NCBI GenBank assembly: GCA_913056215.1
Contig: CAJXMN010000001.1
Span: forward strand, 25,522-89,521
DNA from: an uncultured Flavobacteriales bacterium
GTDB taxonomy: Bacteria; Bacteroidota; Bacteroidia; Flavobacteriales_D; Crocinitomicaceae
DNA: 64,000 nucleotides
Direction of reading: 5' to 3'
Below the pieces are notes generated by a model. That model worked only from the letters and a program-made list of their open reading frames with translations. It was not told the origin of the DNA and ran no database searches. This document shows, piece after piece, positions 1 to 64,000 of this stretch. Positions within the stretch are counted from its first letter, which is position 1, and each line of letters starts with the position of its first letter. Both the position numbers and the translations under genes were made by a program.

Positions 1-228
1 AAAGGAAGTGGAAATGCAGCACACCTCTTTCAAAAAGAAAAACAAGCAATCAGGAATGAAATTGAACAACTGAAACAGCAAATCATTCAATACGAAAATA
101 ATTTAGGATTTTTCTCATCTTCCAAGGGAAGTAATCCTCTGAAAGAGCAAGCGGAAAAAAACATAACCACTGAAAAAGAAAAAATTGCGCTCCTCCAGGC
201 AAAACTCAAAATGATTCCAAATGAATAA
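1..228 (+). CDS. C-terminal part of a coiled-coil protein (possibly DUF349 family), truncated by window start
   Basis: Frame 1 is open from base 1 to TAA at 226-228: KGSGNAAHLFQKEKQAIRNEIEQLKQQIIQYENNLGFFSSSKG...LKMIPNE*. Overlaps the next ATG at 221. Confidence 0.6.
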   Translation, partial: KGSGNAAHLFQKEKQAIRNEIEQLKQQIIQYENNLGFFSSSKGSNPLKEQAEKNITTEKEKIALLQAKLKMIPNE

Positions 229-889
229 AATATACAACATTTGGATTTTAATTTTTACTGTTCTCACATTTCCCTTTGCCGTAGCAGTGGGCAATAATTT
301 AGACTTTACCCTTTTTGGATTTAATATCGAAGGGGAGGAGTTCGCCTACAAACATTTTGTCTTCACCTTGAGTGCGGGAATTATCTTTCTTATTGGTGCA
401 TTGAGAGCGTCTAAAAAATGGCTTGGTCTCCGAGTGGTTCGACAAGTTCAACGATTCAAATTTTCTACACCAGTGAGCATTATGCGAAGAAAACGGGTCT
501 TACTCTACAACTTGATTGAACTCTTTTTCTATTTGCTATTCGCTGGAGGCCTACTGTATTTCACAGTCGACACTATTTACGTAGCGCTCGTATTCATCAT
601 TCTAGCTATGGATCAAACCATTCACACCTATTTGGGGATCGCATTAAAAGGCTACCGCATCGGTATTACAAAAAATGCCATCGTTTTAGCAGATCGCGAA
701 ACGAAAGCGATTTACTTCAAAGGATTGAAGAAAATATCAAAACATCAGCAGACGATCTATTTTGAGTACGTGAACGATTTAGTATTGCACTTTCCAACCA
801 ATTTAATCCCCGAGGAAGAATGGAGTAATTTTGTGGCTTCACTGCAAGAGCATGTTCCTCCGAATCGTGTTTACTACAGTGGATTTTGA
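221..889 (+). CDS. Hypothetical membrane protein
   Basis: 222-aa ORF with several hydrophobic segments; start overlaps upstream stop. Confidence 0.7.
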   Translation: MNKIYNIWILIFTVLTFPFAVAVGNNLDFTLFGFNIEGEEFAYKHFVFTLSAGIIFLIGALRASKKWLGLRVVRQVQRFKFSTPVSIMRRKRVLLYNLIELFFYLLFAGGLLYFTVDTIYVALVFIILAMDQTIHTYLGIALKGYRIGITKNAIVLADRETKAIYFKGLKKISKHQQTIYFEYVNDLVLHFPTNLIPEEEWSNFVASLQEHVPPNRVYYSGF

Positions 890-1000
890 GGCAATTTTAA
901 GCGCTAAGAGGAGTTCTAAGAAATAATTGAATAGGTGCACTGTAACCAAATGTTGGTTCTCATTGAAATCCCATTAAATCTTATGAAAAACCAATGCTAA

Positions 1001-1765
1001 TTATTCAACAGCGTATCTCCCCGATTCCAAAAAACGGATCGTTGGCAAAGTTTTGGAGGCATTGAACAAATCAAATCCTTTCTTCAAATCTGACCACAAA
1101 TTAATGTATTCATTACTACTTTTAAATTCATGTTTCAGTATGCGCCATTTTGCATCTGTTAGTCGCGCTGGAAAGAGGGTAACGGGAATTGTTTGTTGTC
1201 CATTGTTCTTCGCCTCCACACAATACACATAGAGTTCTTTGATCCATTCATCTGTAAGTGGAATACAGCCAATGGTCACACAATCGCCATGGATAAAAAT
1301 TGCTCCACCCAAATTATGTTGAACCCCCAAAGTACGATCGGAGCCATTGGGGTAATTGATCCCCATAGATAAATAGTAATTACTACTCGGGTTGAACCGG
1401 TTGATATGATAATATCCTTCTGGTATTTGGCGGTCGCCTTGTTCTCTTTTGGGACCTAGCGCACCTGAAGTTGCACATACCGTATATGTTTTCAATTTTT
1501 GAAATACACCTGAAGATTGGTCTCGTACCCATAGTTCCAACTCTTTTTCGTATTTGAAAATGCGCAAATACACTTCGAGCTGATCAATTTCAATACCGAC
1601 TAATTCTAAATCCCGTTTTATTTGATCATAATTTTCCGAATAGGCCGTTCGCACACGAGGATAACGCTTTTGATCAGCTTTAAAGTCACTTTGACCATTC
1701 GAGAAATTCGCCAAAAACAATAAAGCAACCAAAAAAATAAATCGCGGTAAAAATCTCTTTTTCAT
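1001..1765 (-). CDS. L,D-transpeptidase family (YkuD domain) protein
   Basis: Signal peptide; catalytic-type motif IHGDCVTIGCIPLTDEWI. Confidence 0.85.
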   Translation of the reverse strand: MKKRFLPRFIFLVALLFLANFSNGQSDFKADQKRYPRVRTAYSENYDQIKRDLELVGIEIDQLEVYLRIFKYEKELELWVRDQSSGVFQKLKTYTVCATSGALGPKREQGDRQIPEGYYHINRFNPSSNYYLSMGINYPNGSDRTLGVQHNLGGAIFIHGDCVTIGCIPLTDEWIKELYVYCVEAKNNGQQTIPVTLFPARLTDAKWRILKHEFKSSNEYINLWSDLKKGFDLFNASKTLPTIRFLESGRYAVE

Positions 1766-1857
1766 ACACCTATAAGTTTTCTTAAGAAAAAAGTTACAAC
1801 TAATTATGGATTTTTAGTCATTACCTCATCTCAATAGTGAACCAAAACAAAAGAATT

Positions 1858-2592
1858 ATGAAAACACTTTTAACAATAATGATGGCAATCAGTACAGGAC
1901 TACTTTTAGCACAAGGTAATTTTGGGGCGATACAAGGTAAAGTTTTTGAAAAATCATCCGGGGAAAAGCCTGCCGCATTTGCCACCGTATGGGTTGAGCG
2001 CGGTACTACAAAATTCGGGACAGAAGTAGATAAAAACGGTCGGTTTAAAATCAATTCGGTGCCTACAGGGAATTATGCGCTCAACATTCGCTATTTCGGA
2101 GATACATTAGATCGCGAGATAATTGCACACGTTAAAACTGACGGAATAGCGAATGTGGGAAGAATCAATATTCTCGAAAACATCCAAATTGAAGATGTAG
2201 TTGAAGTGACCGCCGACCTGCGTGGACCACTAATCGAGTTTGGAGATGGTGGTGGTATTACACGTATCGACTCAAAAGATATCATGCTCAGCCCTGTTCG
2301 GAACAGTCCGAAACAACTCATTGTCAGTCGCAACTCAGATATAAAACTCGATGCCGACGGTAATATGATGGTCCGGGGGGCACGTGCGAATGACCTTGTT
2401 CACTTTATAGATGGTGTTAAAACTGGTGCTGTACAGCCCATACCCAGTGTAGCTATCGGTGGTATAACGGTATACAGTAGTGCGATTCCAGCGAAATATG
2501 GTGACACGACTGGCGGTGTCATTATTATGGAAACAAAAAGCTACTACGACCTTTGGAGGGCTTGGAAAATCAGAACAACGGCGGTAGACTAA
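1858..2592 (+). CDS. Carboxypeptidase-regulatory-like plus TonB-receptor plug-like protein without a beta-barrel
   Basis: ATG at 1858 starts a signal peptide (MKTLLTIMMAISTGLLLAQ); then GAIQGKVFEKSSGEKPAAFATVWV (CarboxypepD_reg-like) and plug-like VRGARANDLVHFIDGVKT...GGITVYSSAIPAKYGDTTGGVIIMETK; ends at ~245 aa. Confidence 0.65.
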   Translation: MKTLLTIMMAISTGLLLAQGNFGAIQGKVFEKSSGEKPAAFATVWVERGTTKFGTEVDKNGRFKINSVPTGNYALNIRYFGDTLDREIIAHVKTDGIANVGRINILENIQIEDVVEVTADLRGPLIEFGDGGGITRIDSKDIMLSPVRNSPKQLIVSRNSDIKLDADGNMMVRGARANDLVHFIDGVKTGAVQPIPSVAIGGITVYSSAIPAKYGDTTGGVIIMETKSYYDLWRAWKIRTTAVD

Positions 2593-2704
2593 AAAAACTA
2601 ATGTCTTCTTTTTTGTGCTCATCTTTTAGACAAAAACCACTCTTCTACTGATTTGTGTCACGGTTTTTAATCAAAAACACGCGCCACAAAACTTATCACC
2701 AAAA

Positions 2705-2740
2705 AACCATAGCAGCGGACTGAAGTCCACTGCTATGGTT
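2705..2740. terminator. Strong hairpin, possible bidirectional terminator or REP-like palindrome
   Basis: AACCATAGCAGCGGAC-TGAA-GTCCACTGCTATGGTT: 16-bp stem with one mismatch; followed by a T-run on the minus strand; lies between convergent genes. Confidence 0.65.
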
Positions 2741-2891
2741 AATGGTTTTTTAAACATTATCCTTTAACAGTTTTGCAAACAGGCATATACGGCTGCCATG
2801 TATAAACGTTTACCTATTGGGATTATTTGCTGTTAACAGTCGCTTTTAATCTACAAATGTTTCTCGGAAACTTATTTACACAAAAAAGCCT

Positions 2892-4856
2892 TTAGCGCGT
2901 CTTCCGCTTTTTATCTTTGTTCCTCCGATCTTCCAACCACTTAGGCATCTGTTTCGAACCATTCGAAGCTGATGTTTTTTTGTTCTGATGGCCTCCTCTG
3001 CCATTATTAGATTTCTTCTGTCCAGATCTTCCAATTAGCTTCTCTATTAACTCAGGTCGATCAGCTTTCATCAATTTATTGCGGATCCAGTTGTGGTTTT
3101 CTTTCTTGTACCAAAAGAAGAATTTGTGCTGACCTTGTTTCTCTTCCCTTGTACGAGCCGTATATACCGGTCTTAACGTGTAAGGATGAACTCCTGCATA
3201 ATAGATCACTGTAGCAACTGTCATCGGTGTTGGAGTGAAGTCTTGTACCTGTTCCAACTGGAACCCCATATCTTTCGTTTCAGCAGCCAAATTCGCCATG
3301 TCTTGTTCTTCACATCCAGGATGCGATGAAATGAAATAAGGAATTAACTGTTGCTTTAATCCGTGCTTATCTTGAATCTTATCGTACTTCTCCTTAAATC
3401 GATGGAAGTACTTGAATGATGGTTTACGCATCACCCTGAGCGTTGCATCACTGGTATGTTCTGGAGCTACTTTCAATCGACCACTGACGTGTCGTGTCAC
3501 CACTTGTTCGATATACTCATCGTGGTTGTTATCCTCGTTGTTCTTGGTGATATCATCCACCAAAAGATCATAACGAATTCCACTACCGACAAAAGCTTTT
3601 TTTACTTTCGGATGCTCATCGATCTCACGATAAAGATCTGTCATATCACTGTGATTCGTATCCAGATTACTGCATACCACCGGATGAATACAGCTTGGAC
3701 TCGAGCACTTCTCACAGATGGATTCATCGATTCCTTTGAGTTTGTACATATTGGCAGAAGGACCTCCAATATCTGAAATATAACCGCGGAAATTCTCATC
3801 AGCAGTGACTTGTTCCACCTCCTTCATGATCGACTCCTTACTTCTCGACGCAATAAACTTTCCTTGATGAGCTGATATCGTACAGAAACTACACCCTCCA
3901 AAACATCCTCTGTGCGTATTCACCGAAAAGCGGATCATTTCGAATGCAGGGATCTGTCCTCTTTTCTTGTATTTCGGATGAGGCATTCGTGTATATGGAA
4001 GATCAAAAGACTGATCGATCTCCTTTTCCTTCATTGTCTTATAGGGTGGATTGATCACTAAGCGTTGATCTCCCACATCTTGAACGATACGATTTGCATT
4101 CAGCTTATTTGATTCTACCTCAACTACTTTAAAATTGGCAGCATACTTCAACTTATCCTCTAAACAATCTTCATGAGATGATAATTCAACCGTTTTCCAA
4201 TTCTTGTTCTTGGGTAACTCCTCTTCTTTTGGCTGAAGAAATGCCGTTTGACTTATTGTTTTTAGTGACTCAAAGGGAACACCCTTCTTGACTAATTTTA
4301 AAAAATCACGCAGCGGCTGATCACCCATGCCGTAAACAAGCATATCTGCTCCAGAATCAGCCAAAATACTGGGCATCAACTTATCTGCCCAATAATCATA
4401 GTGTGTAACACGACGTAAAGAAGCTTCAATTCCTCCGATCAGAACCGGAACATCTGGATAAAGGTCTTTCAGAATCTTGGTATAAACCGTTGTCGCATAA
4501 TCAGGCCTGAAACCTGACTCTCCACCAGCAGTATAGGCATCTGTAGATCGCAACCTTCTATTGGCAGTGTAATGATTCACCATCGAATCCATACACCCTG
4601 CAGTTACCCCAAAAAAGTACTTTGGTTTTCCAAATTTTTTAAAATCCCGGAGGTCATCCTGCCAATTCGGTTGAGCTACGATAGCGACTTTAAATCCTTC
4701 ATCCTCCATGATTCTTCCGATCACAGCAGTTCCAAAGGAGGGATGATCAATATATGAGTCACCAGAGATCAAGACCACATCGATCTCTTCCCATCCTCTT
4801 TTCTTCACCTCTTTCATTGTCAGCGGTAACCAGTCTTCTATCGGGCGCATTTCCAT
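2892..4856 (-). CDS. YgiQ family radical SAM protein
   Basis: MRPIEDWLPLTMKEVKKRGW start and radical SAM motif CFGGCSFCTISAHQGK. Confidence 0.93.
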   Translation of the reverse strand: MEMRPIEDWLPLTMKEVKKRGWEEIDVVLISGDSYIDHPSFGTAVIGRIMEDEGFKVAIVAQPNWQDDLRDFKKFGKPKYFFGVTAGCMDSMVNHYTANRRLRSTDAYTAGGESGFRPDYATTVYTKILKDLYPDVPVLIGGIEASLRRVTHYDYWADKLMPSILADSGADMLVYGMGDQPLRDFLKLVKKGVPFESLKTISQTAFLQPKEEELPKNKNWKTVELSSHEDCLEDKLKYAANFKVVEVESNKLNANRIVQDVGDQRLVINPPYKTMKEKEIDQSFDLPYTRMPHPKYKKRGQIPAFEMIRFSVNTHRGCFGGCSFCTISAHQGKFIASRSKESIMKEVEQVTADENFRGYISDIGGPSANMYKLKGIDESICEKCSSPSCIHPVVCSNLDTNHSDMTDLYREIDEHPKVKKAFVGSGIRYDLLVDDITKNNEDNNHDEYIEQVVTRHVSGRLKVAPEHTSDATLRVMRKPSFKYFHRFKEKYDKIQDKHGLKQQLIPYFISSHPGCEEQDMANLAAETKDMGFQLEQVQDFTPTPMTVATVIYYAGVHPYTLRPVYTARTREEKQGQHKFFFWYKKENHNWIRNKLMKADRPELIEKLIGRSGQKKSNNGRGGHQNKKTSASNGSKQMPKWLEDRRNKDKKRKTR

Positions 4857-4979
4857 GATGCAAATGTAAGACTTGGAATCGAAGTTACCAATTTCGGGTA
4901 GCGTACTAGTGACAATTCAATAAAAATCCGCACATCAAATAATGACACGCGGATCTTTGCGCTATTTATGAATCTATTA

Positions 4980-6881
4980 CTAGTCTTCGATCTTAATGAC
5001 CTTGATCTCCGTAACTTTAAATTCAGTTCTTCTGTTGTCTTGATGCTTTTCTTCACTACAAGGAACACCATTCGTACACTCGTTCACAGGTTTAGACTCT
5101 CCATACCCTTTCCAAGTGAGTCGTGTTCTTTCAATCCCTTGTGCAACGAGGTATTCCACCGCTGCCATTGCACGTTTATCAGAAAGGACCATATTATAGT
5201 TGTCAGAACCTCTGGAATCTGTATGTGATCCCATTTCGATCGTGATCGATGGGTTATCCTTCAGCAGTTTTACCAATTTCTCCAGTTCTTTTGCTGCATC
5301 TTCACGGATATACGACTTGTCGAAGTCATAATATATATTCTCCAATTCAATTGGCTTATCCACAACGATCTCTTCAACCAAGAAGTCGGCGTAAAAATCA
5401 TGTGAGTATTTCAAGTCTTTTGTTACGATATTGTCTGTTCTTGCGAAACAACCTTCTTTGGTACAAAGTAAAAGATACTCTTTGTTAGGTTCCAATTTGA
5501 GTTTAAACTTTCCATCAGGACCACTTTTCATTTTGATCACCTCACCTGTTTCATCATCAGTGATTTCTACAGTTACATCTTCTACTGGTGTCTTCTCCCC
5601 TTTAATATGAGCAAATCCATACAGTTGGAAAGTAGGATCATTTTTCTTGAACTCGTACATCCCGTCTTTATCGGAACGAGAGGAAGAAACGAATCCGTTC
5701 AATCCATTGTCGTCCAACTGGAAGGCAAAATCATCTGCAAACGTATTAATCGGATAGTTGAGATTTTCTGGATATGCCCAGTGGTCTCCGTGTTCATATG
5801 TAATGAACACATCCAGTCCCCCCATTGAATTGTGAGCCGTTGAAGAGAAGTACAAGGAACCATCATCATGAATATAAGGAAACATTTCATTTCCTGCTGT
5901 ATTCACCTCTTTACCAATATTTTCAGGTTTGGTCCACTTTCCTTCTTTTAAATGCGCTCGATAAATATCCGTTCCACCAAAACCTCCTGGCATATCAGAT
6001 ACAAAATACATTGTTTTACCATCCTCAGTGATCGTTGGGTGTCCAACAGAATAATCGTCGTTATTATATGGAAACGGAGAAACATTCTTCCACTTTCCCT
6101 CAACCAATTCAGCCTTAAATATTTTAAGGTTACTCTCTTTGTCTTCATTGGCCTGAAGTCTTCTGCCTACGTAGTTACTTCTCGTAAAATATACGGTTTT
6201 TCCATCAGCACTAAAGGTTGCTGGACCATCGTGGAACGGACCATTAATACTTCCCTTCAAGGCTTCTGGGTTCAACCAGTTACCATCTGCATCCTTTTCC
6301 ATGTAATAAAGATTGAGATAAGAGTTTCCTGTCCAGCTACTTTTTCTAGAGCTAAGAATGGCCTCTTTATCTGCGCTAAACACTACGCCATCTTCATATT
6401 CTTGAGCTGCAAAAGTGTTCTCAAATCCATCGGTGATGATTGGTTCCAAATCATATAATGTTGTATCACGAAAACGCTGACTCGTTGATTTACAACTTGA
6501 CAAAAGCATCTGAGCAACCACATCATCCGGCATTACTTCAAGGTATCTTTCAAAATAAAGAATCGCTGCTTTTGGCTCACCCATTCCCATTTTAACTCGA
6601 CCGTAATTAAAGTAGTCGAATGATTTAGCAGATTCGGTATCGATAAATGTGTTATATGCTTTATGCGCTTTCTTTATTTCATTTGCATACACATAAGACC
6701 TAGCAAGTCTACGTTCAGCATGAACATTTTCTCCTTTTTTTAATGCTTTTTCATAATGCGTGATCGCTTTACTGAAAGAGAGGTTTTCATAAAATTTATC
6801 CCCTTTTCGAATATGCATATTAGCACAACTAGACAGGATTAATATCCCAATCATTAATAGTATTGAGTAGCTTTTTTTCAT
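4980..6881 (-). CDS. OmpA family protein with TPR and PD40 (WD40-like) repeats
   Basis: Lipoprotein-like N-terminus (LILSSCANMHI), TPR-like region, PD40 motifs (MYFVSDMPGGFGGTDIY), C-terminal OmpA motif (ITIEMGSHTDSRGSDNYNMVLSDKRAMAAVEYL). Confidence 0.9.
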   Translation of the reverse strand: MKKSYSILLMIGILILSSCANMHIRKGDKFYENLSFSKAITHYEKALKKGENVHAERRLARSYVYANEIKKAHKAYNTFIDTESAKSFDYFNYGRVKMGMGEPKAAILYFERYLEVMPDDVVAQMLLSSCKSTSQRFRDTTLYDLEPIITDGFENTFAAQEYEDGVVFSADKEAILSSRKSSWTGNSYLNLYYMEKDADGNWLNPEALKGSINGPFHDGPATFSADGKTVYFTRSNYVGRRLQANEDKESNLKIFKAELVEGKWKNVSPFPYNNDDYSVGHPTITEDGKTMYFVSDMPGGFGGTDIYRAHLKEGKWTKPENIGKEVNTAGNEMFPYIHDDGSLYFSSTAHNSMGGLDVFITYEHGDHWAYPENLNYPINTFADDFAFQLDDNGLNGFVSSSRSDKDGMYEFKKNDPTFQLYGFAHIKGEKTPVEDVTVEITDDETGEVIKMKSGPDGKFKLKLEPNKEYLLLCTKEGCFARTDNIVTKDLKYSHDFYADFLVEEIVVDKPIELENIYYDFDKSYIREDAAKELEKLVKLLKDNPSITIEMGSHTDSRGSDNYNMVLSDKRAMAAVEYLVAQGIERTRLTWKGYGESKPVNECTNGVPCSEEKHQDNRRTEFKVTEIKVIKIED

Positions 6882-6892
6882 ATCGTATCGTA

Positions 6893-7819
6893 TTAAAAGA
6901 ATCGAGGTGTTTTAGTTTTGATCAGGTCTTTACCGAAGTCAATTCCGATCATTATTTCGTGTGAGCCATTCGAATATTTTCTCAGGTCTGAGAATGTAAT
7001 ATCGTAAGCGTAACCTATTCGGAAGAAGTTGTTACTTTGATATTCTAACAATATTGAAACAGCATCACCACTTCTAAATGAGGTTCCAAACCAAAATGTT
7101 TCATTTAGTAAAAGACCGAGGTTTAAATCTGCCTGCACTGGAGCACCTGGTAGGTACTTCATAAGAACAGACGGTTTTAACTTCAAGTTTTCATTGAGAT
7201 CAAATACATAACCTCCTGTCAATAGATAGTGACGATGTAAGAAAGTGGCCTTACTTACGTCAACAGAAAAATCATTTCCTTCTTGATACCCAAGCAATGT
7301 TGGAATGGAGATTCCTGCATAATAACGATCACCATAATAATAAGCACCGAATCCAAATCTCGGTATAATGTTACTCCGCAGGTCATTTTGGAAAACAACA
7401 TCATCTTCATCCCAGATCGTTAAGTCTGTCAACCTAGCACTAAACTGGTTGATACCAGCACTTACACCCAATGATAACTTGGTGTCATTACTAAACTTCA
7501 ACTGGTATGAGTAGTTAGCGATAGCAGTATTCTGTGTAGAAACACCGATTTGATCGTTGTACATGACCAAACCAAGCCCCATATTCTTATCAGCGATGGG
7601 ACCATCGATTGCACCAATGATCGTTCGGGGCGCCCCATCAAATGAAACCCACTGTGTACGCGCACTCAATGAACTTGTCCAGTAATCGTGCGTTCCTGCA
7701 TAAGCTGGGTTGACAAAGAGTCCGTTAAACATATACTGACTCACCATCGGTTCTTGCTGTGCTCTGGAGAGTAATCCAGTCGTCAGGAGCAATCCAAGAA
7801 TTAAAATTAATTTCTTCAT
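6893..7819 (-). CDS. PorP/SprF family type IX secretion system membrane protein
   Basis: QQEPMVSQYMFNGLFVNPAYAGTHDYWTSSLSARTQWVSFDGAPRT is characteristic of PorP/SprF. Confidence 0.92.
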   Translation of the reverse strand: MKKLILILGLLLTTGLLSRAQQEPMVSQYMFNGLFVNPAYAGTHDYWTSSLSARTQWVSFDGAPRTIIGAIDGPIADKNMGLGLVMYNDQIGVSTQNTAIANYSYQLKFSNDTKLSLGVSAGINQFSARLTDLTIWDEDDVVFQNDLRSNIIPRFGFGAYYYGDRYYAGISIPTLLGYQEGNDFSVDVSKATFLHRHYLLTGGYVFDLNENLKLKPSVLMKYLPGAPVQADLNLGLLLNETFWFGTSFRSGDAVSILLEYQSNNFFRIGYAYDITFSDLRKYSNGSHEIMIGIDFGKDLIKTKTPRFF

Positions 7820-7851
7820 AACCTTTTATTTTATAGTAGTTTTAGTATTAA

Positions 7852-10800
7852 TTAATAATTACGACGCAGATCAACATATCCCTTCAGTGTCACTGCTCCA
7901 TCAGCCGTTTCAACCACTACGACCACAAAATACGTAGCGTCTGGAAGCTCATCTCCACTATTATTTCTACCGTCCCAGGTGTTGTCATAATTGTTCTTTT
8001 GATAAACAATGTTCCCCCATCTGTTAAAGACCTTCATTTCATTGCGTTCGTAAGCGTCTATTCCTCGAACCACAAAGTAGTCGTTGTCTCCATCACCATT
8101 TGGTGAAATTCCTTCAGGCATTTCCAGTGTCATTGGCTGTTCGAGAATGATTGAGGCATTTGCTACACATCCATTTTCATCACTCACCACAACATTGTAC
8201 GTTCCTGCAGGCAACCCAGATATGTCTTGAGTTGTGTCTCCAGTTGACCAGTTAAAGTCGTATGGTGCTGTTCCACCAAACACTTCTGTCTCAATAGAAC
8301 CATTTGTAGCATCGTATGGCTTCACATTGTAACCGCCGCCTAGATCAGTACTGAACAATTCAATTTCGATCGGATCAGGTTGAGTAATGGTCGTTACTAG
8401 TGTGTCTTGACATCCGAAGTTATCGGTTACAATTACTTCGTAGTCATCAGCTGCTAATCCTTGAACGGCAGCAGTTGTGTCTCCATTTGACCAATCGTAA
8501 GTATAAGGTCCGTTCCCTGTATTTACAAGTACTGTCGCCGTACCGTTATCTCTACCAGCACAAGTTAAATCTGTTGATGAAATCGATACATCAAGGTTAG
8601 ATACACTACCTACTTCAGCTTCCATGACAAACGTACATCCATTATCATCTGTCAATGTCAACTCATAACTACCCGCTACAACCGTATCAAGGTCTGCAGA
8701 TGTCTCTCCATTACTCCAGTTGTAAGCGTAAGGAGCCGTTCCTCCAACTGCATCGATTGTGATTGTTCCATTTGGCGCCTCACATGTAGCAGGAGTTGAT
8801 GTGTATGTCACCTGAATTGTATCTGGTTCAGCTACATCAATTGAAGACTGAACGGTACATCCATTATTATCTGTAACTGTTACATCGTATGTTCCAGCTG
8901 TTACTCCTGTAAGATCTTCATCAGTTGAGCCGTTGCTCCAGTTGAAACTGTATGGAGCTAATCCTCCATTAACTGTAAGATCTATTTCACCGTCACTTCC
9001 TCCATTACATAGTACATCTTCTACTGTTGATGTAACCTCTAGTAGAGCTGGTTCTGCAATTGAAGCCGTATCAGCTGTTGTACATCCATTGTCATCTGTT
9101 ACAAGCACGTCATACGTTCCAGGTACTAACCCTGTAAGGTCTTCAGTTGTACTTCCATTACTCCATACAAAGCTGTAAGGAGAAGTTCCATTTGTAACTG
9201 TTAAGTCCATTGAACCGTCTCCCAGTCCATTACATGAAACATCTGTTGCAATAATATCAGCTTCAGGCAATGGGAATACTGTAACATCGAATGAGCATTG
9301 TGCCGTATTTCCATGGATATCTTCCACTTCATATGTTACTGTCGTTGTTCCTACTGGGAAGTCTGAACCACTTGGTAAACCAGCGATCATCGTAACGTTA
9401 GCAACTCCACAATTATCATCTACTATCGGTGCTGTGTAGTTCACGATTGAATCACAAGATTCAATGTCAGCGTTACAAGATATCGTTGGAAGCTCCGTGT
9501 CATTCACAGTAACATCAAATACACACTGTGTTACATTTCCAGCAGCATCTGTACCTGTGTAGGTTACTGTTGTAGTACCTTGTGCAAAGACATCACCAGG
9601 ATTATGTGTTGAAGTTACGTTAACCGTTCCACAATTATCTGTAAATGTTGGTGGTGTCCATGATACAATACCCTGACATTCTCCTGGGTCATTACTAACT
9701 ATGATATTTGTTGGACAATCAATCACTGCTGGAGCTTGATCGTCTTCTACCACGATGTCATAAGTACATGTTGATGTATTTCCTGCATCATCAGTTACTG
9801 TCCACTCTACTGTTGTCGTTCCGTTGTTAAACGTTACGCCATCGAGTGTTGTTCCTGTTCCAGTTGTTGCTCCAGTTAATTCATAGTCAATTGTGATTGT
9901 TGTACAGTTATCTGTTGCTACAACATCCCACCCTGTTCCTGTATTTGTATAAGTACAAACTCCAGCATCAGCTACTACTGTTTGTGAGCCTGATACTCCA
10001 CAGTCTGAAATGATCGGTGCTTGCGTATCCTCTACATTAACATTTTGAGTACACGTTGCTGTATTTCCATGAACGTCTGTTACTGTCCATGTAACTACCG
10101 TCGTTCCTACTGGGTAGATAGACGGTGCATCATTCGTTACTGATGCAACTCCACAATTATCTCCTGTTACTGGTGTTCCTAAGTTGACTCCAGAAGCATC
10201 TGCTTCACAAACGCCTGCATCAGCTACTACTGTAACATCTGGTTGACATAGGATCGTTGGGTTCTCATTGTCTTCAACTATTACGTCGAAAGAACAAGTC
10301 GTTGAGTTTCCTGCTGCATCCACAGCTGTATAAGTAACCGTTGTTGTTCCTACAGCAAATACATCTCCGCTGTTATGTGTGCTTGTAAATGAATCCACTC
10401 CACAGTTATCCGTTGAAGTTGGTGCTGTCCATGTAACTATAGCGTTACATTCTCCTGCATCATTCGAAACCGTAATATTAGAAGGACATCCTGTAATTAC
10501 AGGGTTTTCGTCATCTGTTACCGTAATATCAAATGAACATGTTATACTGTTTCCAGCATCGTCAGTAGCTGTATACGTTACTGTAGTTGTTCCTACTGGG
10601 AAGACATCTCCACTGTTTGCAGTACTTGTAAACGTGTTTATTCCACAATTATCTGTTGCCGTTGGTGCTGTCCAGTTTACAACTGCTCCACAAACACCAG
10701 GGTCATTCGTTACTGTTACATTTGAAGGACATCCTGCAATAGCCGGCAGCTGATCATCTTCAACAACGATGTCATAAGTACATGTTGATACATTTCCTGC

Positions 10801-13800
10801 AACATCAGTTACCGTCCACGTTACTGTCGTTGTTCCATTGTTAAATGTTACACCGTCCAATGTCGTTCCTGTTCCAGTTGTTGCACCTGTTAAAGCGTAA
10901 TCAACTGTGATCGTTGTACAGTTATCTGTAGCAACTACATCCCATCCTGTTCCAGTGTTCGTATACGTACAGCCTCCGGCATCAGCCACTACTGTCTGTG
11001 AACCCGATATACCACAGTCTGAAATGATCGGGTCTTGATCATCTTCTACTACGATGTCGTAAGTGCACGTTGATTCGTTTCCTGCAGCGTCTGTTACTGT
11101 CCACGTTACTGTCGTTGTTCCATTGTTGAATGTTACACCGTCTAGTGTTGTTCCTGTTCCAGTAGTTGCTCCTGTTAAAGCGTAATCAACTGTGATTGTT
11201 GTACAATTATCTGTCGCTGTTACGTCCCATCCTGTTCCTGTGTTTGTATATGTACATACTCCGACATCAGCCACAACTGTTTGCGATCCTGATACACCAC
11301 AATCTGAGATGATCGGTAGTTCAGTATCTTCAACTACAATATCATAAGTACATGTTGATACATTACCTGCGTTATCTGTTACTGTCCACGTTACTGTTGT
11401 TGTTCCATTGTTGAATGTTACACCGTCTAATGTTGTTCCTGTTCCAGTTGTTGCTCCTGTTAAAGCGTAATCAACTGTGATTGTTGTACAGTTATCGGTT
11501 GCAGTTACATCCCATCCTGTTCCTGTGTTCGTATACGTACATACTCCTGCATCAGCCACTACTGATTGTGAACCTGATACGCCACAGTCTGAAATGATTG
11601 GTAGTTCAGTATCCTCAATAACAATGTCATAAGTACATGTCGATACATTGCCAGCTGCATCTGTTACTGTCCACTCCACTGTTGTTGTTCCGTTGTTAAA
11701 CGTTACTCCGTCTAATGTCGTTCCCGTTCCAGTTGTTGCGCCAGAAAGGGCATAATCAACAGTAATTGTTGTACAGTTATCCGTCGCTGTTACGTCCCAT
11801 CCTGTTCCGGTGTTCGTATACGTACAGCCTCCGGCATCAGCCACTACTGTCTGTGAACCCGATATACCACAGTCTGAAATGATAGGGTCTTGATCATCTT
11901 CTACTACGATGTCGTAAGTGCACGTTGATTCGTTTCCTGCAGCGTCTGTTACTGTCCACTCTACTGTCGTTGTTCCGTTGTTAAACGTTACACCGTCCAA
12001 TGTTGTTCCAGTTCCTGTTGTCGCTCCTGTAAGTGCATAATCAACAGTTGTCGTTGTACAGTTATCTGTTGCTGTTACGTCCCAACCTGAACCTGTGTTC
12101 GTGTAAGTACAAGTTCCCAAATCAGCCGAAACTGTTTGCGATCCTGTTACTCCACAGTCCGAGATGATCGGTAGTTCAGTATCTTCAACTACAATATCAT
12201 AAGTACATGTCGATACATTTCCTGCAGCATCAGTTACTGTCCACGTTACTGTTGTTGTTCCATTGTTGAATGTTACACCGTCTAATGTTGTTCCTGTTCC
12301 TGTTGTTGCACCTGTTAAAGCGTAATCAACCGTGATCGTTGTACAGTTGTCTGTAGCAACTACATCCCATCCTGTTCCAGTGTTTGTATACGTGCATACT
12401 CCAGCGTCAGCCACTACTGTTTGTGATCCTGAAACTCCACAGTCTGAAATGATCGGTGCTTGCGTATCCTCTACATCCACATTTTGTGTACACGTTGCTG
12501 TATTTCCGTGAACATCTGTTACCGTCCATGTTACTACCGTTGTTCCTACAGGGTAGATAGCTGGAGCATCATTCGAAACTAATGCAACGCCACAATTATC
12601 TCCCGTTACAGGTGTTCCTAAGTTCACTCCAGAAGCATCTGCTTCACAAACGCCTGCATCAGCGACTACTGTTACATCTGGTTGACAAAGGATCGTTGGG
12701 TTTTCATTGTCTTCAACTACTACGTCGAAAGAACAAGTCGTTGAGTTTCCAGCAGCATCAACCGCTGTATAAGTAACCGTTGTTGTTCCTACGTTAAATA
12801 TATCTCCACTGTTGTGTGTACTTGTGAACGAATCCACTCCACAGTTATCTGATGCAGTTGGTATAGTCCACGTTACAACTGCCCCACAAGTTCCAGCGTC
12901 ATTTGAAACTGTAATATCTGAAGGACATCCGTTAATAACTGGGTTTTCATTATCTGTTACTGTGATGTCAAACGAACATGTCGTTACATTTCCAGCATCA
13001 TCCGTTGCAGTATACGTAATTGTTGTTGTTCCTACTGGGAATACATCTCCACTGTTATGTGTACTCGTAAAGCTCGTTACACCACAGTTGTCATTAGCTG
13101 TTGGTGCCGTCCATGTTACAGCAGCGCCACAAACTCCAGCGTCGTTTGTCGTATTCACGTTTGACGGACATCCCGCAATTGTTGGAAGCTGATCATCTTC
13201 AACAACGATGTCATAAGTACATGTTGATACATTTCCTGCAGCATCAGTTACCGTCCACGTTACTGTCGTTGTTCCATTGTTAAATGTTACACCGTCCAAT
13301 GTCGTTCCTGTTCCAGTTGTTGCACCTGTTAAAGCGTAATCAACTGTGATCGTTGTACAGTTATCTGTAGCAACTACATCCCATCCTGTTCCAGTGTTCG
13401 TATACGTACATACTCCTGCATCAGCCACTACTGTTTGTGAACCTGATACGCCACAGTCTGAAATGATCGGGTCTTGATCGTCCTCTACTACGATATCATA
13501 AGTACATGTTGATACATTTGATGCATCATCGGTTACTGTCCACGTTACTGTTGTTGTTCCATTGTTGAATACAACTCCATCTAGTGTTGTTCCTGTTCCA
13601 GTTGTTGCACCCGTTAAAGCGTAATCAACCGTGATCGTTGTACAATTATCTGTTGCAGTCACATCCCAACCTGATCCTGTGTTTGTATATGTACATGCTC
13701 CAGCATCAGCTACTACTATTTGTGAGCCTGATACGCCACAATCTGAAATGATCGGTGCTTCAACATCTTCTACTACGATGTCATAGCTACATGTTGATAC

Positions 13801-16512
13801 ATTTCCTGCGTTATCGGTTACTGTCCACTCTACAGTTGTTATTCCATTGTTGAATGTAACTCCATCTAGTGTTGTTCCTGTTCCAGTTGTAGCTCCAGTC
13901 AATTCATAATCAACTGTGATTGTTGTACAGTTATCTGTTGCAACTACATCCCATCCTGTTCCAGTGTTTGTATATGTACATACTCCAGCGTCAGCTACTA
14001 CTGTTTGTGAGCCTGATACTCCACAGTCTGAAATGATCGGTACTTGATTGTCTTCTACCGTTACTACAAATGTACAACTACTGGTGTTTCCTGAGGCATC
14101 TTCTGCCTCCCAAAGAACTACCGTGTTCCCAACATTAAACGTAACACCATCCAGTGTTGTCCCTGTTCCTACTGTTGCTCCACTCAGCGAATAAGAGAAA
14201 TTATCTATACTACAATTATCCGAGATAGTTGCATCCCAAGCGATACCTGAGTGACTATAACTACATATCCCAGCATCCGAAGGAACAGTTTGTGCTCCAA
14301 CACAAGAAACAGATGGATTCGTGTTATCTGGAATAGTCGTGACCGTTGCACTTGCATTTGCTGTACATCCGATATCATCTGTAATCAGTACGTCATAAAC
14401 ACCAGGATCCAAGGAGCTTATATCTTGTGTCCCTGAAGTAAATCCTGAAGGACCAGACCAATCATACGTATACGGGCTCGACCCACTGAAAACACTTAAA
14501 TCAATCGCTCCATCGCTAAATCCTGGACATGTCTCTTGAGAGCTTACCGCCGTTGAAGTAACGATCGAATCTTGAATCGTAATATGGAATGTGTAATAAC
14601 AGAAGTTTATATCATCCGGTATTGCGAAATAAGTACTTGTTCCTGGCGTTGCAGGAAAAGGGTTGTTCTCATCATACTGAGTAGAAGTTGGTGTTACATT
14701 GTTCTCATCATAAAAACTCAACCCAGGAGGAAAATGCTGTGCTATTGAATCATAGGGTAATACAGCGTCGTCAAAATCACAAAAGACAAACTCTCGAACT
14801 GAAGGAGTTCCTGAACAATTATCCGCAATGTGTTGTGCTGCATCTATGTCCACAATAAGCGGATCTGTTATCGGCTGACCAACACAAGGTGCTGCATCTT
14901 GAAACCCTTGAATGAATGGTAAATCAAAATTAGACCCTGAAACTGCTCCAACACCTGTTGTGGTACCTCCATTGAGTACAACTTGCGGTGGACAATCAGG
15001 ATTTGTTAATAGATTACAATCTGAAGTAACCTGTAGCTGAAATGATAACTCGGCCAATACTGAATCTGGATTTCCTACTGGTGGTAAAGGTAAAGTACCC
15101 ATATCCCAAACTATTGATCCTGTAGGACCCAAAAGTGGATCGAAATAAGCATTATTAGGTGTTGGTGAAGGCGTGAAGTTAATCTGTGTTCCAATACTCG
15201 CCGGTACAAATGAAGTATTATAAGGAACTGGAATAGTTATGACAGTATTGTCTATCGCTTCTGTACCTTTGTTTTTAATCTCAAGATTATAATCAATTAT
15301 TTCTCCCGGTTCGGCAGAAATACTACCCGAACCAACAGGCTGTCCATTGATAAATTCTGTTGAAACTAAAGCCTCTACATCAGGAATATAAGCATCTACT
15401 GCCATCGCTATACAGAAAATGGTATACGTATCTTGTGTTGAACCGTACCTAAATCGGGTAGAGGTTTGTCCATTCGTTATAACTGTATTGCCAGGGTTAT
15501 TAATATTAAACGAGGAAATATCTAACCCAGTGTTATTTTGTAAAGAAGGGTTCCTTGGATTTCCTCCCGTTTCTACAGAACTATTGAAAAAGTTGCCTGT
15601 TGAGTTTCCAGCATGATTTAAAGTAACCCAGTTATTATCTTGCCAATCACGTATCTGAAAGTAATCTCCAGATATTCCAACATCACCTTCTCCAGCCATC
15701 AGCCCTAGTTTCATATTAATTGGTCCCGACTGAGCTGTTTGAAATCCAGAGACTGGAAGTTCATAATTCACCGTTGCGTTACCTTGCACGTAAGCATGAC
15801 CATCAAAAACAGTAATATCTCTCCATTTCATCACAGAATTTTCATACACGACGATCATACCCCAACCGCCGTAATATCCAGTTGCTCCTCCATTTCCTTC
15901 GATGAGTGCCATATCGGCCAACGTATATTCGCCAATACCATGAGTGTTCACATAATCAGTGATCTCAACATATGCCGAGTACATATTACCATGTGCGCCA
16001 TCTGGATAATAGATGTTTCCTGGATTTGCCTCAAACTCAGTGTAGTTGACAGCCCCTGGCCCTTTAAATTGGACTTTTCGTTTATTAAAAGTCTTGGTTA
16101 CTCCACCTTTAGTTACATCAAACTCCTCAGGACTCGAGAACATACTCGCTCTTCCTGTCCAATATAGTCCTGCATATATAATGTTTGAACATTCAGGTAC
16201 TGCGCCGTTTTCTGTTGAAAGCTCAAGGTTTGCAGATGAGGAGTTGAACGTATTCGGATCACCATCAACATCCACATAAACCATGTTGTTTTGACTATTG
16301 TTAGTAAAATTTCCATAAGGATCCACTGTAAGGTTGGTGTTCCCTAACATCGCATAGTCTCCCTGAATACTATAGATCAATTTTGAAGGAGAATAAATAG
16401 AACTCCGCTGAGCAAATGCTTTTACTACCTGAGCATTTGCATCATTGACCAACACAAAAAAGAGCAGTAAAAACGCTCCCGTCAATTTTTTTAGTAGGTA
16501 CATATTTTTCAT
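7852..16512 (-). CDS. Giant HYR/SprB-repeat adhesin with gliding-motility-associated C-terminal (CHU_C, type B T9SS) domain
   Basis: 2886-aa ORF; signal peptide; HYR-type repeats ([43 protein letters not shown]); SprB-like repeats ([36 protein letters not shown]); CHU_C end ([19 protein letters not shown]...[12 protein letters not shown]). Confidence 0.93.
   Translation of the reverse strand: [2886 protein letters not shown]
8140..9270 (-). repeat. SprB-like repeats (~70-75 aa) in the adhesin C-terminal third
   Basis: Repeated pattern CxGxxDGxxxxxVxxGxxPYxxxWSNGxTxxxLxxxxxGxYxVxVTDxxGC. Confidence 0.8.
9740..14040 (-). repeat. Intragenic array of ~95-aa (285-bp) [8 protein letters not shown]-type units interspersed with HYR units
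   Basis: Ten near-identical PIISDCG(V/I)(S/T)GSQ... units counted in the translation; spacing confirmed at 285 bp in DNA (around 11307 and 11592) and 855 bp (10971 and 11826). Confidence 0.9.
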
Positions 16513-16516
16513 GTTA

Positions 16517-17011
16517 TTAGTTTATAGTTTGAAAATCGTAAACAACTAAAGCATCACTGGATCCATTTAGAATTCCAGAAACTTTATCTTTTTCACATTC
16601 TTTTGACAACCCTTCACAGATCGAAAAATCTCCAGCTATGAAAACATGTTTCAAGGCAGAGAAGCGATCGAGTAATTTTAAGTTTATCATTTGTTTTAAT
16701 TCACGCTTAGTATGTACCCGCAGGATAATCACCTCAATTGATGCCGGGTCTTTCACTTGATCCAGCTGATCCCAGGAGTATATATCCGAGACAACGCGTA
16801 CTGGCGAATTTACTTCCACCATCGGTTTTTCCTTTCGTAAATAAATAGTAGGTAAGTTATCATAAACTAAACGTTGAAACTCGGCTGTTTCTTCCTTTGA
16901 ATCCGAGTTCCTGAAATCAGTTAAGCTCACTATCTCTTGAGCACTTAAGTTAAACCCAACTAATAGTAGAATAGCCGTCAAAATGTGTTTTACTGTGTTT
17001 TTATATACCAT
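16517..17011 (-). CDS. Hypothetical secreted protein, first gene of the adhesin locus
   Basis: 164-aa ORF with signal peptide (ILTAILLLVGFNLSAQ); 4-bp gap to adhesin gene. Confidence 0.75.
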   Translation of the reverse strand: MVYKNTVKHILTAILLLVGFNLSAQEIVSLTDFRNSDSKEETAEFQRLVYDNLPTIYLRKEKPMVEVNSPVRVVSDIYSWDQLDQVKDPASIEVIILRVHTKRELKQMINLKLLDRFSALKHVFIAGDFSICEGLSKECEKDKVSGILNGSSDALVVYDFQTIN

Positions 17012-17214
17012 GGTTTAGTATTTTGTTTTGCAAAGATGTAATGAGCGAGACGTTTTAGATATGTCGACTATCATTTTAGAACATGATTAAAGTCAACTTT
17101 TGTAATACTCTTATATTTAATAGGGTTGATGGAGTGTTCAAAAAATGTCTTACAGAAATTTATGCTCTATCATGAATTCAAAATTTGTAGATTTACCCGT
17201 AAGAATAAAGAAAA

Positions 17215-18615
17215 ATGGAAATAAAATTTGCCGGAGCAGCCGGAACAGTTACAGGTAGCAAACACATTATCACGTTGTGGGATAACAAGAGGGTCATGTT
17301 GGACTGTGGCATGTATCAAGGATTGGGAAAAGATACTTTCAAGCTTAATAACGAAGACTTCGCTGATCCCAATGAGATCGATGCGATCATCTTATCACAT
17401 GCTCACATTGATCATTCTGGATTGATCCCTAAATTCGTTAAAGATGGGTACGAAGGTGATATCTATTGTACAGAGGCCACTTATGCGCTGTGCGAAATCA
17501 TGTTAAGAGATAGTGCATACATCCAGGAAGCAGATGTACGCTACTCCAATAAACGTCATGGTCGTGATGGCGACCAAGCTTACCAGCCGCTTTACGTTGC
17601 TTCTGATGCAGAACGTGCTCTGCAACAGTTCGTCGTCATTCCAGAAAACGAAAAAACCAAGGTTCTTGACGGTATAGAAATCACCTTTATCCCAAACGGG
17701 CATATTTTGGGTAGTGCTGCCGTGTTTTTAAATATTGATGAGTTAAGTGTACAACACACTTTACTTTACACTGCAGATATTGGCAGGTACAAAACTTCCT
17801 TAATAAAGGATCCTGAACCCGTTCCTCAAGCAGATTATGTGATTTGTGAATCAACGTATGGAGATCGTCTACACGATTATGCTGTGGATGCCGAACAGAT
17901 GGTCCTCAACTCCATTCTTCACACGATTAAAGAAAAGAAGGGGAAATTAATCATACCAGCATTTAGTGTGGGCAGAACACAGGAGTTGGTTTTTGCACTC
18001 AACAAACTCGATTTACACGGTTTGCTTCCTGACATCAAAATTTTCGTAGACAGTCCACTTGCCACAGATGCTACGAACATCACAAAAAAGTTTGCTCACC
18101 TTTTGAATAAAGAGGTCCAGCGATTTTGTAAGTCCCGAAACGATCCCTTCGGATTTCAAAAACTTCACTACGTCAAAAATCAAGAAGAATCGAAGCGTAT
18201 CAATGCCTCTGAACAGCCCTGTATTATTATTTCTGCTTCAGGAATGGCCGATGCGGGAAGGGTAAAACACCACATTTATCACGCTATTGAAAAGACTAAA
18301 AACACTCTACTTTTCGTGGGATACGCCGAACCCAATTCACTGGCGGGAAGATTACAAAACGGTGATCAAAAAGTTACCATTTTTGGAGATCAGATGCAGG
18401 TCAATGCCGAAACAAAATATATCAAATCGTTGAGTGCCCATGGTGATTATAAGGAAATGATTCGTTATCTTTCTTCAATGAATCCTGGAAGGATAAAGAA
18501 ATTATTTTTAGTACATGGAGAGGAAAGCGTGCGACAAACTTTCAAAGAAAAATTGAAAGGTGCAGGTCACCACTCTATTCATACGCCAGCTAAAAATGAA
18601 ACGTTCAAAACGTAA
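17215..18615 (+). CDS. MBL-fold / beta-CASP metallo-hydrolase (RNA-processing exonuclease-like)
   Basis: AIILSHAHIDHSGLIPKFV motif; beta-CASP-type C-terminus (IIISASGMADAGRVKHHI, LSAHGDYKEMIRYL, LVHGE). Confidence 0.93.
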   Translation: MEIKFAGAAGTVTGSKHIITLWDNKRVMLDCGMYQGLGKDTFKLNNEDFADPNEIDAIILSHAHIDHSGLIPKFVKDGYEGDIYCTEATYALCEIMLRDSAYIQEADVRYSNKRHGRDGDQAYQPLYVASDAERALQQFVVIPENEKTKVLDGIEITFIPNGHILGSAAVFLNIDELSVQHTLLYTADIGRYKTSLIKDPEPVPQADYVICESTYGDRLHDYAVDAEQMVLNSILHTIKEKKGKLIIPAFSVGRTQELVFALNKLDLHGLLPDIKIFVDSPLATDATNITKKFAHLLNKEVQRFCKSRNDPFGFQKLHYVKNQEESKRINASEQPCIIISASGMADAGRVKHHIYHAIEKTKNTLLFVGYAEPNSLAGRLQNGDQKVTIFGDQMQVNAETKYIKSLSAHGDYKEMIRYLSSMNPGRIKKLFLVHGEESVRQTFKEKLKGAGHHSIHTPAKNETFKT

Positions 18616-19634
18616 TGAATTTTAAAACAAATAACTTAATTGTGATGGTGTTCTCACTCCTTTTGAATGCTGGTTGCAATGAAGAATCTGCGCCCAAGGT
18701 CACGAAAAAAAGTATTCCACCAGCCAAAGAGCAAATCATCCGCTGGAGTCATTTCAACAAGAGGGGTTTTTACAATGTCAGTTTTCCGCGATGGTTTAAT
18801 GCGCAACTGATTAAAGAAAACAATATTAAACATATTCAATTAACCCAAAAAACCGCCCAACCGGATAGCGATAAAACCATATTTCTTGACACCTTCCCCG
18901 ATCATCAGTGGGATTTTTATTTCAATAAAAAAGGAGCACCTAAAAAGGTGACATTTAAAGAATATGTTCAGTCCCAGGTGATTGCAGAGCACCGCTTTTC
19001 CTACTCTTCATCGCCGGATGAATACGGTTATTCTGCACCGAACTACAACGCTTCGTACGCCTTCGAGAAAAACGATAATAGTATTGAACAATTAATCAAT
19101 AAATTCGAAGAATTTCAAGCCTTTACCCGCCTGGAGCTGCTGGAGTCAGACAGCACACGACGTATTTATAGAAACACATCTGCATTTAGAGAAGAAAAAC
19201 ATATTTTTATTCAGGATACAAATAATTGGAATGTTCGTCATATTGATCTCACATATCAAGCCTCGGGTCAACATTTCTTCTATTACGGATCACCACTACG
19301 TTTTATCTCAAGTTTTCAACTGGAAAATTTAGTGGAGAAAACCAACCGCGAAATACGCACCTATCATTCAACTGGAGTTATTGACGAACAACTCTTCTAC
19401 GCGAATGGATTTTATAGAAAGCGCGTTTATGAGTATGATTCACTCGGAAATTGCAAGGGTTACTTCGATGAATTGATTACAACGGCCGAAACACCCATCT
19501 TTTCTGAACACACAGAAGTTGTCTACGATCAAAGTTTACCGCAGTCACTCATTACTTTTGCTGCTGAGGACACGAGTTTAAATACGCCACGTCAGCAATT
19601 AAATATTGAATATTTTAAATTTCCGGAACAGTGA
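18615..19634 (+). CDS. Hypothetical lipoprotein
   Basis: Lipobox-like LLLNAGCNEE; start overlaps previous stop (TAATG). Confidence 0.7.
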   Translation: MNFKTNNLIVMVFSLLLNAGCNEESAPKVTKKSIPPAKEQIIRWSHFNKRGFYNVSFPRWFNAQLIKENNIKHIQLTQKTAQPDSDKTIFLDTFPDHQWDFYFNKKGAPKKVTFKEYVQSQVIAEHRFSYSSSPDEYGYSAPNYNASYAFEKNDNSIEQLINKFEEFQAFTRLELLESDSTRRIYRNTSAFREEKHIFIQDTNNWNVRHIDLTYQASGQHFFYYGSPLRFISSFQLENLVEKTNREIRTYHSTGVIDEQLFYANGFYRKRVYEYDSLGNCKGYFDELITTAETPIFSEHTEVVYDQSLPQSLITFAAEDTSLNTPRQQLNIEYFKFPEQ

Positions 19635-21214
19635 CAAAGCTGCGCTTTTTAATAGCTTTTATTGCACCTTTGACTTTAGGGCTGTCGATGACCATTGTAG
19701 CTTATTATGGAGGCAACTTTTCAAATTTACCCGGCGACTTAGGCGATACGCGATTTAATCTGTTTATCCTGGAGCATTGCTTTCAATATTTTACTGGAAG
19801 CGTAGATGAGTTTTGGAATGCAGGATTTATGTATCCGGAAGCCGAGGTCATTTCACTATCAGACAACTTACTAGGGAGTGCTCCCATTTATGCCTTGTTT
19901 CGGCTATTGGGTTACGATATTTTTACCGCGTTTCAAGGATGGGCGATCACCTTGGCACTGTTGAATTACATAGCTGCTTTTCTACTCATTCAATACCTTT
20001 CTAAAAAGACTTGGTTTGCAGGTATCGCAGCATTTATCTTTGCCTTTTCTATAGGTCTTGCTGCACAAATGAATCACGCTCAAACCTTTCCTCGTTTTGC
20101 GATACCTCTAGTTTTTTTATTCCTCCTTTTATGGAAGGATCGCTTAAACTGGAAATGGTTTTTCCTGGCTGCCCTCAGTTTGACTTATACTTTTTACTGT
20201 GGCATTTACCTCGGTTTTACAGCATTTGTTCCTTTTGCCATCATTTTCATTTTCACCGTCATTAAAAACCGAAAAAAGCTTTATTTATCAATTTTGAAAT
20301 GGCGCACCGCAGTAGGTTATGGCTTAAGCGTTGTCCTGTCCAGCGTTTTCCTGTTCAAACTCTTTGCTCCTTATATGCGAAGAGCTCAATCTACAACCTT
20401 ACACAGTTACAGCCAGATCAAAGAAAGCATCCCTACTCCGTTGAGCTACATATCGGCACACCCAGGCACCCTCGTTCATGATTCAATCGAAAACCTCATC
20501 GGTGAAAGCCAAACGGGTTACTGGGATCACTGGCTGTTTCCAGGATGGTTCGGAATTATAGGAATATTGATGATGTTCACGGTCTTCTTTTGGAGAAAAA
20601 AGATGAAATTAACTCCTTTTTTTAAACCGCAGACCACGCTTTTATTGATAGCTGGTGCAATCACATTCTTGGTGTTTTTGCGCATAGGGGACTATTCACT
20701 TTACTATTTCTTACAATTGTTACCAGGCTACGGTGCCATGCGCTCCATGACAAGAATCATTAATATCGAATTACTATTCTTCGGAATTGGCACTGCAATG
20801 GCACTATCACTGGCAACATCTCGCATAAAAAGGCAGCGTTATCTCGTTTTTTTAATAGTGTTACCACTTCTCTACCTGGACAATTATATAGCACCAACAC
20901 ATACCAACACAACGCCAAAAAAAATTATGCAGGAACGCCATAAGCAACTCATCGAGAAAATGGATCATATCCCTAAGGGAAGCGTGGTTGCCTACGAACC
21001 CGATTTGGAAAAATTAAACCATCCCATTGACCATTACCAATTAGATGCCATGTTAGCTGCTCAAGCAGTCGGATTAAAGAGTATCAACGGTTATTCTGCC
21101 CGTGCCGCTTATCGCTTTGGTCGATATTGGGCAAAACCCAACCCTGAAAATCGCCAGTACTGGCTTGAGCGATTTGAGGCTCACCCCAATGAAAAGATCT
21201 ACGTAATTCATTAG
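19631..21214 (+). CDS. Multi-pass membrane protein, possibly GT-C glycosyltransferase-like/YfhO-like
   Basis: 527 aa, many TM segments; GTG start overlapping previous TGA. Confidence 0.6.
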   Translation: MTKLRFLIAFIAPLTLGLSMTIVAYYGGNFSNLPGDLGDTRFNLFILEHCFQYFTGSVDEFWNAGFMYPEAEVISLSDNLLGSAPIYALFRLLGYDIFTAFQGWAITLALLNYIAAFLLIQYLSKKTWFAGIAAFIFAFSIGLAAQMNHAQTFPRFAIPLVFLFLLLWKDRLNWKWFFLAALSLTYTFYCGIYLGFTAFVPFAIIFIFTVIKNRKKLYLSILKWRTAVGYGLSVVLSSVFLFKLFAPYMRRAQSTTLHSYSQIKESIPTPLSYISAHPGTLVHDSIENLIGESQTGYWDHWLFPGWFGIIGILMMFTVFFWRKKMKLTPFFKPQTTLLLIAGAITFLVFLRIGDYSLYYFLQLLPGYGAMRSMTRIINIELLFFGIGTAMALSLATSRIKRQRYLVFLIVLPLLYLDNYIAPTHTNTTPKKIMQERHKQLIEKMDHIPKGSVVAYEPDLEKLNHPIDHYQLDAMLAAQAVGLKSINGYSARAAYRFGRYWAKPNPENRQYWLERFEAHPNEKIYVIH

Positions 21215-21372
21215 TTTTAAAGGATAAAAAACACAAGGGCCTTTAACCACCTTTTTTCATAACTATATCGTATTTCATTTTACGATTTGCACATCCAAGG
21301 AACAAAACTCCGCGAACACTTTCATAATTAATCGAATTCCTCTATCTTGTCGCCGATCAAAAATCAAAGATT

Positions 21373-23217
21373 ATGAGCGAAGGTAAAGTACTCGATTTTA
21401 TTGACGATGTATTAAAAAATATGCCATTAGATTGGTTAAAACTCACAACACACCGTCTGGATATTTACAATGAAAGTTTGGCGAAAACGGAATTTCTGGA
21501 GAAGTTTGAATCTTTGTTTAAATCTGATAACGCGAACCCCTCCGCACTCAGTGAGCTTCCAACTGCCTTTGATTACATTCGTTTAGGGCATCCGCTATCA
21601 TCTGTATTGGAATGGACGATTGCTCAGATGAATGACCTTCAACCCGAAAATGTTATTAGTTTTTCGTCTCGGACGATTCCCGTTTTAGCGGTGCTCCGAA
21701 AAAACTTATTTGACCAAAAGGACACGCAAATCCTTTATACGGGACAACTTCCTGATGCGTTTGATGCAGATGCATTAAAAAGCGTTTATGGTTACAATTT
21801 CGAATTAAAGAAAGTGGATGATGCCAATGCTGTAGGTGCATTTGACGGCAGCACGGTCTTTATTAAACAAGACGGCGAATTGAACGCGCTTGAACACAAC
21901 GCAAATATTGACTTTTTCGTCAATATTAATGATGATTTGGGAAGTGTAGTAATTGTCAATAGTGACGATCCGGAAAGCTACGTTTCTGCAATTCAACACG
22001 TGCGAAGGAGGGAAACGATAGCCATGACGCCAGCAGATGCCTTTACAGCACTGCAGCGACTCGTCGGTAAATCGTCGTCCGATCAGGAAAAAAGTGCAGT
22101 TGAAACCAATAAGGCAAGTGTCACTGATTCTATTCAAACCATCACCGGTACAACTACAAAACCATTACTCGGTTCCTGTGGTTTATCCGTTCAATATGCA
22201 ATTATGATGGGACTTATAGATGAAGCCCAGGAAAAACATCCGGGAAAACAGATCAAAATAGTTGTTCCGCCGAATTGCTACGGTGGAACCAACGATCAGG
22301 CGAGACGCGTTGCTGCATGTCTTGATAATGTTGAAATCGTTGACTTACCTGTTGATGGAGATCACAACATGGTTGAAAGCACCGACCTTGTTTTAGATCG
22401 TGTTGCGGCAGCAGATGCTGTTCCCTACATCATTGCTGAAATTCCGACAAATCCAAGGGTGGAGGTTCCGGATTTGGAAAAATTGAGGGCTGCCTTGAGT
22501 AAAGAGCGCAAAACACCAAACGGTGAAGTGGCGATTGATCCAGTATTTATTTTAGATCAAACCTTTTGCCCCAACATCCAGTTTTTGGCAAAAGACGGTA
22601 TTCTTGCGAACATCAGAACTATTTCTTACGTGAGTGGATCGAAATTCCCAAGCGGTGGTAAATGTACAGCGGGCTATTGTGTTGTCAACGACAAAGCAGA
22701 AGCTTTGCTGAACAACATTGAAAAACATTTAATTTTGTGCGACAATGAAGCTACTGACCTTCAAGTGGCGCTTTTGGCAGAACAATTACCTTCGATGAAT
22801 CAGCGAATCAAAGATGCTTACAAAAATACGCGAGAATTCGTCAATTTCATCGAGGAGACACTACCAACGGCAAAAATCAATTTTGTTTCTGAAGAACTGG
22901 CTGAAGCAGGGTTTACACCTTCTGTGTTTTCATTAGACCTTCCCACAAAAGGAAATACCAACGAAGAACGAGAGGCTTACAAGCGCGCATTAAACCAAAA
23001 ATTAATTGATATGATGATTGGTGAAATTCCGAATGAAAGCAAGAACTGCGTGAGTTATGGCCAGTTAAAAGGCTGCTATTGGACCATTCCGGCTACCTCT
23101 ACGCAAGGAACGACAAAAGAAAAGGACAAAGACTACATTGCCCGCGTTTCAGTATCCCCCGATCTGGACCTCGAACGCCACAAAAAGGTATTCAAAAAAT
23201 TTGTTGAACAGATCTAA
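21373..23217 (+). CDS. PLP-dependent transferase, Cys/Met metabolism-like, with N-terminal extension
   Basis: PYIIAEIPTNPRVEVPDLEKL and VSGSKFPSGGKCTAGYCVV resemble the CGS-family PLP region. Confidence 0.75.
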   Translation: MSEGKVLDFIDDVLKNMPLDWLKLTTHRLDIYNESLAKTEFLEKFESLFKSDNANPSALSELPTAFDYIRLGHPLSSVLEWTIAQMNDLQPENVISFSSRTIPVLAVLRKNLFDQKDTQILYTGQLPDAFDADALKSVYGYNFELKKVDDANAVGAFDGSTVFIKQDGELNALEHNANIDFFVNINDDLGSVVIVNSDDPESYVSAIQHVRRRETIAMTPADAFTALQRLVGKSSSDQEKSAVETNKASVTDSIQTITGTTTKPLLGSCGLSVQYAIMMGLIDEAQEKHPGKQIKIVVPPNCYGGTNDQARRVAACLDNVEIVDLPVDGDHNMVESTDLVLDRVAAADAVPYIIAEIPTNPRVEVPDLEKLRAALSKERKTPNGEVAIDPVFILDQTFCPNIQFLAKDGILANIRTISYVSGSKFPSGGKCTAGYCVVNDKAEALLNNIEKHLILCDNEATDLQVALLAEQLPSMNQRIKDAYKNTREFVNFIEETLPTAKINFVSEELAEAGFTPSVFSLDLPTKGNTNEEREAYKRALNQKLIDMMIGEIPNESKNCVSYGQLKGCYWTIPATSTQGTTKEKDKDYIARVSVSPDLDLERHKKVFKKFVEQI

Positions 23218-23233
23218 TTATTTGTTCTGTTCT

Positions 23234-23273
23234 GCCGCAGGGGCGTATTGTGAACGCATTACGCCCCTCTGGC
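23234..23273. repeat. REP-like palindrome / possible terminator
   Basis: GCCGCAGGGGCGTA-TTGTGAACGCAT-TACGCCCCTCTGGC; arms match 12/14; between convergent genes. Confidence 0.6.
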
Positions 23274-23362
23274 AATATGAACGTGACATTATAACGCCTG
23301 CTGCTCCCTTCATTTTTTTATATCCATCGCGGGTAGATCCAATTATCAAAAAGAGCGATCCC

Positions 23363-24067
23363 TTATATCCGATGTAGTACACCCTGGTCAGAATGGTCCT
23401 CATTGAGGAAGGTAGCCAATAATTCTGCCACTTGCTCTGGCGTTCTGAGTTCATCATTTTCCTTAAGCTCAACAAAGTTTTGTCGTCCGGAGAAATCTTT
23501 GGCTTTACTACTACGGATCGCCACTTGCATATCGGTGTCCACCACACCAGGTGCGATGCAGTAAATATTGGTTGATTTATTCAGCTCGCGCAATTCTTCA
23601 GCCAACGTTTCCGAAAACAAATTGATAGCGGCCTTAGAGGCACAATAAGCCGCCCAGGAAGGTACGGCTCTCTCACCCGCTCCGGAGGTGATGTTCACAA
23701 TCGTTTTTACATGATCAAATCCGAACGTTTGTATAACGTAACTACACATGTACTGCGCCGCCACCACATTCACCATACTCATATCCGTATAGTGTGTAAG
23801 TGTCAGTTCGTGAAAACGCTTAATTTCACCAATGATTCCTGAATTATTAATTAATTGTACCGGTTCGGGTTCTTCCTGTACAAACGGACTAAGATCGAGA
23901 TCGTACAACTGTTGTTTTTCGGTAAAATCGCACTTTAAAAAATGAAAATTATCGTGAACGATCTCATTGGTCCTCGATATGCCGATAACTTTATCGCCAT
24001 TCTCCAGGTAATAATTCGCAATGGCTCGGCCAATTCCTCTCGATGTTCCTGTAATTATATGTATCAT
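23363..24067 (-). CDS. SDR family NAD(P)-dependent oxidoreductase
   Basis: ITGTSRGIGRAIA glycine-rich motif; WAAYCASKAAINLF (YxxxK). Confidence 0.92.
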   Translation of the reverse strand: MIHIITGTSRGIGRAIANYYLENGDKVIGISRTNEIVHDNFHFLKCDFTEKQQLYDLDLSPFVQEEPEPVQLINNSGIIGEIKRFHELTLTHYTDMSMVNVVAAQYMCSYVIQTFGFDHVKTIVNITSGAGERAVPSWAAYCASKAAINLFSETLAEELRELNKSTNIYCIAPGVVDTDMQVAIRSSKAKDFSGRQNFVELKENDELRTPEQVAELLATFLNEDHSDQGVLHRI

Positions 24068-24762
24068 GATTCATTTACGTCTATGAAGCGTTGCACATGC
24101 TTGGCAGTACCAAAAACCACCAACGTGTCGCGCGATTCAATCACGGTATCACTATTAGGTACTCCGATAACGTGCTGTTCCACTTCGTATTGTCCTTTCT
24201 TTTTGATATCGTACTCGCGCTTCATGGTTACTAGTGTCAATTGGTATTTGTTCCTGAAGTCGATATCCTCGATTGTTCTGTTTAATGTCCCCTTAGGTGG
24301 TTTAATTTCCGCAATTTCATAGTCATCAGGTAATTGCAAAAACGACAAAATAGATGGATTGAGCAACTTTTCCCGAATAACAAAGGCCACCTCATCCTCG
24401 GGCGTCAGGATTTCTTTAACACCTATCTTTTCGAGAATCAGTCGTTGGTCGTTACCACTCGCCCGCGCAATGATACGTTTGACCCCCAAGTCCAGCAAGT
24501 GAACAGAAGTCAGCACTGTCGCTTCAAAGTTTTCTCCTATGGCCACAACCGCAGCATCCATTTCATCGATATTTTGAGAGGCGAGCGCTTTTGCATCAGT
24601 CGTGTCGAGTGTCACCGCAAACGCTACCTCGTCTTTGATGTTCTCAATTTTTTCCTCTTTATTATCAAAGGCAAATACCTGCGCGCCTCTCTCTGCGAGA
24701 CGCAATGCTATAGTTGAGCCATACTGTCCAACTCCGATAACTGCGAACTTACTAAATCCCAT
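24064..24762 (-). CDS. TrkA/KtrA-type potassium channel regulatory protein
   Basis: RCK N-domain (FAVIGVGQYGSTIALRLAERGAQVFAFDN) and TrkA_C-like end. Confidence 0.9.
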   Translation of the reverse strand: MGFSKFAVIGVGQYGSTIALRLAERGAQVFAFDNKEEKIENIKDEVAFAVTLDTTDAKALASQNIDEMDAAVVAIGENFEATVLTSVHLLDLGVKRIIARASGNDQRLILEKIGVKEILTPEDEVAFVIREKLLNPSILSFLQLPDDYEIAEIKPPKGTLNRTIEDIDFRNKYQLTLVTMKREYDIKKKGQYEVEQHVIGVPNSDTVIESRDTLVVFGTAKHVQRFIDVNES

Positions 24763-24771
24763 TGTTTCTAA

Positions 24772-25926
24772 TTATGCTAAAGCTTGTGATATATCTTGTA
24801 ATAAGTCGTCGACATCTTCAACCCCTACACTCAGTCTGATCAGTGAATCGACTACACCAACCGCTTCGCGTTCTTTTGCCGGAATTGCCGCATGCGTCAT
24901 GGTCGCTGGGTGACACGTTAACGATTCAACTCCACCGAGCGATTCAGCAAGTGAAAACACCTCAAATTTCTCCATCACCCGATGTGCTGCCTCAGCATTG
25001 TTTTCCTGAAGCGAAAACGAGATCATTCCACCAAAGTCACTCATTTGCTTTTTGGCAATCGCATGCCCCGGATGATTTTCAAAGCCCGGCCAATAAACAT
25101 TTTTAACCTTCGGATGGTCCTGTAGAAAGTGAGCGATGCGTGCTCCATTCTCACTGTGACGCTGCATGCGCAAGTGGAGTGTTTTTAATCCGCGCAAGAC
25201 CAAGAAAGCATCCATCGGTCCAGGCACGGCTCCGGAGCTATTTTGTATGCGGTATATTTCATCGGCAACAGCCTTTTTTGATGTAACCAGTGCGCCCATC
25301 ACAACATCTGAGTGACCTCCCAAGTACTTCGTTACCGAGTGCATGACGAGATCTGCCCCCAAATCCATTGGTCGCTGCAAGTAGGGAGTGGCAAATGTAT
25401 TGTCCACGGCCAGCAAAACATCGGCATTTTGAGCTATTTTTGATAACGCCTTAATATCCACGATATTCATAATCGGGTTCGTTGGCGTCTCAGTCCAAAT
25501 CAATTTTGTATTAGAATTGATCTTTTCTTCCACATTTTTCAGTTCGTTCATATCCACAAAGTGGAACCGAATGCCAAACTGTTTAAAGACGCCCGTAAAA
25601 ATGCGATATGAACCACCGTAAAGATCATTGGAAGTAATCACCTCATCACCCGGCTTCAACATTTTTAAAACACAATCAATAGCAGCCAAACCACTTCCAA
25701 AACAAGCACCATATGTTGCATTTTCCAATGCTGCCAGCGCCTTCTCTAGTGCATCACGTGTTGGATTAAGTGATCGCGAATACGCGTACCCCTTGTGCTC
25801 GCCGACTTTTTCCTGCACGTAAGTGCTGGTTTGATAAATGGGTGTCATGATCGCACCTGTAGCTGGATCAGGTTCAACACCTGCGTGAATAGTCTTTGTT
25901 CCGAACTTAAAATGCTCTTTTTTCAT
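24772..25926 (-). CDS. Trans-sulfuration enzyme (cystathionine gamma-synthase/lyase family)
   Basis: GTKTIHAGVEPDPATGAIMTPIYQTSTY; PLP-lysine motif HSVTKYLGGHSDVVMG. Confidence 0.93.
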   Translation of the reverse strand: MKKEHFKFGTKTIHAGVEPDPATGAIMTPIYQTSTYVQEKVGEHKGYAYSRSLNPTRDALEKALAALENATYGACFGSGLAAIDCVLKMLKPGDEVITSNDLYGGSYRIFTGVFKQFGIRFHFVDMNELKNVEEKINSNTKLIWTETPTNPIMNIVDIKALSKIAQNADVLLAVDNTFATPYLQRPMDLGADLVMHSVTKYLGGHSDVVMGALVTSKKAVADEIYRIQNSSGAVPGPMDAFLVLRGLKTLHLRMQRHSENGARIAHFLQDHPKVKNVYWPGFENHPGHAIAKKQMSDFGGMISFSLQENNAEAAHRVMEKFEVFSLAESLGGVESLTCHPATMTHAAIPAKEREAVGVVDSLIRLSVGVEDVDDLLQDISQALA

Positions 25927-26337
25927 GAATCGTTTTTGTTCCCTCAGAACCCGTGTTTACCGTGCAAAAGTAACGATATTCATTCAGAATTGCAATTGCA
26001 GCACAAGTGCATCAACTGTTCAATAGTCGCGTATTCGCTTCAAATATTGAGCAGTAGCCACTCATATTTCGACTCACAAAACGCTCCTGACCATAATCGG
26101 TCACTAATTTTGTTATATTGCTCTAAACTGTATATTTGTCATCGCTAAACATAAAATAAACTATGAAAAATCTTTTACTACTCACGCTATTATTCCGTAC
26201 ATCAACAAGTCCATTGAACCTAAAAGGTACTAGTGAGGGGTTATAAACACTGGTTAAGATTGAACAATAGGCATGGTAAAAAGTGAGTGTGAGTCTCCAC
26301 TATTAGACATTGAACTATTGTCCGATTCAAAAAGAGC

Positions 26338-27549
26338 ATGAATTTATTTAGAGTCCCCATAACAAACCTACCCGACTTTTATGAACGGGCTAAATTTGCC
26401 TTAACCTGGCGCATTGCGGTGATGTTTTCTCTGGTTGTTTTCTTTCTGACATTGACCACCTTATTGACAAGTGATCGATTTTTTCCATATTACATGGCCG
26501 TCCTACTCTTCTCTATATTTGGGGTTATTGACCTTTATTGGTCGCGAACCTACAAGCGGGTTGCTAAAATCATGCTATCTGGAGCAACAGCAGTCATTAT
26601 AAGTGCGGTACTCATGATCCAGGATTCTATTCACATTATTGAGCCACTATGGATGACCGTTGTTATTCTCGCCGCCTTTTTTACATTAAACAAAAGATGG
26701 GGAACCTTTTTTCTGATCATCAACGTTGGTCTTTATGCTACCTACTTTTTATTGTTTATGAAGGATACCAACATAGAACGCTTTGAAGCTTCCTCACAGC
26801 ACGTAGTGATCATGGCTGTAGAGTTCAGTTTTGCCATGTTTCTAATTGGGTATATCATGTATCAATTTAATATTGTCAATAATTATGCGCGTATCCATAG
26901 TGATCGAGCGTTTACGCAATTGAAAAAAGAAAAAAACATTGTAGAACGTCAAAACAAGGAAAAGACAGTGCTGCTCCAGGAGATTCATCATCGTGTTAAG
27001 AATAATTTACAGGTTATTATCAGTTTGTTGCGTATACAGTCCAGCGAGCTAAAGTCTGACGAAGCCCATCAAAGTTTCAGCGATGCCATCAGCCGCATTT
27101 TAACGATGTCTTTGATTCATCAAAAAATGTATGAAAAAGAATCGCTGGCTAACATTGATGTTCAAGATTACCTCAATACGTTGATTGATGATCTTATCAG
27201 AACAAACGCCTATCAAAAGGATATTTCTTATGAAGTGCGCGCATCACTTGACAATGTTGGAGCAAAGAGCATCGTTCCATTAGGATTAATCATTAACGAA
27301 TTAGTCTCAAATTCTCTCAAGCATGCTTTTGAGGAAAGCGGTAACATTTCTATAAAGCTGAAAGCATCGAGTGAGAATCTCGCGACCATGATCTATAGCG
27401 ATGATGGACATTGGAAACCTCCGACATCGCCATCTTTTGGGCTACAACTGATTGATGTTTTCACTGAACAATTGGAGGGAACGGTAGCACGAAAAACGTG
27501 CGATTCAGGTACTTTTTATACCTTTGCGGCTCTCAATATTCAGGAATAA
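26338..27549 (+). CDS. Sensor histidine kinase (HisKA_2 type)
   Basis: N-terminal TM segments; LLQEIHHRVKNNLQVIISLLRIQS and HATPase motifs. Confidence 0.9.
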   Translation: MNLFRVPITNLPDFYERAKFALTWRIAVMFSLVVFFLTLTTLLTSDRFFPYYMAVLLFSIFGVIDLYWSRTYKRVAKIMLSGATAVIISAVLMIQDSIHIIEPLWMTVVILAAFFTLNKRWGTFFLIINVGLYATYFLLFMKDTNIERFEASSQHVVIMAVEFSFAMFLIGYIMYQFNIVNNYARIHSDRAFTQLKKEKNIVERQNKEKTVLLQEIHHRVKNNLQVIISLLRIQSSELKSDEAHQSFSDAISRILTMSLIHQKMYEKESLANIDVQDYLNTLIDDLIRTNAYQKDISYEVRASLDNVGAKSIVPLGLIINELVSNSLKHAFEESGNISIKLKASSENLATMIYSDDGHWKPPTSPSFGLQLIDVFTEQLEGTVARKTCDSGTFYTFAALNIQE

Positions 27550-27606
27550 GTGTGGAAATGATTTAAATTCACAACAAATCTGGTCCATTAATGTTATTAA
27601 TTCACG

Positions 27607-29010
27607 ATGAAATCAACAGATAAATTTGGCAGTGAACCATTGGGAAAGCTATTGCGTGAGCAGGCATTCCCGGCCTCTGTGGGCATTCTTGTTATGTCTG
27701 TTTATGCAATCATTGACACTATATACGTCGGTCATTACGTCGGTGCAGAAGGAATAGGTGCTATCACAGTTGTATTACCCATCACCTTTTTGATATCGAG
27801 CATAGGAATGGCTATTGGTGTGGGTGGTTCCTCCGTTTTATCCCGTTCGCTGGGAGGGAAAAACAATGAAAAAGCATTGCACACATTTGGTAATCAGGTG
27901 TTAATGACGATTACCCTGGCCGTTTTTTTCGTACTAGTGGGATCATTTTTTACTGATGAAATCATCAACATATTTGGAGGAAAAGGAGGAGTTAAAGCTC
28001 CTGCAATTACTTACTTTAATATTGTACTGATCGGAGTTCCTTTTCTCGCTTGGGCCATGATGAGTAACAATGTCATACGTGCAGAAGGTTTCCCTCGCGT
28101 TGCGATGTATGCCATGATTGTTCCCGCCATTTCCAACTTAATTCTAGACCCTTTGTTTATGGTTGGTTTTAATATGGGTATTGAAGGAGCTGCATGGGCT
28201 ACAACGATTTCGTACGCGGCGAGTGCTGCCTTTACATTGGTACATTTTCTTAGGGGTAAATCAGAATTAAAACTCGATATTCAATATTTTCGTCCTGATG
28301 GTAAAATCATAAAAGAAATCAGTTCACTAGGAGCTGTTACACTTGCACGTCAAGGGGTGATTAGTATCTTAGCCCTCGTACTCAACAACTCGCTTTTCTA
28401 CTATGGCGGCGAACGCGGATTATCCGTGTATGGCATCGTAAACAGAATTTTAATGTTCGCCAATTTCCCCGTACTTGGAATCACGCAAGGGTTTGTTCCT
28501 ATTGTAGGTTATAACTTCGGTGCGCGATTAAAAGAACGGGTTCAGTCGATTGTACGCCTTTCAATTGGATGGGCTTCCGCCATCTCTGTATTAATCTTTA
28601 TCCTTTTAATGGTATTTGCCAAAGACATTGCCAGTCTTTTTACGAATAACACAGCACTCATCGAAGATACTACGCCCGTCATACGCACCGTCTTTCTGGC
28701 AACGCCGCTCCTGGCGGTTAGCTTAATAATTAGTGCTTATTTTCAGGCCATTGGGAAAGCTCTTCCCGCATTATTTCTGGCTTTGACCAAGCAAGGATTT
28801 TTCCTGATTCCTTTAGTGCTATTGCTACCATTTGCGTACGGTCTTGATGGAATATGGATGTCTTTTCCCATTGCTGATATCGGTGCTGCTCTCGTGAGCT
28901 TTATTTACTACAAGGTATCTCCTACGCGTTATCCAGACGGAGAACTTAGCGAAAACCCAGATGTTTTCAAACGCTATCAAAGCAAACCAGCTAAAGAAAT
29001 CCAAAAATAA
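27607..29010 (+). CDS. MATE family efflux transporter
   Basis: 12-TM-like ORF; PASVGILVMSVYAIIDTIYVGHYVGAEGIGAI. Confidence 0.92.
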   Translation: MKSTDKFGSEPLGKLLREQAFPASVGILVMSVYAIIDTIYVGHYVGAEGIGAITVVLPITFLISSIGMAIGVGGSSVLSRSLGGKNNEKALHTFGNQVLMTITLAVFFVLVGSFFTDEIINIFGGKGGVKAPAITYFNIVLIGVPFLAWAMMSNNVIRAEGFPRVAMYAMIVPAISNLILDPLFMVGFNMGIEGAAWATTISYAASAAFTLVHFLRGKSELKLDIQYFRPDGKIIKEISSLGAVTLARQGVISILALVLNNSLFYYGGERGLSVYGIVNRILMFANFPVLGITQGFVPIVGYNFGARLKERVQSIVRLSIGWASAISVLIFILLMVFAKDIASLFTNNTALIEDTTPVIRTVFLATPLLAVSLIISAYFQAIGKALPALFLALTKQGFFLIPLVLLLPFAYGLDGIWMSFPIADIGAALVSFIYYKVSPTRYPDGELSENPDVFKRYQSKPAKEIQK

Positions 29011-29011
29011 C

Positions 29012-29401
29012 ATGGAAAAAGCTATTTCAAAACGAATAAAGGCCGCCGAAACACGTATTTTTAAAGCGGTTTTCCCTAACACGACTAACCATTACGACAC
29101 CCTCTTCGGAGGAACGGCATTACAACTCATGGATGAGGTTTCATTCATCTGTGCAACGCGATTCAGCCGGCAAAAAGTTGTTACTGTCAGTTCTGACAGG
29201 GTTGATTTCAGCAAACCTATTCCCAGTGGTACATTAGTGGAACTCGTGGCAAATGTTGAGAAAGTGGGACAATCAAGTATCGTAGTTGGCGTCGATATTT
29301 TTGTAGAGGAGATGTATTCTGAAAAACGAGAACGCGCCGTACACGGAACATTTACAATGGTTGCCGTCGATGATCATAAAAAACCAGTGAGTGTCGTTTG
29401 A
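29012..29401 (+). CDS. Acyl-CoA thioesterase (hotdog fold)
   Basis: ATG at 29012 after the MATE stop; HYDTLFGGTALQLMDEVSFICATRFS. Confidence 0.85.
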   Translation: MEKAISKRIKAAETRIFKAVFPNTTNHYDTLFGGTALQLMDEVSFICATRFSRQKVVTVSSDRVDFSKPIPSGTLVELVANVEKVGQSSIVVGVDIFVEEMYSEKRERAVHGTFTMVAVDDHKKPVSVV

Positions 29402-29544
29402 TGGCCTTGAAACTGTTAAAACCAGTATATAGCAAGGATCATACAACTATCTAAGATCTTCCGAAGCTACTCAATCCCCTTAAAATTGAGAAAAGACCTT
29501 CGCTACAGAGCACTAGCTACTTACACGACATTTATGTATCCAAG

Positions 29545-30009
29545 CTAAAATTCGTCTTCATTGATGGTGAAGTTATCTAAATTGCCATAGTCATTTTCGT
29601 CGTTGTAATTGTTGCGACTGTCCGATTGTTGTCCACCCTCTTCCTTTTTATTCGACGAACTGTTCTTATGACTTGGACGAAGAATGTTCGTACGCGAGAT
29701 ATTCAACCGAATTTCAGTCTTGATTGAACCATCATCCTGTGGAAACGCTTTAGCGTAAGGTGTTCCTGTGAGCTCAACCAGCGTTCCGCTCTTTAAGAAA
29801 TCCAGAATACGCATATTTGCTCCCTCTTTTTTCCATATAGTACAGTTAACCCAAGTCGTTTTTGTTCGAGATTCCCCCGTCCGTTTATCCTTCCAATTCT
29901 TATTGTGGGCCACGGGGAAGTTTATAGCTACAACCCCTCGATCCATTGTTTTAACTGAAGCATCTTTTCCTATATTTCCTATCAATCTTGTTTCGAATAC
30001 CGTCGCCAT
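29545..30009 (-). CDS. ssb: Single-stranded DNA-binding protein
   Basis: OB-fold sequence LIGNIGKDASVKTMDRGVVAINFPVAHN...TTWVNCTIW; acidic tail. Confidence 0.85.
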   Translation of the reverse strand: MATVFETRLIGNIGKDASVKTMDRGVVAINFPVAHNKNWKDKRTGESRTKTTWVNCTIWKKEGANMRILDFLKSGTLVELTGTPYAKAFPQDDGSIKTEIRLNISRTNILRPSHKNSSSNKKEEGGQQSDSRNNYNDENDYGNLDNFTINEDEF

Positions 30010-30078
30010 AATTTGAAGTTGTTTCCCTTTGTTTGTATGATTGAACGAATATAGTCATTCATTTATAGAGCGCAAACT

Positions 30079-31629
30079 CTACGGCGATTTGCGCTGATTT
30101 TCGTTGTATTGAAACAGCAGACGAACGATGGCCAGAAAGAAAGCAATGAATGTGACCCCTTGTTGGGTTTCTATCGTATCCTCAGACACAAAAGTGCCCA
30201 AGGCAATTAAACTAAAACTCAACGCTAAAAATTCGGAGTACTGAATACTTTTCGCTATTAACCACAACCAAAGCCAAGAGAAAATGAACAGTCCTGAGAG
30301 ACCAAATGTGATCCAGAAGGTCAGCAATTGATTGTGTGTCCTGTTCCAGTTTTTTTGGGATAATTGGGTGTTAAAACGCTCGTAATAGTCGTCAAATGAA
30401 TCTTGGACGTCACCTGTTCCCACACCTATTAACCAGTGATCCTTAGCAATTTTCCAGCCGATGCGCAAGTGTTCCAACCGCTGTAAAAAGCTATTTCCGT
30501 TGGGATTGCCATCGACGGTATACTGTTGATATTCATTTTTAAAATTTTCCATACGTGCCAGCGGAGAACCTGATAATTGTCTGATATTGGTAAACCCTTT
30601 CTCGACATTTCGTATATCTTGATCCGTCATTTTGCTGAACCCTGCACTGTCTTTATTTAAACCTTTAGATGCCATGTACCTAAATAGGGTATGCTTGATT
30701 TTGTGACCGTTGTCATTGATCCCATGGTATGGATAAGTTGAATTTCTGTTCCATGCCGGACGCAATTCTTTCTCTGATATCATGGATAAAACATGATGTC
30801 CGTTTTCATACCATTGATGTGTGCTATCGTGGCGGTATGGGTTTCCATTTATCGTTAAAGAAGGTAAGGTCTCAAAGTTGACTGAGGGGGTCGTTTTGAG
30901 GTAACGAAACCCTTGGTATCCGATTACGCCAATAGAGAGCAAGAGAACACTTATGAGAGAGTATTTAAGTAGTCGACTTTTCCACTGAAAAATGAAGTGA
31001 AAAATAAGGCTGAAAATAACTATTAGAAGAGCTAAGTAACCAGCAAAAACTTGACTAACGTATACGTAATAAATAAACCACAAGGCCAGTGGCGCTGCTA
31101 TGAAAATCAACTTTTTATAGTAAAAGGTGAGTTGGACACAACATGAAATACCAATTGCTACCAGAACAGTATATCGAATATGTGACCCAAAAAGTGAAAG
31201 CGAACGAAAGTCTGCGGCATTGGTTTGCATCGACCAATTAATAAGACTGGTGATCAGAAGTGCTACAAGAAAAGCGCCTATGACAGCATGTAGCGATTTT
31301 CGTGAAATAGGAAAAGCGATAATTGAAACAGGGATTACAAAAAGTGGGAGCTTTCCGTTAATATCGTGAAATGCATAACTGAAATTTTCAGTGTAGAGCA
31401 ACCCGATCAAATGCATCAAGAGCAGCGCCGTAACAAGCCAAAAAAGACGACTTTCTTTCCATCGACTCCAGTAGGTGCTAAAGCGAGCGTCTAATACCAA
31501 ATTGCTGGCTAGCCAAATCGTACCAATTGACATAACAACTTTATTGAGCGGTAAGCCCACCGCCACAATGAGCAACCCTAATGCCTGAAGGTATTGATGA
31601 ACTTTAAAACCGAACAGTCGATCGAGCAT
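30079..31629 (-). CDS. O-antigen ligase family protein
   Basis: Multi-TM; GWKIAKDHWLIGVGTGDVQDSF...NRTHNQLLTFWITFGLSGL is Wzy/WaaL-like. Confidence 0.85.
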   Translation of the reverse strand: MLDRLFGFKVHQYLQALGLLIVAVGLPLNKVVMSIGTIWLASNLVLDARFSTYWSRWKESRLFWLVTALLLMHLIGLLYTENFSYAFHDINGKLPLFVIPVSIIAFPISRKSLHAVIGAFLVALLITSLINWSMQTNAADFRSLSLFGSHIRYTVLVAIGISCCVQLTFYYKKLIFIAAPLALWFIYYVYVSQVFAGYLALLIVIFSLIFHFIFQWKSRLLKYSLISVLLLSIGVIGYQGFRYLKTTPSVNFETLPSLTINGNPYRHDSTHQWYENGHHVLSMISEKELRPAWNRNSTYPYHGINDNGHKIKHTLFRYMASKGLNKDSAGFSKMTDQDIRNVEKGFTNIRQLSGSPLARMENFKNEYQQYTVDGNPNGNSFLQRLEHLRIGWKIAKDHWLIGVGTGDVQDSFDDYYERFNTQLSQKNWNRTHNQLLTFWITFGLSGLFIFSWLWLWLIAKSIQYSEFLALSFSLIALGTFVSEDTIETQQGVTFIAFFLAIVRLLFQYNENQRKSP

Positions 31630-31636
31630 AAATTGA

Positions 31637-33283
31637 TTATTCGTCAGGCGATAAAATGTTCTTATAATCTTGCAGCTCTTCTAACAGATCAATAGCCCGT
31701 TGTAAATCTTTATCATCTTTAAAACTATCCACCACTTTTCCTTCTTGATAATAATATCGACCAACGATTTCATTGCGCAACAACCTTTTGATTTCTGACT
31801 CGAAGAGTTCGTAATCTTCCGATTTTGAAGATGCCACTTTCTCGAAAAGCGCCTCATACTCATCAATAATCTTCTGATCGTAACCTTCTCTCTTCGCGGT
31901 CGCCATCGTCTTTTCCAGTTGACGTTGTGTAGCCGTAGCATAATTCAATTCACGATTCATTATTGTGTCCTCCAACGCCTTCAGCAATTGATCTGAAACC
32001 TCATATGATTGTGGAGAAGCGATTTCTTCATTGCGCTGGGCAAATACCGTAGCAAAATCAAAGAGAACATCTTCCTGTAATAAAGTTTTAATGAACCGTG
32101 GCATTTTTTCTCCTTCAATGATAATATCTGGTTCAATACCTCTTCCATCAATGACTTCTCTACCATTTTTTGTTTTAAAAACCCGTATAAGTGAATCTGG
32201 TACTTCATTCACTTCTCCATCGTTTTTATGGTAGTAATCGAGTTTTTGAACACAGCGCCCGGAAGGAGTATAGTATTTTGCAACAGTTAGTTTCATTTTC
32301 GCGCCGTATTTTAAGTCAACGGTCCGCTGGACCAATCCTTTTCCAAATGTCGTTTTTCCGATGACTACAGCACGGTCAAGATCCTGAAGAGCACCAGCAA
32401 CGATTTCAGAGGCTGACGCCGAGGTTTCGTTAACCAAAACTACAACAGGAATGTCGAGATCGAGTGGTTCCTGCTTTGTTGTGTATGATCTATTTTCATC
32501 GAGGATGCGTCCTTTCGTGGTTACAATTTCGGTACCCTTTGGAACAAAGAAGTTCACGATGTTTACAGCTTCCAATAATAAACCACCACCGTTTCCTCTC
32601 AAATCAAGGATAAACTTCTCCATATTTTTGCTTTTTAACGCTGCAAAAGCTTTACCCGCCTCGCGTGAAGCCGTTTTTGTAAAGGAGTTCAATTTAACAT
32701 ATCCGATATTATTATCCAATAAACCTTGATAAGGAATATCCGGTAGTTTTATTTCTGCGCGGGTAACTAGAGCAGTGTCTTTACCTTTGTAAGGTCTGTC
32801 ATATACTACTGCTATAGTCGAGCCTTTAGCCCCTTTCAGTGCTTGAGAAACTTGTTCTGTAGATTGATCCTTTACAGATCTGCCATCAATACTAATAATA
32901 CGGTCACCTGATTTTAAACCAGCTTTGTCCGCAGGCATATTTTCGTAGGGTTCTGCAATAATAACATCGTTGTCTTGCTGACGAATCGAAGCACCGATAC
33001 CACCGTATTGACCGGTTGTCATCATGCGATAATCCTCAATGTTTGATTCATGATAGTAAACGGTGTAAGGGTCAAGCTCTCTGAGCATCGCATCAATTCC
33101 TGCTTTTGAAATAGCACCCGTTTGTGGTTCGTCCACATAATACTTCTCCAAATTCATAAAAATATGATCCAAAATTTCCAGATTTTTAATCACCTCGAAG
33201 CCATTACTTTGAGTAAAAGCAAAGAAGGGAAGTTGGAACAGCAGAATTATGTAAAAAGCATGTTTTTTAATCATTTTATCCAT
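31637..33283 (-). CDS. S41 family C-terminal processing peptidase with PDZ domain
   Basis: GGIGASIRQ, PDZ segment, VVLVNETSASASEIVAGALQDLDRAVVIGKTTFGKGLVQ. Confidence 0.95.
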   Translation of the reverse strand: MDKMIKKHAFYIILLFQLPFFAFTQSNGFEVIKNLEILDHIFMNLEKYYVDEPQTGAISKAGIDAMLRELDPYTVYYHESNIEDYRMMTTGQYGGIGASIRQQDNDVIIAEPYENMPADKAGLKSGDRIISIDGRSVKDQSTEQVSQALKGAKGSTIAVVYDRPYKGKDTALVTRAEIKLPDIPYQGLLDNNIGYVKLNSFTKTASREAGKAFAALKSKNMEKFILDLRGNGGGLLLEAVNIVNFFVPKGTEIVTTKGRILDENRSYTTKQEPLDLDIPVVVLVNETSASASEIVAGALQDLDRAVVIGKTTFGKGLVQRTVDLKYGAKMKLTVAKYYTPSGRCVQKLDYYHKNDGEVNEVPDSLIRVFKTKNGREVIDGRGIEPDIIIEGEKMPRFIKTLLQEDVLFDFATVFAQRNEEIASPQSYEVSDQLLKALEDTIMNRELNYATATQRQLEKTMATAKREGYDQKIIDEYEALFEKVASSKSEDYELFESEIKRLLRNEIVGRYYYQEGKVVDSFKDDKDLQRAIDLLEELQDYKNILSPDE

Positions 33284-33318
33284 TTGAGTTGCTCTAAATT
33301 AACGAAAAAAGTATCGCT

Positions 33319-33702
33319 TTATTGATTTGAACGTTTGATTATTTCATGGAATATGTGTTCGATACAACTTTCAATTTTCGATTGCGCTACCTCTTCTTTT
33401 GATTGATAGATAATGGCAATGGCAATTTGTTTTTGTTGTTGTGGAATATTCTCCTCAATGATGTGTTTCTTTTTTCTCACACTTTCACGAATGAGACGCT
33501 TCAATCGATTGCGTTTTGGTGCTGTCTTATGAATGCGTTTGGGAACAGATATAACGACCTGAAACGATTTGACAGTCGATAATGGGACCGTCTCATAGCG
33601 CGCAGCAAGCGGGTATTTCTTTAACCGCTGCCCCTGATTAAAGAGCACGTCTATGGCTTTTTTACTACAGAGGCGATAAGCCTTACCAAAGCGTTGATCC
33701 AT
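33319..33702 (-). CDS. rnpA: Ribonuclease P protein component
   Basis: FQVVISVPKRIHKTAPKRNRLKRLIRESVR. Confidence 0.92.
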   Translation of the reverse strand: MDQRFGKAYRLCSKKAIDVLFNQGQRLKKYPLAARYETVPLSTVKSFQVVISVPKRIHKTAPKRNRLKRLIRESVRKKKHIIEENIPQQQKQIAIAIIYQSKEEVAQSKIESCIEHIFHEIIKRSNQ

Positions 33703-33758
33703 GCTACAAAGTTAATACAATTCAGCCATCAATGAATGAATTATATAAAGGTTTAAAG

Positions 33759-33776
33759 TTTGGCACAGTTCATGAA
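33759..33776 (+). promoter_or_regulatory. Possible sigma-54-type -24/-12 promoter
   Basis: TTTGGCACAGTTCATGAA: TGGCAC at 33761-33766; the -13 G sits 12 nt after the -25 G; -12 C is replaced by A. Predicted TSS ~33787. Confidence 0.35.
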
Positions 33777-33801
33777 TCAGTAAATAGAAAAAATAAAGGT
33801 T

Positions 33802-33906
33802 ATGAAAAAGAGAGAACGACAACTAGCAAAAAAAATTATGATGAGTTCAAACCTCGAAGCGTACATTCGCTTTTTAAATGAAGTGGCTCAGCAAAAAATA
33901 GCCTAA
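33802..33906 (+). CDS. Putative 34-aa small basic protein (MKKRERQLAKKIMMSSNLEAYIRFLNEVAQQKIA)
   Basis: ATG 33802, TAA 33904-33906; preceded by AATAAAGG; not in the ORF track because it is short. Confidence 0.4.
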   Translation: MKKRERQLAKKIMMSSNLEAYIRFLNEVAQQKIA

Positions 33907-33920
33907 CTTTAACCGTTGAG

Positions 33921-34223
33921 CTATGCAGAAAGGAGTGGATCAATTTGTTTCATAAAATCAGCACGAGAGTGTACTCCAGAAGAGCGCCAGACTACTTCCC
34001 CTTTTTGGAATAATAGAAAAGTCGGTACTCCACGCACTTTATATTTTTGTGCGGCCTGTTGATTTTTGTCAACGTCAACTTTTAGTATGCGTAATTGATC
34101 TCCGTAATAATTTTTGATTTCGTCAATGATCGGAGCAACAGTCTGACAAGGACCGCACCACGTTGCGTGAAAATCGACGAGTACGGGAACTTCACTCTGA
34201 ATGATCGACTGAAATGAACTCAT
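33921..34223 (-). CDS. Thioredoxin family protein
   Basis: DFHATWCGPCQTVAPIIDEI active site. Confidence 0.93.
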   Translation of the reverse strand: MSSFQSIIQSEVPVLVDFHATWCGPCQTVAPIIDEIKNYYGDQLRILKVDVDKNQQAAQKYKVRGVPTFLLFQKGEVVWRSSGVHSRADFMKQIDPLLSA

Positions 34224-34636
34224 GATGATTGTTTTTCTTGTTCTTGTTGGTGTCGTTCGATGGCTTTCGGGTCATAGCTATGAAATAAGTTGATCCAAAC
34301 CATTCTGCCCCCGCGGAAAGTGATTGGCGCCATAACGATTAATACCACTAAAATATTAATGATATACACCCAATAAGGTGTTGGAGGATAGATGAGGTAG
34401 GTAAGTATAAAAGTAGCAACCGAAAGCGCGACTGTTAAAGCATATGCAACATACATAGCTCCATAAAAAAAGCCTGTTTCAATCTCATATTTGTGACCAC
34501 ACTCGCTGCAGCGCTCCTCCATTTTATCAAATTTCCCAGGATGAAAAACCTGGTTATAAGTGAATACTTTTCCTTCATGGCAAACGGGGCAGCGTCCCTT
34601 AAGAATACTGTATAATCGATTTTCTTTCCAACCCAT
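34220..34636 (-). CDS. DUF983 domain-containing membrane protein
   Basis: ILKGRCPVCHEGKVF...CSECGHKYEIETGFFYGAMYVAYAL. Confidence 0.9.
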   Translation of the reverse strand: MGWKENRLYSILKGRCPVCHEGKVFTYNQVFHPGKFDKMEERCSECGHKYEIETGFFYGAMYVAYALTVALSVATFILTYLIYPPTPYWVYIINILVVLIVMAPITFRGGRMVWINLFHSYDPKAIERHQQEQEKQSS

Positions 34637-34764
34637 ATCACAAAGATAATAAGTTCAACTTAGCTATGTGGTGATAAAAGTCACATTTTACGTGCTTTTT
34701 GGATATTTAATCCGCAGTACAGTTTTTCTTTTCAAAATATTAATCGAAATTTGCATCATAGCTT

Positions 34765-35832
34765 ATGAGAGAGAATAGAAAAGATATTCGAAAAATGTCG
34801 AAAAAGGAGTTGAAAACTGCACTCGAAGCAATGGGGCAAAAGTCCTTTCGTGCCTCTCAGGTATACGAGTGGTTGTGGCAGAAGAATGCACTCTCTTTTG
34901 AAGAAATGACTAATCTGAGCAAACCGCTTCGCGATCAACTGGAAAATGAGTTCTTTATCGATCATATTTCACTGGACGAACAACAAGTGAGTGCTGATCG
35001 CACTATAAAGTGTGCTTTCAACGTAGGGGTTGGGAAAGTGGTAGAAGGTGTTCTTATTCCTACTGATAGCAGCATGACAGCTTGCATATCTTCTCAAGTC
35101 GGATGTAGTTTGGCGTGTAAATTTTGTGCTACGGGTAAATTAAAACTGCTGAAGAACCTCTCTGCCGGTGAAATCGTCGACCAAGTCGTTCACTTAATGC
35201 GCCTATCGGAATCGCGATATGATCAACGACTTAGCAATATCGTTTACATGGGCATGGGAGAACCGCTCTTAAACTACAAAAATGTATTAGAGAGCATTGA
35301 TAAAATTACCAGTCCGGAAGGTTTAGGAATGTCACCGAAACGCATTACGATATCAACGGCAGGCTTAGCCAAACAAATTCAAAAACTGGGGGATGACGAA
35401 GTGAAATTTAACCTCGCCTTATCGCTACACGCGGCAAACGATGTTAAGCGGGATAAAATCATGAGCATTAACGAGACGAATAACCTTGCAGTACTAGCAG
35501 ATGCGTTGCGCCATTTTTACCGAAAAACGGGAACGCGCGTCACTTATGAATATATCGTTTTTAGGGATTTCAACGACGAACTGGAGGACGCACACGAATT
35601 AGCTGCCTTTTGTAAAATTATCCCGTGTAAAGTTAACATCATCGAATATAACCCGATTGATGACGGCGAATTTCAACAAGCGGATACAGCTAAAGTAGAT
35701 CGCTTTGCCGCTTATCTGGAAGAGCGCAATATTATTGTGAATATTCGCCGCAGTAGAGGAAAAGATATTGATGCGGCCTGTGGTCAACTAGCCAATAAAA
35801 ATGAAGTGGTTGACGAAAGAGTGATGAAGTAG
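34765..35832 (+). CDS. rlmN: 23S rRNA/tRNA adenine C2 methyltransferase
   Basis: CSLACKFCATGKLKLLKNL radical SAM motif; MGMGEPLLNY. Confidence 0.95.
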   Translation: MRENRKDIRKMSKKELKTALEAMGQKSFRASQVYEWLWQKNALSFEEMTNLSKPLRDQLENEFFIDHISLDEQQVSADRTIKCAFNVGVGKVVEGVLIPTDSSMTACISSQVGCSLACKFCATGKLKLLKNLSAGEIVDQVVHLMRLSESRYDQRLSNIVYMGMGEPLLNYKNVLESIDKITSPEGLGMSPKRITISTAGLAKQIQKLGDDEVKFNLALSLHAANDVKRDKIMSINETNNLAVLADALRHFYRKTGTRVTYEYIVFRDFNDELEDAHELAAFCKIIPCKVNIIEYNPIDDGEFQQADTAKVDRFAAYLEERNIIVNIRRSRGKDIDAACGQLANKNEVVDERVMK

Positions 35833-35896
35833 AATGTTCATCAACTTTTAATTTATGTAATTCAGAAGATGCCAGGTATCACTTCATTGAATACAA

Positions 35897-35926
35897 AAAA
35901 GGCCGTCGAAAGACGACCTTTTATTT
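35897..35926. terminator. Rho-independent, likely bidirectional terminator
   Basis: AAAAGGCCGTC-GAAA-GACGACCTTTTATTT between convergent genes. Confidence 0.75.
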
Positions 35927-35968
35927 ACCAATACATCAATAACCGACTGAAAAGCAGCAGTGTATTTA

Positions 35969-38266
35969 TTATTCAACAACCACTTTTTTAGTGACAGTAC
36001 CCCGATCCGTGGTGATCATCACAAAATAAACGCCGCTGGCTAATCCTTCATAACCCAACGTCGTCATATCAGATGTTGTTTTTATTTCTTTTAACGCCTT
36101 ACCAGCCACATTTAATAGCGCCAGCTTCTTCTCGCCTGAGAAAGGAAGTCTCACTTTAAAAAGGCCCATATTGGGGTTTGGATAAACCACAATGTTAGCC
36201 GCTTCGAGCTCTTCGACATCTGCTGTGTTTTCTGCACAGAAATTAAACGTTATCGAATTCCCAAAATCAGAGTCAGCTTCTGTTAGTTCATCAAGGAGCG
36301 CTCCATTTGTCTCGCGGGTCAGTTGCATGCTTCCGTCATAATCACATTGATTTATAGTAGATCCGTTCATACCGTCACCGTAGGAATCCTCAATGACAAG
36401 TTTATAGCAGCCCTCTAATAAACAAAATGATTCAAAAATGTGAAGCGTATCATTTCCCGGGCTCTCATAACCATCGCCTTCGTACCAAATATCACCGTTG
36501 TCATCTTCTACGTACCATGAAGTTTCTTGAGCATAACAATCCATGGTTAAATCCATGTTGATACGCTCACCTTCAATAATAGCGACGTAACTAGAAGAGA
36601 GCTCATTATTTGTTGGATCCTCATCGGTCTGACCGTTCGGGTCCACCAGCTCTACTGTAATGGAGTTATTGTTATTCTGAGAACCGAAATAAGGTAATGC
36701 AACTACTTCAGTTTGCATAGACGTTAAATTTCCTGTCCAGTTCATCGTCTGCTGGTTTCCGTTATAGGAATAAACAATGTCCATGGAAGTAATAGTTTCC
36801 AGTCCGTTATTGCGTATAGTCAGGTATGGCCAAGAGGCATCTCCACAAATAATTCCATCAACTCCTGCCAAATCAATCGCTGCCACGTCGTAGTCAAGGG
36901 GATTGAAGTACGGGTCGTAACCATCAATAAATTCAGCTCCTGTTCCATTCGGATCTAACCAGTGCTCGAGTTGTTCACTATTTGAAGAACCATTCGGATT
37001 CCAAGAATTGTGAACGCGACCATACCAATCTTTTCCTGTCAAATTACCGCACGAAGCCTGACCTCCCCAAAGCTGACCAATAATACGCTGATCCTGGTCA
37101 AATAGCGGTGAACCAGACGATCCTCCTTCTGTAGTTGTGTTGCGATCCCAAACCACCTCCCAGGAGGATTCTGGCTCAGAAGAGCCCATCTCTTGAACGG
37201 CAGATGAGGCATCATCGTCAAATGATATTTTTTTGATATCACCAGAAGGGTGGTGAATACTCACTGTAGATGTCGGAGGAGTATCTGAATTGTTCCAGCC
37301 TGAAAAGTAGGGATTGTACAATTGTGGAACAGTTCCATTCGATAACCCACCTGTAATTTCAACTAACATCATATCAGAAGGTGTTCGTCTGGCCCGCAAT
37401 GTAGAACCAGACAACGATTCAAATGAGGGCGAACTACCTGGATTTGGACAATCCTCAGACTGCCATTTGAATCGAAACACCCAAGTAGATGGATCGGAAT
37501 AACAGTGGTTGGCTGTTAACACATACGGCGTTCCATCGTTAAGTGTATTATTAATCAGTGCGCCAGTACAAAAGCTATTACCGCCAGAAACGAGCATGAC
37601 CACACTATTGCGCTGATTTTGCCAGGTTGAACCATCCGGACAGTTCACGTTCATATTACAAGCACCTGAAGATCCAAATGCTTTTTGTCTATATTCCCCT
37701 GCGCTTCTGTAACCATGTGTCACTCGGGATATTTCAAGTGATCCAATGTGATCCGTATTATGTGCAGGAACAAAATACTCCACAATCACTTTTTCTCCGG
37801 GAACCAATTCAGTCCCCAGGCTTCCTTCAAATAAATGATGTTGCGTAAATTTACCGAGAATGAAGGATTTATCTTCATTGTATACAAACAACTCATTGCC
37901 CTGAGGTATCGAAGTGTTTCTAAACGATAAATTAATTGTCTTAGCGTCTTCACATGATAATGCTAACAACCATATTCGATCACCTTGAGAATTCGTGAAC
38001 CACGTTCCCGCGTTATTGAGGTCGAGCGAAGTTTTGTTGTTGTATCCAAAACGCCACGGCCCTGTTTTTAAACTATCATTGACCCGATCTTCCGCTCGCA
38101 ACTTTTCAATATCTGGTTGTTCGAAAAAATGGTGATCTATTTGTTTATAAGCCTTGTGCACATAATGTATTCCCCTGGGGCTTCCACCATCACCTTGTTG
38201 TCCAAATAATAAGACAGAGGACATGACAAAGAACAAAAGTGATAAGTAATTAATACTTTTCATCAT
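35969..38266 (-). CDS. Secreted trypsin-like serine endopeptidase with T9SS type A sorting domain
   Basis: VLTANHC (His), PSDMMLVEI (Asp), GGSSGSPLFDQ (Ser); C-terminal IVVYPNPNMGLFKV...KKVVVE. Confidence 0.9.
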   Translation of the reverse strand: MMKSINYLSLLFFVMSSVLLFGQQGDGGSPRGIHYVHKAYKQIDHHFFEQPDIEKLRAEDRVNDSLKTGPWRFGYNNKTSLDLNNAGTWFTNSQGDRIWLLALSCEDAKTINLSFRNTSIPQGNELFVYNEDKSFILGKFTQHHLFEGSLGTELVPGEKVIVEYFVPAHNTDHIGSLEISRVTHGYRSAGEYRQKAFGSSGACNMNVNCPDGSTWQNQRNSVVMLVSGGNSFCTGALINNTLNDGTPYVLTANHCYSDPSTWVFRFKWQSEDCPNPGSSPSFESLSGSTLRARRTPSDMMLVEITGGLSNGTVPQLYNPYFSGWNNSDTPPTSTVSIHHPSGDIKKISFDDDASSAVQEMGSSEPESSWEVVWDRNTTTEGGSSGSPLFDQDQRIIGQLWGGQASCGNLTGKDWYGRVHNSWNPNGSSNSEQLEHWLDPNGTGAEFIDGYDPYFNPLDYDVAAIDLAGVDGIICGDASWPYLTIRNNGLETITSMDIVYSYNGNQQTMNWTGNLTSMQTEVVALPYFGSQNNNNSITVELVDPNGQTDEDPTNNELSSSYVAIIEGERINMDLTMDCYAQETSWYVEDDNGDIWYEGDGYESPGNDTLHIFESFCLLEGCYKLVIEDSYGDGMNGSTINQCDYDGSMQLTRETNGALLDELTEADSDFGNSITFNFCAENTADVEELEAANIVVYPNPNMGLFKVRLPFSGEKKLALLNVAGKALKEIKTTSDMTTLGYEGLASGVYFVMITTDRGTVTKKVVVE

Positions 38267-38276
38267 TTTTTTAAGT

Positions 38277-38915
38277 TTAGCTATTTCGTTTTATACTACA
38301 TCCTTTAGGTGCAGTTACGTCAGGGGTGATTGTAGCTCCAGTGGCATAATTATTAAGCATGTTTTTTAAATAATGTTCAGCATTCGACGCTTCAACATTC
38401 GGTTTATAAGTATTGTCTATTGCTCCTTTGTATAAAAGTTTTGATGCATTGTCAAATACGTAAACATGAGGTGTGGTTTTAGCGCCAAAAGCATCCGCTA
38501 ATACATGGTTTTCATCATATAAATAAGGCATCGTGTAGGATTGCTTGCTGGCACGATTAGTCATGTCCTTAAAAGCGTCTCCTTTTTCGCGTTTTGCCTC
38601 GTTACTATTAACTAATACAAAACCCATTTGATGCTTTTCAGCAAGTGCTGCCAACTCATTGTATTGGCGTTCCCAACCTTTGAAATCATCATTTCCAATA
38701 ACAAAGGGGCAGGTATTGCATGAAAAAACAACAACAAGACCACGCGAAGCCATTGCCTCATCTAGTGAAAGCTGCGACTCACCCACACTTGTATTTTTCA
38801 TGTTCAAGTTGCTTTTTGGAATCTCATCACCAACTTTCAAGTCACTTTGAAGCGCATTCGCTAACAATATCAGCGATAAAGACGCTAAACCTATCATCAA
38901 TTTCATTTTTCCCAT
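38277..38915 (-). CDS. Thioredoxin/redoxin family secreted protein
   Basis: VVFSCNTCPFVIGNDDF; AhpC/TSA-like, signal peptide. Confidence 0.88.
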   Translation of the reverse strand: MGKMKLMIGLASLSLILLANALQSDLKVGDEIPKSNLNMKNTSVGESQLSLDEAMASRGLVVVFSCNTCPFVIGNDDFKGWERQYNELAALAEKHQMGFVLVNSNEAKREKGDAFKDMTNRASKQSYTMPYLYDENHVLADAFGAKTTPHVYVFDNASKLLYKGAIDNTYKPNVEASNAEHYLKNMLNNYATGATITPDVTAPKGCSIKRNS

Positions 38916-39218
38916 CGTCGTACAATTTGGTTTAAATATATGACATTATTCATGTCCTCTCAATTAATAGACGCTTAAATTAGTAGAGTAGTTGGTAATG
39001 CTAAGTCATTTTTTTTGACACTTGATCGCTCTGTTCAGAAGACGACAGACGACCATTTAAGATGAATTCAAAAGAAACTGGAACGTTTTAAATTATTTAA
39101 AAATAATTATAACCACCTCATAACGTTTACCTTAACATATCCAAAACGATTGTTTTAGGACGAGTAGCCATTTTGAATTGTCAGATTATATTAACTTGGT
39201 AGTTTAAAAGATCGTATC

Positions 39219-40454
39219 ATGAAGAAGCTTGCAATGCTAATTGTTTTTCTTGGATGGATTGTTGCTGGATTTGGTCAACTCACCATTAAAAAGCATCAAT
39301 TTCCATTTTCAAGGATCATAGAGTGGGAAAAACACGGTATTCTGGTTTACGCCGAAGATCATAAGAAAAATACGAACGAACAAGAAGTTATTCTTATCAA
39401 CCGTCAAGGTAAAGAACAGTGGAGAAAATCAATTTATCCAAAAACGGCAAAACCCAAATTGGTCCTTTCTGCAGAGTCTGATTACATCTATATGATTGAT
39501 GACATTACTCCCCACAGAAATTCAATTCGCTATAATCAGATCAATCAAAGTGGAAGTGTGGTCTCAACAAACTTCGATTTGTTGAGTGTGATCAGGTCTT
39601 ATGGATACCGAACTCCGAGTGAGCTTATCATGAAAAATGTCATCAATACGAAAAAATCGCTTGTTTTCCATTTTCAATTAGAGGTGAAATCCAAATCAAT
39701 TATTGAAAATTTCATCATCATGATCACGCATCACAATAATCGTGTTTATCATGCAAAAGGTCCCGTAACTCATCCTGAACGTATTGAGGAAGGGAGAGCG
39801 GGCACATTGCTATTCGCTGGAAGCGACAATAAAAGCATCTGTTTTGGTCGTTATTCACATAATGCTAACGATCATCGCGTTGATTTTATCCCCTATGATC
39901 ATAAAGCTAAAAAACAGAACCCGTACAGCTTTTCTCTTCCATCCATCAAGCCGCTGATGTCGAGTTTATTATCTGTGGGATGGGACGGTATGCGCTTTAT
40001 TTATGAGATTGAAGATCGCGAGACACAAGCGCTAGGATGGCCTCTCTATGAACACGGGAATTATTACTACGCATCGATTGATGAAAATAAGCGTTGTTTT
40101 AAAGTTTTTGGAGCAAATCAGGATGGAAAAATTGTGGCATTAGCATCGTGTGAACAGCCAGCAGAATCCTCCTGGCGGTATCGTCCAACAATTCAATTGA
40201 CCCGACTGAATGATGCTAGTATCGTGTGCGGAACGATACAGGACCAAAAACAGTGTTTTAAACTATCGAATGAAAAGGTCGAAAAGTTAGATCTAAAACC
40301 GCAACTTGATTTGCTTTTTAAAAATCCGACACGTCTCGAAAAATCGAACGTACTTAAAAAAATGTTTGTTATTCAACTGGAGGATGGGTATTACGAAATA
40401 AACATAGCGGATTTAAAGCAACAGGATACAATTACATTAAAGCGAAAAGATTAA
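39219..40454 (+). CDS. Hypothetical secreted protein
   Basis: 411 aa with signal peptide; 2-nt gap to udk. Confidence 0.7.
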   Translation: MKKLAMLIVFLGWIVAGFGQLTIKKHQFPFSRIIEWEKHGILVYAEDHKKNTNEQEVILINRQGKEQWRKSIYPKTAKPKLVLSAESDYIYMIDDITPHRNSIRYNQINQSGSVVSTNFDLLSVIRSYGYRTPSELIMKNVINTKKSLVFHFQLEVKSKSIIENFIIMITHHNNRVYHAKGPVTHPERIEEGRAGTLLFAGSDNKSICFGRYSHNANDHRVDFIPYDHKAKKQNPYSFSLPSIKPLMSSLLSVGWDGMRFIYEIEDRETQALGWPLYEHGNYYYASIDENKRCFKVFGANQDGKIVALASCEQPAESSWRYRPTIQLTRLNDASIVCGTIQDQKQCFKLSNEKVEKLDLKPQLDLLFKNPTRLEKSNVLKKMFVIQLEDGYYEINIADLKQQDTITLKRKD

Positions 40455-40456
40455 TT

Positions 40457-41077
40457 ATGACGGTTATAGGTATTTGCGGTGGAAGCGGTTCTGGAAAAAC
40501 AACATTACTCAACCGATTGGCATCATATTACAAGGGTTATAATCCTTCCGTATTTTCCATGGATAATTACTACAAACCCATTGAAGAACAACAGAAAGAT
40601 AAAAACGATATCGTGAATTTTGACTTGCCCACTGCGCTCAATCGAGAACAACTGGTCGATGATCTGCAGCGTCTGATTAAGGGTGAAAGTATAGAGGTCT
40701 TCGAATACCAATTCAATGCGGGAAACAAACACGTGTTAATTACCATTGAACCCTCTGAATTAATTATTGTTGAGGGATTATTCGTCTTTGAGTACCACAA
40801 AGTCCACCAACTGCTTGATTTTAGCATTTTTGTGGATGTCGATCCAAGTATTCAGCTCGACCGGCGAATCTACCGCGATCAAGAATCAAGGGGTTATTCG
40901 CGGGAAGAAATACTCTATCAATGGGATAATCATGTTGTACCCTGTTACAATAATTATCTAGCTCCACATGAGACAAAAGCTGATTTTATTTATCACAACG
41001 ATAGTCGTTCTGAAAGCGATTTTGACCGTTTGAAAGGCACCTTGGAGCCAATTTTGCCCGAAAAACGCAATCAATAG
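40457..41077 (+). CDS. udk: Uridine kinase family protein
   Basis: P-loop GICGGSGSGKTTLLNRL; IIVEGLFVF. Confidence 0.88.
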   Translation: MTVIGICGGSGSGKTTLLNRLASYYKGYNPSVFSMDNYYKPIEEQQKDKNDIVNFDLPTALNREQLVDDLQRLIKGESIEVFEYQFNAGNKHVLITIEPSELIIVEGLFVFEYHKVHQLLDFSIFVDVDPSIQLDRRIYRDQESRGYSREEILYQWDNHVVPCYNNYLAPHETKADFIYHNDSRSESDFDRLKGTLEPILPEKRNQ

Positions 41078-41100
41078 AAATGCTAACACCAAAATAGAAA

Positions 41101-44100
41101 ATGTGGTATCGTAAAAACTATTTTTTATGGCTATTCGCTGCAATTTTCAGTATTCTTTGCTCTTGGATGCTGTTTGCCTGGACGTATTCGTTCAATACCG
41201 CTGAAGCGAAATCAGAGATAGAAGATGCGGTAAAAGACCTCATAAAAAAACAAGTGGAGTACGTCGATGTCCTGGAAGAAGAAGTTGTCGAAAAGGATAA
41301 TCGAGCGCTTTGGACTACAACCCTGCATCAAACGACTGACTTCTTGGTCAACATTGTTCAATCCGATTCACTCGTATTTTGGAATAATAATGTACTTCCC
41401 GTAGAAGAGCTCGTTCATCGCGTTGATTCCCAGTCAAAATCACAAGTGGTGCGTTTATCAAACGGGTATTATTTGGTGAGCCGCGATCAAAAATACGACC
41501 TCAATTTATATGTAAGTACAAAATTACAACACGATTATTATTTTGAGAATGATGACCTTCAGAACAAGCTCACAAAATGGGTCGATATTCAACGAAGTAC
41601 GGAATTCAGTTTACAACCAAAGCAAGATTATCAGCCCATTAGATACGGAGGGAAGGAACTGTTTTATGTGAAATTTGATGAAAAAGCTACACTTTCTACG
41701 AGTAAAGAATTGCTCATTTTTCTATTCTACGCCTTTGGTTATATCAGTGTTTTTATTGCTCTCGGACTTTTTCTAATGCGGTTCACGAAATCTCACTCAT
41801 GGTTCATTTTTATTTTTCCATTGGCTATATTGACGCTTCGGTTCCTTGAAGTCCATTTCAACTGGATCGCTTTATTTGCGAATTTTGAGTTATTTGACCC
41901 TAACCTATACGCAAGTTCCGTATGGTTTCCTAATCTGGGAAGCCTTGTGCTAACGATGTTGACCATTGTAGTTGCCGGCTGGTGGATTTTAGCACACCTC
42001 AAAAAAGACAGAAAACAAACACAATTTTCGGATGGTCTCTATATTTTACTTTATCTCGCCTTATTGCCGTTTTCTTACTTTGTGAGTGTTCTATTCGAGT
42101 CGCTGGTACTAAACAGCTCAATATCAATGGTTATCGACGAAGTTTTTTCATTGTCGATACACTCATTAATTGCACTGCTGGTCCCAGCAACTCTTTTTTT
42201 GCTCTATTATTTGCTCGCCCGAAGGATTATCGAAAAACTCATTGCTGGAAATACGCGCTTAACCGTGCTAACGATTATCTGGTTCTTGTCCAGCAGTATC
42301 TATTTTTTATTGGAGATTTTTCTTTTTCAAAAAAACATATACAACGCGTTATGGGCTATTTTACTGAATGCTCTACTCTTTTATATTATCGCCAGAAAAT
42401 TCTCATTGCAACAATTGCGATTTCAGTTACTAATTCTTGCAGTCCTTAGTTTCTACGGCGCATTCATACTTTTTGAAAGCAATCAATCGAATGAACATCA
42501 AAAAAGAGAATTATATGCGAATCAATTGATTAGCGATCAAAATCCAGCCATGGAACTGGAATTTCGAAGCACCTTGAAAGAATTAAAAACTTCAGAAGCA
42601 TTTCGGAATACTGTATATCATGCCGATGAATACGCCGCATCTGAGTTTGCTTTAGCTCTTGAAGAGTGTTGTTTTGGCGAATTCTGGGAGCGTTACGAAA
42701 TGGAATATTATTTTTTCGACCAAAGTGGAGAGGTTATCGTGAATTATGCCAATAAACAAACACACTCAAACCGTGAATTAGATACATTAATTGAAACACA
42801 TACTCGCTTATCTAGCATTGCTGACAATTTATTCTACGTCGAAGATTATATCGATCAGTTAAGTTATATCTCAAGAGATACATTAAAACAAAAAGATGGC
42901 ACGCGTTATACTTACTATATTTTGTTTCGTTCTAAAAAGATCCCTGAACATATTGGTTTTCCGCGATTACTCATGAATGAAAAATCCTACGCACTCGATG
43001 ATTTAGCAGAATATTCCATAGCGCGCTATTCGGGCGAGAAACTCGTTATGCGTTTTGGAAATTACAACTACCCCACTTCTCGAAAAGCCTTGATGCAGCA
43101 GCTGGGAAAAAATGATGGTTTTATGCAAAGCGATGAAATGAGTCATTACATACAAACGCAAGGTAAAGATCAAGTGGTGGTCATTTCGAAACCACAGAAA
43201 CAGGTGATCGCTAAACTCACCACCTTTTCATACCTCTTCCTGTTTTTCGGTGTGTTTAGTGGGTTGGTAGCTCTGATCGCTCAATTCTCTTATTCAAAAA
43301 ATTGGTGGAACTGGCCGTTGTCCTTTAGAATTCAACTCATTATGGTAGGTATTGCGGTTACTTCATTTATCATTTTTGCCATAGTAGCAGGAAAATATGT
43401 TAAACGTCAATACAATACCTATACCCTGGAAAATTTAAAAGAGCGAGTGGCATCCGTTGAAACAGAGGTCCGTCAAAAATTAGGTGACAAGGACACTCTC
43501 GACGCCGTTGTCCTTGGAGATTATATGAACTATATTTTGAAAAAATTCTCTAATGTATTCGTGACAGATATTAACTTGTACAATCCTTCCGGTCGTTTAC
43601 TAGCCACTTCTCAACCCAAACTATATCAAAAAGGTATTAGCTCAAAACAAATGAATCAACATGCTTTTGCCTCCCTATCAATCAACAACAGAAGTGAGTT
43701 TGTGCACCGCGAAAATATGGGCGAACTTAGCTATCTCTCGGCCTATGTTCCTTTCGAGAATAACAATGGAAAATTACTCGGACACTTAAATCTGCAGCAC
43801 TTTGCTAAGCAAAATGCATTCGAGAAGCAGATCAATGACTTCATCGTGGCCATTATTAATATTGCGGTTCTCTTATTGGTCATAACCGTTGTGATTGCCA
43901 TATTTGTGTCAGGATGGATCACCAAGCCGCTGCGCCTCATTCAGGAAAGTTTCCGTAAAGTTGAGTTAGGAGCTATGAACCAGCCGATCGACTATAAGGG
44001 AGACGATGAAATTGGAGCGCTCGTCAAGGATTATAACGAAAAACTAGCTGAACTCGAGTTAAAAGCAATGCAATTAGCCAGAAGTGAGCGCGAAACAGCG

Positions 44101-44769
44101 TGGCGCGAGATGGCCAAACAAGTCGCTCATGAAATAAAGAATCCGCTGACGCCTATGCGATTGAGCCTGCAACACTTTGAACGTTCTTTTTCACCTGAAG
44201 ACCCTAATGCAGAGCAAAAAATTCAAAAAATTGCTGCCTCCCTAGTGGAACAAATAGATGCCCTTACCAAAATTGCCAACGAGTTTTCCAACTTTGCTAA
44301 AATGCCCAAAGCCAATGAAGAAGAACTCGACCTCGTTCCCCTTCTGGAGCACATGAGTGATCTTTATTCTTCGAATAATGTCACCATTGAATTCTCGAAC
44401 TCGATTCAAAGTAACGCCTTCATATTTGCTGATAAAGATTTGTTGGTACGCGTATTCAATAATCTATTGAAAAACGCGATTCAAGCTTGTGAAGACAAAT
44501 CAAACCTCCTTATCACAATCGTCCTTCAAGAGCAGAAGGAACATCTGCACATCATCATTAAGGACAATGGAAAAGGTATTCCGGAAGCCATTCAAAATAA
44601 AATTTTCGTGCCGAATTTCACCACCAAAAGCACTGGAACCGGGCTAGGATTAGCTATGGTTAAACAAATTATAAGTAACCACAATGGAGAAATCTGGTTC
44701 GAAACAAAAGAAGGTGAAGGGACAGACTTCCATATAAAACTGCCTAAACTATCAACAAATTCTAAATGA
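41101..44769 (+). CDS. Large multi-TM HAMP-containing sensor histidine kinase (NtrY-like)
   Basis: HAMP region, MAKQVAHEIKNPLTPMRLSLQHFERSF H-box, HATPase GTGLGLAMVKQII. Confidence 0.92.
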   Translation: MWYRKNYFLWLFAAIFSILCSWMLFAWTYSFNTAEAKSEIEDAVKDLIKKQVEYVDVLEEEVVEKDNRALWTTTLHQTTDFLVNIVQSDSLVFWNNNVLPVEELVHRVDSQSKSQVVRLSNGYYLVSRDQKYDLNLYVSTKLQHDYYFENDDLQNKLTKWVDIQRSTEFSLQPKQDYQPIRYGGKELFYVKFDEKATLSTSKELLIFLFYAFGYISVFIALGLFLMRFTKSHSWFIFIFPLAILTLRFLEVHFNWIALFANFELFDPNLYASSVWFPNLGSLVLTMLTIVVAGWWILAHLKKDRKQTQFSDGLYILLYLALLPFSYFVSVLFESLVLNSSISMVIDEVFSLSIHSLIALLVPATLFLLYYLLARRIIEKLIAGNTRLTVLTIIWFLSSSIYFLLEIFLFQKNIYNALWAILLNALLFYIIARKFSLQQLRFQLLILAVLSFYGAFILFESNQSNEHQKRELYANQLISDQNPAMELEFRSTLKELKTSEAFRNTVYHADEYAASEFALALEECCFGEFWERYEMEYYFFDQSGEVIVNYANKQTHSNRELDTLIETHTRLSSIADNLFYVEDYIDQLSYISRDTLKQKDGTRYTYYILFRSKKIPEHIGFPRLLMNEKSYALDDLAEYSIARYSGEKLVMRFGNYNYPTSRKALMQQLGKNDGFMQSDEMSHYIQTQGKDQVVVISKPQKQVIAKLTTFSYLFLFFGVFSGLVALIAQFSYSKNWWNWPLSFRIQLIMVGIAVTSFIIFAIVAGKYVKRQYNTYTLENLKERVASVETEVRQKLGDKDTLDAVVLGDYMNYILKKFSNVFVTDINLYNPSGRLLATSQPKLYQKGISSKQMNQHAFASLSINNRSEFVHRENMGELSYLSAYVPFENNNGKLLGHLNLQHFAKQNAFEKQINDFIVAIINIAVLLLVITVVIAIFVSGWITKPLRLIQESFRKVELGAMNQPIDYKGDDEIGALVKDYNEKLAELELKAMQLARSERETAWREMAKQVAHEIKNPLTPMRLSLQHFERSFSPEDPNAEQKIQKIAASLVEQIDALTKIANEFSNFAKMPKANEEELDLVPLLEHMSDLYSSNNVTIEFSNSIQSNAFIFADKDLLVRVFNNLLKNAIQACEDKSNLLITIVLQEQKEHLHIIIKDNGKGIPEAIQNKIFVPNFTTKSTGTGLGLAMVKQIISNHNGEIWFETKEGEGTDFHIKLPKLSTNSK

Positions 44770-44899
44770 TAGGCCAATGTTATTAGCTATTAGCAAGAAA
44801 TGTGCAATGTAATTTGTCACACGTCTATGCTATCGACTCTAGTTGTGCAGCTCTTCTTTCGAATACTCAATTATTATTGCTCTTGCTAGAAGTTTATAA

Positions 44900-45560
44900 C
44901 TATACCTCTTCAAACACCACTAACAAAATATACACCACAGCTGGAATGATTAAAAGAGTGTTCATAATAAGTTCAAAAGGGTCTGAGTAAGATCCTTCGT
45001 AACGATGTAAACAGATCACGGAGACAGTACAAAACAAAGGCCCACTGTTAAAATAAAAAGCATATCAGTATTCAGTGATTCTTGAGAAGATTGCATTGAC
45101 GATTTTTCTAAACGCTCCTGTTGAACAAGGAATTGTTTCACATCCAACAATTGTAAAAAACCTCCTGTGTTTTGCTCCGTATCAGTATCATTCAAAGCCA
45201 ATGAATTGGAGGCAGAAAGCGTTTTACCCACGTCGGTTTTCTGATCTGAACCATGACCTTTCGGAAGTGCATCGGCAACTTCCTTTTTAATCAATGCTGA
45301 TCCAGAAGCAGCATTTGCCTCCGCTTGTTGAGCCAAATAACAGGTGTGTTCTTTTTGTTCGGCTATTGGATCGGATGCTTTTTTGTAAGCATTGCTACCG
45401 TATCGTTTCGTTCTTGCTCCACACTTTGACTCGTGCGCATTTGCACATTAGGAATGGCTTCCTGACTGAATGGTTGTCTTTTTTCTTAATAAAACCATCC
45501 AGACGTATACTTTCATTTTTGAAAAAGACTATCTTTCACAACGTGATTGACAGTACCACA
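44900..45560 (-). pseudogene. Decayed coding sequence with several frameshifts
   Basis: Coding-like segments in different minus frames in one linear order: QPFSQEAIPNVQMRTSQSVEQERNDTVA, NAYKKASDPIAEQKEHTCYLAQQAEANAASGSALIKKEVADALPKG..., SLNTDMLFILTVGLCFVLS, LHRYEGSYSDPFELIMNTLLIIPAVVYILLVVFEEV*. Confidence 0.5.
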
Positions 45561-45666
45561 GCTATCTTAACTAGTTGATAGCATACAGAATAGCACAAAC
45601 CGCTTCATATCTTTTTAGAATATGATAAGAGGCGACAATCTATTACATAATTGATCTATAAATTTA

Positions 45667-46437
45667 TTAGTCTTTGGTAGAAGCTTTTGCTTTGAAGTAT
45701 TCACGATTCATGCGTGCAATGTTCTCTAATGAAATTCCTTTAGGGCATTCCACTTCGCAGGCACCTGTATTTGAGCAGTTTCCAAAACCTTCAGCATCCA
45801 TCTGATTCACCATACTTTGAACCCGCTCCTCAGCTTCTACCTTTCCCTGAGGCAGGAGTGCATATTGCGAAATTTTAGCAGAAACATAAAGCATTGCTGA
45901 ACTATTCTTACATGATGCTACGCAAGCACCACATCCAATGCATGTAGCCGCATCGAAAGCACGGTCAGCATGCTCTTTCTGAACAGGTAGCGAGTTGGCA
46001 TCTTGTGTATTACCGGAGGTATTCACAGAAATGTAACCACCTGCGTGTTGAATACGATCAAAAGCGCTTCTGTCTACTGCGAGATCTTTCACTACAGGAA
46101 ATGCCTTCGCTCGGAAGGGCTCAATATAAATGGTGTCTCCATCCTTGAACTTACGCATGTGTAATTGACAAGTGGTTACGCCGCGATCTGGACCGTGAGC
46201 TTCTCCATTAATATAGAGCGAGCACATCCCGCAGATCCCCTCACGACAATCGTGATCGAAGGCGACTGGTTCTTCACCTTTTTCTATCAACTGATTATTC
46301 AAAACATCCAACATCTCCAGAAAAGACATATCTGGTGAAATATCACTGATAGGATAGTCAACCATTTTTCCCTTAGAATTGGAATTTTTTTGTCGCCATA
46401 TTTTTAATGTCAAATTCATAGCTTCATCTTTTATCAT
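45667..46437 (-). CDS. sdhB: Succinate dehydrogenase/fumarate reductase iron-sulfur subunit
   Basis: [33 protein letters not shown]. Confidence 0.96.
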
Positions 46438-46473
46438 TCAACGAACAATTGAATACCAACTGCTCTGAATCTT

Positions 46474-48477
46474 TTATTTGTAACTTCTCGTTTTCAATTC
46501 AATGTTTTCGTAAACAAGATCTTCCTTATGTAAAACAGCTTCGCTGGGTTCCCCTTTATACTCCCAGGCCGCTACATACTTATAGTTTTCGTCATCGCGT
46601 TTCGCCTCGCCTTCTTCTGTTTGAGACTCTTCTCTAAAGTGACCACCACACGATTCTTCTCTTTCGAGCGCGTCTTTAGCAAATAGTTCTCCCAACTCCA
46701 TAAAATCGGCAACGCGTCCAGCTTTAGCTAACTCTTCGTTAAATTCATTGCGCGTACCAGGGACGCGAACGCCTTTCCAGAATTCTTCTCGCAACGCCTT
46801 AATCTCATCAATTGCTGATTTCAAGGTCTCTGCATTTCTAGACATTCCGCATTTGTTCCACATTATTTTACCGAGGCGCTTGTGATAGAAATCGACGGGT
46901 TTTTCTCCTTTGTTATTTACAAAATAATCCAATCGTTCAATCACTTCTTTCTCAGCCAGCTCAAACTCCTTCGTGTCAGTAGAAATTGCTCCAGTACGTA
47001 TATCTCCAGAAAGGTAATCTCCAATCGTATAAGGCAATACAAAATAGCCGTCCGCTAATCCTTGCATCAATGCAGAAGCCCCGAGACGGTTCGCGCCATG
47101 GTCAGAAAAGTTGGCCTCTCCAATTGCATAAAGCCCAGGAACGGTAGTCATTAAATTATAGTCAACCCAAACACCTCCCATCGTATAGTGAACAGCGGGG
47201 TATATCATCATGGGTGTTTCATAAGGATTTTCATCGACAATTTTCTCGTACATCTGGAAAAGATTTCCATATTTATTCGCAACAGCCTCCTTACCGAGCT
47301 TCTCAACGAGAGATTTGTCATTTTCATCGAGCCCTTTAACATGTGCAGCTTCTTTTCCGTAACGCTCTATAGCAGAAGAAAAGTCAAGGTATACTGCCTC
47401 GCCAGTTTGATTGACCCCATATCCAGCATCACATCGTTCTTTTGCAGCTCGCGAAGCCACGTCACGTGGAACGAGGTTGCCAAACGCAGGATAACGTCGC
47501 TCCAGGTAATAATCGCGATCTTCCTCTTTAATCTGTGTAGGACGCAATTTTCCTGATCGAATCGCTTCTACATCTTCTTTTTTCTTCGGCACCCATATAC
47601 GACCATCGTTACGCAGCGACTCCGACATCAGCGTCAATTTCGCCTGAAGGTCTCCCGATACTGGAATGCATGTCGGGTGTATCTGCGTGAAACATGGGTT
47701 AGCAAAATAAGCTCCTTTCTTATGAATCTTCCATGCCGCAGAGGCATTACTGCCCATTGCGTTTGTTGATAAGAAGAAGATGTTACCGTAACCACCAGAA
47801 CCAACTACCACGGCATGAGCTCCGTGGCGCTCAACTTCCCCAGTCACTAAATTCCGGGCAATGATTCCACGAGCCTTTCCATCAACCTTAACGACATCCA
47901 TCATTTCATGACGGTTGTACATTTTAATTTTTCCTCGACCAATTTGGCGATTCATTGCAGAGTAAGCTCCTAACAAAAGCTGCTGTCCCGTTTGACCTTT
48001 CGCATAAAAAGTTCGAGAGACGAGTACTCCTCCAAAAGAACGGTTGTCTAACAAGCCACCATATTCACGTGCAAAAGGAACTCCTTGAGCTACGCATTGG
48101 TCAATAATGTTCGCTGAAACTTCAGCCAAGCGATAAACATTGGCCTCTCGCGAACGGTAATCACCTCCCTTTACAGTATCGTAAAACAAACGGTAAATCG
48201 AGTCACCATCACCTTGATAATTTTTAGCGGCATTGATCCCACCTTGCGCTGCAATCGAGTGTGCTCTTCGCGGCGAATCCTGAAAACAAAAAGCCTTCAC
48301 ATTGTAACCAAGCTCTGCGAGAGTTGCCGCTGCAGAGCCACCTGCAAGTCCAGTCCCCACGACAATAATATCAATATTACGTTTGTTGGCAGGGTTTACT
48401 AGATTAATGTTGTTTTTATGATTGGTCCACTTATCCTTGAGTGGTCCTTTTGGTATATTTGCGTCTAAAGTTGCCAT
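46474..48477 (-). CDS. sdhA: Succinate dehydrogenase/fumarate reductase flavoprotein subunit
   Basis: [36 protein letters not shown]. Confidence 0.97.
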
Positions 48478-48489
48478 AGTCTCAAAAAA

Positions 48490-49158
48490 TTAATGTGCGT
48501 TCATATAAAGTACTACTGCTGTGATAATGAATCCCAAAGGAATGACAATGGAATAAATCACGCCAAATTTTTTCAATCCATCAATGTACTTGTTATTTTG
48601 ACCGATCGACTGAAACGCTGATCCAAAACCGTGAAGCAAATGCAACGCCAGCAAAATAAATGCTACGATATAAGCAATAACGCGATAAGGATTTTCAAAC
48701 TTGTGTAACAGCTCTGAATAATAGCGATTGGGGTCCGCAGCATTCATTTCAATATACTTATAATTTATTTCTGGAATCCAAAAATCGATGAAGTGAAGCA
48801 CGAGAAATGCAAGAATCACCAATCCTGAATAAATCATATTTCTTGACATCCAACTGGAATTTGCGCCACCACTATTACGTTTGTAGCTAATTGGCCTCGC
48901 TGCTCTGTTACGCGCTTCAAGAATGAAGCCCATAATAAAGTGAAAAACCACAGCGAAAATTAATATGGGCTGAGCAATAAACTGAACCACTACATTGGTT
49001 CCCATAAAATGCGAAAGTTCATTAAACGTTTCCGGGCTAAAAACTGCTGTAAAGTTAATTGTCAAGTGTTGCAACAGAAAGATCATGAGAAACAACGCTG
49101 AAAGCGCCATTGCGAACTTCCGTCCAATCGATGAATTAAAAAAACCTGATTTACTCAT
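48490..49158 (-). CDS. sdhC: Succinate dehydrogenase cytochrome b subunit
   Basis: Membrane protein directly upstream of sdhA; LALHLLHGFGSAFQSIGQNN. Confidence 0.92.
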   Translation of the reverse strand: MSKSGFFNSSIGRKFAMALSALFLMIFLLQHLTINFTAVFSPETFNELSHFMGTNVVVQFIAQPILIFAVVFHFIMGFILEARNRAARPISYKRNSGGANSSWMSRNMIYSGLVILAFLVLHFIDFWIPEINYKYIEMNAADPNRYYSELLHKFENPYRVIAYIVAFILLALHLLHGFGSAFQSIGQNNKYIDGLKKFGVIYSIVIPLGFIITAVVLYMNAH

Positions 49159-49360
49159 AAGTCTACACTATATTTCTTATTTCTTTAACAGCAAATTTAA
49201 AGGTAAGTTTGAGTTTTTATGCAATTTTGACTTATTTAGAATGTTTTTAGATAAACTGATAGTTGTCAGTTTTTTTGCTTCTACTTCATGAATAAAGCTC
49301 ATCTATCAGTCTTACATTAAGTGAAATGCACTACTAGCCGACAGGGGCGCTATCAACCTC

Positions 49361-51025
49361 CTATAAAAGTGTTCTTCCTCTCTCCGTCAGACGATAGCGT
49401 TGTTGCTTACTTTTTTCATATTCCGGAATCGTAAACCTCAACAAGCCCAAATCCATCAGTGGTTTAATGTAAAAGCGTTTATTACGCGTTTGATAGCTCA
49501 GCCCCAGCCCCTCTTCGAGCATTGATCTTCCTTTTTGAGGCTTCGCTTCACAAAAGCGCAAAAGTGCCAAGTGTTTAGCATCTAATTGATCTATACTATA
49601 CTCCGTTTCTTTTTTTCGATTACTTCGATAGCCTTCCTGCCTCTCTTCCAGGGTCAAATGCTGAGAAGGAATATCGCCAATTTCTTCCATTAACCAATCT
49701 AGATACGATTCAATACGTGCACTTAGGAAATAAGGTAAACTCAATAAATAATACGTTTTCCCTTCTCGTGTTTTGAGTTGGTCAATTTGCCGTTTTCCTG
49801 CATAAAAGCGAATCGCATAGTTCAATGGTGAGCGATCCATAAAAACGTGCAATGATTTTAAGGTTCCTGTGGCACCCGACTTCACCTCGATTGGGATTAA
49901 ATTTCCTTGGTAACGATAGAGGTAGTCTATTTCTGCATCCGATTGTTTCTTTTGACGGACCCAAAAGTGTAGTTTATCCAAACTCAATGATTGAAACGAA
50001 AGCAATTCTTGACCGACCAAATGTTCAATCAATGTCCCGTTATAGACTTTGTTGAGATCATCAGTTCCAATGACTTCTTGCTGTAAACCAGCAAAATAAT
50101 TGATCAATCCACTATCCAAAAATTGGATACGTGGCGTTTTTTTATAGTCAGGTGCTAAAGGAAGCGTAGTTCCAGTATCCGGATACAAAATATGCAATAA
50201 GTGCGTTTTTTCGAGCGCACGCAGCACCTCTCCAATTGCTTTTGACGGATAGTTTGAATTTCCAAAACGCTGAAAAGTTGTACGGTGACCTGCTTTTAAC
50301 ATAGACTGATGAATGCAGAATCGAATCAATTGCAGTTGTTGCTCACTTTTCGCATATTTTTCGGCATCCTGCAAATAAGAACTGATCAGTGCATCATAGA
50401 TAGGACCAAGCGCCGTAATGTCGCGGTGCGTTATATAATGTTGAATGATTTCTGGCATCCCGCCCAATAAGGCATACGTATGAAATGCTCGTAACAGTGC
50501 TTTTTCAGCATATTTTTCGATGGGCGTTTTTAGGTATTCCTCAAGGAGCTGATTTTCTCTTGTTGCTCTCAGAAATTCTTCGAAAGAAACGGGGCGCAAC
50601 ACTTTGTACTCGACCCGACCAACTGGGATGGTGAGGTTTTTACCTAAAAGGGTTTCCAACATGCTTCCTGCTGCAATTACTGCTAGACCAGGCATTTCTT
50701 CCTTAAAATAACGCAAAAGGTTCACTACTTCTGGTGACTCCTGAATTTCATCGATAAACAACAAGGTACTTTCAAACGCATTCAGTCGCATTCGTTTTTC
50801 TAGAAAAATGCGCGTGATTAATTGATCAATATCTGAAGTCGATTCAAATAATTCGGCATCTTTCGATCGTTCCAAGTTAACGTAAATATATTGCTCGAAT
50901 TGTTTGCCAAATTCATGAATGAGTGTCGTTTTACCAACTTGCCGGGCACCACGAATAACCAGCGGCTTGCGCGATGAGGACCTACGCCATTGTTCCAGTG
51001 CTTTTATTTGTGTGCGATAAAACAT
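49361..51025 (-). CDS. ATP-binding protein (AAA_14 / DUF4143)
   Basis: RKPLVIRGARQVGKTTLIHEFG; LLFIDEIQ; DUF4143-like C-terminus. Confidence 0.92.
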   Translation of the reverse strand: MFYRTQIKALEQWRRSSSRKPLVIRGARQVGKTTLIHEFGKQFEQYIYVNLERSKDAELFESTSDIDQLITRIFLEKRMRLNAFESTLLFIDEIQESPEVVNLLRYFKEEMPGLAVIAAGSMLETLLGKNLTIPVGRVEYKVLRPVSFEEFLRATRENQLLEEYLKTPIEKYAEKALLRAFHTYALLGGMPEIIQHYITHRDITALGPIYDALISSYLQDAEKYAKSEQQLQLIRFCIHQSMLKAGHRTTFQRFGNSNYPSKAIGEVLRALEKTHLLHILYPDTGTTLPLAPDYKKTPRIQFLDSGLINYFAGLQQEVIGTDDLNKVYNGTLIEHLVGQELLSFQSLSLDKLHFWVRQKKQSDAEIDYLYRYQGNLIPIEVKSGATGTLKSLHVFMDRSPLNYAIRFYAGKRQIDQLKTREGKTYYLLSLPYFLSARIESYLDWLMEEIGDIPSQHLTLEERQEGYRSNRKKETEYSIDQLDAKHLALLRFCEAKPQKGRSMLEEGLGLSYQTRNKRFYIKPLMDLGLLRFTIPEYEKSKQQRYRLTERGRTLL

Positions 51026-51046
51026 TTTACGTTATTCATTTCAACA

Positions 51047-51054
51047 CAAATATA
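51047..51054 (-). promoter_or_regulatory. Bacteroidota-type -7 element TATATTTG upstream of the DUF4143 ATPase
   Basis: CAAATATA on plus strand, ~22 bp from the start codon. Confidence 0.5.
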
Positions 51055-51060
51055 CAAAAC

Positions 51061-51159
51061 AACCTTATAGTAAGGGTTAATAATAAGCTTTTTAACACTA
51101 AAGTAAGGGTTATTTTAAGTGTTTTACAGCCCAAAGTAAGGGGTGTTTGTTCTAAATAA
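51061..51159 (-). repeat. Three direct repeats at 33-bp spacing in promoter region (minus: AACCCTTACT)
   Basis: AGTAAGGGTT at 51069 and 51102, AGTAAGGGGT at 51135; starts 33 bp apart both times. Confidence 0.8.
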
Positions 51160-51169
51160 AACTTGCTCA

Positions 51170-52201
51170 TTACCAGTTCACCACCACTTTTCCAGTGGAT
51201 TTTCCAGATTCTAAAAAAGCATGTGCTTCTGGGAGTTCATCAGCTGAATAGGTCGCGCCTACTTGGGGGTGAATTTCATCATTGAGTGCTTTTTCAACCA
51301 CAGCCTTCAAACAAAACTCTAAGGTGTATGGTTTGTAATCGGCTACTTTAAGCATATTAATACCTAGTATACTTTTAGAGCGCATCATCAACGTAATTGG
51401 AATAATAATCCCCATTTTGCGCACAAAGTTTAACGTAGATAATATTCCCCATTTTTTTCCAGATCGTTCACTTCCTCCAAAGAGAATTAATGAACCTCCG
51501 TTGCCCAACAGCCTCCAGTCTTTTTTGAACGTGGATCCAGCTACGGGGTTAAATGATATGTCCAGTCGTTGTCTTTTCAGAATGTGTTGAATTTGATCAC
51601 CGTAGTCCTGTTTGTTGTAATTGATGATGTGGTCAACACCGAGCTCTTCCAGATAGGTCTTTTTACGATCGCTTCCCGTTTTTGCAAAAATTGTTGCCTC
51701 TTTACCCTTGAGCAACTGGATGAGAGCTGTTCCCACCCCTCCTGCCGCAGCATGAATCAAAACACAATCCCCTTTTTGGACGGTAGTAGCTACATGAGAC
51801 ATGTAAAATGCAGTTACGTATTGCGTTGCAAGACATAGTGCTTTTCCGCTATCATAATCACTAATCTCGGCTACCGCAATTTCTTTCGTATGGACGTGTT
51901 TCGCATAACCCCCAAATCGTGTAAATGCGACGACTCTTTTTCCTTTCAGGTGATCAGAGACATCTTTACCCGTAGCGACTATTTTTCCAACAACTTCGTA
52001 CCCCAGCACACAGGGCAAAGGGGGAGCTTCACGATACAAACCATTTCGCGCCATGACATCCGCATAGTTCAACCCAAATGACTCCACTTCGATTTGGACC
52101 TCATCGTCTTCCAGTTCAGGTAATGCAATTTCCTTTTCTTCAAAGGCTTGTTCAGCAGTACCGTTTTTTATCAATTGTATAGCAGTCGTTTTCATCATCA
52201 T
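51170..52201 (-). CDS. Zinc-binding dehydrogenase / quinone oxidoreductase-like (VAT-1-like)
   Basis: MDR-family FGLNYADVMARNGLY; VLIHAAAGGVGTALIQL. Confidence 0.9.
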   Translation of the reverse strand: MMMKTTAIQLIKNGTAEQAFEEKEIALPELEDDEVQIEVESFGLNYADVMARNGLYREAPPLPCVLGYEVVGKIVATGKDVSDHLKGKRVVAFTRFGGYAKHVHTKEIAVAEISDYDSGKALCLATQYVTAFYMSHVATTVQKGDCVLIHAAAGGVGTALIQLLKGKEATIFAKTGSDRKKTYLEELGVDHIINYNKQDYGDQIQHILKRQRLDISFNPVAGSTFKKDWRLLGNGGSLILFGGSERSGKKWGILSTLNFVRKMGIIIPITLMMRSKSILGINMLKVADYKPYTLEFCLKAVVEKALNDEIHPQVGATYSADELPEAHAFLESGKSTGKVVVNW

Positions 52202-52869
52202 TTCTTGGCGTCAATTACAATCACAATTTCTCCTTTTGGCTTTTTCTCTTCATAGTACGAGAGCACTGTTTCTGCCGTTCCTCGCTTGAATTCCTCATGC
52301 ATTTTTGTAATCTCTCGAGCCACGCAAACTTGTTGTGCTGGACCCATGTGTTCAACAATCTCCTTCAAAGCCCTTACTAACCGATGTGGGGATTCATATA
52401 AAACTACCGCTCGTTCCTCCTCAGTGATCTTTTTCCATCGCGTCTGACGGCCTTTTTTATGGGGTAAAAAACCTTCAAAAATAAAGCGATCACATGGAAA
52501 ACCACTTCCCACCATTGCTGGTAAAACTGCTGAAGGCCCTGGTAAACACACCACGGGTATATCGTTTGTGATGCATTCCCTCACTATTAAAAAACCAGGA
52601 TCTGACACCGCAGGAGTACCTGCATCGGAAACAACTGCCGCTGATGCTCCCAGCTTAATCTTACCCACTACGCTTTCCAGTGTCTTGTGCTCATTGTGAA
52701 TATGGTGTGATTGCAGATTGTTCTCTATATCGTATTTCTGCAACAACTTCTTTGTTGTTCGCGTGTCTTCTGCTAAAATAAAATCAACTTCCTTGAGCAC
52801 ATTTAGAGCTCTTATGGTGATGTCTTCAAGATTTCCAATAGGTGTCGGAACAACATATAATTTACTCAT
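52198..52869 (-). CDS. rsmI: 16S rRNA (cytidine-2'-O) methyltransferase
   Basis: LYVVPTPIGNLEDITIRALNVL; SDAGTPAVSDPG. Confidence 0.95.
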   Translation of the reverse strand: MSKLYVVPTPIGNLEDITIRALNVLKEVDFILAEDTRTTKKLLQKYDIENNLQSHHIHNEHKTLESVVGKIKLGASAAVVSDAGTPAVSDPGFLIVRECITNDIPVVCLPGPSAVLPAMVGSGFPCDRFIFEGFLPHKKGRQTRWKKITEEERAVVLYESPHRLVRALKEIVEHMGPAQQVCVAREITKMHEEFKRGTAETVLSYYEEKKPKGEIVIVIDAKK

Positions 52870-52877
52870 AGGATTCT

Positions 52878-53672
52878 TTATCTGGTCAGCACAACATAAT
52901 CATTCAGTACTGTTTTCAAAAACTTTAACTTCTTTTTAGGCGGTTCCGTTAGCTGGAGATCTTTGGCAATTTTTTCTGCCAAAGCGATAGCGAGCTTTTT
53001 GGTCTGCTCATTGCGGTATTTTTCAACCCGTGAAATCGTGTTTTTTACAAACATCATATCGTCGTCAGTGTACATGGTCACATTTGAATATGTCGGCGTA
53101 TAATTCTGATCCGATTTGATCGACAACACATCCTGAATTGAAAAGGAACGGCTCGGACGTTTTCTAGTGACTACTGTATTGGCCATAAAATCACCAATTC
53201 TCTGATTTTTTAGGGATACAGAAGCAATTAGAATATCGAAAAAAGCTGATGCGATGAGGAGAAGAATACCTCCACTGGCAAACAAAATAATATAAAATTC
53301 TATGGGCCGAAAAATCCAGCGGGTAAAATAATCTCGAAATTTCGCATTTTCTCCGTTGGTTTTAGTCACGCGCACTCCAACGGCCATTTTCCCTACTGTT
53401 TGACCCTTTGTGAGGTACTCCATTAGGGGTGTATAAAGCACAAATGGAAGGTATACGACAATCATAAAAAAAATAACCCACAGATCCAGACTTTCCCAAT
53501 CTCCAATTCGAAAAGCTGAAGTAAAGATGGCGCCCATTATTAACGTCATTATAATGAAATAAGCAACCATTATGATAACATCAAGCAACACAGCAACAAT
53601 ACGCTGACCAACAGATGCTAGTTCTACATCAATAGGCACATTGTGTTCTGTTCTGAGTTGAAGTGTTCTCAT
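52878..53672 (-). CDS. RDD family membrane protein
   Basis: ASVGQRIVAVLLDVIIMVAYF...KGQTVGKMAVGVRV. Confidence 0.88.
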   Translation of the reverse strand: MRTLQLRTEHNVPIDVELASVGQRIVAVLLDVIIMVAYFIIMTLIMGAIFTSAFRIGDWESLDLWVIFFMIVVYLPFVLYTPLMEYLTKGQTVGKMAVGVRVTKTNGENAKFRDYFTRWIFRPIEFYIILFASGGILLLIASAFFDILIASVSLKNQRIGDFMANTVVTRKRPSRSFSIQDVLSIKSDQNYTPTYSNVTMYTDDDMMFVKNTISRVEKYRNEQTKKLAIALAEKIAKDLQLTEPPKKKLKFLKTVLNDYVVLTR

Positions 53673-53773
53673 ACTATTTTAATGTATGCTAAAATAAATA
53701 AATAATTGAGATTTTTTTCAGAAAGACAAAGCCAAGGTAGAAGAACGTTGAACTCACCTTATCTTTAAAAAAT

Positions 53774-54292
53774 TTATTTTCTCTGATTCCATTTGAAATT
53801 GCGATTGTTCACCAGCGTGAATCGAAGATTAACGAAAAGCGTATTGGTGTTGGTGAAGGTCTCAGATCTCGTCAACAACATGTACCCCGCGCGTATATGG
53901 AAACCAAAAACCTTGTACCCGATAACGGGAGAAACTCCATAGCGCTCTTCGGTAAAATTCGATCGCATACAAACATCTACGCCGTACGTCAAATCAAAAC
54001 GGCTGGGCTTGTGCCAGTATCCCGCATTGATTTGCAACACATTATTGGAGGTGTTATAGCCGAATCCCAGGTGGACGGCATGCGTTTTTGTTTTTTTGAG
54101 GCGTATATCCTTGAATTGAGCTTCCATTCCCAGTTCTCCTACTGTAAACCTTCCTTGCTGCAGTCCAAAATAAGGCCCGAGCTTCCGTACATGCGGGTCT
54201 AACAACGGCTTTTTATCCTTTTGGCCGAACACTGTGCCCGCACACAATAACAAAAGGAGCATCATTATATACATAAGAAACCCTCTGTTCAT
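53774..54292 (-). CDS. Hypothetical secreted protein
   Basis: 172-aa ORF, signal peptide (YIMMLLLLLCAGTVFGQ), beta-rich. Confidence 0.7.
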   Translation of the reverse strand: MNRGFLMYIMMLLLLLCAGTVFGQKDKKPLLDPHVRKLGPYFGLQQGRFTVGELGMEAQFKDIRLKKTKTHAVHLGFGYNTSNNVLQINAGYWHKPSRFDLTYGVDVCMRSNFTEERYGVSPVIGYKVFGFHIRAGYMLLTRSETFTNTNTLFVNLRFTLVNNRNFKWNQRK

Positions 54293-54298
54293 GATTCG

Positions 54299-54940
54299 TT
54301 ATTTCGTTTGAAGGGAGTCTTTTGCACTTTTGAGCGCTTTTAAATCCTCTATGGTGATACCCAAACTGTCGGCAGTGTTTTTTAACCGCCTGGCATCTTC
54401 TAACGTTACATCTTCGCCATCGAACAACTCCCCATTCACGTTGTTTTTCATCCAGATCGAACTCTCTTCAATAGCAGGTATTGTTGCCGATGCGGTGATC
54501 TTTACGGGTTCATAAAGCAGTGATTTTGATTTAATATCCTGCGGTATAAAATCACCGCGCTCATCATAAGTTTCCAGCAGGATAATTAAAATACTTAAGG
54601 TATAAATCATTTTAATCACGCCAAAAAGTAATCCAAAAGCCTTATTAATAGGACTTAGGTTGACCACCTTAAGCATGCGTTCGACCATCTTTCCAGCGAA
54701 AAAAACCATAGCCCCTACGGCCAAAAAGGTAAGTGTGAACGCGACAACAGGTAAATACTTTCCTTCAATATCGATATTCTCTTTAATAATTTGTGAAGTC
54801 CAGTCAGAAAAATGAATACCAGCGTATATACCTACAAGCAATGCAAGCAGAGTAAAGACTTCAATTACGAGACCCTTCCTAAAACCTACCCAAGCAGCAT
54901 ATAAGACAGGTACGATAATAATAATATCTACGAAGTTCAT
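54299..54940 (-). CDS. CvpA family protein
   Basis: FVDIIIIVPVLYAAWVGFRKGLVIEVFTLLALLVGIYAG. Confidence 0.9.
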   Translation of the reverse strand: MNFVDIIIIVPVLYAAWVGFRKGLVIEVFTLLALLVGIYAGIHFSDWTSQIIKENIDIEGKYLPVVAFTLTFLAVGAMVFFAGKMVERMLKVVNLSPINKAFGLLFGVIKMIYTLSILIILLETYDERGDFIPQDIKSKSLLYEPVKITASATIPAIEESSIWMKNNVNGELFDGEDVTLEDARRLKNTADSLGITIEDLKALKSAKDSLQTK

Positions 54941-55140
54941 TAAAACAAATGTAAGCTGATCATATCATCGAACGCAGCATTAACAGTGATTTTACTAACA
55001 ACGAATATTGGAAAGTTTGTAAATATCATTAAATAAACCCCGTCACTAAGAATTAGAGAGCTTCTTACAAGAACGAAGCGTTCTAGACGAAACCATTAAA
55101 AACGAGGCTAACATCTGAAATTCCGCTATATTTGTCCCGA

Positions 55141-56982
55141 ATGAAACAGTTAACGACCATATTCAAGGCAACATTTGTCTATAAGGGACGCGCGTTGGCT
55201 ACTATCTTCTTCAACTTGCTTTTCGTAATCTTCAACTTGATTTCACTCGTTCTGTTCGTTCCATTTTTACAAGTTATCTTTCCAAGTGATGATACCGAAC
55301 TGGTATTGACAAAACCAGTTTACGACGGTGAGGGAATCGGTGGTTTCGTCGATTATGTTTCGAAATATTTCGACTACTTTATGAGCACGATGGCGCAGGA
55401 AGACCCCAAATATGCACTTATGTTTGTCTGCGTCTCCGTGGTTATCGCATTTTTCCTTAAAAGCTTGTTTCGCTATCTGGCGATTTATCATCAATCGCAG
55501 CTGCGAATGGCCGTGGTTCGGGATTATCGAAATCAACTCTTTGAAAAATCCATGCGGCTACCCGTCTCATTTTTCACAGAAGAAAAAAAAGGAGACTTAA
55601 TGTCACGGATGAATGGAGATGTCAACGAAATTGAAATTGCTGTCGTAGCGGTACTCGAATTAATTTTTCGCGATCCCATATCAGTATTCATTACGGTAGG
55701 GGTATTAATTTATTGGAGTCCTTCACTGACACTCTTCTCATTTATACTTCTTCCCGTCTCTGCTTTGATCATCACGCAAATTGGAAAAAGCCTAAAAAGG
55801 ACAGCCAACAAAGGACAAAAACAACTCGGTGTTGTATTCTCTTTTCTAGATGAATACCTGGGCGGTATTCGAATTGTTAAGGCTTTTAATGCTTCACGCG
55901 ATGCGGTTAACAAGTTCAAAAACATCAACCTACATCATCAACGATTACTCACGAGGGCATTTCGAAAGCGCGATCTCAGTTCTCCACTTAACGAATTTCT
56001 CGGAGCTGTAGTGATGATCCTCATTGTCTGGTATGGCGGTTCAATGATTCTCGATGGCGCAGCAGGAGAAGCGTTTACGGGAAAACAATTCATTGGTTTT
56101 ATTATTGTTTTTTCTCAACTTCTCGTACCTGTTCAAAATATTGCTAAGAATACGGCCAACTTAAGTAAAGCCCGGGCTTCGCAAGATCGCATTGAAGAGA
56201 TTTTGGATTTAGATGAAAAAATTAACGATCCTGAAAAGCCTCAATCAATCCGTCCATTAAAGGATAAAATCGTTTTTGATCAAGTGTCATTCGCCTATCG
56301 CAAAGAAAACGTGTTGTCCAACATTAGCTTTGAACTGGAAAAAGGAAAAACCGTGGCGCTCGTCGGAGAGTCTGGAAGTGGAAAATCAACTATCGCTGAT
56401 CTTTTGCCGCGATTTTACGATGTAAAAGAAGGCGCCATCACCTACGACGGAACAAATATAAAATCCTTCCTACTTCACGATTTGCGCGCTCAAATGGGTA
56501 TGGTCAGCCAGGAATCTATTTTGTTCAACGACACGATATTCAACAATATCGCTTTCGGGATTAAGGATGCTACCGAAGAGTCCGTAATGCAGGCTGCTAA
56601 AGTGGCAAATGCCCACCGTTTTATCATGAATTTGGAAGAAGGCTATCAAACCAATATTGGTGAACGGGGAAATAAACTTTCAGGGGGGCAAAAGCAACGT
56701 GTGAGCATTGCCCGTGCCGTACTTAAAAACCCACCGATCATGATTCTCGATGAGGCCACCTCAGCGTTGGATACAGAGAGTTAAAAATTGGTTCAAGAAG
56801 CGTTAGATCACCTCATGAAGAACAGAACCTCATTGGTTATCGCACATCGATTGAGTACCATTAAAAATGCAGATCTCATTCTTGTACTCAATAAAGGAGA
56901 AATTGTTGAGCGCGGAACACATGAGGCATTGTTCGAGCAAAAAGGACTCTACTACAAATTGAGCACGATGCAGGAGCTTTGA
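55141..56982 (+). pseudogene. ABC transporter ATP-binding/permease (MsbA-like) interrupted by an in-frame TAA
   Basis: TM domain plus Walker A GESGSGKST, signature LSGGQKQRVSIARA, Walker B IMILDEATSALDTES, then TAA at 56782-56784 and same-frame continuation [32 protein letters not shown]... Confidence 0.85.
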
Positions 56983-57067
56983 GCTTGCACCGCCTTTTTC
57001 AAGATTCTCAAATTGCCGTTATCTCTGAAGATTCCTATCGAAAAGCGTATTCAAATAAGCAGCTTTC

Positions 57068-57490
57068 TCATCCGGCTAAAAAGTGAACAGCGCTTTTTTT
57101 GACGTCGACGGAAACGGGAGCTCCAAAATCTCCAAAGACAGTCAGTATGTTGTTGTGATGATGAGCGGTCTTTATGAATTGATCGCGATTGAAAATCAGT
57201 TTTGTAGAATATCCCTCTTCCTCAATATCGTCGAGAACAGTGTCGTCATTGAATTCACAGTGCCAGTGCACCTCATCTTCAGTGTTGTCATGAAACAATT
57301 CAATGTAGACTTCGTCTGAAAAAACGCTAAAATTGAGTTGACCAAAGTCAAAAACCAATCGCAACATCCCATCATGAGAAAAAGCCCCTTTTGAAGAGAT
57401 ACCGAATTCTTCCAGTCCCACTCTTCCGTACTGGTCTGGTGAAATAAAAATGTCTTTATTCTGAAAATTATGTAACTGTACTGATCGCAT
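57068..57490 (-). CDS. Hypothetical protein
   Basis: 140-aa ORF with normal composition. Confidence 0.6.
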   Translation of the reverse strand: MRSVQLHNFQNKDIFISPDQYGRVGLEEFGISSKGAFSHDGMLRLVFDFGQLNFSVFSDEVYIELFHDNTEDEVHWHCEFNDDTVLDDIEEEGYSTKLIFNRDQFIKTAHHHNNILTVFGDFGAPVSVDVKKSAVHFLAG

Positions 57491-57636
57491 TTTACTTTAC
57501 TTTTTCATGTTCATAATGAAAAAATTGATTCATTTTCTACAAATCTACGATGGACAGGTAGAAAAAAAGATGACAATACTCATTCTTTGCTCCATTATTT
57601 ATCAGTCGAGGATAGCAGAATAAAATAAATGTTTTT

Positions 57637-58602
57637 TCACAATTGCTGAAATTCAAAAGTGGGAGTTCCTTTATTCCCCTCTTCATCGTAAAAGTCGATA
57701 AAACGTAGCTTGTAGAAAAATCCTTCGCGATCCCGTATGATGAAAAGTTGATCGCCGTCTACTTCATAACCGTTTCCCGTGAACGTTTTCCAGTTGTATC
57801 CCAACACGTTGCGCTTTTCCTCTAACAGGATTTCCGAAGCGTATTCGATATCAATATCCTCAAAATCAATACTTTCTTCAAGTTGAAGTGCGCGGGTTTT
57901 GGAGTCGTTCAGCAAACAACCGGTAACCAAATACGGTGTTTCTTCGGGTTCATAGAATAGATGCGTGTACTGGGTAAAAATTAAATCCCAGTCATCTTTT
58001 GGTGGCGCAATATCGGCTATACCTCCCGTTTCGAGGTTAAAATGCGTGTAATTGTAATCTACATTTCTGGGAATCGTGATTGTGGTTCCTTCATTGGATT
58101 GTAAAGGGCCAAACGTAATGGTGAATTCATCCATATTGGCGTTATTGAGTTGCAGCTTTCTCATTCCTAAATGAGAGCCATCGGGGGCATATCCTCTATC
58201 GATAATGAACACTTCATTTTTTTTCCAGCCGTTCAGTGCGGTGGAATCGAGGTTTCCACTGGGCATATCGCGTTTTTTATTTGCTGTAAACCCGGCGGTG
58301 TCTGTCACTGCGTTAAAATTGAATTGGTCTGTGTGTAATGCATACATCATTTTTGATGAATTGATTACGATGTTATGCGCCGTGTCACAGCAGGTAAAGC
58401 CCAAATCCCAATCCGTTTTTGGGTGTCTACCTACTTCTTGATTCTTTCCCAGGTCAAAGTATACTTGCCATTTGTAATCGGCGCCCATGGTTAAGGTTTG
58501 TGTATGTACATTTCCAGGCTCTTTAGGTTGAATAGGGCGCTCTTCTTTCAAACATCGCGCAAAAATGATCAATCCGATGACCGTTATGATTACCTTACTC
58601 AT
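57637..58602 (-). CDS. HmuY family protein, lipoprotein-like
   Basis: Short N-terminus ending in Cys (IIFARCLKEE); HmuY-like YKWQVYFDLGKNQEVGRHPKTDWDLGF and DDWDLIFTQYTHLF. Confidence 0.82.
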   Translation of the reverse strand: MSKVIITVIGLIIFARCLKEERPIQPKEPGNVHTQTLTMGADYKWQVYFDLGKNQEVGRHPKTDWDLGFTCCDTAHNIVINSSKMMYALHTDQFNFNAVTDTAGFTANKKRDMPSGNLDSTALNGWKKNEVFIIDRGYAPDGSHLGMRKLQLNNANMDEFTITFGPLQSNEGTTITIPRNVDYNYTHFNLETGGIADIAPPKDDWDLIFTQYTHLFYEPEETPYLVTGCLLNDSKTRALQLEESIDFEDIDIEYASEILLEEKRNVLGYNWKTFTGNGYEVDGDQLFIIRDREGFFYKLRFIDFYDEEGNKGTPTFEFQQL

Positions 58603-60934
58603 TGTTTTTCGATTTTATTTCTACAATACATCGAGCAAAAAATGTTCTGCCCGTTCCCACCTGAACCTGACCTGTTCCCGCGGCGTGTGCTCCTGTACTT
58701 TCGCCTGAGCTGATGACAGACCGAACATTTAACGCATTTTTTATTCCGATAGATAGCTGCAGCCTTTTTTCCAAAAATGATCGACTCAGTGTAGCATCCA
58801 GCATGTGGTAATCTGCTATTTCTCCCTCTTGCAACTGACCGTCTTCACCTTGTCGAATCGTTGGGAGGGTTCCCGTGTACTTGTAAAACACATTGGTGTG
58901 CAAACCAATCGGTTGAATAGTATATTGAAAAGATCCCTGAACTTGAGGAGAGAAAAGAAAGTTGAAATTCTCGGGGTTGAAGTTTGCCAATTGATTTTGT
59001 CTTCCGACATAACCCGCGCCAATTTGTGCAGTGAGTTTTTTACGCTTGAATGTGGACTGCAATTGCACTCCGGTTGTTTTATAGCGTTCGAGATTAAAAT
59101 AGGAAAACAGGGTCTGATTTTGCTGTGCCAGTGTTATCCGATTCTCAATGTCATTGTAAAAAACGCTCAGTTTGTTTTTCCATTGTCCTTTGGAAAGTCG
59201 CGTGCTATGACTAAATGCCATATTGAAATTGTTGGATTGTTCGGCCTGGAGGTCTTCATTGCCCTGTATGTTATGATTGATATCGACAAAATAAAAATGG
59301 AGCTCCTTTATACTCGGAGATCGAAACCCCCGTGCATACGAAGCGCGCAGGTATAATTGCTGCTTTTCACGCTGGAATATTTTCCATTTGGAATGAAAAG
59401 AAGGAACCAGAGGAGCAGGATAGGAAGAGTTATAACTCCAGCGCAATCCAGGGCGAAAAACCAACTGATCAACGGGTCTGTACTCGAGCGAACCAAAAAG
59501 GGCCGCATCAATAATGGTCTGTTCACCGGATGCAATTCTTTTACCTCTACCTATATCATAATTGACATCGTATCCAATCTTGAATTGAACTTTGGAACTA
59601 TCGTTGACGTATGTCCAGTTTCCGCGGGATAAAAGCGTGTGAAATGTGGAGGTATCATGGTCAGAGGGAGCTGGAGATAGTACATCTTCTATTGTCGTCA
59701 AGTCCCGTAAAAAAGTGTTTTTTTGACGAAAGAACCCGTTGTAAGCTGCAATGAAATTGAATGACGAATGGCCCGCTGAAACATAGTTCCCCTGAATGCG
59801 CTGATTGATTCTGTCGGTTTCGTAGTAGTCGTCGAATGCGCTCTGCAAATACGGTGGACGCGGAGACCCTCGATTAATCACCTCCTCAGTAAAATTGTTG
59901 CTGGAATAATTCAGGAACCATTTTTCTTTTTGAAGGCGGTAGTTCAAATTGACAAAGTACTGCTCTTTTGGATTCCATGACATTACGCGCGATGAGTCAG
60001 CTATTGGGTCGCGGTCATAAAAAAAGTTCGGGTGATCGGGACTCCATCCATCAAAAAAGTATCGACCGCCATCGATCACAACCTGATGGGTTCCGTTTCC
60101 CCATCGCAATTGCCCCGTATTGTTAAACCGACCATTGCTTTCATAATAGTTTTTCGAAAGAACCGACCACTTTGCAGCGGTACTTTTTTTTGTGATGATA
60201 TTGATTGTACCTCCGAGAGCGTCTGTGCCGTACTGTACTGATAAGGGTCCTTCTATTATTTCAATTCGATCCACATTTTCCATGGGGATTTGTGATAAAT
60301 CGATATTTCCATCAAGTCGACCAGTCATGGGGACTCCATCGATGAGGATTTTAATGTTTTGTCCTCCGATACCCTGCAACTCCATGCGGCTGCCCAGAAT
60401 ATTGTCTTCACTCAGTCGGACATTCAAGGTGTTGGACAATGCATCCTTGAGGTTTTGAGCAGCCATATTCTCAATTTGACGGGCGTCGATGACTTTTACT
60501 TCATGAATAGACTGATCAGCCTTTTGTTTTTTGTATTGTGCCGTTACAACGACTTCATCAAATTGTTGACTACTGGGCTTGAGGTAAATGAATTGTTTTT
60601 CTTTATTGAGGCCGAGCGTATCATTATATGTGTTGTACCCGTAAAAACGAACGGTCACGGAATAGCGAACACCTTTGTCGTGATGGGGAACATTTACTGT
60701 GCCGTTGCGATCCGTAGTTAATCGTTGAACGATACTGTCATTGGAAAGTGACTTGAAGCTGATTTGAGCACCGGGAACAGGTCGGTCGTCTTCAGCAGAA
60801 AGAACAAAGATTTGCTGTGAATACCCCTTCACAGCGGTCAAAACTGAGAGTAGGACGACAATCAATGCGCGGTTCCATAGGGCTTTGCTATGATGAAGTC
60901 GAACCTTAGATAAAACGCTGTTACGACCGACCAT
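58595..60934 (-). CDS. TonB-dependent receptor (HmuR-like)
   Basis: Plug motif GGQNIKILIDGVPMTGRLDGNIDLSQIPMENVDRIEIIEGPLSVQYGTDALGGTINIITKK; beta-barrel C-terminus. Confidence 0.93.
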   Translation of the reverse strand: MVGRNSVLSKVRLHHSKALWNRALIVVLLSVLTAVKGYSQQIFVLSAEDDRPVPGAQISFKSLSNDSIVQRLTTDRNGTVNVPHHDKGVRYSVTVRFYGYNTYNDTLGLNKEKQFIYLKPSSQQFDEVVVTAQYKKQKADQSIHEVKVIDARQIENMAAQNLKDALSNTLNVRLSEDNILGSRMELQGIGGQNIKILIDGVPMTGRLDGNIDLSQIPMENVDRIEIIEGPLSVQYGTDALGGTINIITKKSTAAKWSVLSKNYYESNGRFNNTGQLRWGNGTHQVVIDGGRYFFDGWSPDHPNFFYDRDPIADSSRVMSWNPKEQYFVNLNYRLQKEKWFLNYSSNNFTEEVINRGSPRPPYLQSAFDDYYETDRINQRIQGNYVSAGHSSFNFIAAYNGFFRQKNTFLRDLTTIEDVLSPAPSDHDTSTFHTLLSRGNWTYVNDSSKVQFKIGYDVNYDIGRGKRIASGEQTIIDAALFGSLEYRPVDQLVFRPGLRWSYNSSYPAPLVPSFHSKWKIFQREKQQLYLRASYARGFRSPSIKELHFYFVDINHNIQGNEDLQAEQSNNFNMAFSHSTRLSKGQWKNKLSVFYNDIENRITLAQQNQTLFSYFNLERYKTTGVQLQSTFKRKKLTAQIGAGYVGRQNQLANFNPENFNFLFSPQVQGSFQYTIQPIGLHTNVFYKYTGTLPTIRQGEDGQLQEGEIADYHMLDATLSRSFLEKRLQLSIGIKNALNVRSVISSGESTGAHAAGTGQVQVGTGRTFFARCIVEIKSKNNE

Positions 60935-60938
60935 ATTT

Positions 60939-61391
60939 TCATTTTTTACGTTGTGTTCCCAGTAGTTTTTTCCACTGTTTCCAGTAAAATGCGATCAAAC
61001 TACCGTTCAAGACAGTAAAAGCCCCCGTTTTGATCACCTCATTCATATCATCGTTCATAAAGGTGTGAAGTAGAAAAATATTCAATACGATAGGAAAGAG
61101 AATGATAAGACCTACCAAACGGGTTGTAGGAAAAACCAATAGTAACCCCGCTATGATTTGTAACACACCCACGAAGTGAAGAAAACCCGTTGTTTTCATC
61201 ATTTTCACTGTCAATCGAAAAGGCATGGGATTTTCATAAGTACCCGACTCAATAGCATCAATATACGCCGTATTTGCTTTTGGATGCGATGCTCGCTCTT
61301 TCGGTATAAACTTACTGACACCTGCATACAGAAACAATGCAGCCAGAGTCACGGTCAACACAGCGTGAAGATATGTAAACACTTTCTTCAT
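60939..61391 (-). CDS. DoxX-like membrane protein
   Basis: 4-TM ORF; VTLAALFLYAGVSKFIP. Confidence 0.8.
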   Translation of the reverse strand: MKKVFTYLHAVLTVTLAALFLYAGVSKFIPKERASHPKANTAYIDAIESGTYENPMPFRLTVKMMKTTGFLHFVGVLQIIAGLLLVFPTTRLVGLIILFPIVLNIFLLHTFMNDDMNEVIKTGAFTVLNGSLIAFYWKQWKKLLGTQRKK

Positions 61392-61393
61392 TT

Positions 61394-62317
61394 CTACGAT
61401 TTTTCAGTATTGACAAACGCATCAATGATGGATTGAATATCATCGCGCGCTTCTTGTCGCTTGTAAGCATCACCAGCGTATTTTTTACCCGCGCCAAAAA
61501 GGCGTTCAAACAATTTTTTTCCATCCACCTTTTTCTCAATTTTGAGTACATCATATTGCTCATAGGTTTTTGCCCAAAGCTCTCGAACATCCGCCCAGTA
61601 GGCCTCATTTTTGTCCCACCAATCAATAGCTGGTTGACAATCGTATTCTCCTTCCAGGAATTTTTCGTGCCCTTTTTCCCAGCAAACCAGTTGATCACCT
61701 TCATCAGTACGAACTACTTTTTCATTGTCCTGCTCTAAAATCCAACCATAATCGGTGAGTTCAATTCTACTGTGGCGAACAGTGACATTGTAATCATCGC
61801 GTTTCGAAAATTCGCGGCGGGGCAGTGGCGCATCGGCAGTTCCCTCCCAATAGTGCTTACCATCGACGTGAACCCAGCTTCCATAACCTTCGTATCTTGG
61901 ACTATCATCGACTTGGTATACCTTTTGTGACCAGGTACCCTCGACCTCTTCAGCACTGAGCTCCTCTTTCTTCCACGTGTTGTCTTTTTGAAAAGTTAAC
62001 AAGGTTTGGTTCTCGTAAACCCAATCCTGACGCCAATGTTTGACGATAAAAGTGTCATTCACAACGAGGATGTGTTGTAGCACAATTTTTTCGGGTTCAT
62101 TTTCTACGGCAAACACGTATTCAATTCCCCATGATGAATAATTTTCGTGATATTCATAACTTGTGTCCGGCGAGAATGTTTCAGCAAAATCAAAGGTCAC
62201 TTTATAACATCCTTCCATTTCGAGAATTGCTTCCCGGTCGCGTTGAATTTTGTCTGTTTGTGCTATTGTCCCCCAACTAATGAATAGCGCTGTCAAGCAT
62301 GTTACTATTGTTCTCAT
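61394..62317 (-). CDS. DUF6607-like secreted protein
   Basis: EGCYKVTFDFAETFSPD...SSWGIEYVFAVENEPEKIVLQHILVV; signal peptide. Confidence 0.75.
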   Translation of the reverse strand: MRTIVTCLTALFISWGTIAQTDKIQRDREAILEMEGCYKVTFDFAETFSPDTSYEYHENYSSWGIEYVFAVENEPEKIVLQHILVVNDTFIVKHWRQDWVYENQTLLTFQKDNTWKKEELSAEEVEGTWSQKVYQVDDSPRYEGYGSWVHVDGKHYWEGTADAPLPRREFSKRDDYNVTVRHSRIELTDYGWILEQDNEKVVRTDEGDQLVCWEKGHEKFLEGEYDCQPAIDWWDKNEAYWADVRELWAKTYEQYDVLKIEKKVDGKKLFERLFGAGKKYAGDAYKRQEARDDIQSIIDAFVNTEKS

Positions 62318-62321
62318 ATTT

Positions 62322-63578
62322 TTATTGATTTACGATTAATTTTTTTGTTTTCATTTCATTTCCGGCAGCTACGCGAACGATGTACACACCTGGTCTCAAG
62401 TGCCCGATGTCGAACTTGTGTTGTACCAATCCTTTGCCTGGGGTGCGCTCAAAAGCCGCTACTTGTTCTCCCGCTGTGGTTAAAATCGTCGTTGTGAAGG
62501 ATGAACTTCCTTTGGATTCAGCTATGATATTCAACTCGCCTTGTTGAGCGGGGTTGGGATACAGCGAAAAGACGAGTTGAGGGGCAGATTCCTCACCGAG
62601 ATGTGCTGTTGCTATTTTTTCGAGATCAAACGCAAAGTTTCCATTGGCATTTCCCCCAAATCCGGTTGGGATAATTTTCCACACTTCATCATTTTCATTC
62701 TTCACAAAATAGACGCGATCGTTTTCAATAGTATACCCCTGACCGTTAAAAGATTTCCAGTTATAGCCAATCGTATTGATAGGAGTGACGAAGTCGGCGC
62801 TCTGATAGTCTGAGTATGTCGCTGGGTCGGAGACTCCTGTTTCTAGCGCAGCCGTGAGTCCTGGACGCAACAATATACTCGCCACAGGGTAGGGCGTTGG
62901 AATAAACTCCGTGTGCTTGGTAAACAAAAGGTCCCAATCACTCGTGCTCACTGGTTCGCGATCACGAACGGTTTCATCGAGGAGCGAGTAGTATCCAAAT
63001 AATTTATCTGTGAAATTCGCCTTATCTAAGGTTGCAGCTACCTCATTTGTTCCGTCGATACTGGCAAACGTAAAACTGTACACCCCGCTGATCAAACTCT
63101 CTATTTTTAGTTTTTTGAAGCTTCCGTCTGTCAACTCAATAATGTGTATGGAGTCTCCAGTAATTTCGTGAGTAACGACGTTGTAAATTCCCCATCCTAC
63201 GTCAAAATCGTCATTGGGATCAGCTGTTGCGTCAAAAGCTCCGAGAGACCAGGACGTATCAGAGTTGTAAATGGGATTCCACTGGTTGATTCCCGAAGTA
63301 TCGGTAGTAGACCAATCGCTGTTGTCTCCATTCGGGTATACCCACAGTTTTACGCCGTATTCAGAGTTAATACGAATGGAAGTTCCAAATGAGCTCGAAA
63401 CGTCGAAGGCGATATCCCAATTGTCAGCGACAACTGAACCTTGTTCTCCACTTTCTAAACTGTACCAGGTTTGATCGACTTGACCGATTCCCGTGCTGAC
63501 TGTGTCAGAAATTTGCTGTGTCCAGACCCATCCGGTAAGGAGCAGCGTTATCAATAGAATTGTACCTCTTTTCATCAC
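62322..63578 (-). CDS. HmuY family protein with T9SS type A sorting domain
   Basis: SDWDLLFTKHTEF, YNWKSFNGQGYTIENDRVYFV (parallel to YNWKTFTGNGYEVDGDQLFII in the lipoprotein copy); C-terminal FSLYPNPAQQGELNI...KTKKLIVNQ. Confidence 0.88.
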   Translation of the reverse strand: MMKRGTILLITLLLTGWVWTQQISDTVSTGIGQVDQTWYSLESGEQGSVVADNWDIAFDVSSSFGTSIRINSEYGVKLWVYPNGDNSDWSTTDTSGINQWNPIYNSDTSWSLGAFDATADPNDDFDVGWGIYNVVTHEITGDSIHIIELTDGSFKKLKIESLISGVYSFTFASIDGTNEVAATLDKANFTDKLFGYYSLLDETVRDREPVSTSDWDLLFTKHTEFIPTPYPVASILLRPGLTAALETGVSDPATYSDYQSADFVTPINTIGYNWKSFNGQGYTIENDRVYFVKNENDEVWKIIPTGFGGNANGNFAFDLEKIATAHLGEESAPQLVFSLYPNPAQQGELNIIAESKGSSSFTTTILTTAGEQVAAFERTPGKGLVQHKFDIGHLRPGVYIVRVAAGNEMKTKKLIVNQ

Positions 63579-63611
63579 TATATTTATTTAGATTAATTAT
63601 AAATAATAGCA

Positions 63612-63660
63612 CAAATATATTTGATCACTGCTGTGTGTACAATACCATTTTTACGGTATT
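63612..63660 (-). promoter_or_regulatory. Probable promoter of the heme operon with adjacent dyad
   Basis: Minus strand: AATACCGTAAAAATGGTATTGTACACACAGCAGTGATCAAATATATTTG: TTG-N20-TATATTTG, with dyad AATACC-N8-GGTATT (63641-63660). Confidence 0.5.
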
Positions 63661-64000
63661 TCTCTTGAAATGAAAAAAATACCCAAAACAAGGTAGTGGA
63701 AAAAAGGGTAGAGAGAACTGCCTTTTAAGGCTATCAAAAAATTATGTTAACAGTTGAACTTTCGCAATGCATCTCTTCAAACCTTCATCAAAATCCTGCC
63801 CATACCGATAGCAAATCGAATACGAGATAAGGGGCGGGTAAGTAGTCTGTCAAAATGCCCAGGCAGCAGTTCCAGTGAAAAGTGAAGTTTAACGGAAACA
63901 ACGATACCAAAGTACTCTTTATTACAAAGGCTGATTTCAAGTCCCAGAGGTGAAATGAAAATCGACTTGTTCTGGATTAGATTCTGGTTGACCTCCATTA

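Follow-up and report, generated by a model that had tools for sequence, protein, structure and literature searches.

DUF4143 (PDC-S01) ATPase-nuclease genes are often preceded by evenly spaced repeats that probably serve as their own operator

Background

PDC-S01 is among the most abundant candidate defence genes of prokaryotes and codes for an ATPase fused to a PD-(D/E)XK nuclease; for most candidate systems of this kind, validation is pending (PMC12988326). In a survey of the rumen, it was the commonest single locus (PMC13356809). PDC-S01 is an abundant defence candidate lacking experimental validation. In the open-licence literature searched, we found no account of how PDC-S01/DUF4143 genes work, and no report of their regulation or of repeats located upstream of them.

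MalT-type STAND regulators are ATP-dependent proteins and recognise groups of direct repeats located at promoters. In autoregulated toxin-antitoxin operons and winged-helix-controlled defence systems, a potentially harmful gene that regulates itself has several operator sites across its promoter. Orc1/Cdc6 initiators, which are AAA+ proteins, and iteron-type Rep proteins place winged helices on repeated DNA sites.

The gene described here (49361..51025, minus strand) lies in a 64-kb stretch of DNA, referred to below as the window, and encodes a protein of 554 amino acids. It belongs to the PDC-S01 (PADLOC), AAA_14-DUF4143 or COG1373 ATPases, as judged from its match to profile PDLC04788 (E 2.7e-175), which spans aa 1-446. 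While upstream repeats and regulation of PDC-S01 are undescribed in the literature searched, this gene does possess such repeats, to which its product is inferred to bind. The model of the protein matches a MalT complex in a Foldseek search; MalT, however, activates other genes and contains no nuclease, whereas the window protein has a PD-(D/E)XK part and its motif is not enriched away from its own gene. Orc1/Cdc6 and iteron Rep proteins resemble it in the use of repeated sites, but DUF4143 repeats are located at the predicted promoter of the gene, mostly on chromosomes and without any sign of an origin. The term "iteron" used in the original prediction finds no support in its replication sense. 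In contrast to toxin-antitoxin and winged-helix defence systems, regulator and putative effector of DUF4143 genes are proposed to be one polypeptide, and the spacing of the sites is fixed within clades.

Our results place the repeats of the window in a widespread pattern: an uncharacterised family of ATPase-nucleases often has its own evenly spaced DNA address in front of the gene. Each protein probably binds at this address and controls itself, although the self-binding is inferred.

Results

Repeats in the window

The minus strand contains the 10-mer AACCCTTACT at positions 51078-51069 and 51111-51102 and the 10-mer ACCCCTTACT at 51144-51135, with start-to-start distances of exactly 33 and 33 bp. 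Three minus-strand repeats of this exact period before the DUF4143 ATPase gene had been predicted, and they are confirmed. The common core AGTAAGGG is found in three copies, 33 bp apart, across the predicted promoter of the gene. The similarity exceeds the 10-mers, the motif of the window clade being 19 bp long (ACCCTTACTTTGTTACAAA). The gene-proximal copy ACCCTTACTATAAGGTTGT (51059..51077), where the pattern used in the genome search matches, occupies the -33 position of the predicted promoter; copy 2, ACCCTTACTTTAGTGTTAA (51092..51110), lies 33 bp upstream of it, and copy 3, CCCCTTACTTTGGGCTGTA (51125..51143), a further 33 bp upstream, all on the minus strand.

The strongest self-match within 270 bp upstream of the gene has period 33 and score 21; none of 20,000 dinucleotide-shuffled sequences scored as high (p = 5e-5, the lowest value that the test can give). 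When 709 overlapping 270-bp stretches of the window were compared, with a coding array at 10.7-14.3 kb excluded, score 21 was reached only by the two stretches holding the sites; apart from this protein-coding tandem array, the 33-bp repeat is the best short-period repeat of the 64 kb. A lone pair of 10-mers is not significant in a sequence of this length, and the repeat becomes significant through its third copy, the similarity beyond the 10-mers and the conservation described below. Spacing by about whole helical turns, which is expected of a phased operator, is seen both here (33/33 bp) and in the survey (22-23 and 31-34 bp). The excluded array (10755-14169) is long and has a 285-bp period, in 6 and 3 copies with 82-85% matches; as the period is a multiple of three, its units correspond to about 95 aa, and it probably encodes a repeat-domain protein.

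Some other identities of the repeats could be rejected. A CRISPR-like array does not fit, the repeats being imperfect, 19 bp long and few in number, with no cas-like gene among the ORFs adjoining the window gene. A structured RNA leader was rejected as well: there is no Rfam match in the window, and the repeats are located upstream of the predicted -7 element. In the window's own genome, the motif has three sites at the gene and three elsewhere, compared with nine for a reversed-pattern control; a wider regulon with this motif in that genome was rejected for lack of any excess.

Repeats before close homologues

Pairs of AGTAAGGG spaced by 30-36 bp were searched for in one genome per species, which yielded at least 114 loci. 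Ten loci among the matches listed, not counting the window gene, had a DUF4143 homologue (40-66% identity) adjoining the pair, always at 33 bp and with the pair directly upstream; nine of these come from Bacteroidota and one from a gammaproteobacterial MAG. Among the matches listed, not one of the 137 pairs with spacing of 30-32 or 34-36 bp was situated beside a DUF4143 ATPase. A protein search of 396 Bacteroidota genomes, blind to the repeats, retrieved, in addition to the window gene itself, 12 homologues with 41-49% identity. Each of the 12 is preceded by repeats at 32-33 bp, the weakest case being L127 (p 0.015-0.035). Absence of similar repeats before homologues would have counted against the original prediction; their presence in 12/12 supports its view of a dedicated phased operator, in which binding, cooperativity and repression remain inferences.

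Cores of the homologues' repeats drift (ACCCTTACT, CCCTTGTT, CCTATATT). The 19-bp motif model found 53 sites in 19 of 21 upstream regions, and successive sites were separated by 33 bp (29 times) or 32 bp (five times), with no other spacing. A second paralogue of the window clade, present in the window's own genome (L263, G000:C19), has suffered a frameshift between the P-loop and Walker B; it still has three 33-bp repeats, with the core ACCCCCTATTTTGTTA.

Survey of the DUF4143 family

An upstream self-match with p<0.01 was detected in 90 of 200 DUF4143 genes (45%) and in only 12 of 176 control genes (7%; Fisher p = 4e-18). Neighbouring genes of the same loci served as controls, and their 7% may include some contamination. 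The floor of the survey p-values was 1/401, start codons were set by distance from the P-loop, many of the genomes are draft or metagenome-assembled, and most of the sample belongs to Bacteroidota. Periods fall into two classes, 22-23 bp (25 genes) and 31-34 bp (53 genes), with few between, and some genes have up to 5 or more copies. Repeat-positive genes include those of Gammaproteobacteria, Chlamydiota and Bacillota as well as genes on contigs labelled as plasmid or phage; plasmid copies in Acinetobacter, Glaesserella and Criblamydia possess the repeats. On the tree, the period behaves as a clade trait, and one large clade is nearly devoid of repeats. Since about half of the DUF4143 genes, including this clade, have no detectable repeats, the device is not universal.

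Spacing and motif both follow the protein. The period class is identical in all 509 pairs of genes with at least 30% identity, and the more identical two proteins are, the more similar are their motifs (Mantel r = 0.55, reached in 0/2,000 permutations). Homologues in other families and phyla retain related motifs. Going beyond the original prediction, we found the same architecture, with other motifs and periods, before homologues and before most of the other DUF4143 paralogues of the window's genome: period 22 in L267, 32 in L265, 23 in L266, a weak 33 in L264, and 33 with the core CCCCTATTTTG in L263. Not one of 55 pairs of co-resident paralogues has a motif in common; eight of these pairs have 40-51% identity and the same spacing class, and their motifs still differ. 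We do not claim selection for this difference, because motifs of the palindromic 32-bp clade differ from genome to genome to nearly the same degree.

Position relative to promoter and start codon

The median distance from the end of the repeat block to the presumed start codon is 27 bp, and in 70 of 78 genes the distance is within 80 bp. Bacteroidota have the -7 consensus TANNTTTG. An exact box of this kind is present in only 20 of 68 repeat-bearing Bacteroidota genes, and the promoters are consensus guesses, none of them mapped; in 19 of those 20 genes the predicted promoter region overlaps the block. The -7-like element TATATTTG of the window (51047..51054, minus strand) is indeed located as predicted, at 51054-51047, although it is recognised from sequence alone and has no experimental support.

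The original prediction put the nearest copy at about -33. This holds for the window, but the place need not be exact, as several relatives have a copy abutting the -7 box. In the window clade, such a copy directly follows the -7-like box in L004 (TATATTTG-CCCTTACTTTG), L128, L130, L131 and L132, an arrangement in which the transcription start would be hidden under the bound protein. The window gene, L052 and L125 have their last copy immediately before -7, on its upstream side. Both arrangements would suit a repressor, and the upstream one an activator too, as far as unmapped promoters allow.

The protein

The window protein scores above cut-off with both PF13173 and PF13635. Its AAA_14 ATPase domain (aa 19-152; 50570..50971, minus strand) contains the Walker A sequence GARQVGK and the Walker B residues D92-E93, both invariant. 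A predicted winged helix-turn-helix (aa 228-302; 50120..50344, minus strand), with the recognition helix at 261-273, is followed by the PD-(D/E)XK nuclease part of DUF4143 (aa 324-445; 49691..50056, minus strand), where E365, D367, E380 and K382 are invariant and Q339 nearly so. Catalytic residues of ATPase and nuclease are thus intact and invariant or nearly invariant in 15 homologues. An extra winged helix of the Fic-like_C type is located at the C-terminus (aa 488-547; 49385..49564, minus strand). Tested representatives of other DUF4143 clades also match the PDC-S01 profile.

AlphaFold2 modelling of the full 554 aa with 8 sequences gave a poor model (pLDDT 64.5), whereas aa 1-446 with 15 sequences gave pLDDT 87.9 and pTM 0.86. 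The latter comprises AAA+ part, helical lid, winged helix (228-302) and nuclease part, the domain names being our own reading of the elements. The best Foldseek match in the PDB is Cdc6/Orc1 on origin DNA (2qby, E 2.9e-07), followed by ORC, the MalT complex 8bob, NLR and Avs STAND proteins, TnsC and MuB. Because whole-chain TM scores are low (about 0.2-0.4), these matches indicate the kind of fold only, not close kinship. The predicted fold is that of an ORC/STAND-like ATPase with a winged helix and a PD-(D/E)XK nuclease. No solved structure of the ATPase-DUF4143 body was found by sequence, and a scan of viral contigs with the single window protein as query detected no relatives.

Homologues without the extra C-terminal winged helix retain ACCCTTACT. 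This helix is thus dispensable for the motif and was rejected as the reader of the repeats; for the same reason, the winged helix of the ATPase body (aa 228-302) is the likely reader, a role that is inferred. Within its predicted recognition helix, we found no residues separating the motif variants among 24 proteins, a set with too few independent changes.

Discussion

We propose that the repeats are the gene's own phased operator, and consider it probable that every such protein attaches to the operator of its own gene and acts there as a repressor of its own promoter; self-binding is inferred and repression is untested. The existence of a cis-element is well supported: we observe the repeats, their conservation, clade-fixed spacing, change of the motif with the protein, location at the predicted promoter, and no wider regulon in the window's own genome. 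That the gene's own protein binds them, cooperatively and as a repressor, is an inference made without binding or expression data. Recognition of the site by the gene's own protein is the simplest assumption, because the site changes with the protein, follows it across hosts, differs between paralogues of the same cell and is not enriched elsewhere in the window's genome; the co-variation of motif and protein lends indirect support to specific protein binding. Each DUF4143/PDC-S01 protein would recognise a clade-specific motif present in at least two copies over its own promoter. With copies separated by two or three turns of the helix (22-23 or 31-34 bp), a spacing which suggests adjacent protein units on one face, proteins sitting side by side would block the promoter and hold a potentially dangerous nuclease at a low level. 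The likely consequence, again inferred, is that a nuclease with the potential for harm keeps its own gene repressed. Some trigger, such as infection or a changed nucleotide state or oligomer, might lift the repression; trigger and defence role are speculative.

Other explanations have to be weighed against this one. The repeats may be, instead of or besides an operator, a parking or assembly platform: the ORC/STAND-like ATPase would be loaded there to stand guard, and a phage that interferes with the complex would set free or switch on the nuclease. Several points speak for such a platform: the structure resembles both origin-bound Orc1/Cdc6 and immune ATPases of the STAND type, Avs among them; the nuclease residues are invariant; PDC-S01 is named as a defence candidate (PMC12988326); and some genes have 5 or more copies. 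We regard it as unlikely, since a platform would not need repeats that are nearly always at the predicted promoter, a median of 27 bp from the gene, and since two copies are often sufficient. A different, host-encoded regulator could also bind the repeats: phased direct repeats are common operators, and there are no binding data for the gene's own product. The original prediction had left the choice between autoregulation and an unidentified regulator. The former is favoured over the latter, because the motif follows the lineage of the protein, across families and phyla, and not the host. Plasmid copies come with repeats at the usual spacing, paralogues of one genome each have a different motif, and no common neighbouring regulator gene was seen at the annotated plasmid loci; a host regulator is therefore quite improbable.

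Still less can be said for a mobile element that consists of the gene and has the repeats as its ends, iterons or excision sites, a reading that we hold very improbable. Gene contexts are varied and include plasmids, iteron periods are similar, and in the own-genome paralogue L265 the stop codon is followed, 13 bp on, by a repeat copy. Yet copies lie on the upstream side in a single orientation, the genes are mostly chromosomal, and copies at the 3' side are not general (17 word matches against 5.6 expected, with L265 the clear case). Related repeats at both ends, as required of a transposon, are therefore missing as far as 3' flanks were inspected, L265 excepted; the 3' word matches of L052 and L148 in downstream sequence look like chance, L265 being the real exception. 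Chance similarity in AT-rich intergenic DNA could account for a single 10-bp pair, which by a rough estimate is expected at some spacing several times in 64 kb. It cannot account for a local p = 5e-5, matching spacing in 12/12 homologues and two sharp period classes; the survey refutes it, and we give it practically no credence.

The proposed self-addressed operator offers an immediate handle on these genes, as a cognate DNA site can be read from the sequence before many PDC-S01/DUF4143 genes. This gives a substrate for binding, footprinting, structural and reporter work, natural pairs of protein and site from which specificity can be learned, and a testable proposal for what keeps a solitary nuclease gene harmless. 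More tentatively, and with considerable doubt, PDC-S01 may be imagined as a self-addressed immune device, an ORC/STAND-like nuclease seated on its own clade-specific promoter repeats. One complex would be both repressor and infection sensor, phage interference would free expression together with the nuclease, the geometry of assembly would set the spacing, and the motif would diverge between co-resident copies.

Variants of the repeat architecture

Several loci show arrangements of their own. L265 (G000:C58) has the extra copy ATTCTATTCCTAAA about 13 bp past its stop codon, the sole clear 3' copy found. A 2.6-Mb gammaproteobacterial MAG (G409) has 23 DUF4143 matches, including L313, L314, L318 and L322; L313 and L314 have long arrays of 23-bp units, and the motif differs from gene to gene. 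Window-clade repeats are direct, unlike those of two other clades (L193-L216, L251, L322 and L223-L255), where many of the single units form palindromes, such as TCACCAAA..TTTGGTGA at 32 bp and TTTACTCAA..TTGAGTAAA at 22 bp. The DUF4143 genes L209 and L217 have 53-bp repeats with the palindrome ACCGTGAAA..TTTCACGG. Sister ATPases of the DUF234 type (L345, L346, L347) carry palindromic sites, spaced by 15 bp, close to the gene start; with three cases in 118 genomes, these are suggestive only.
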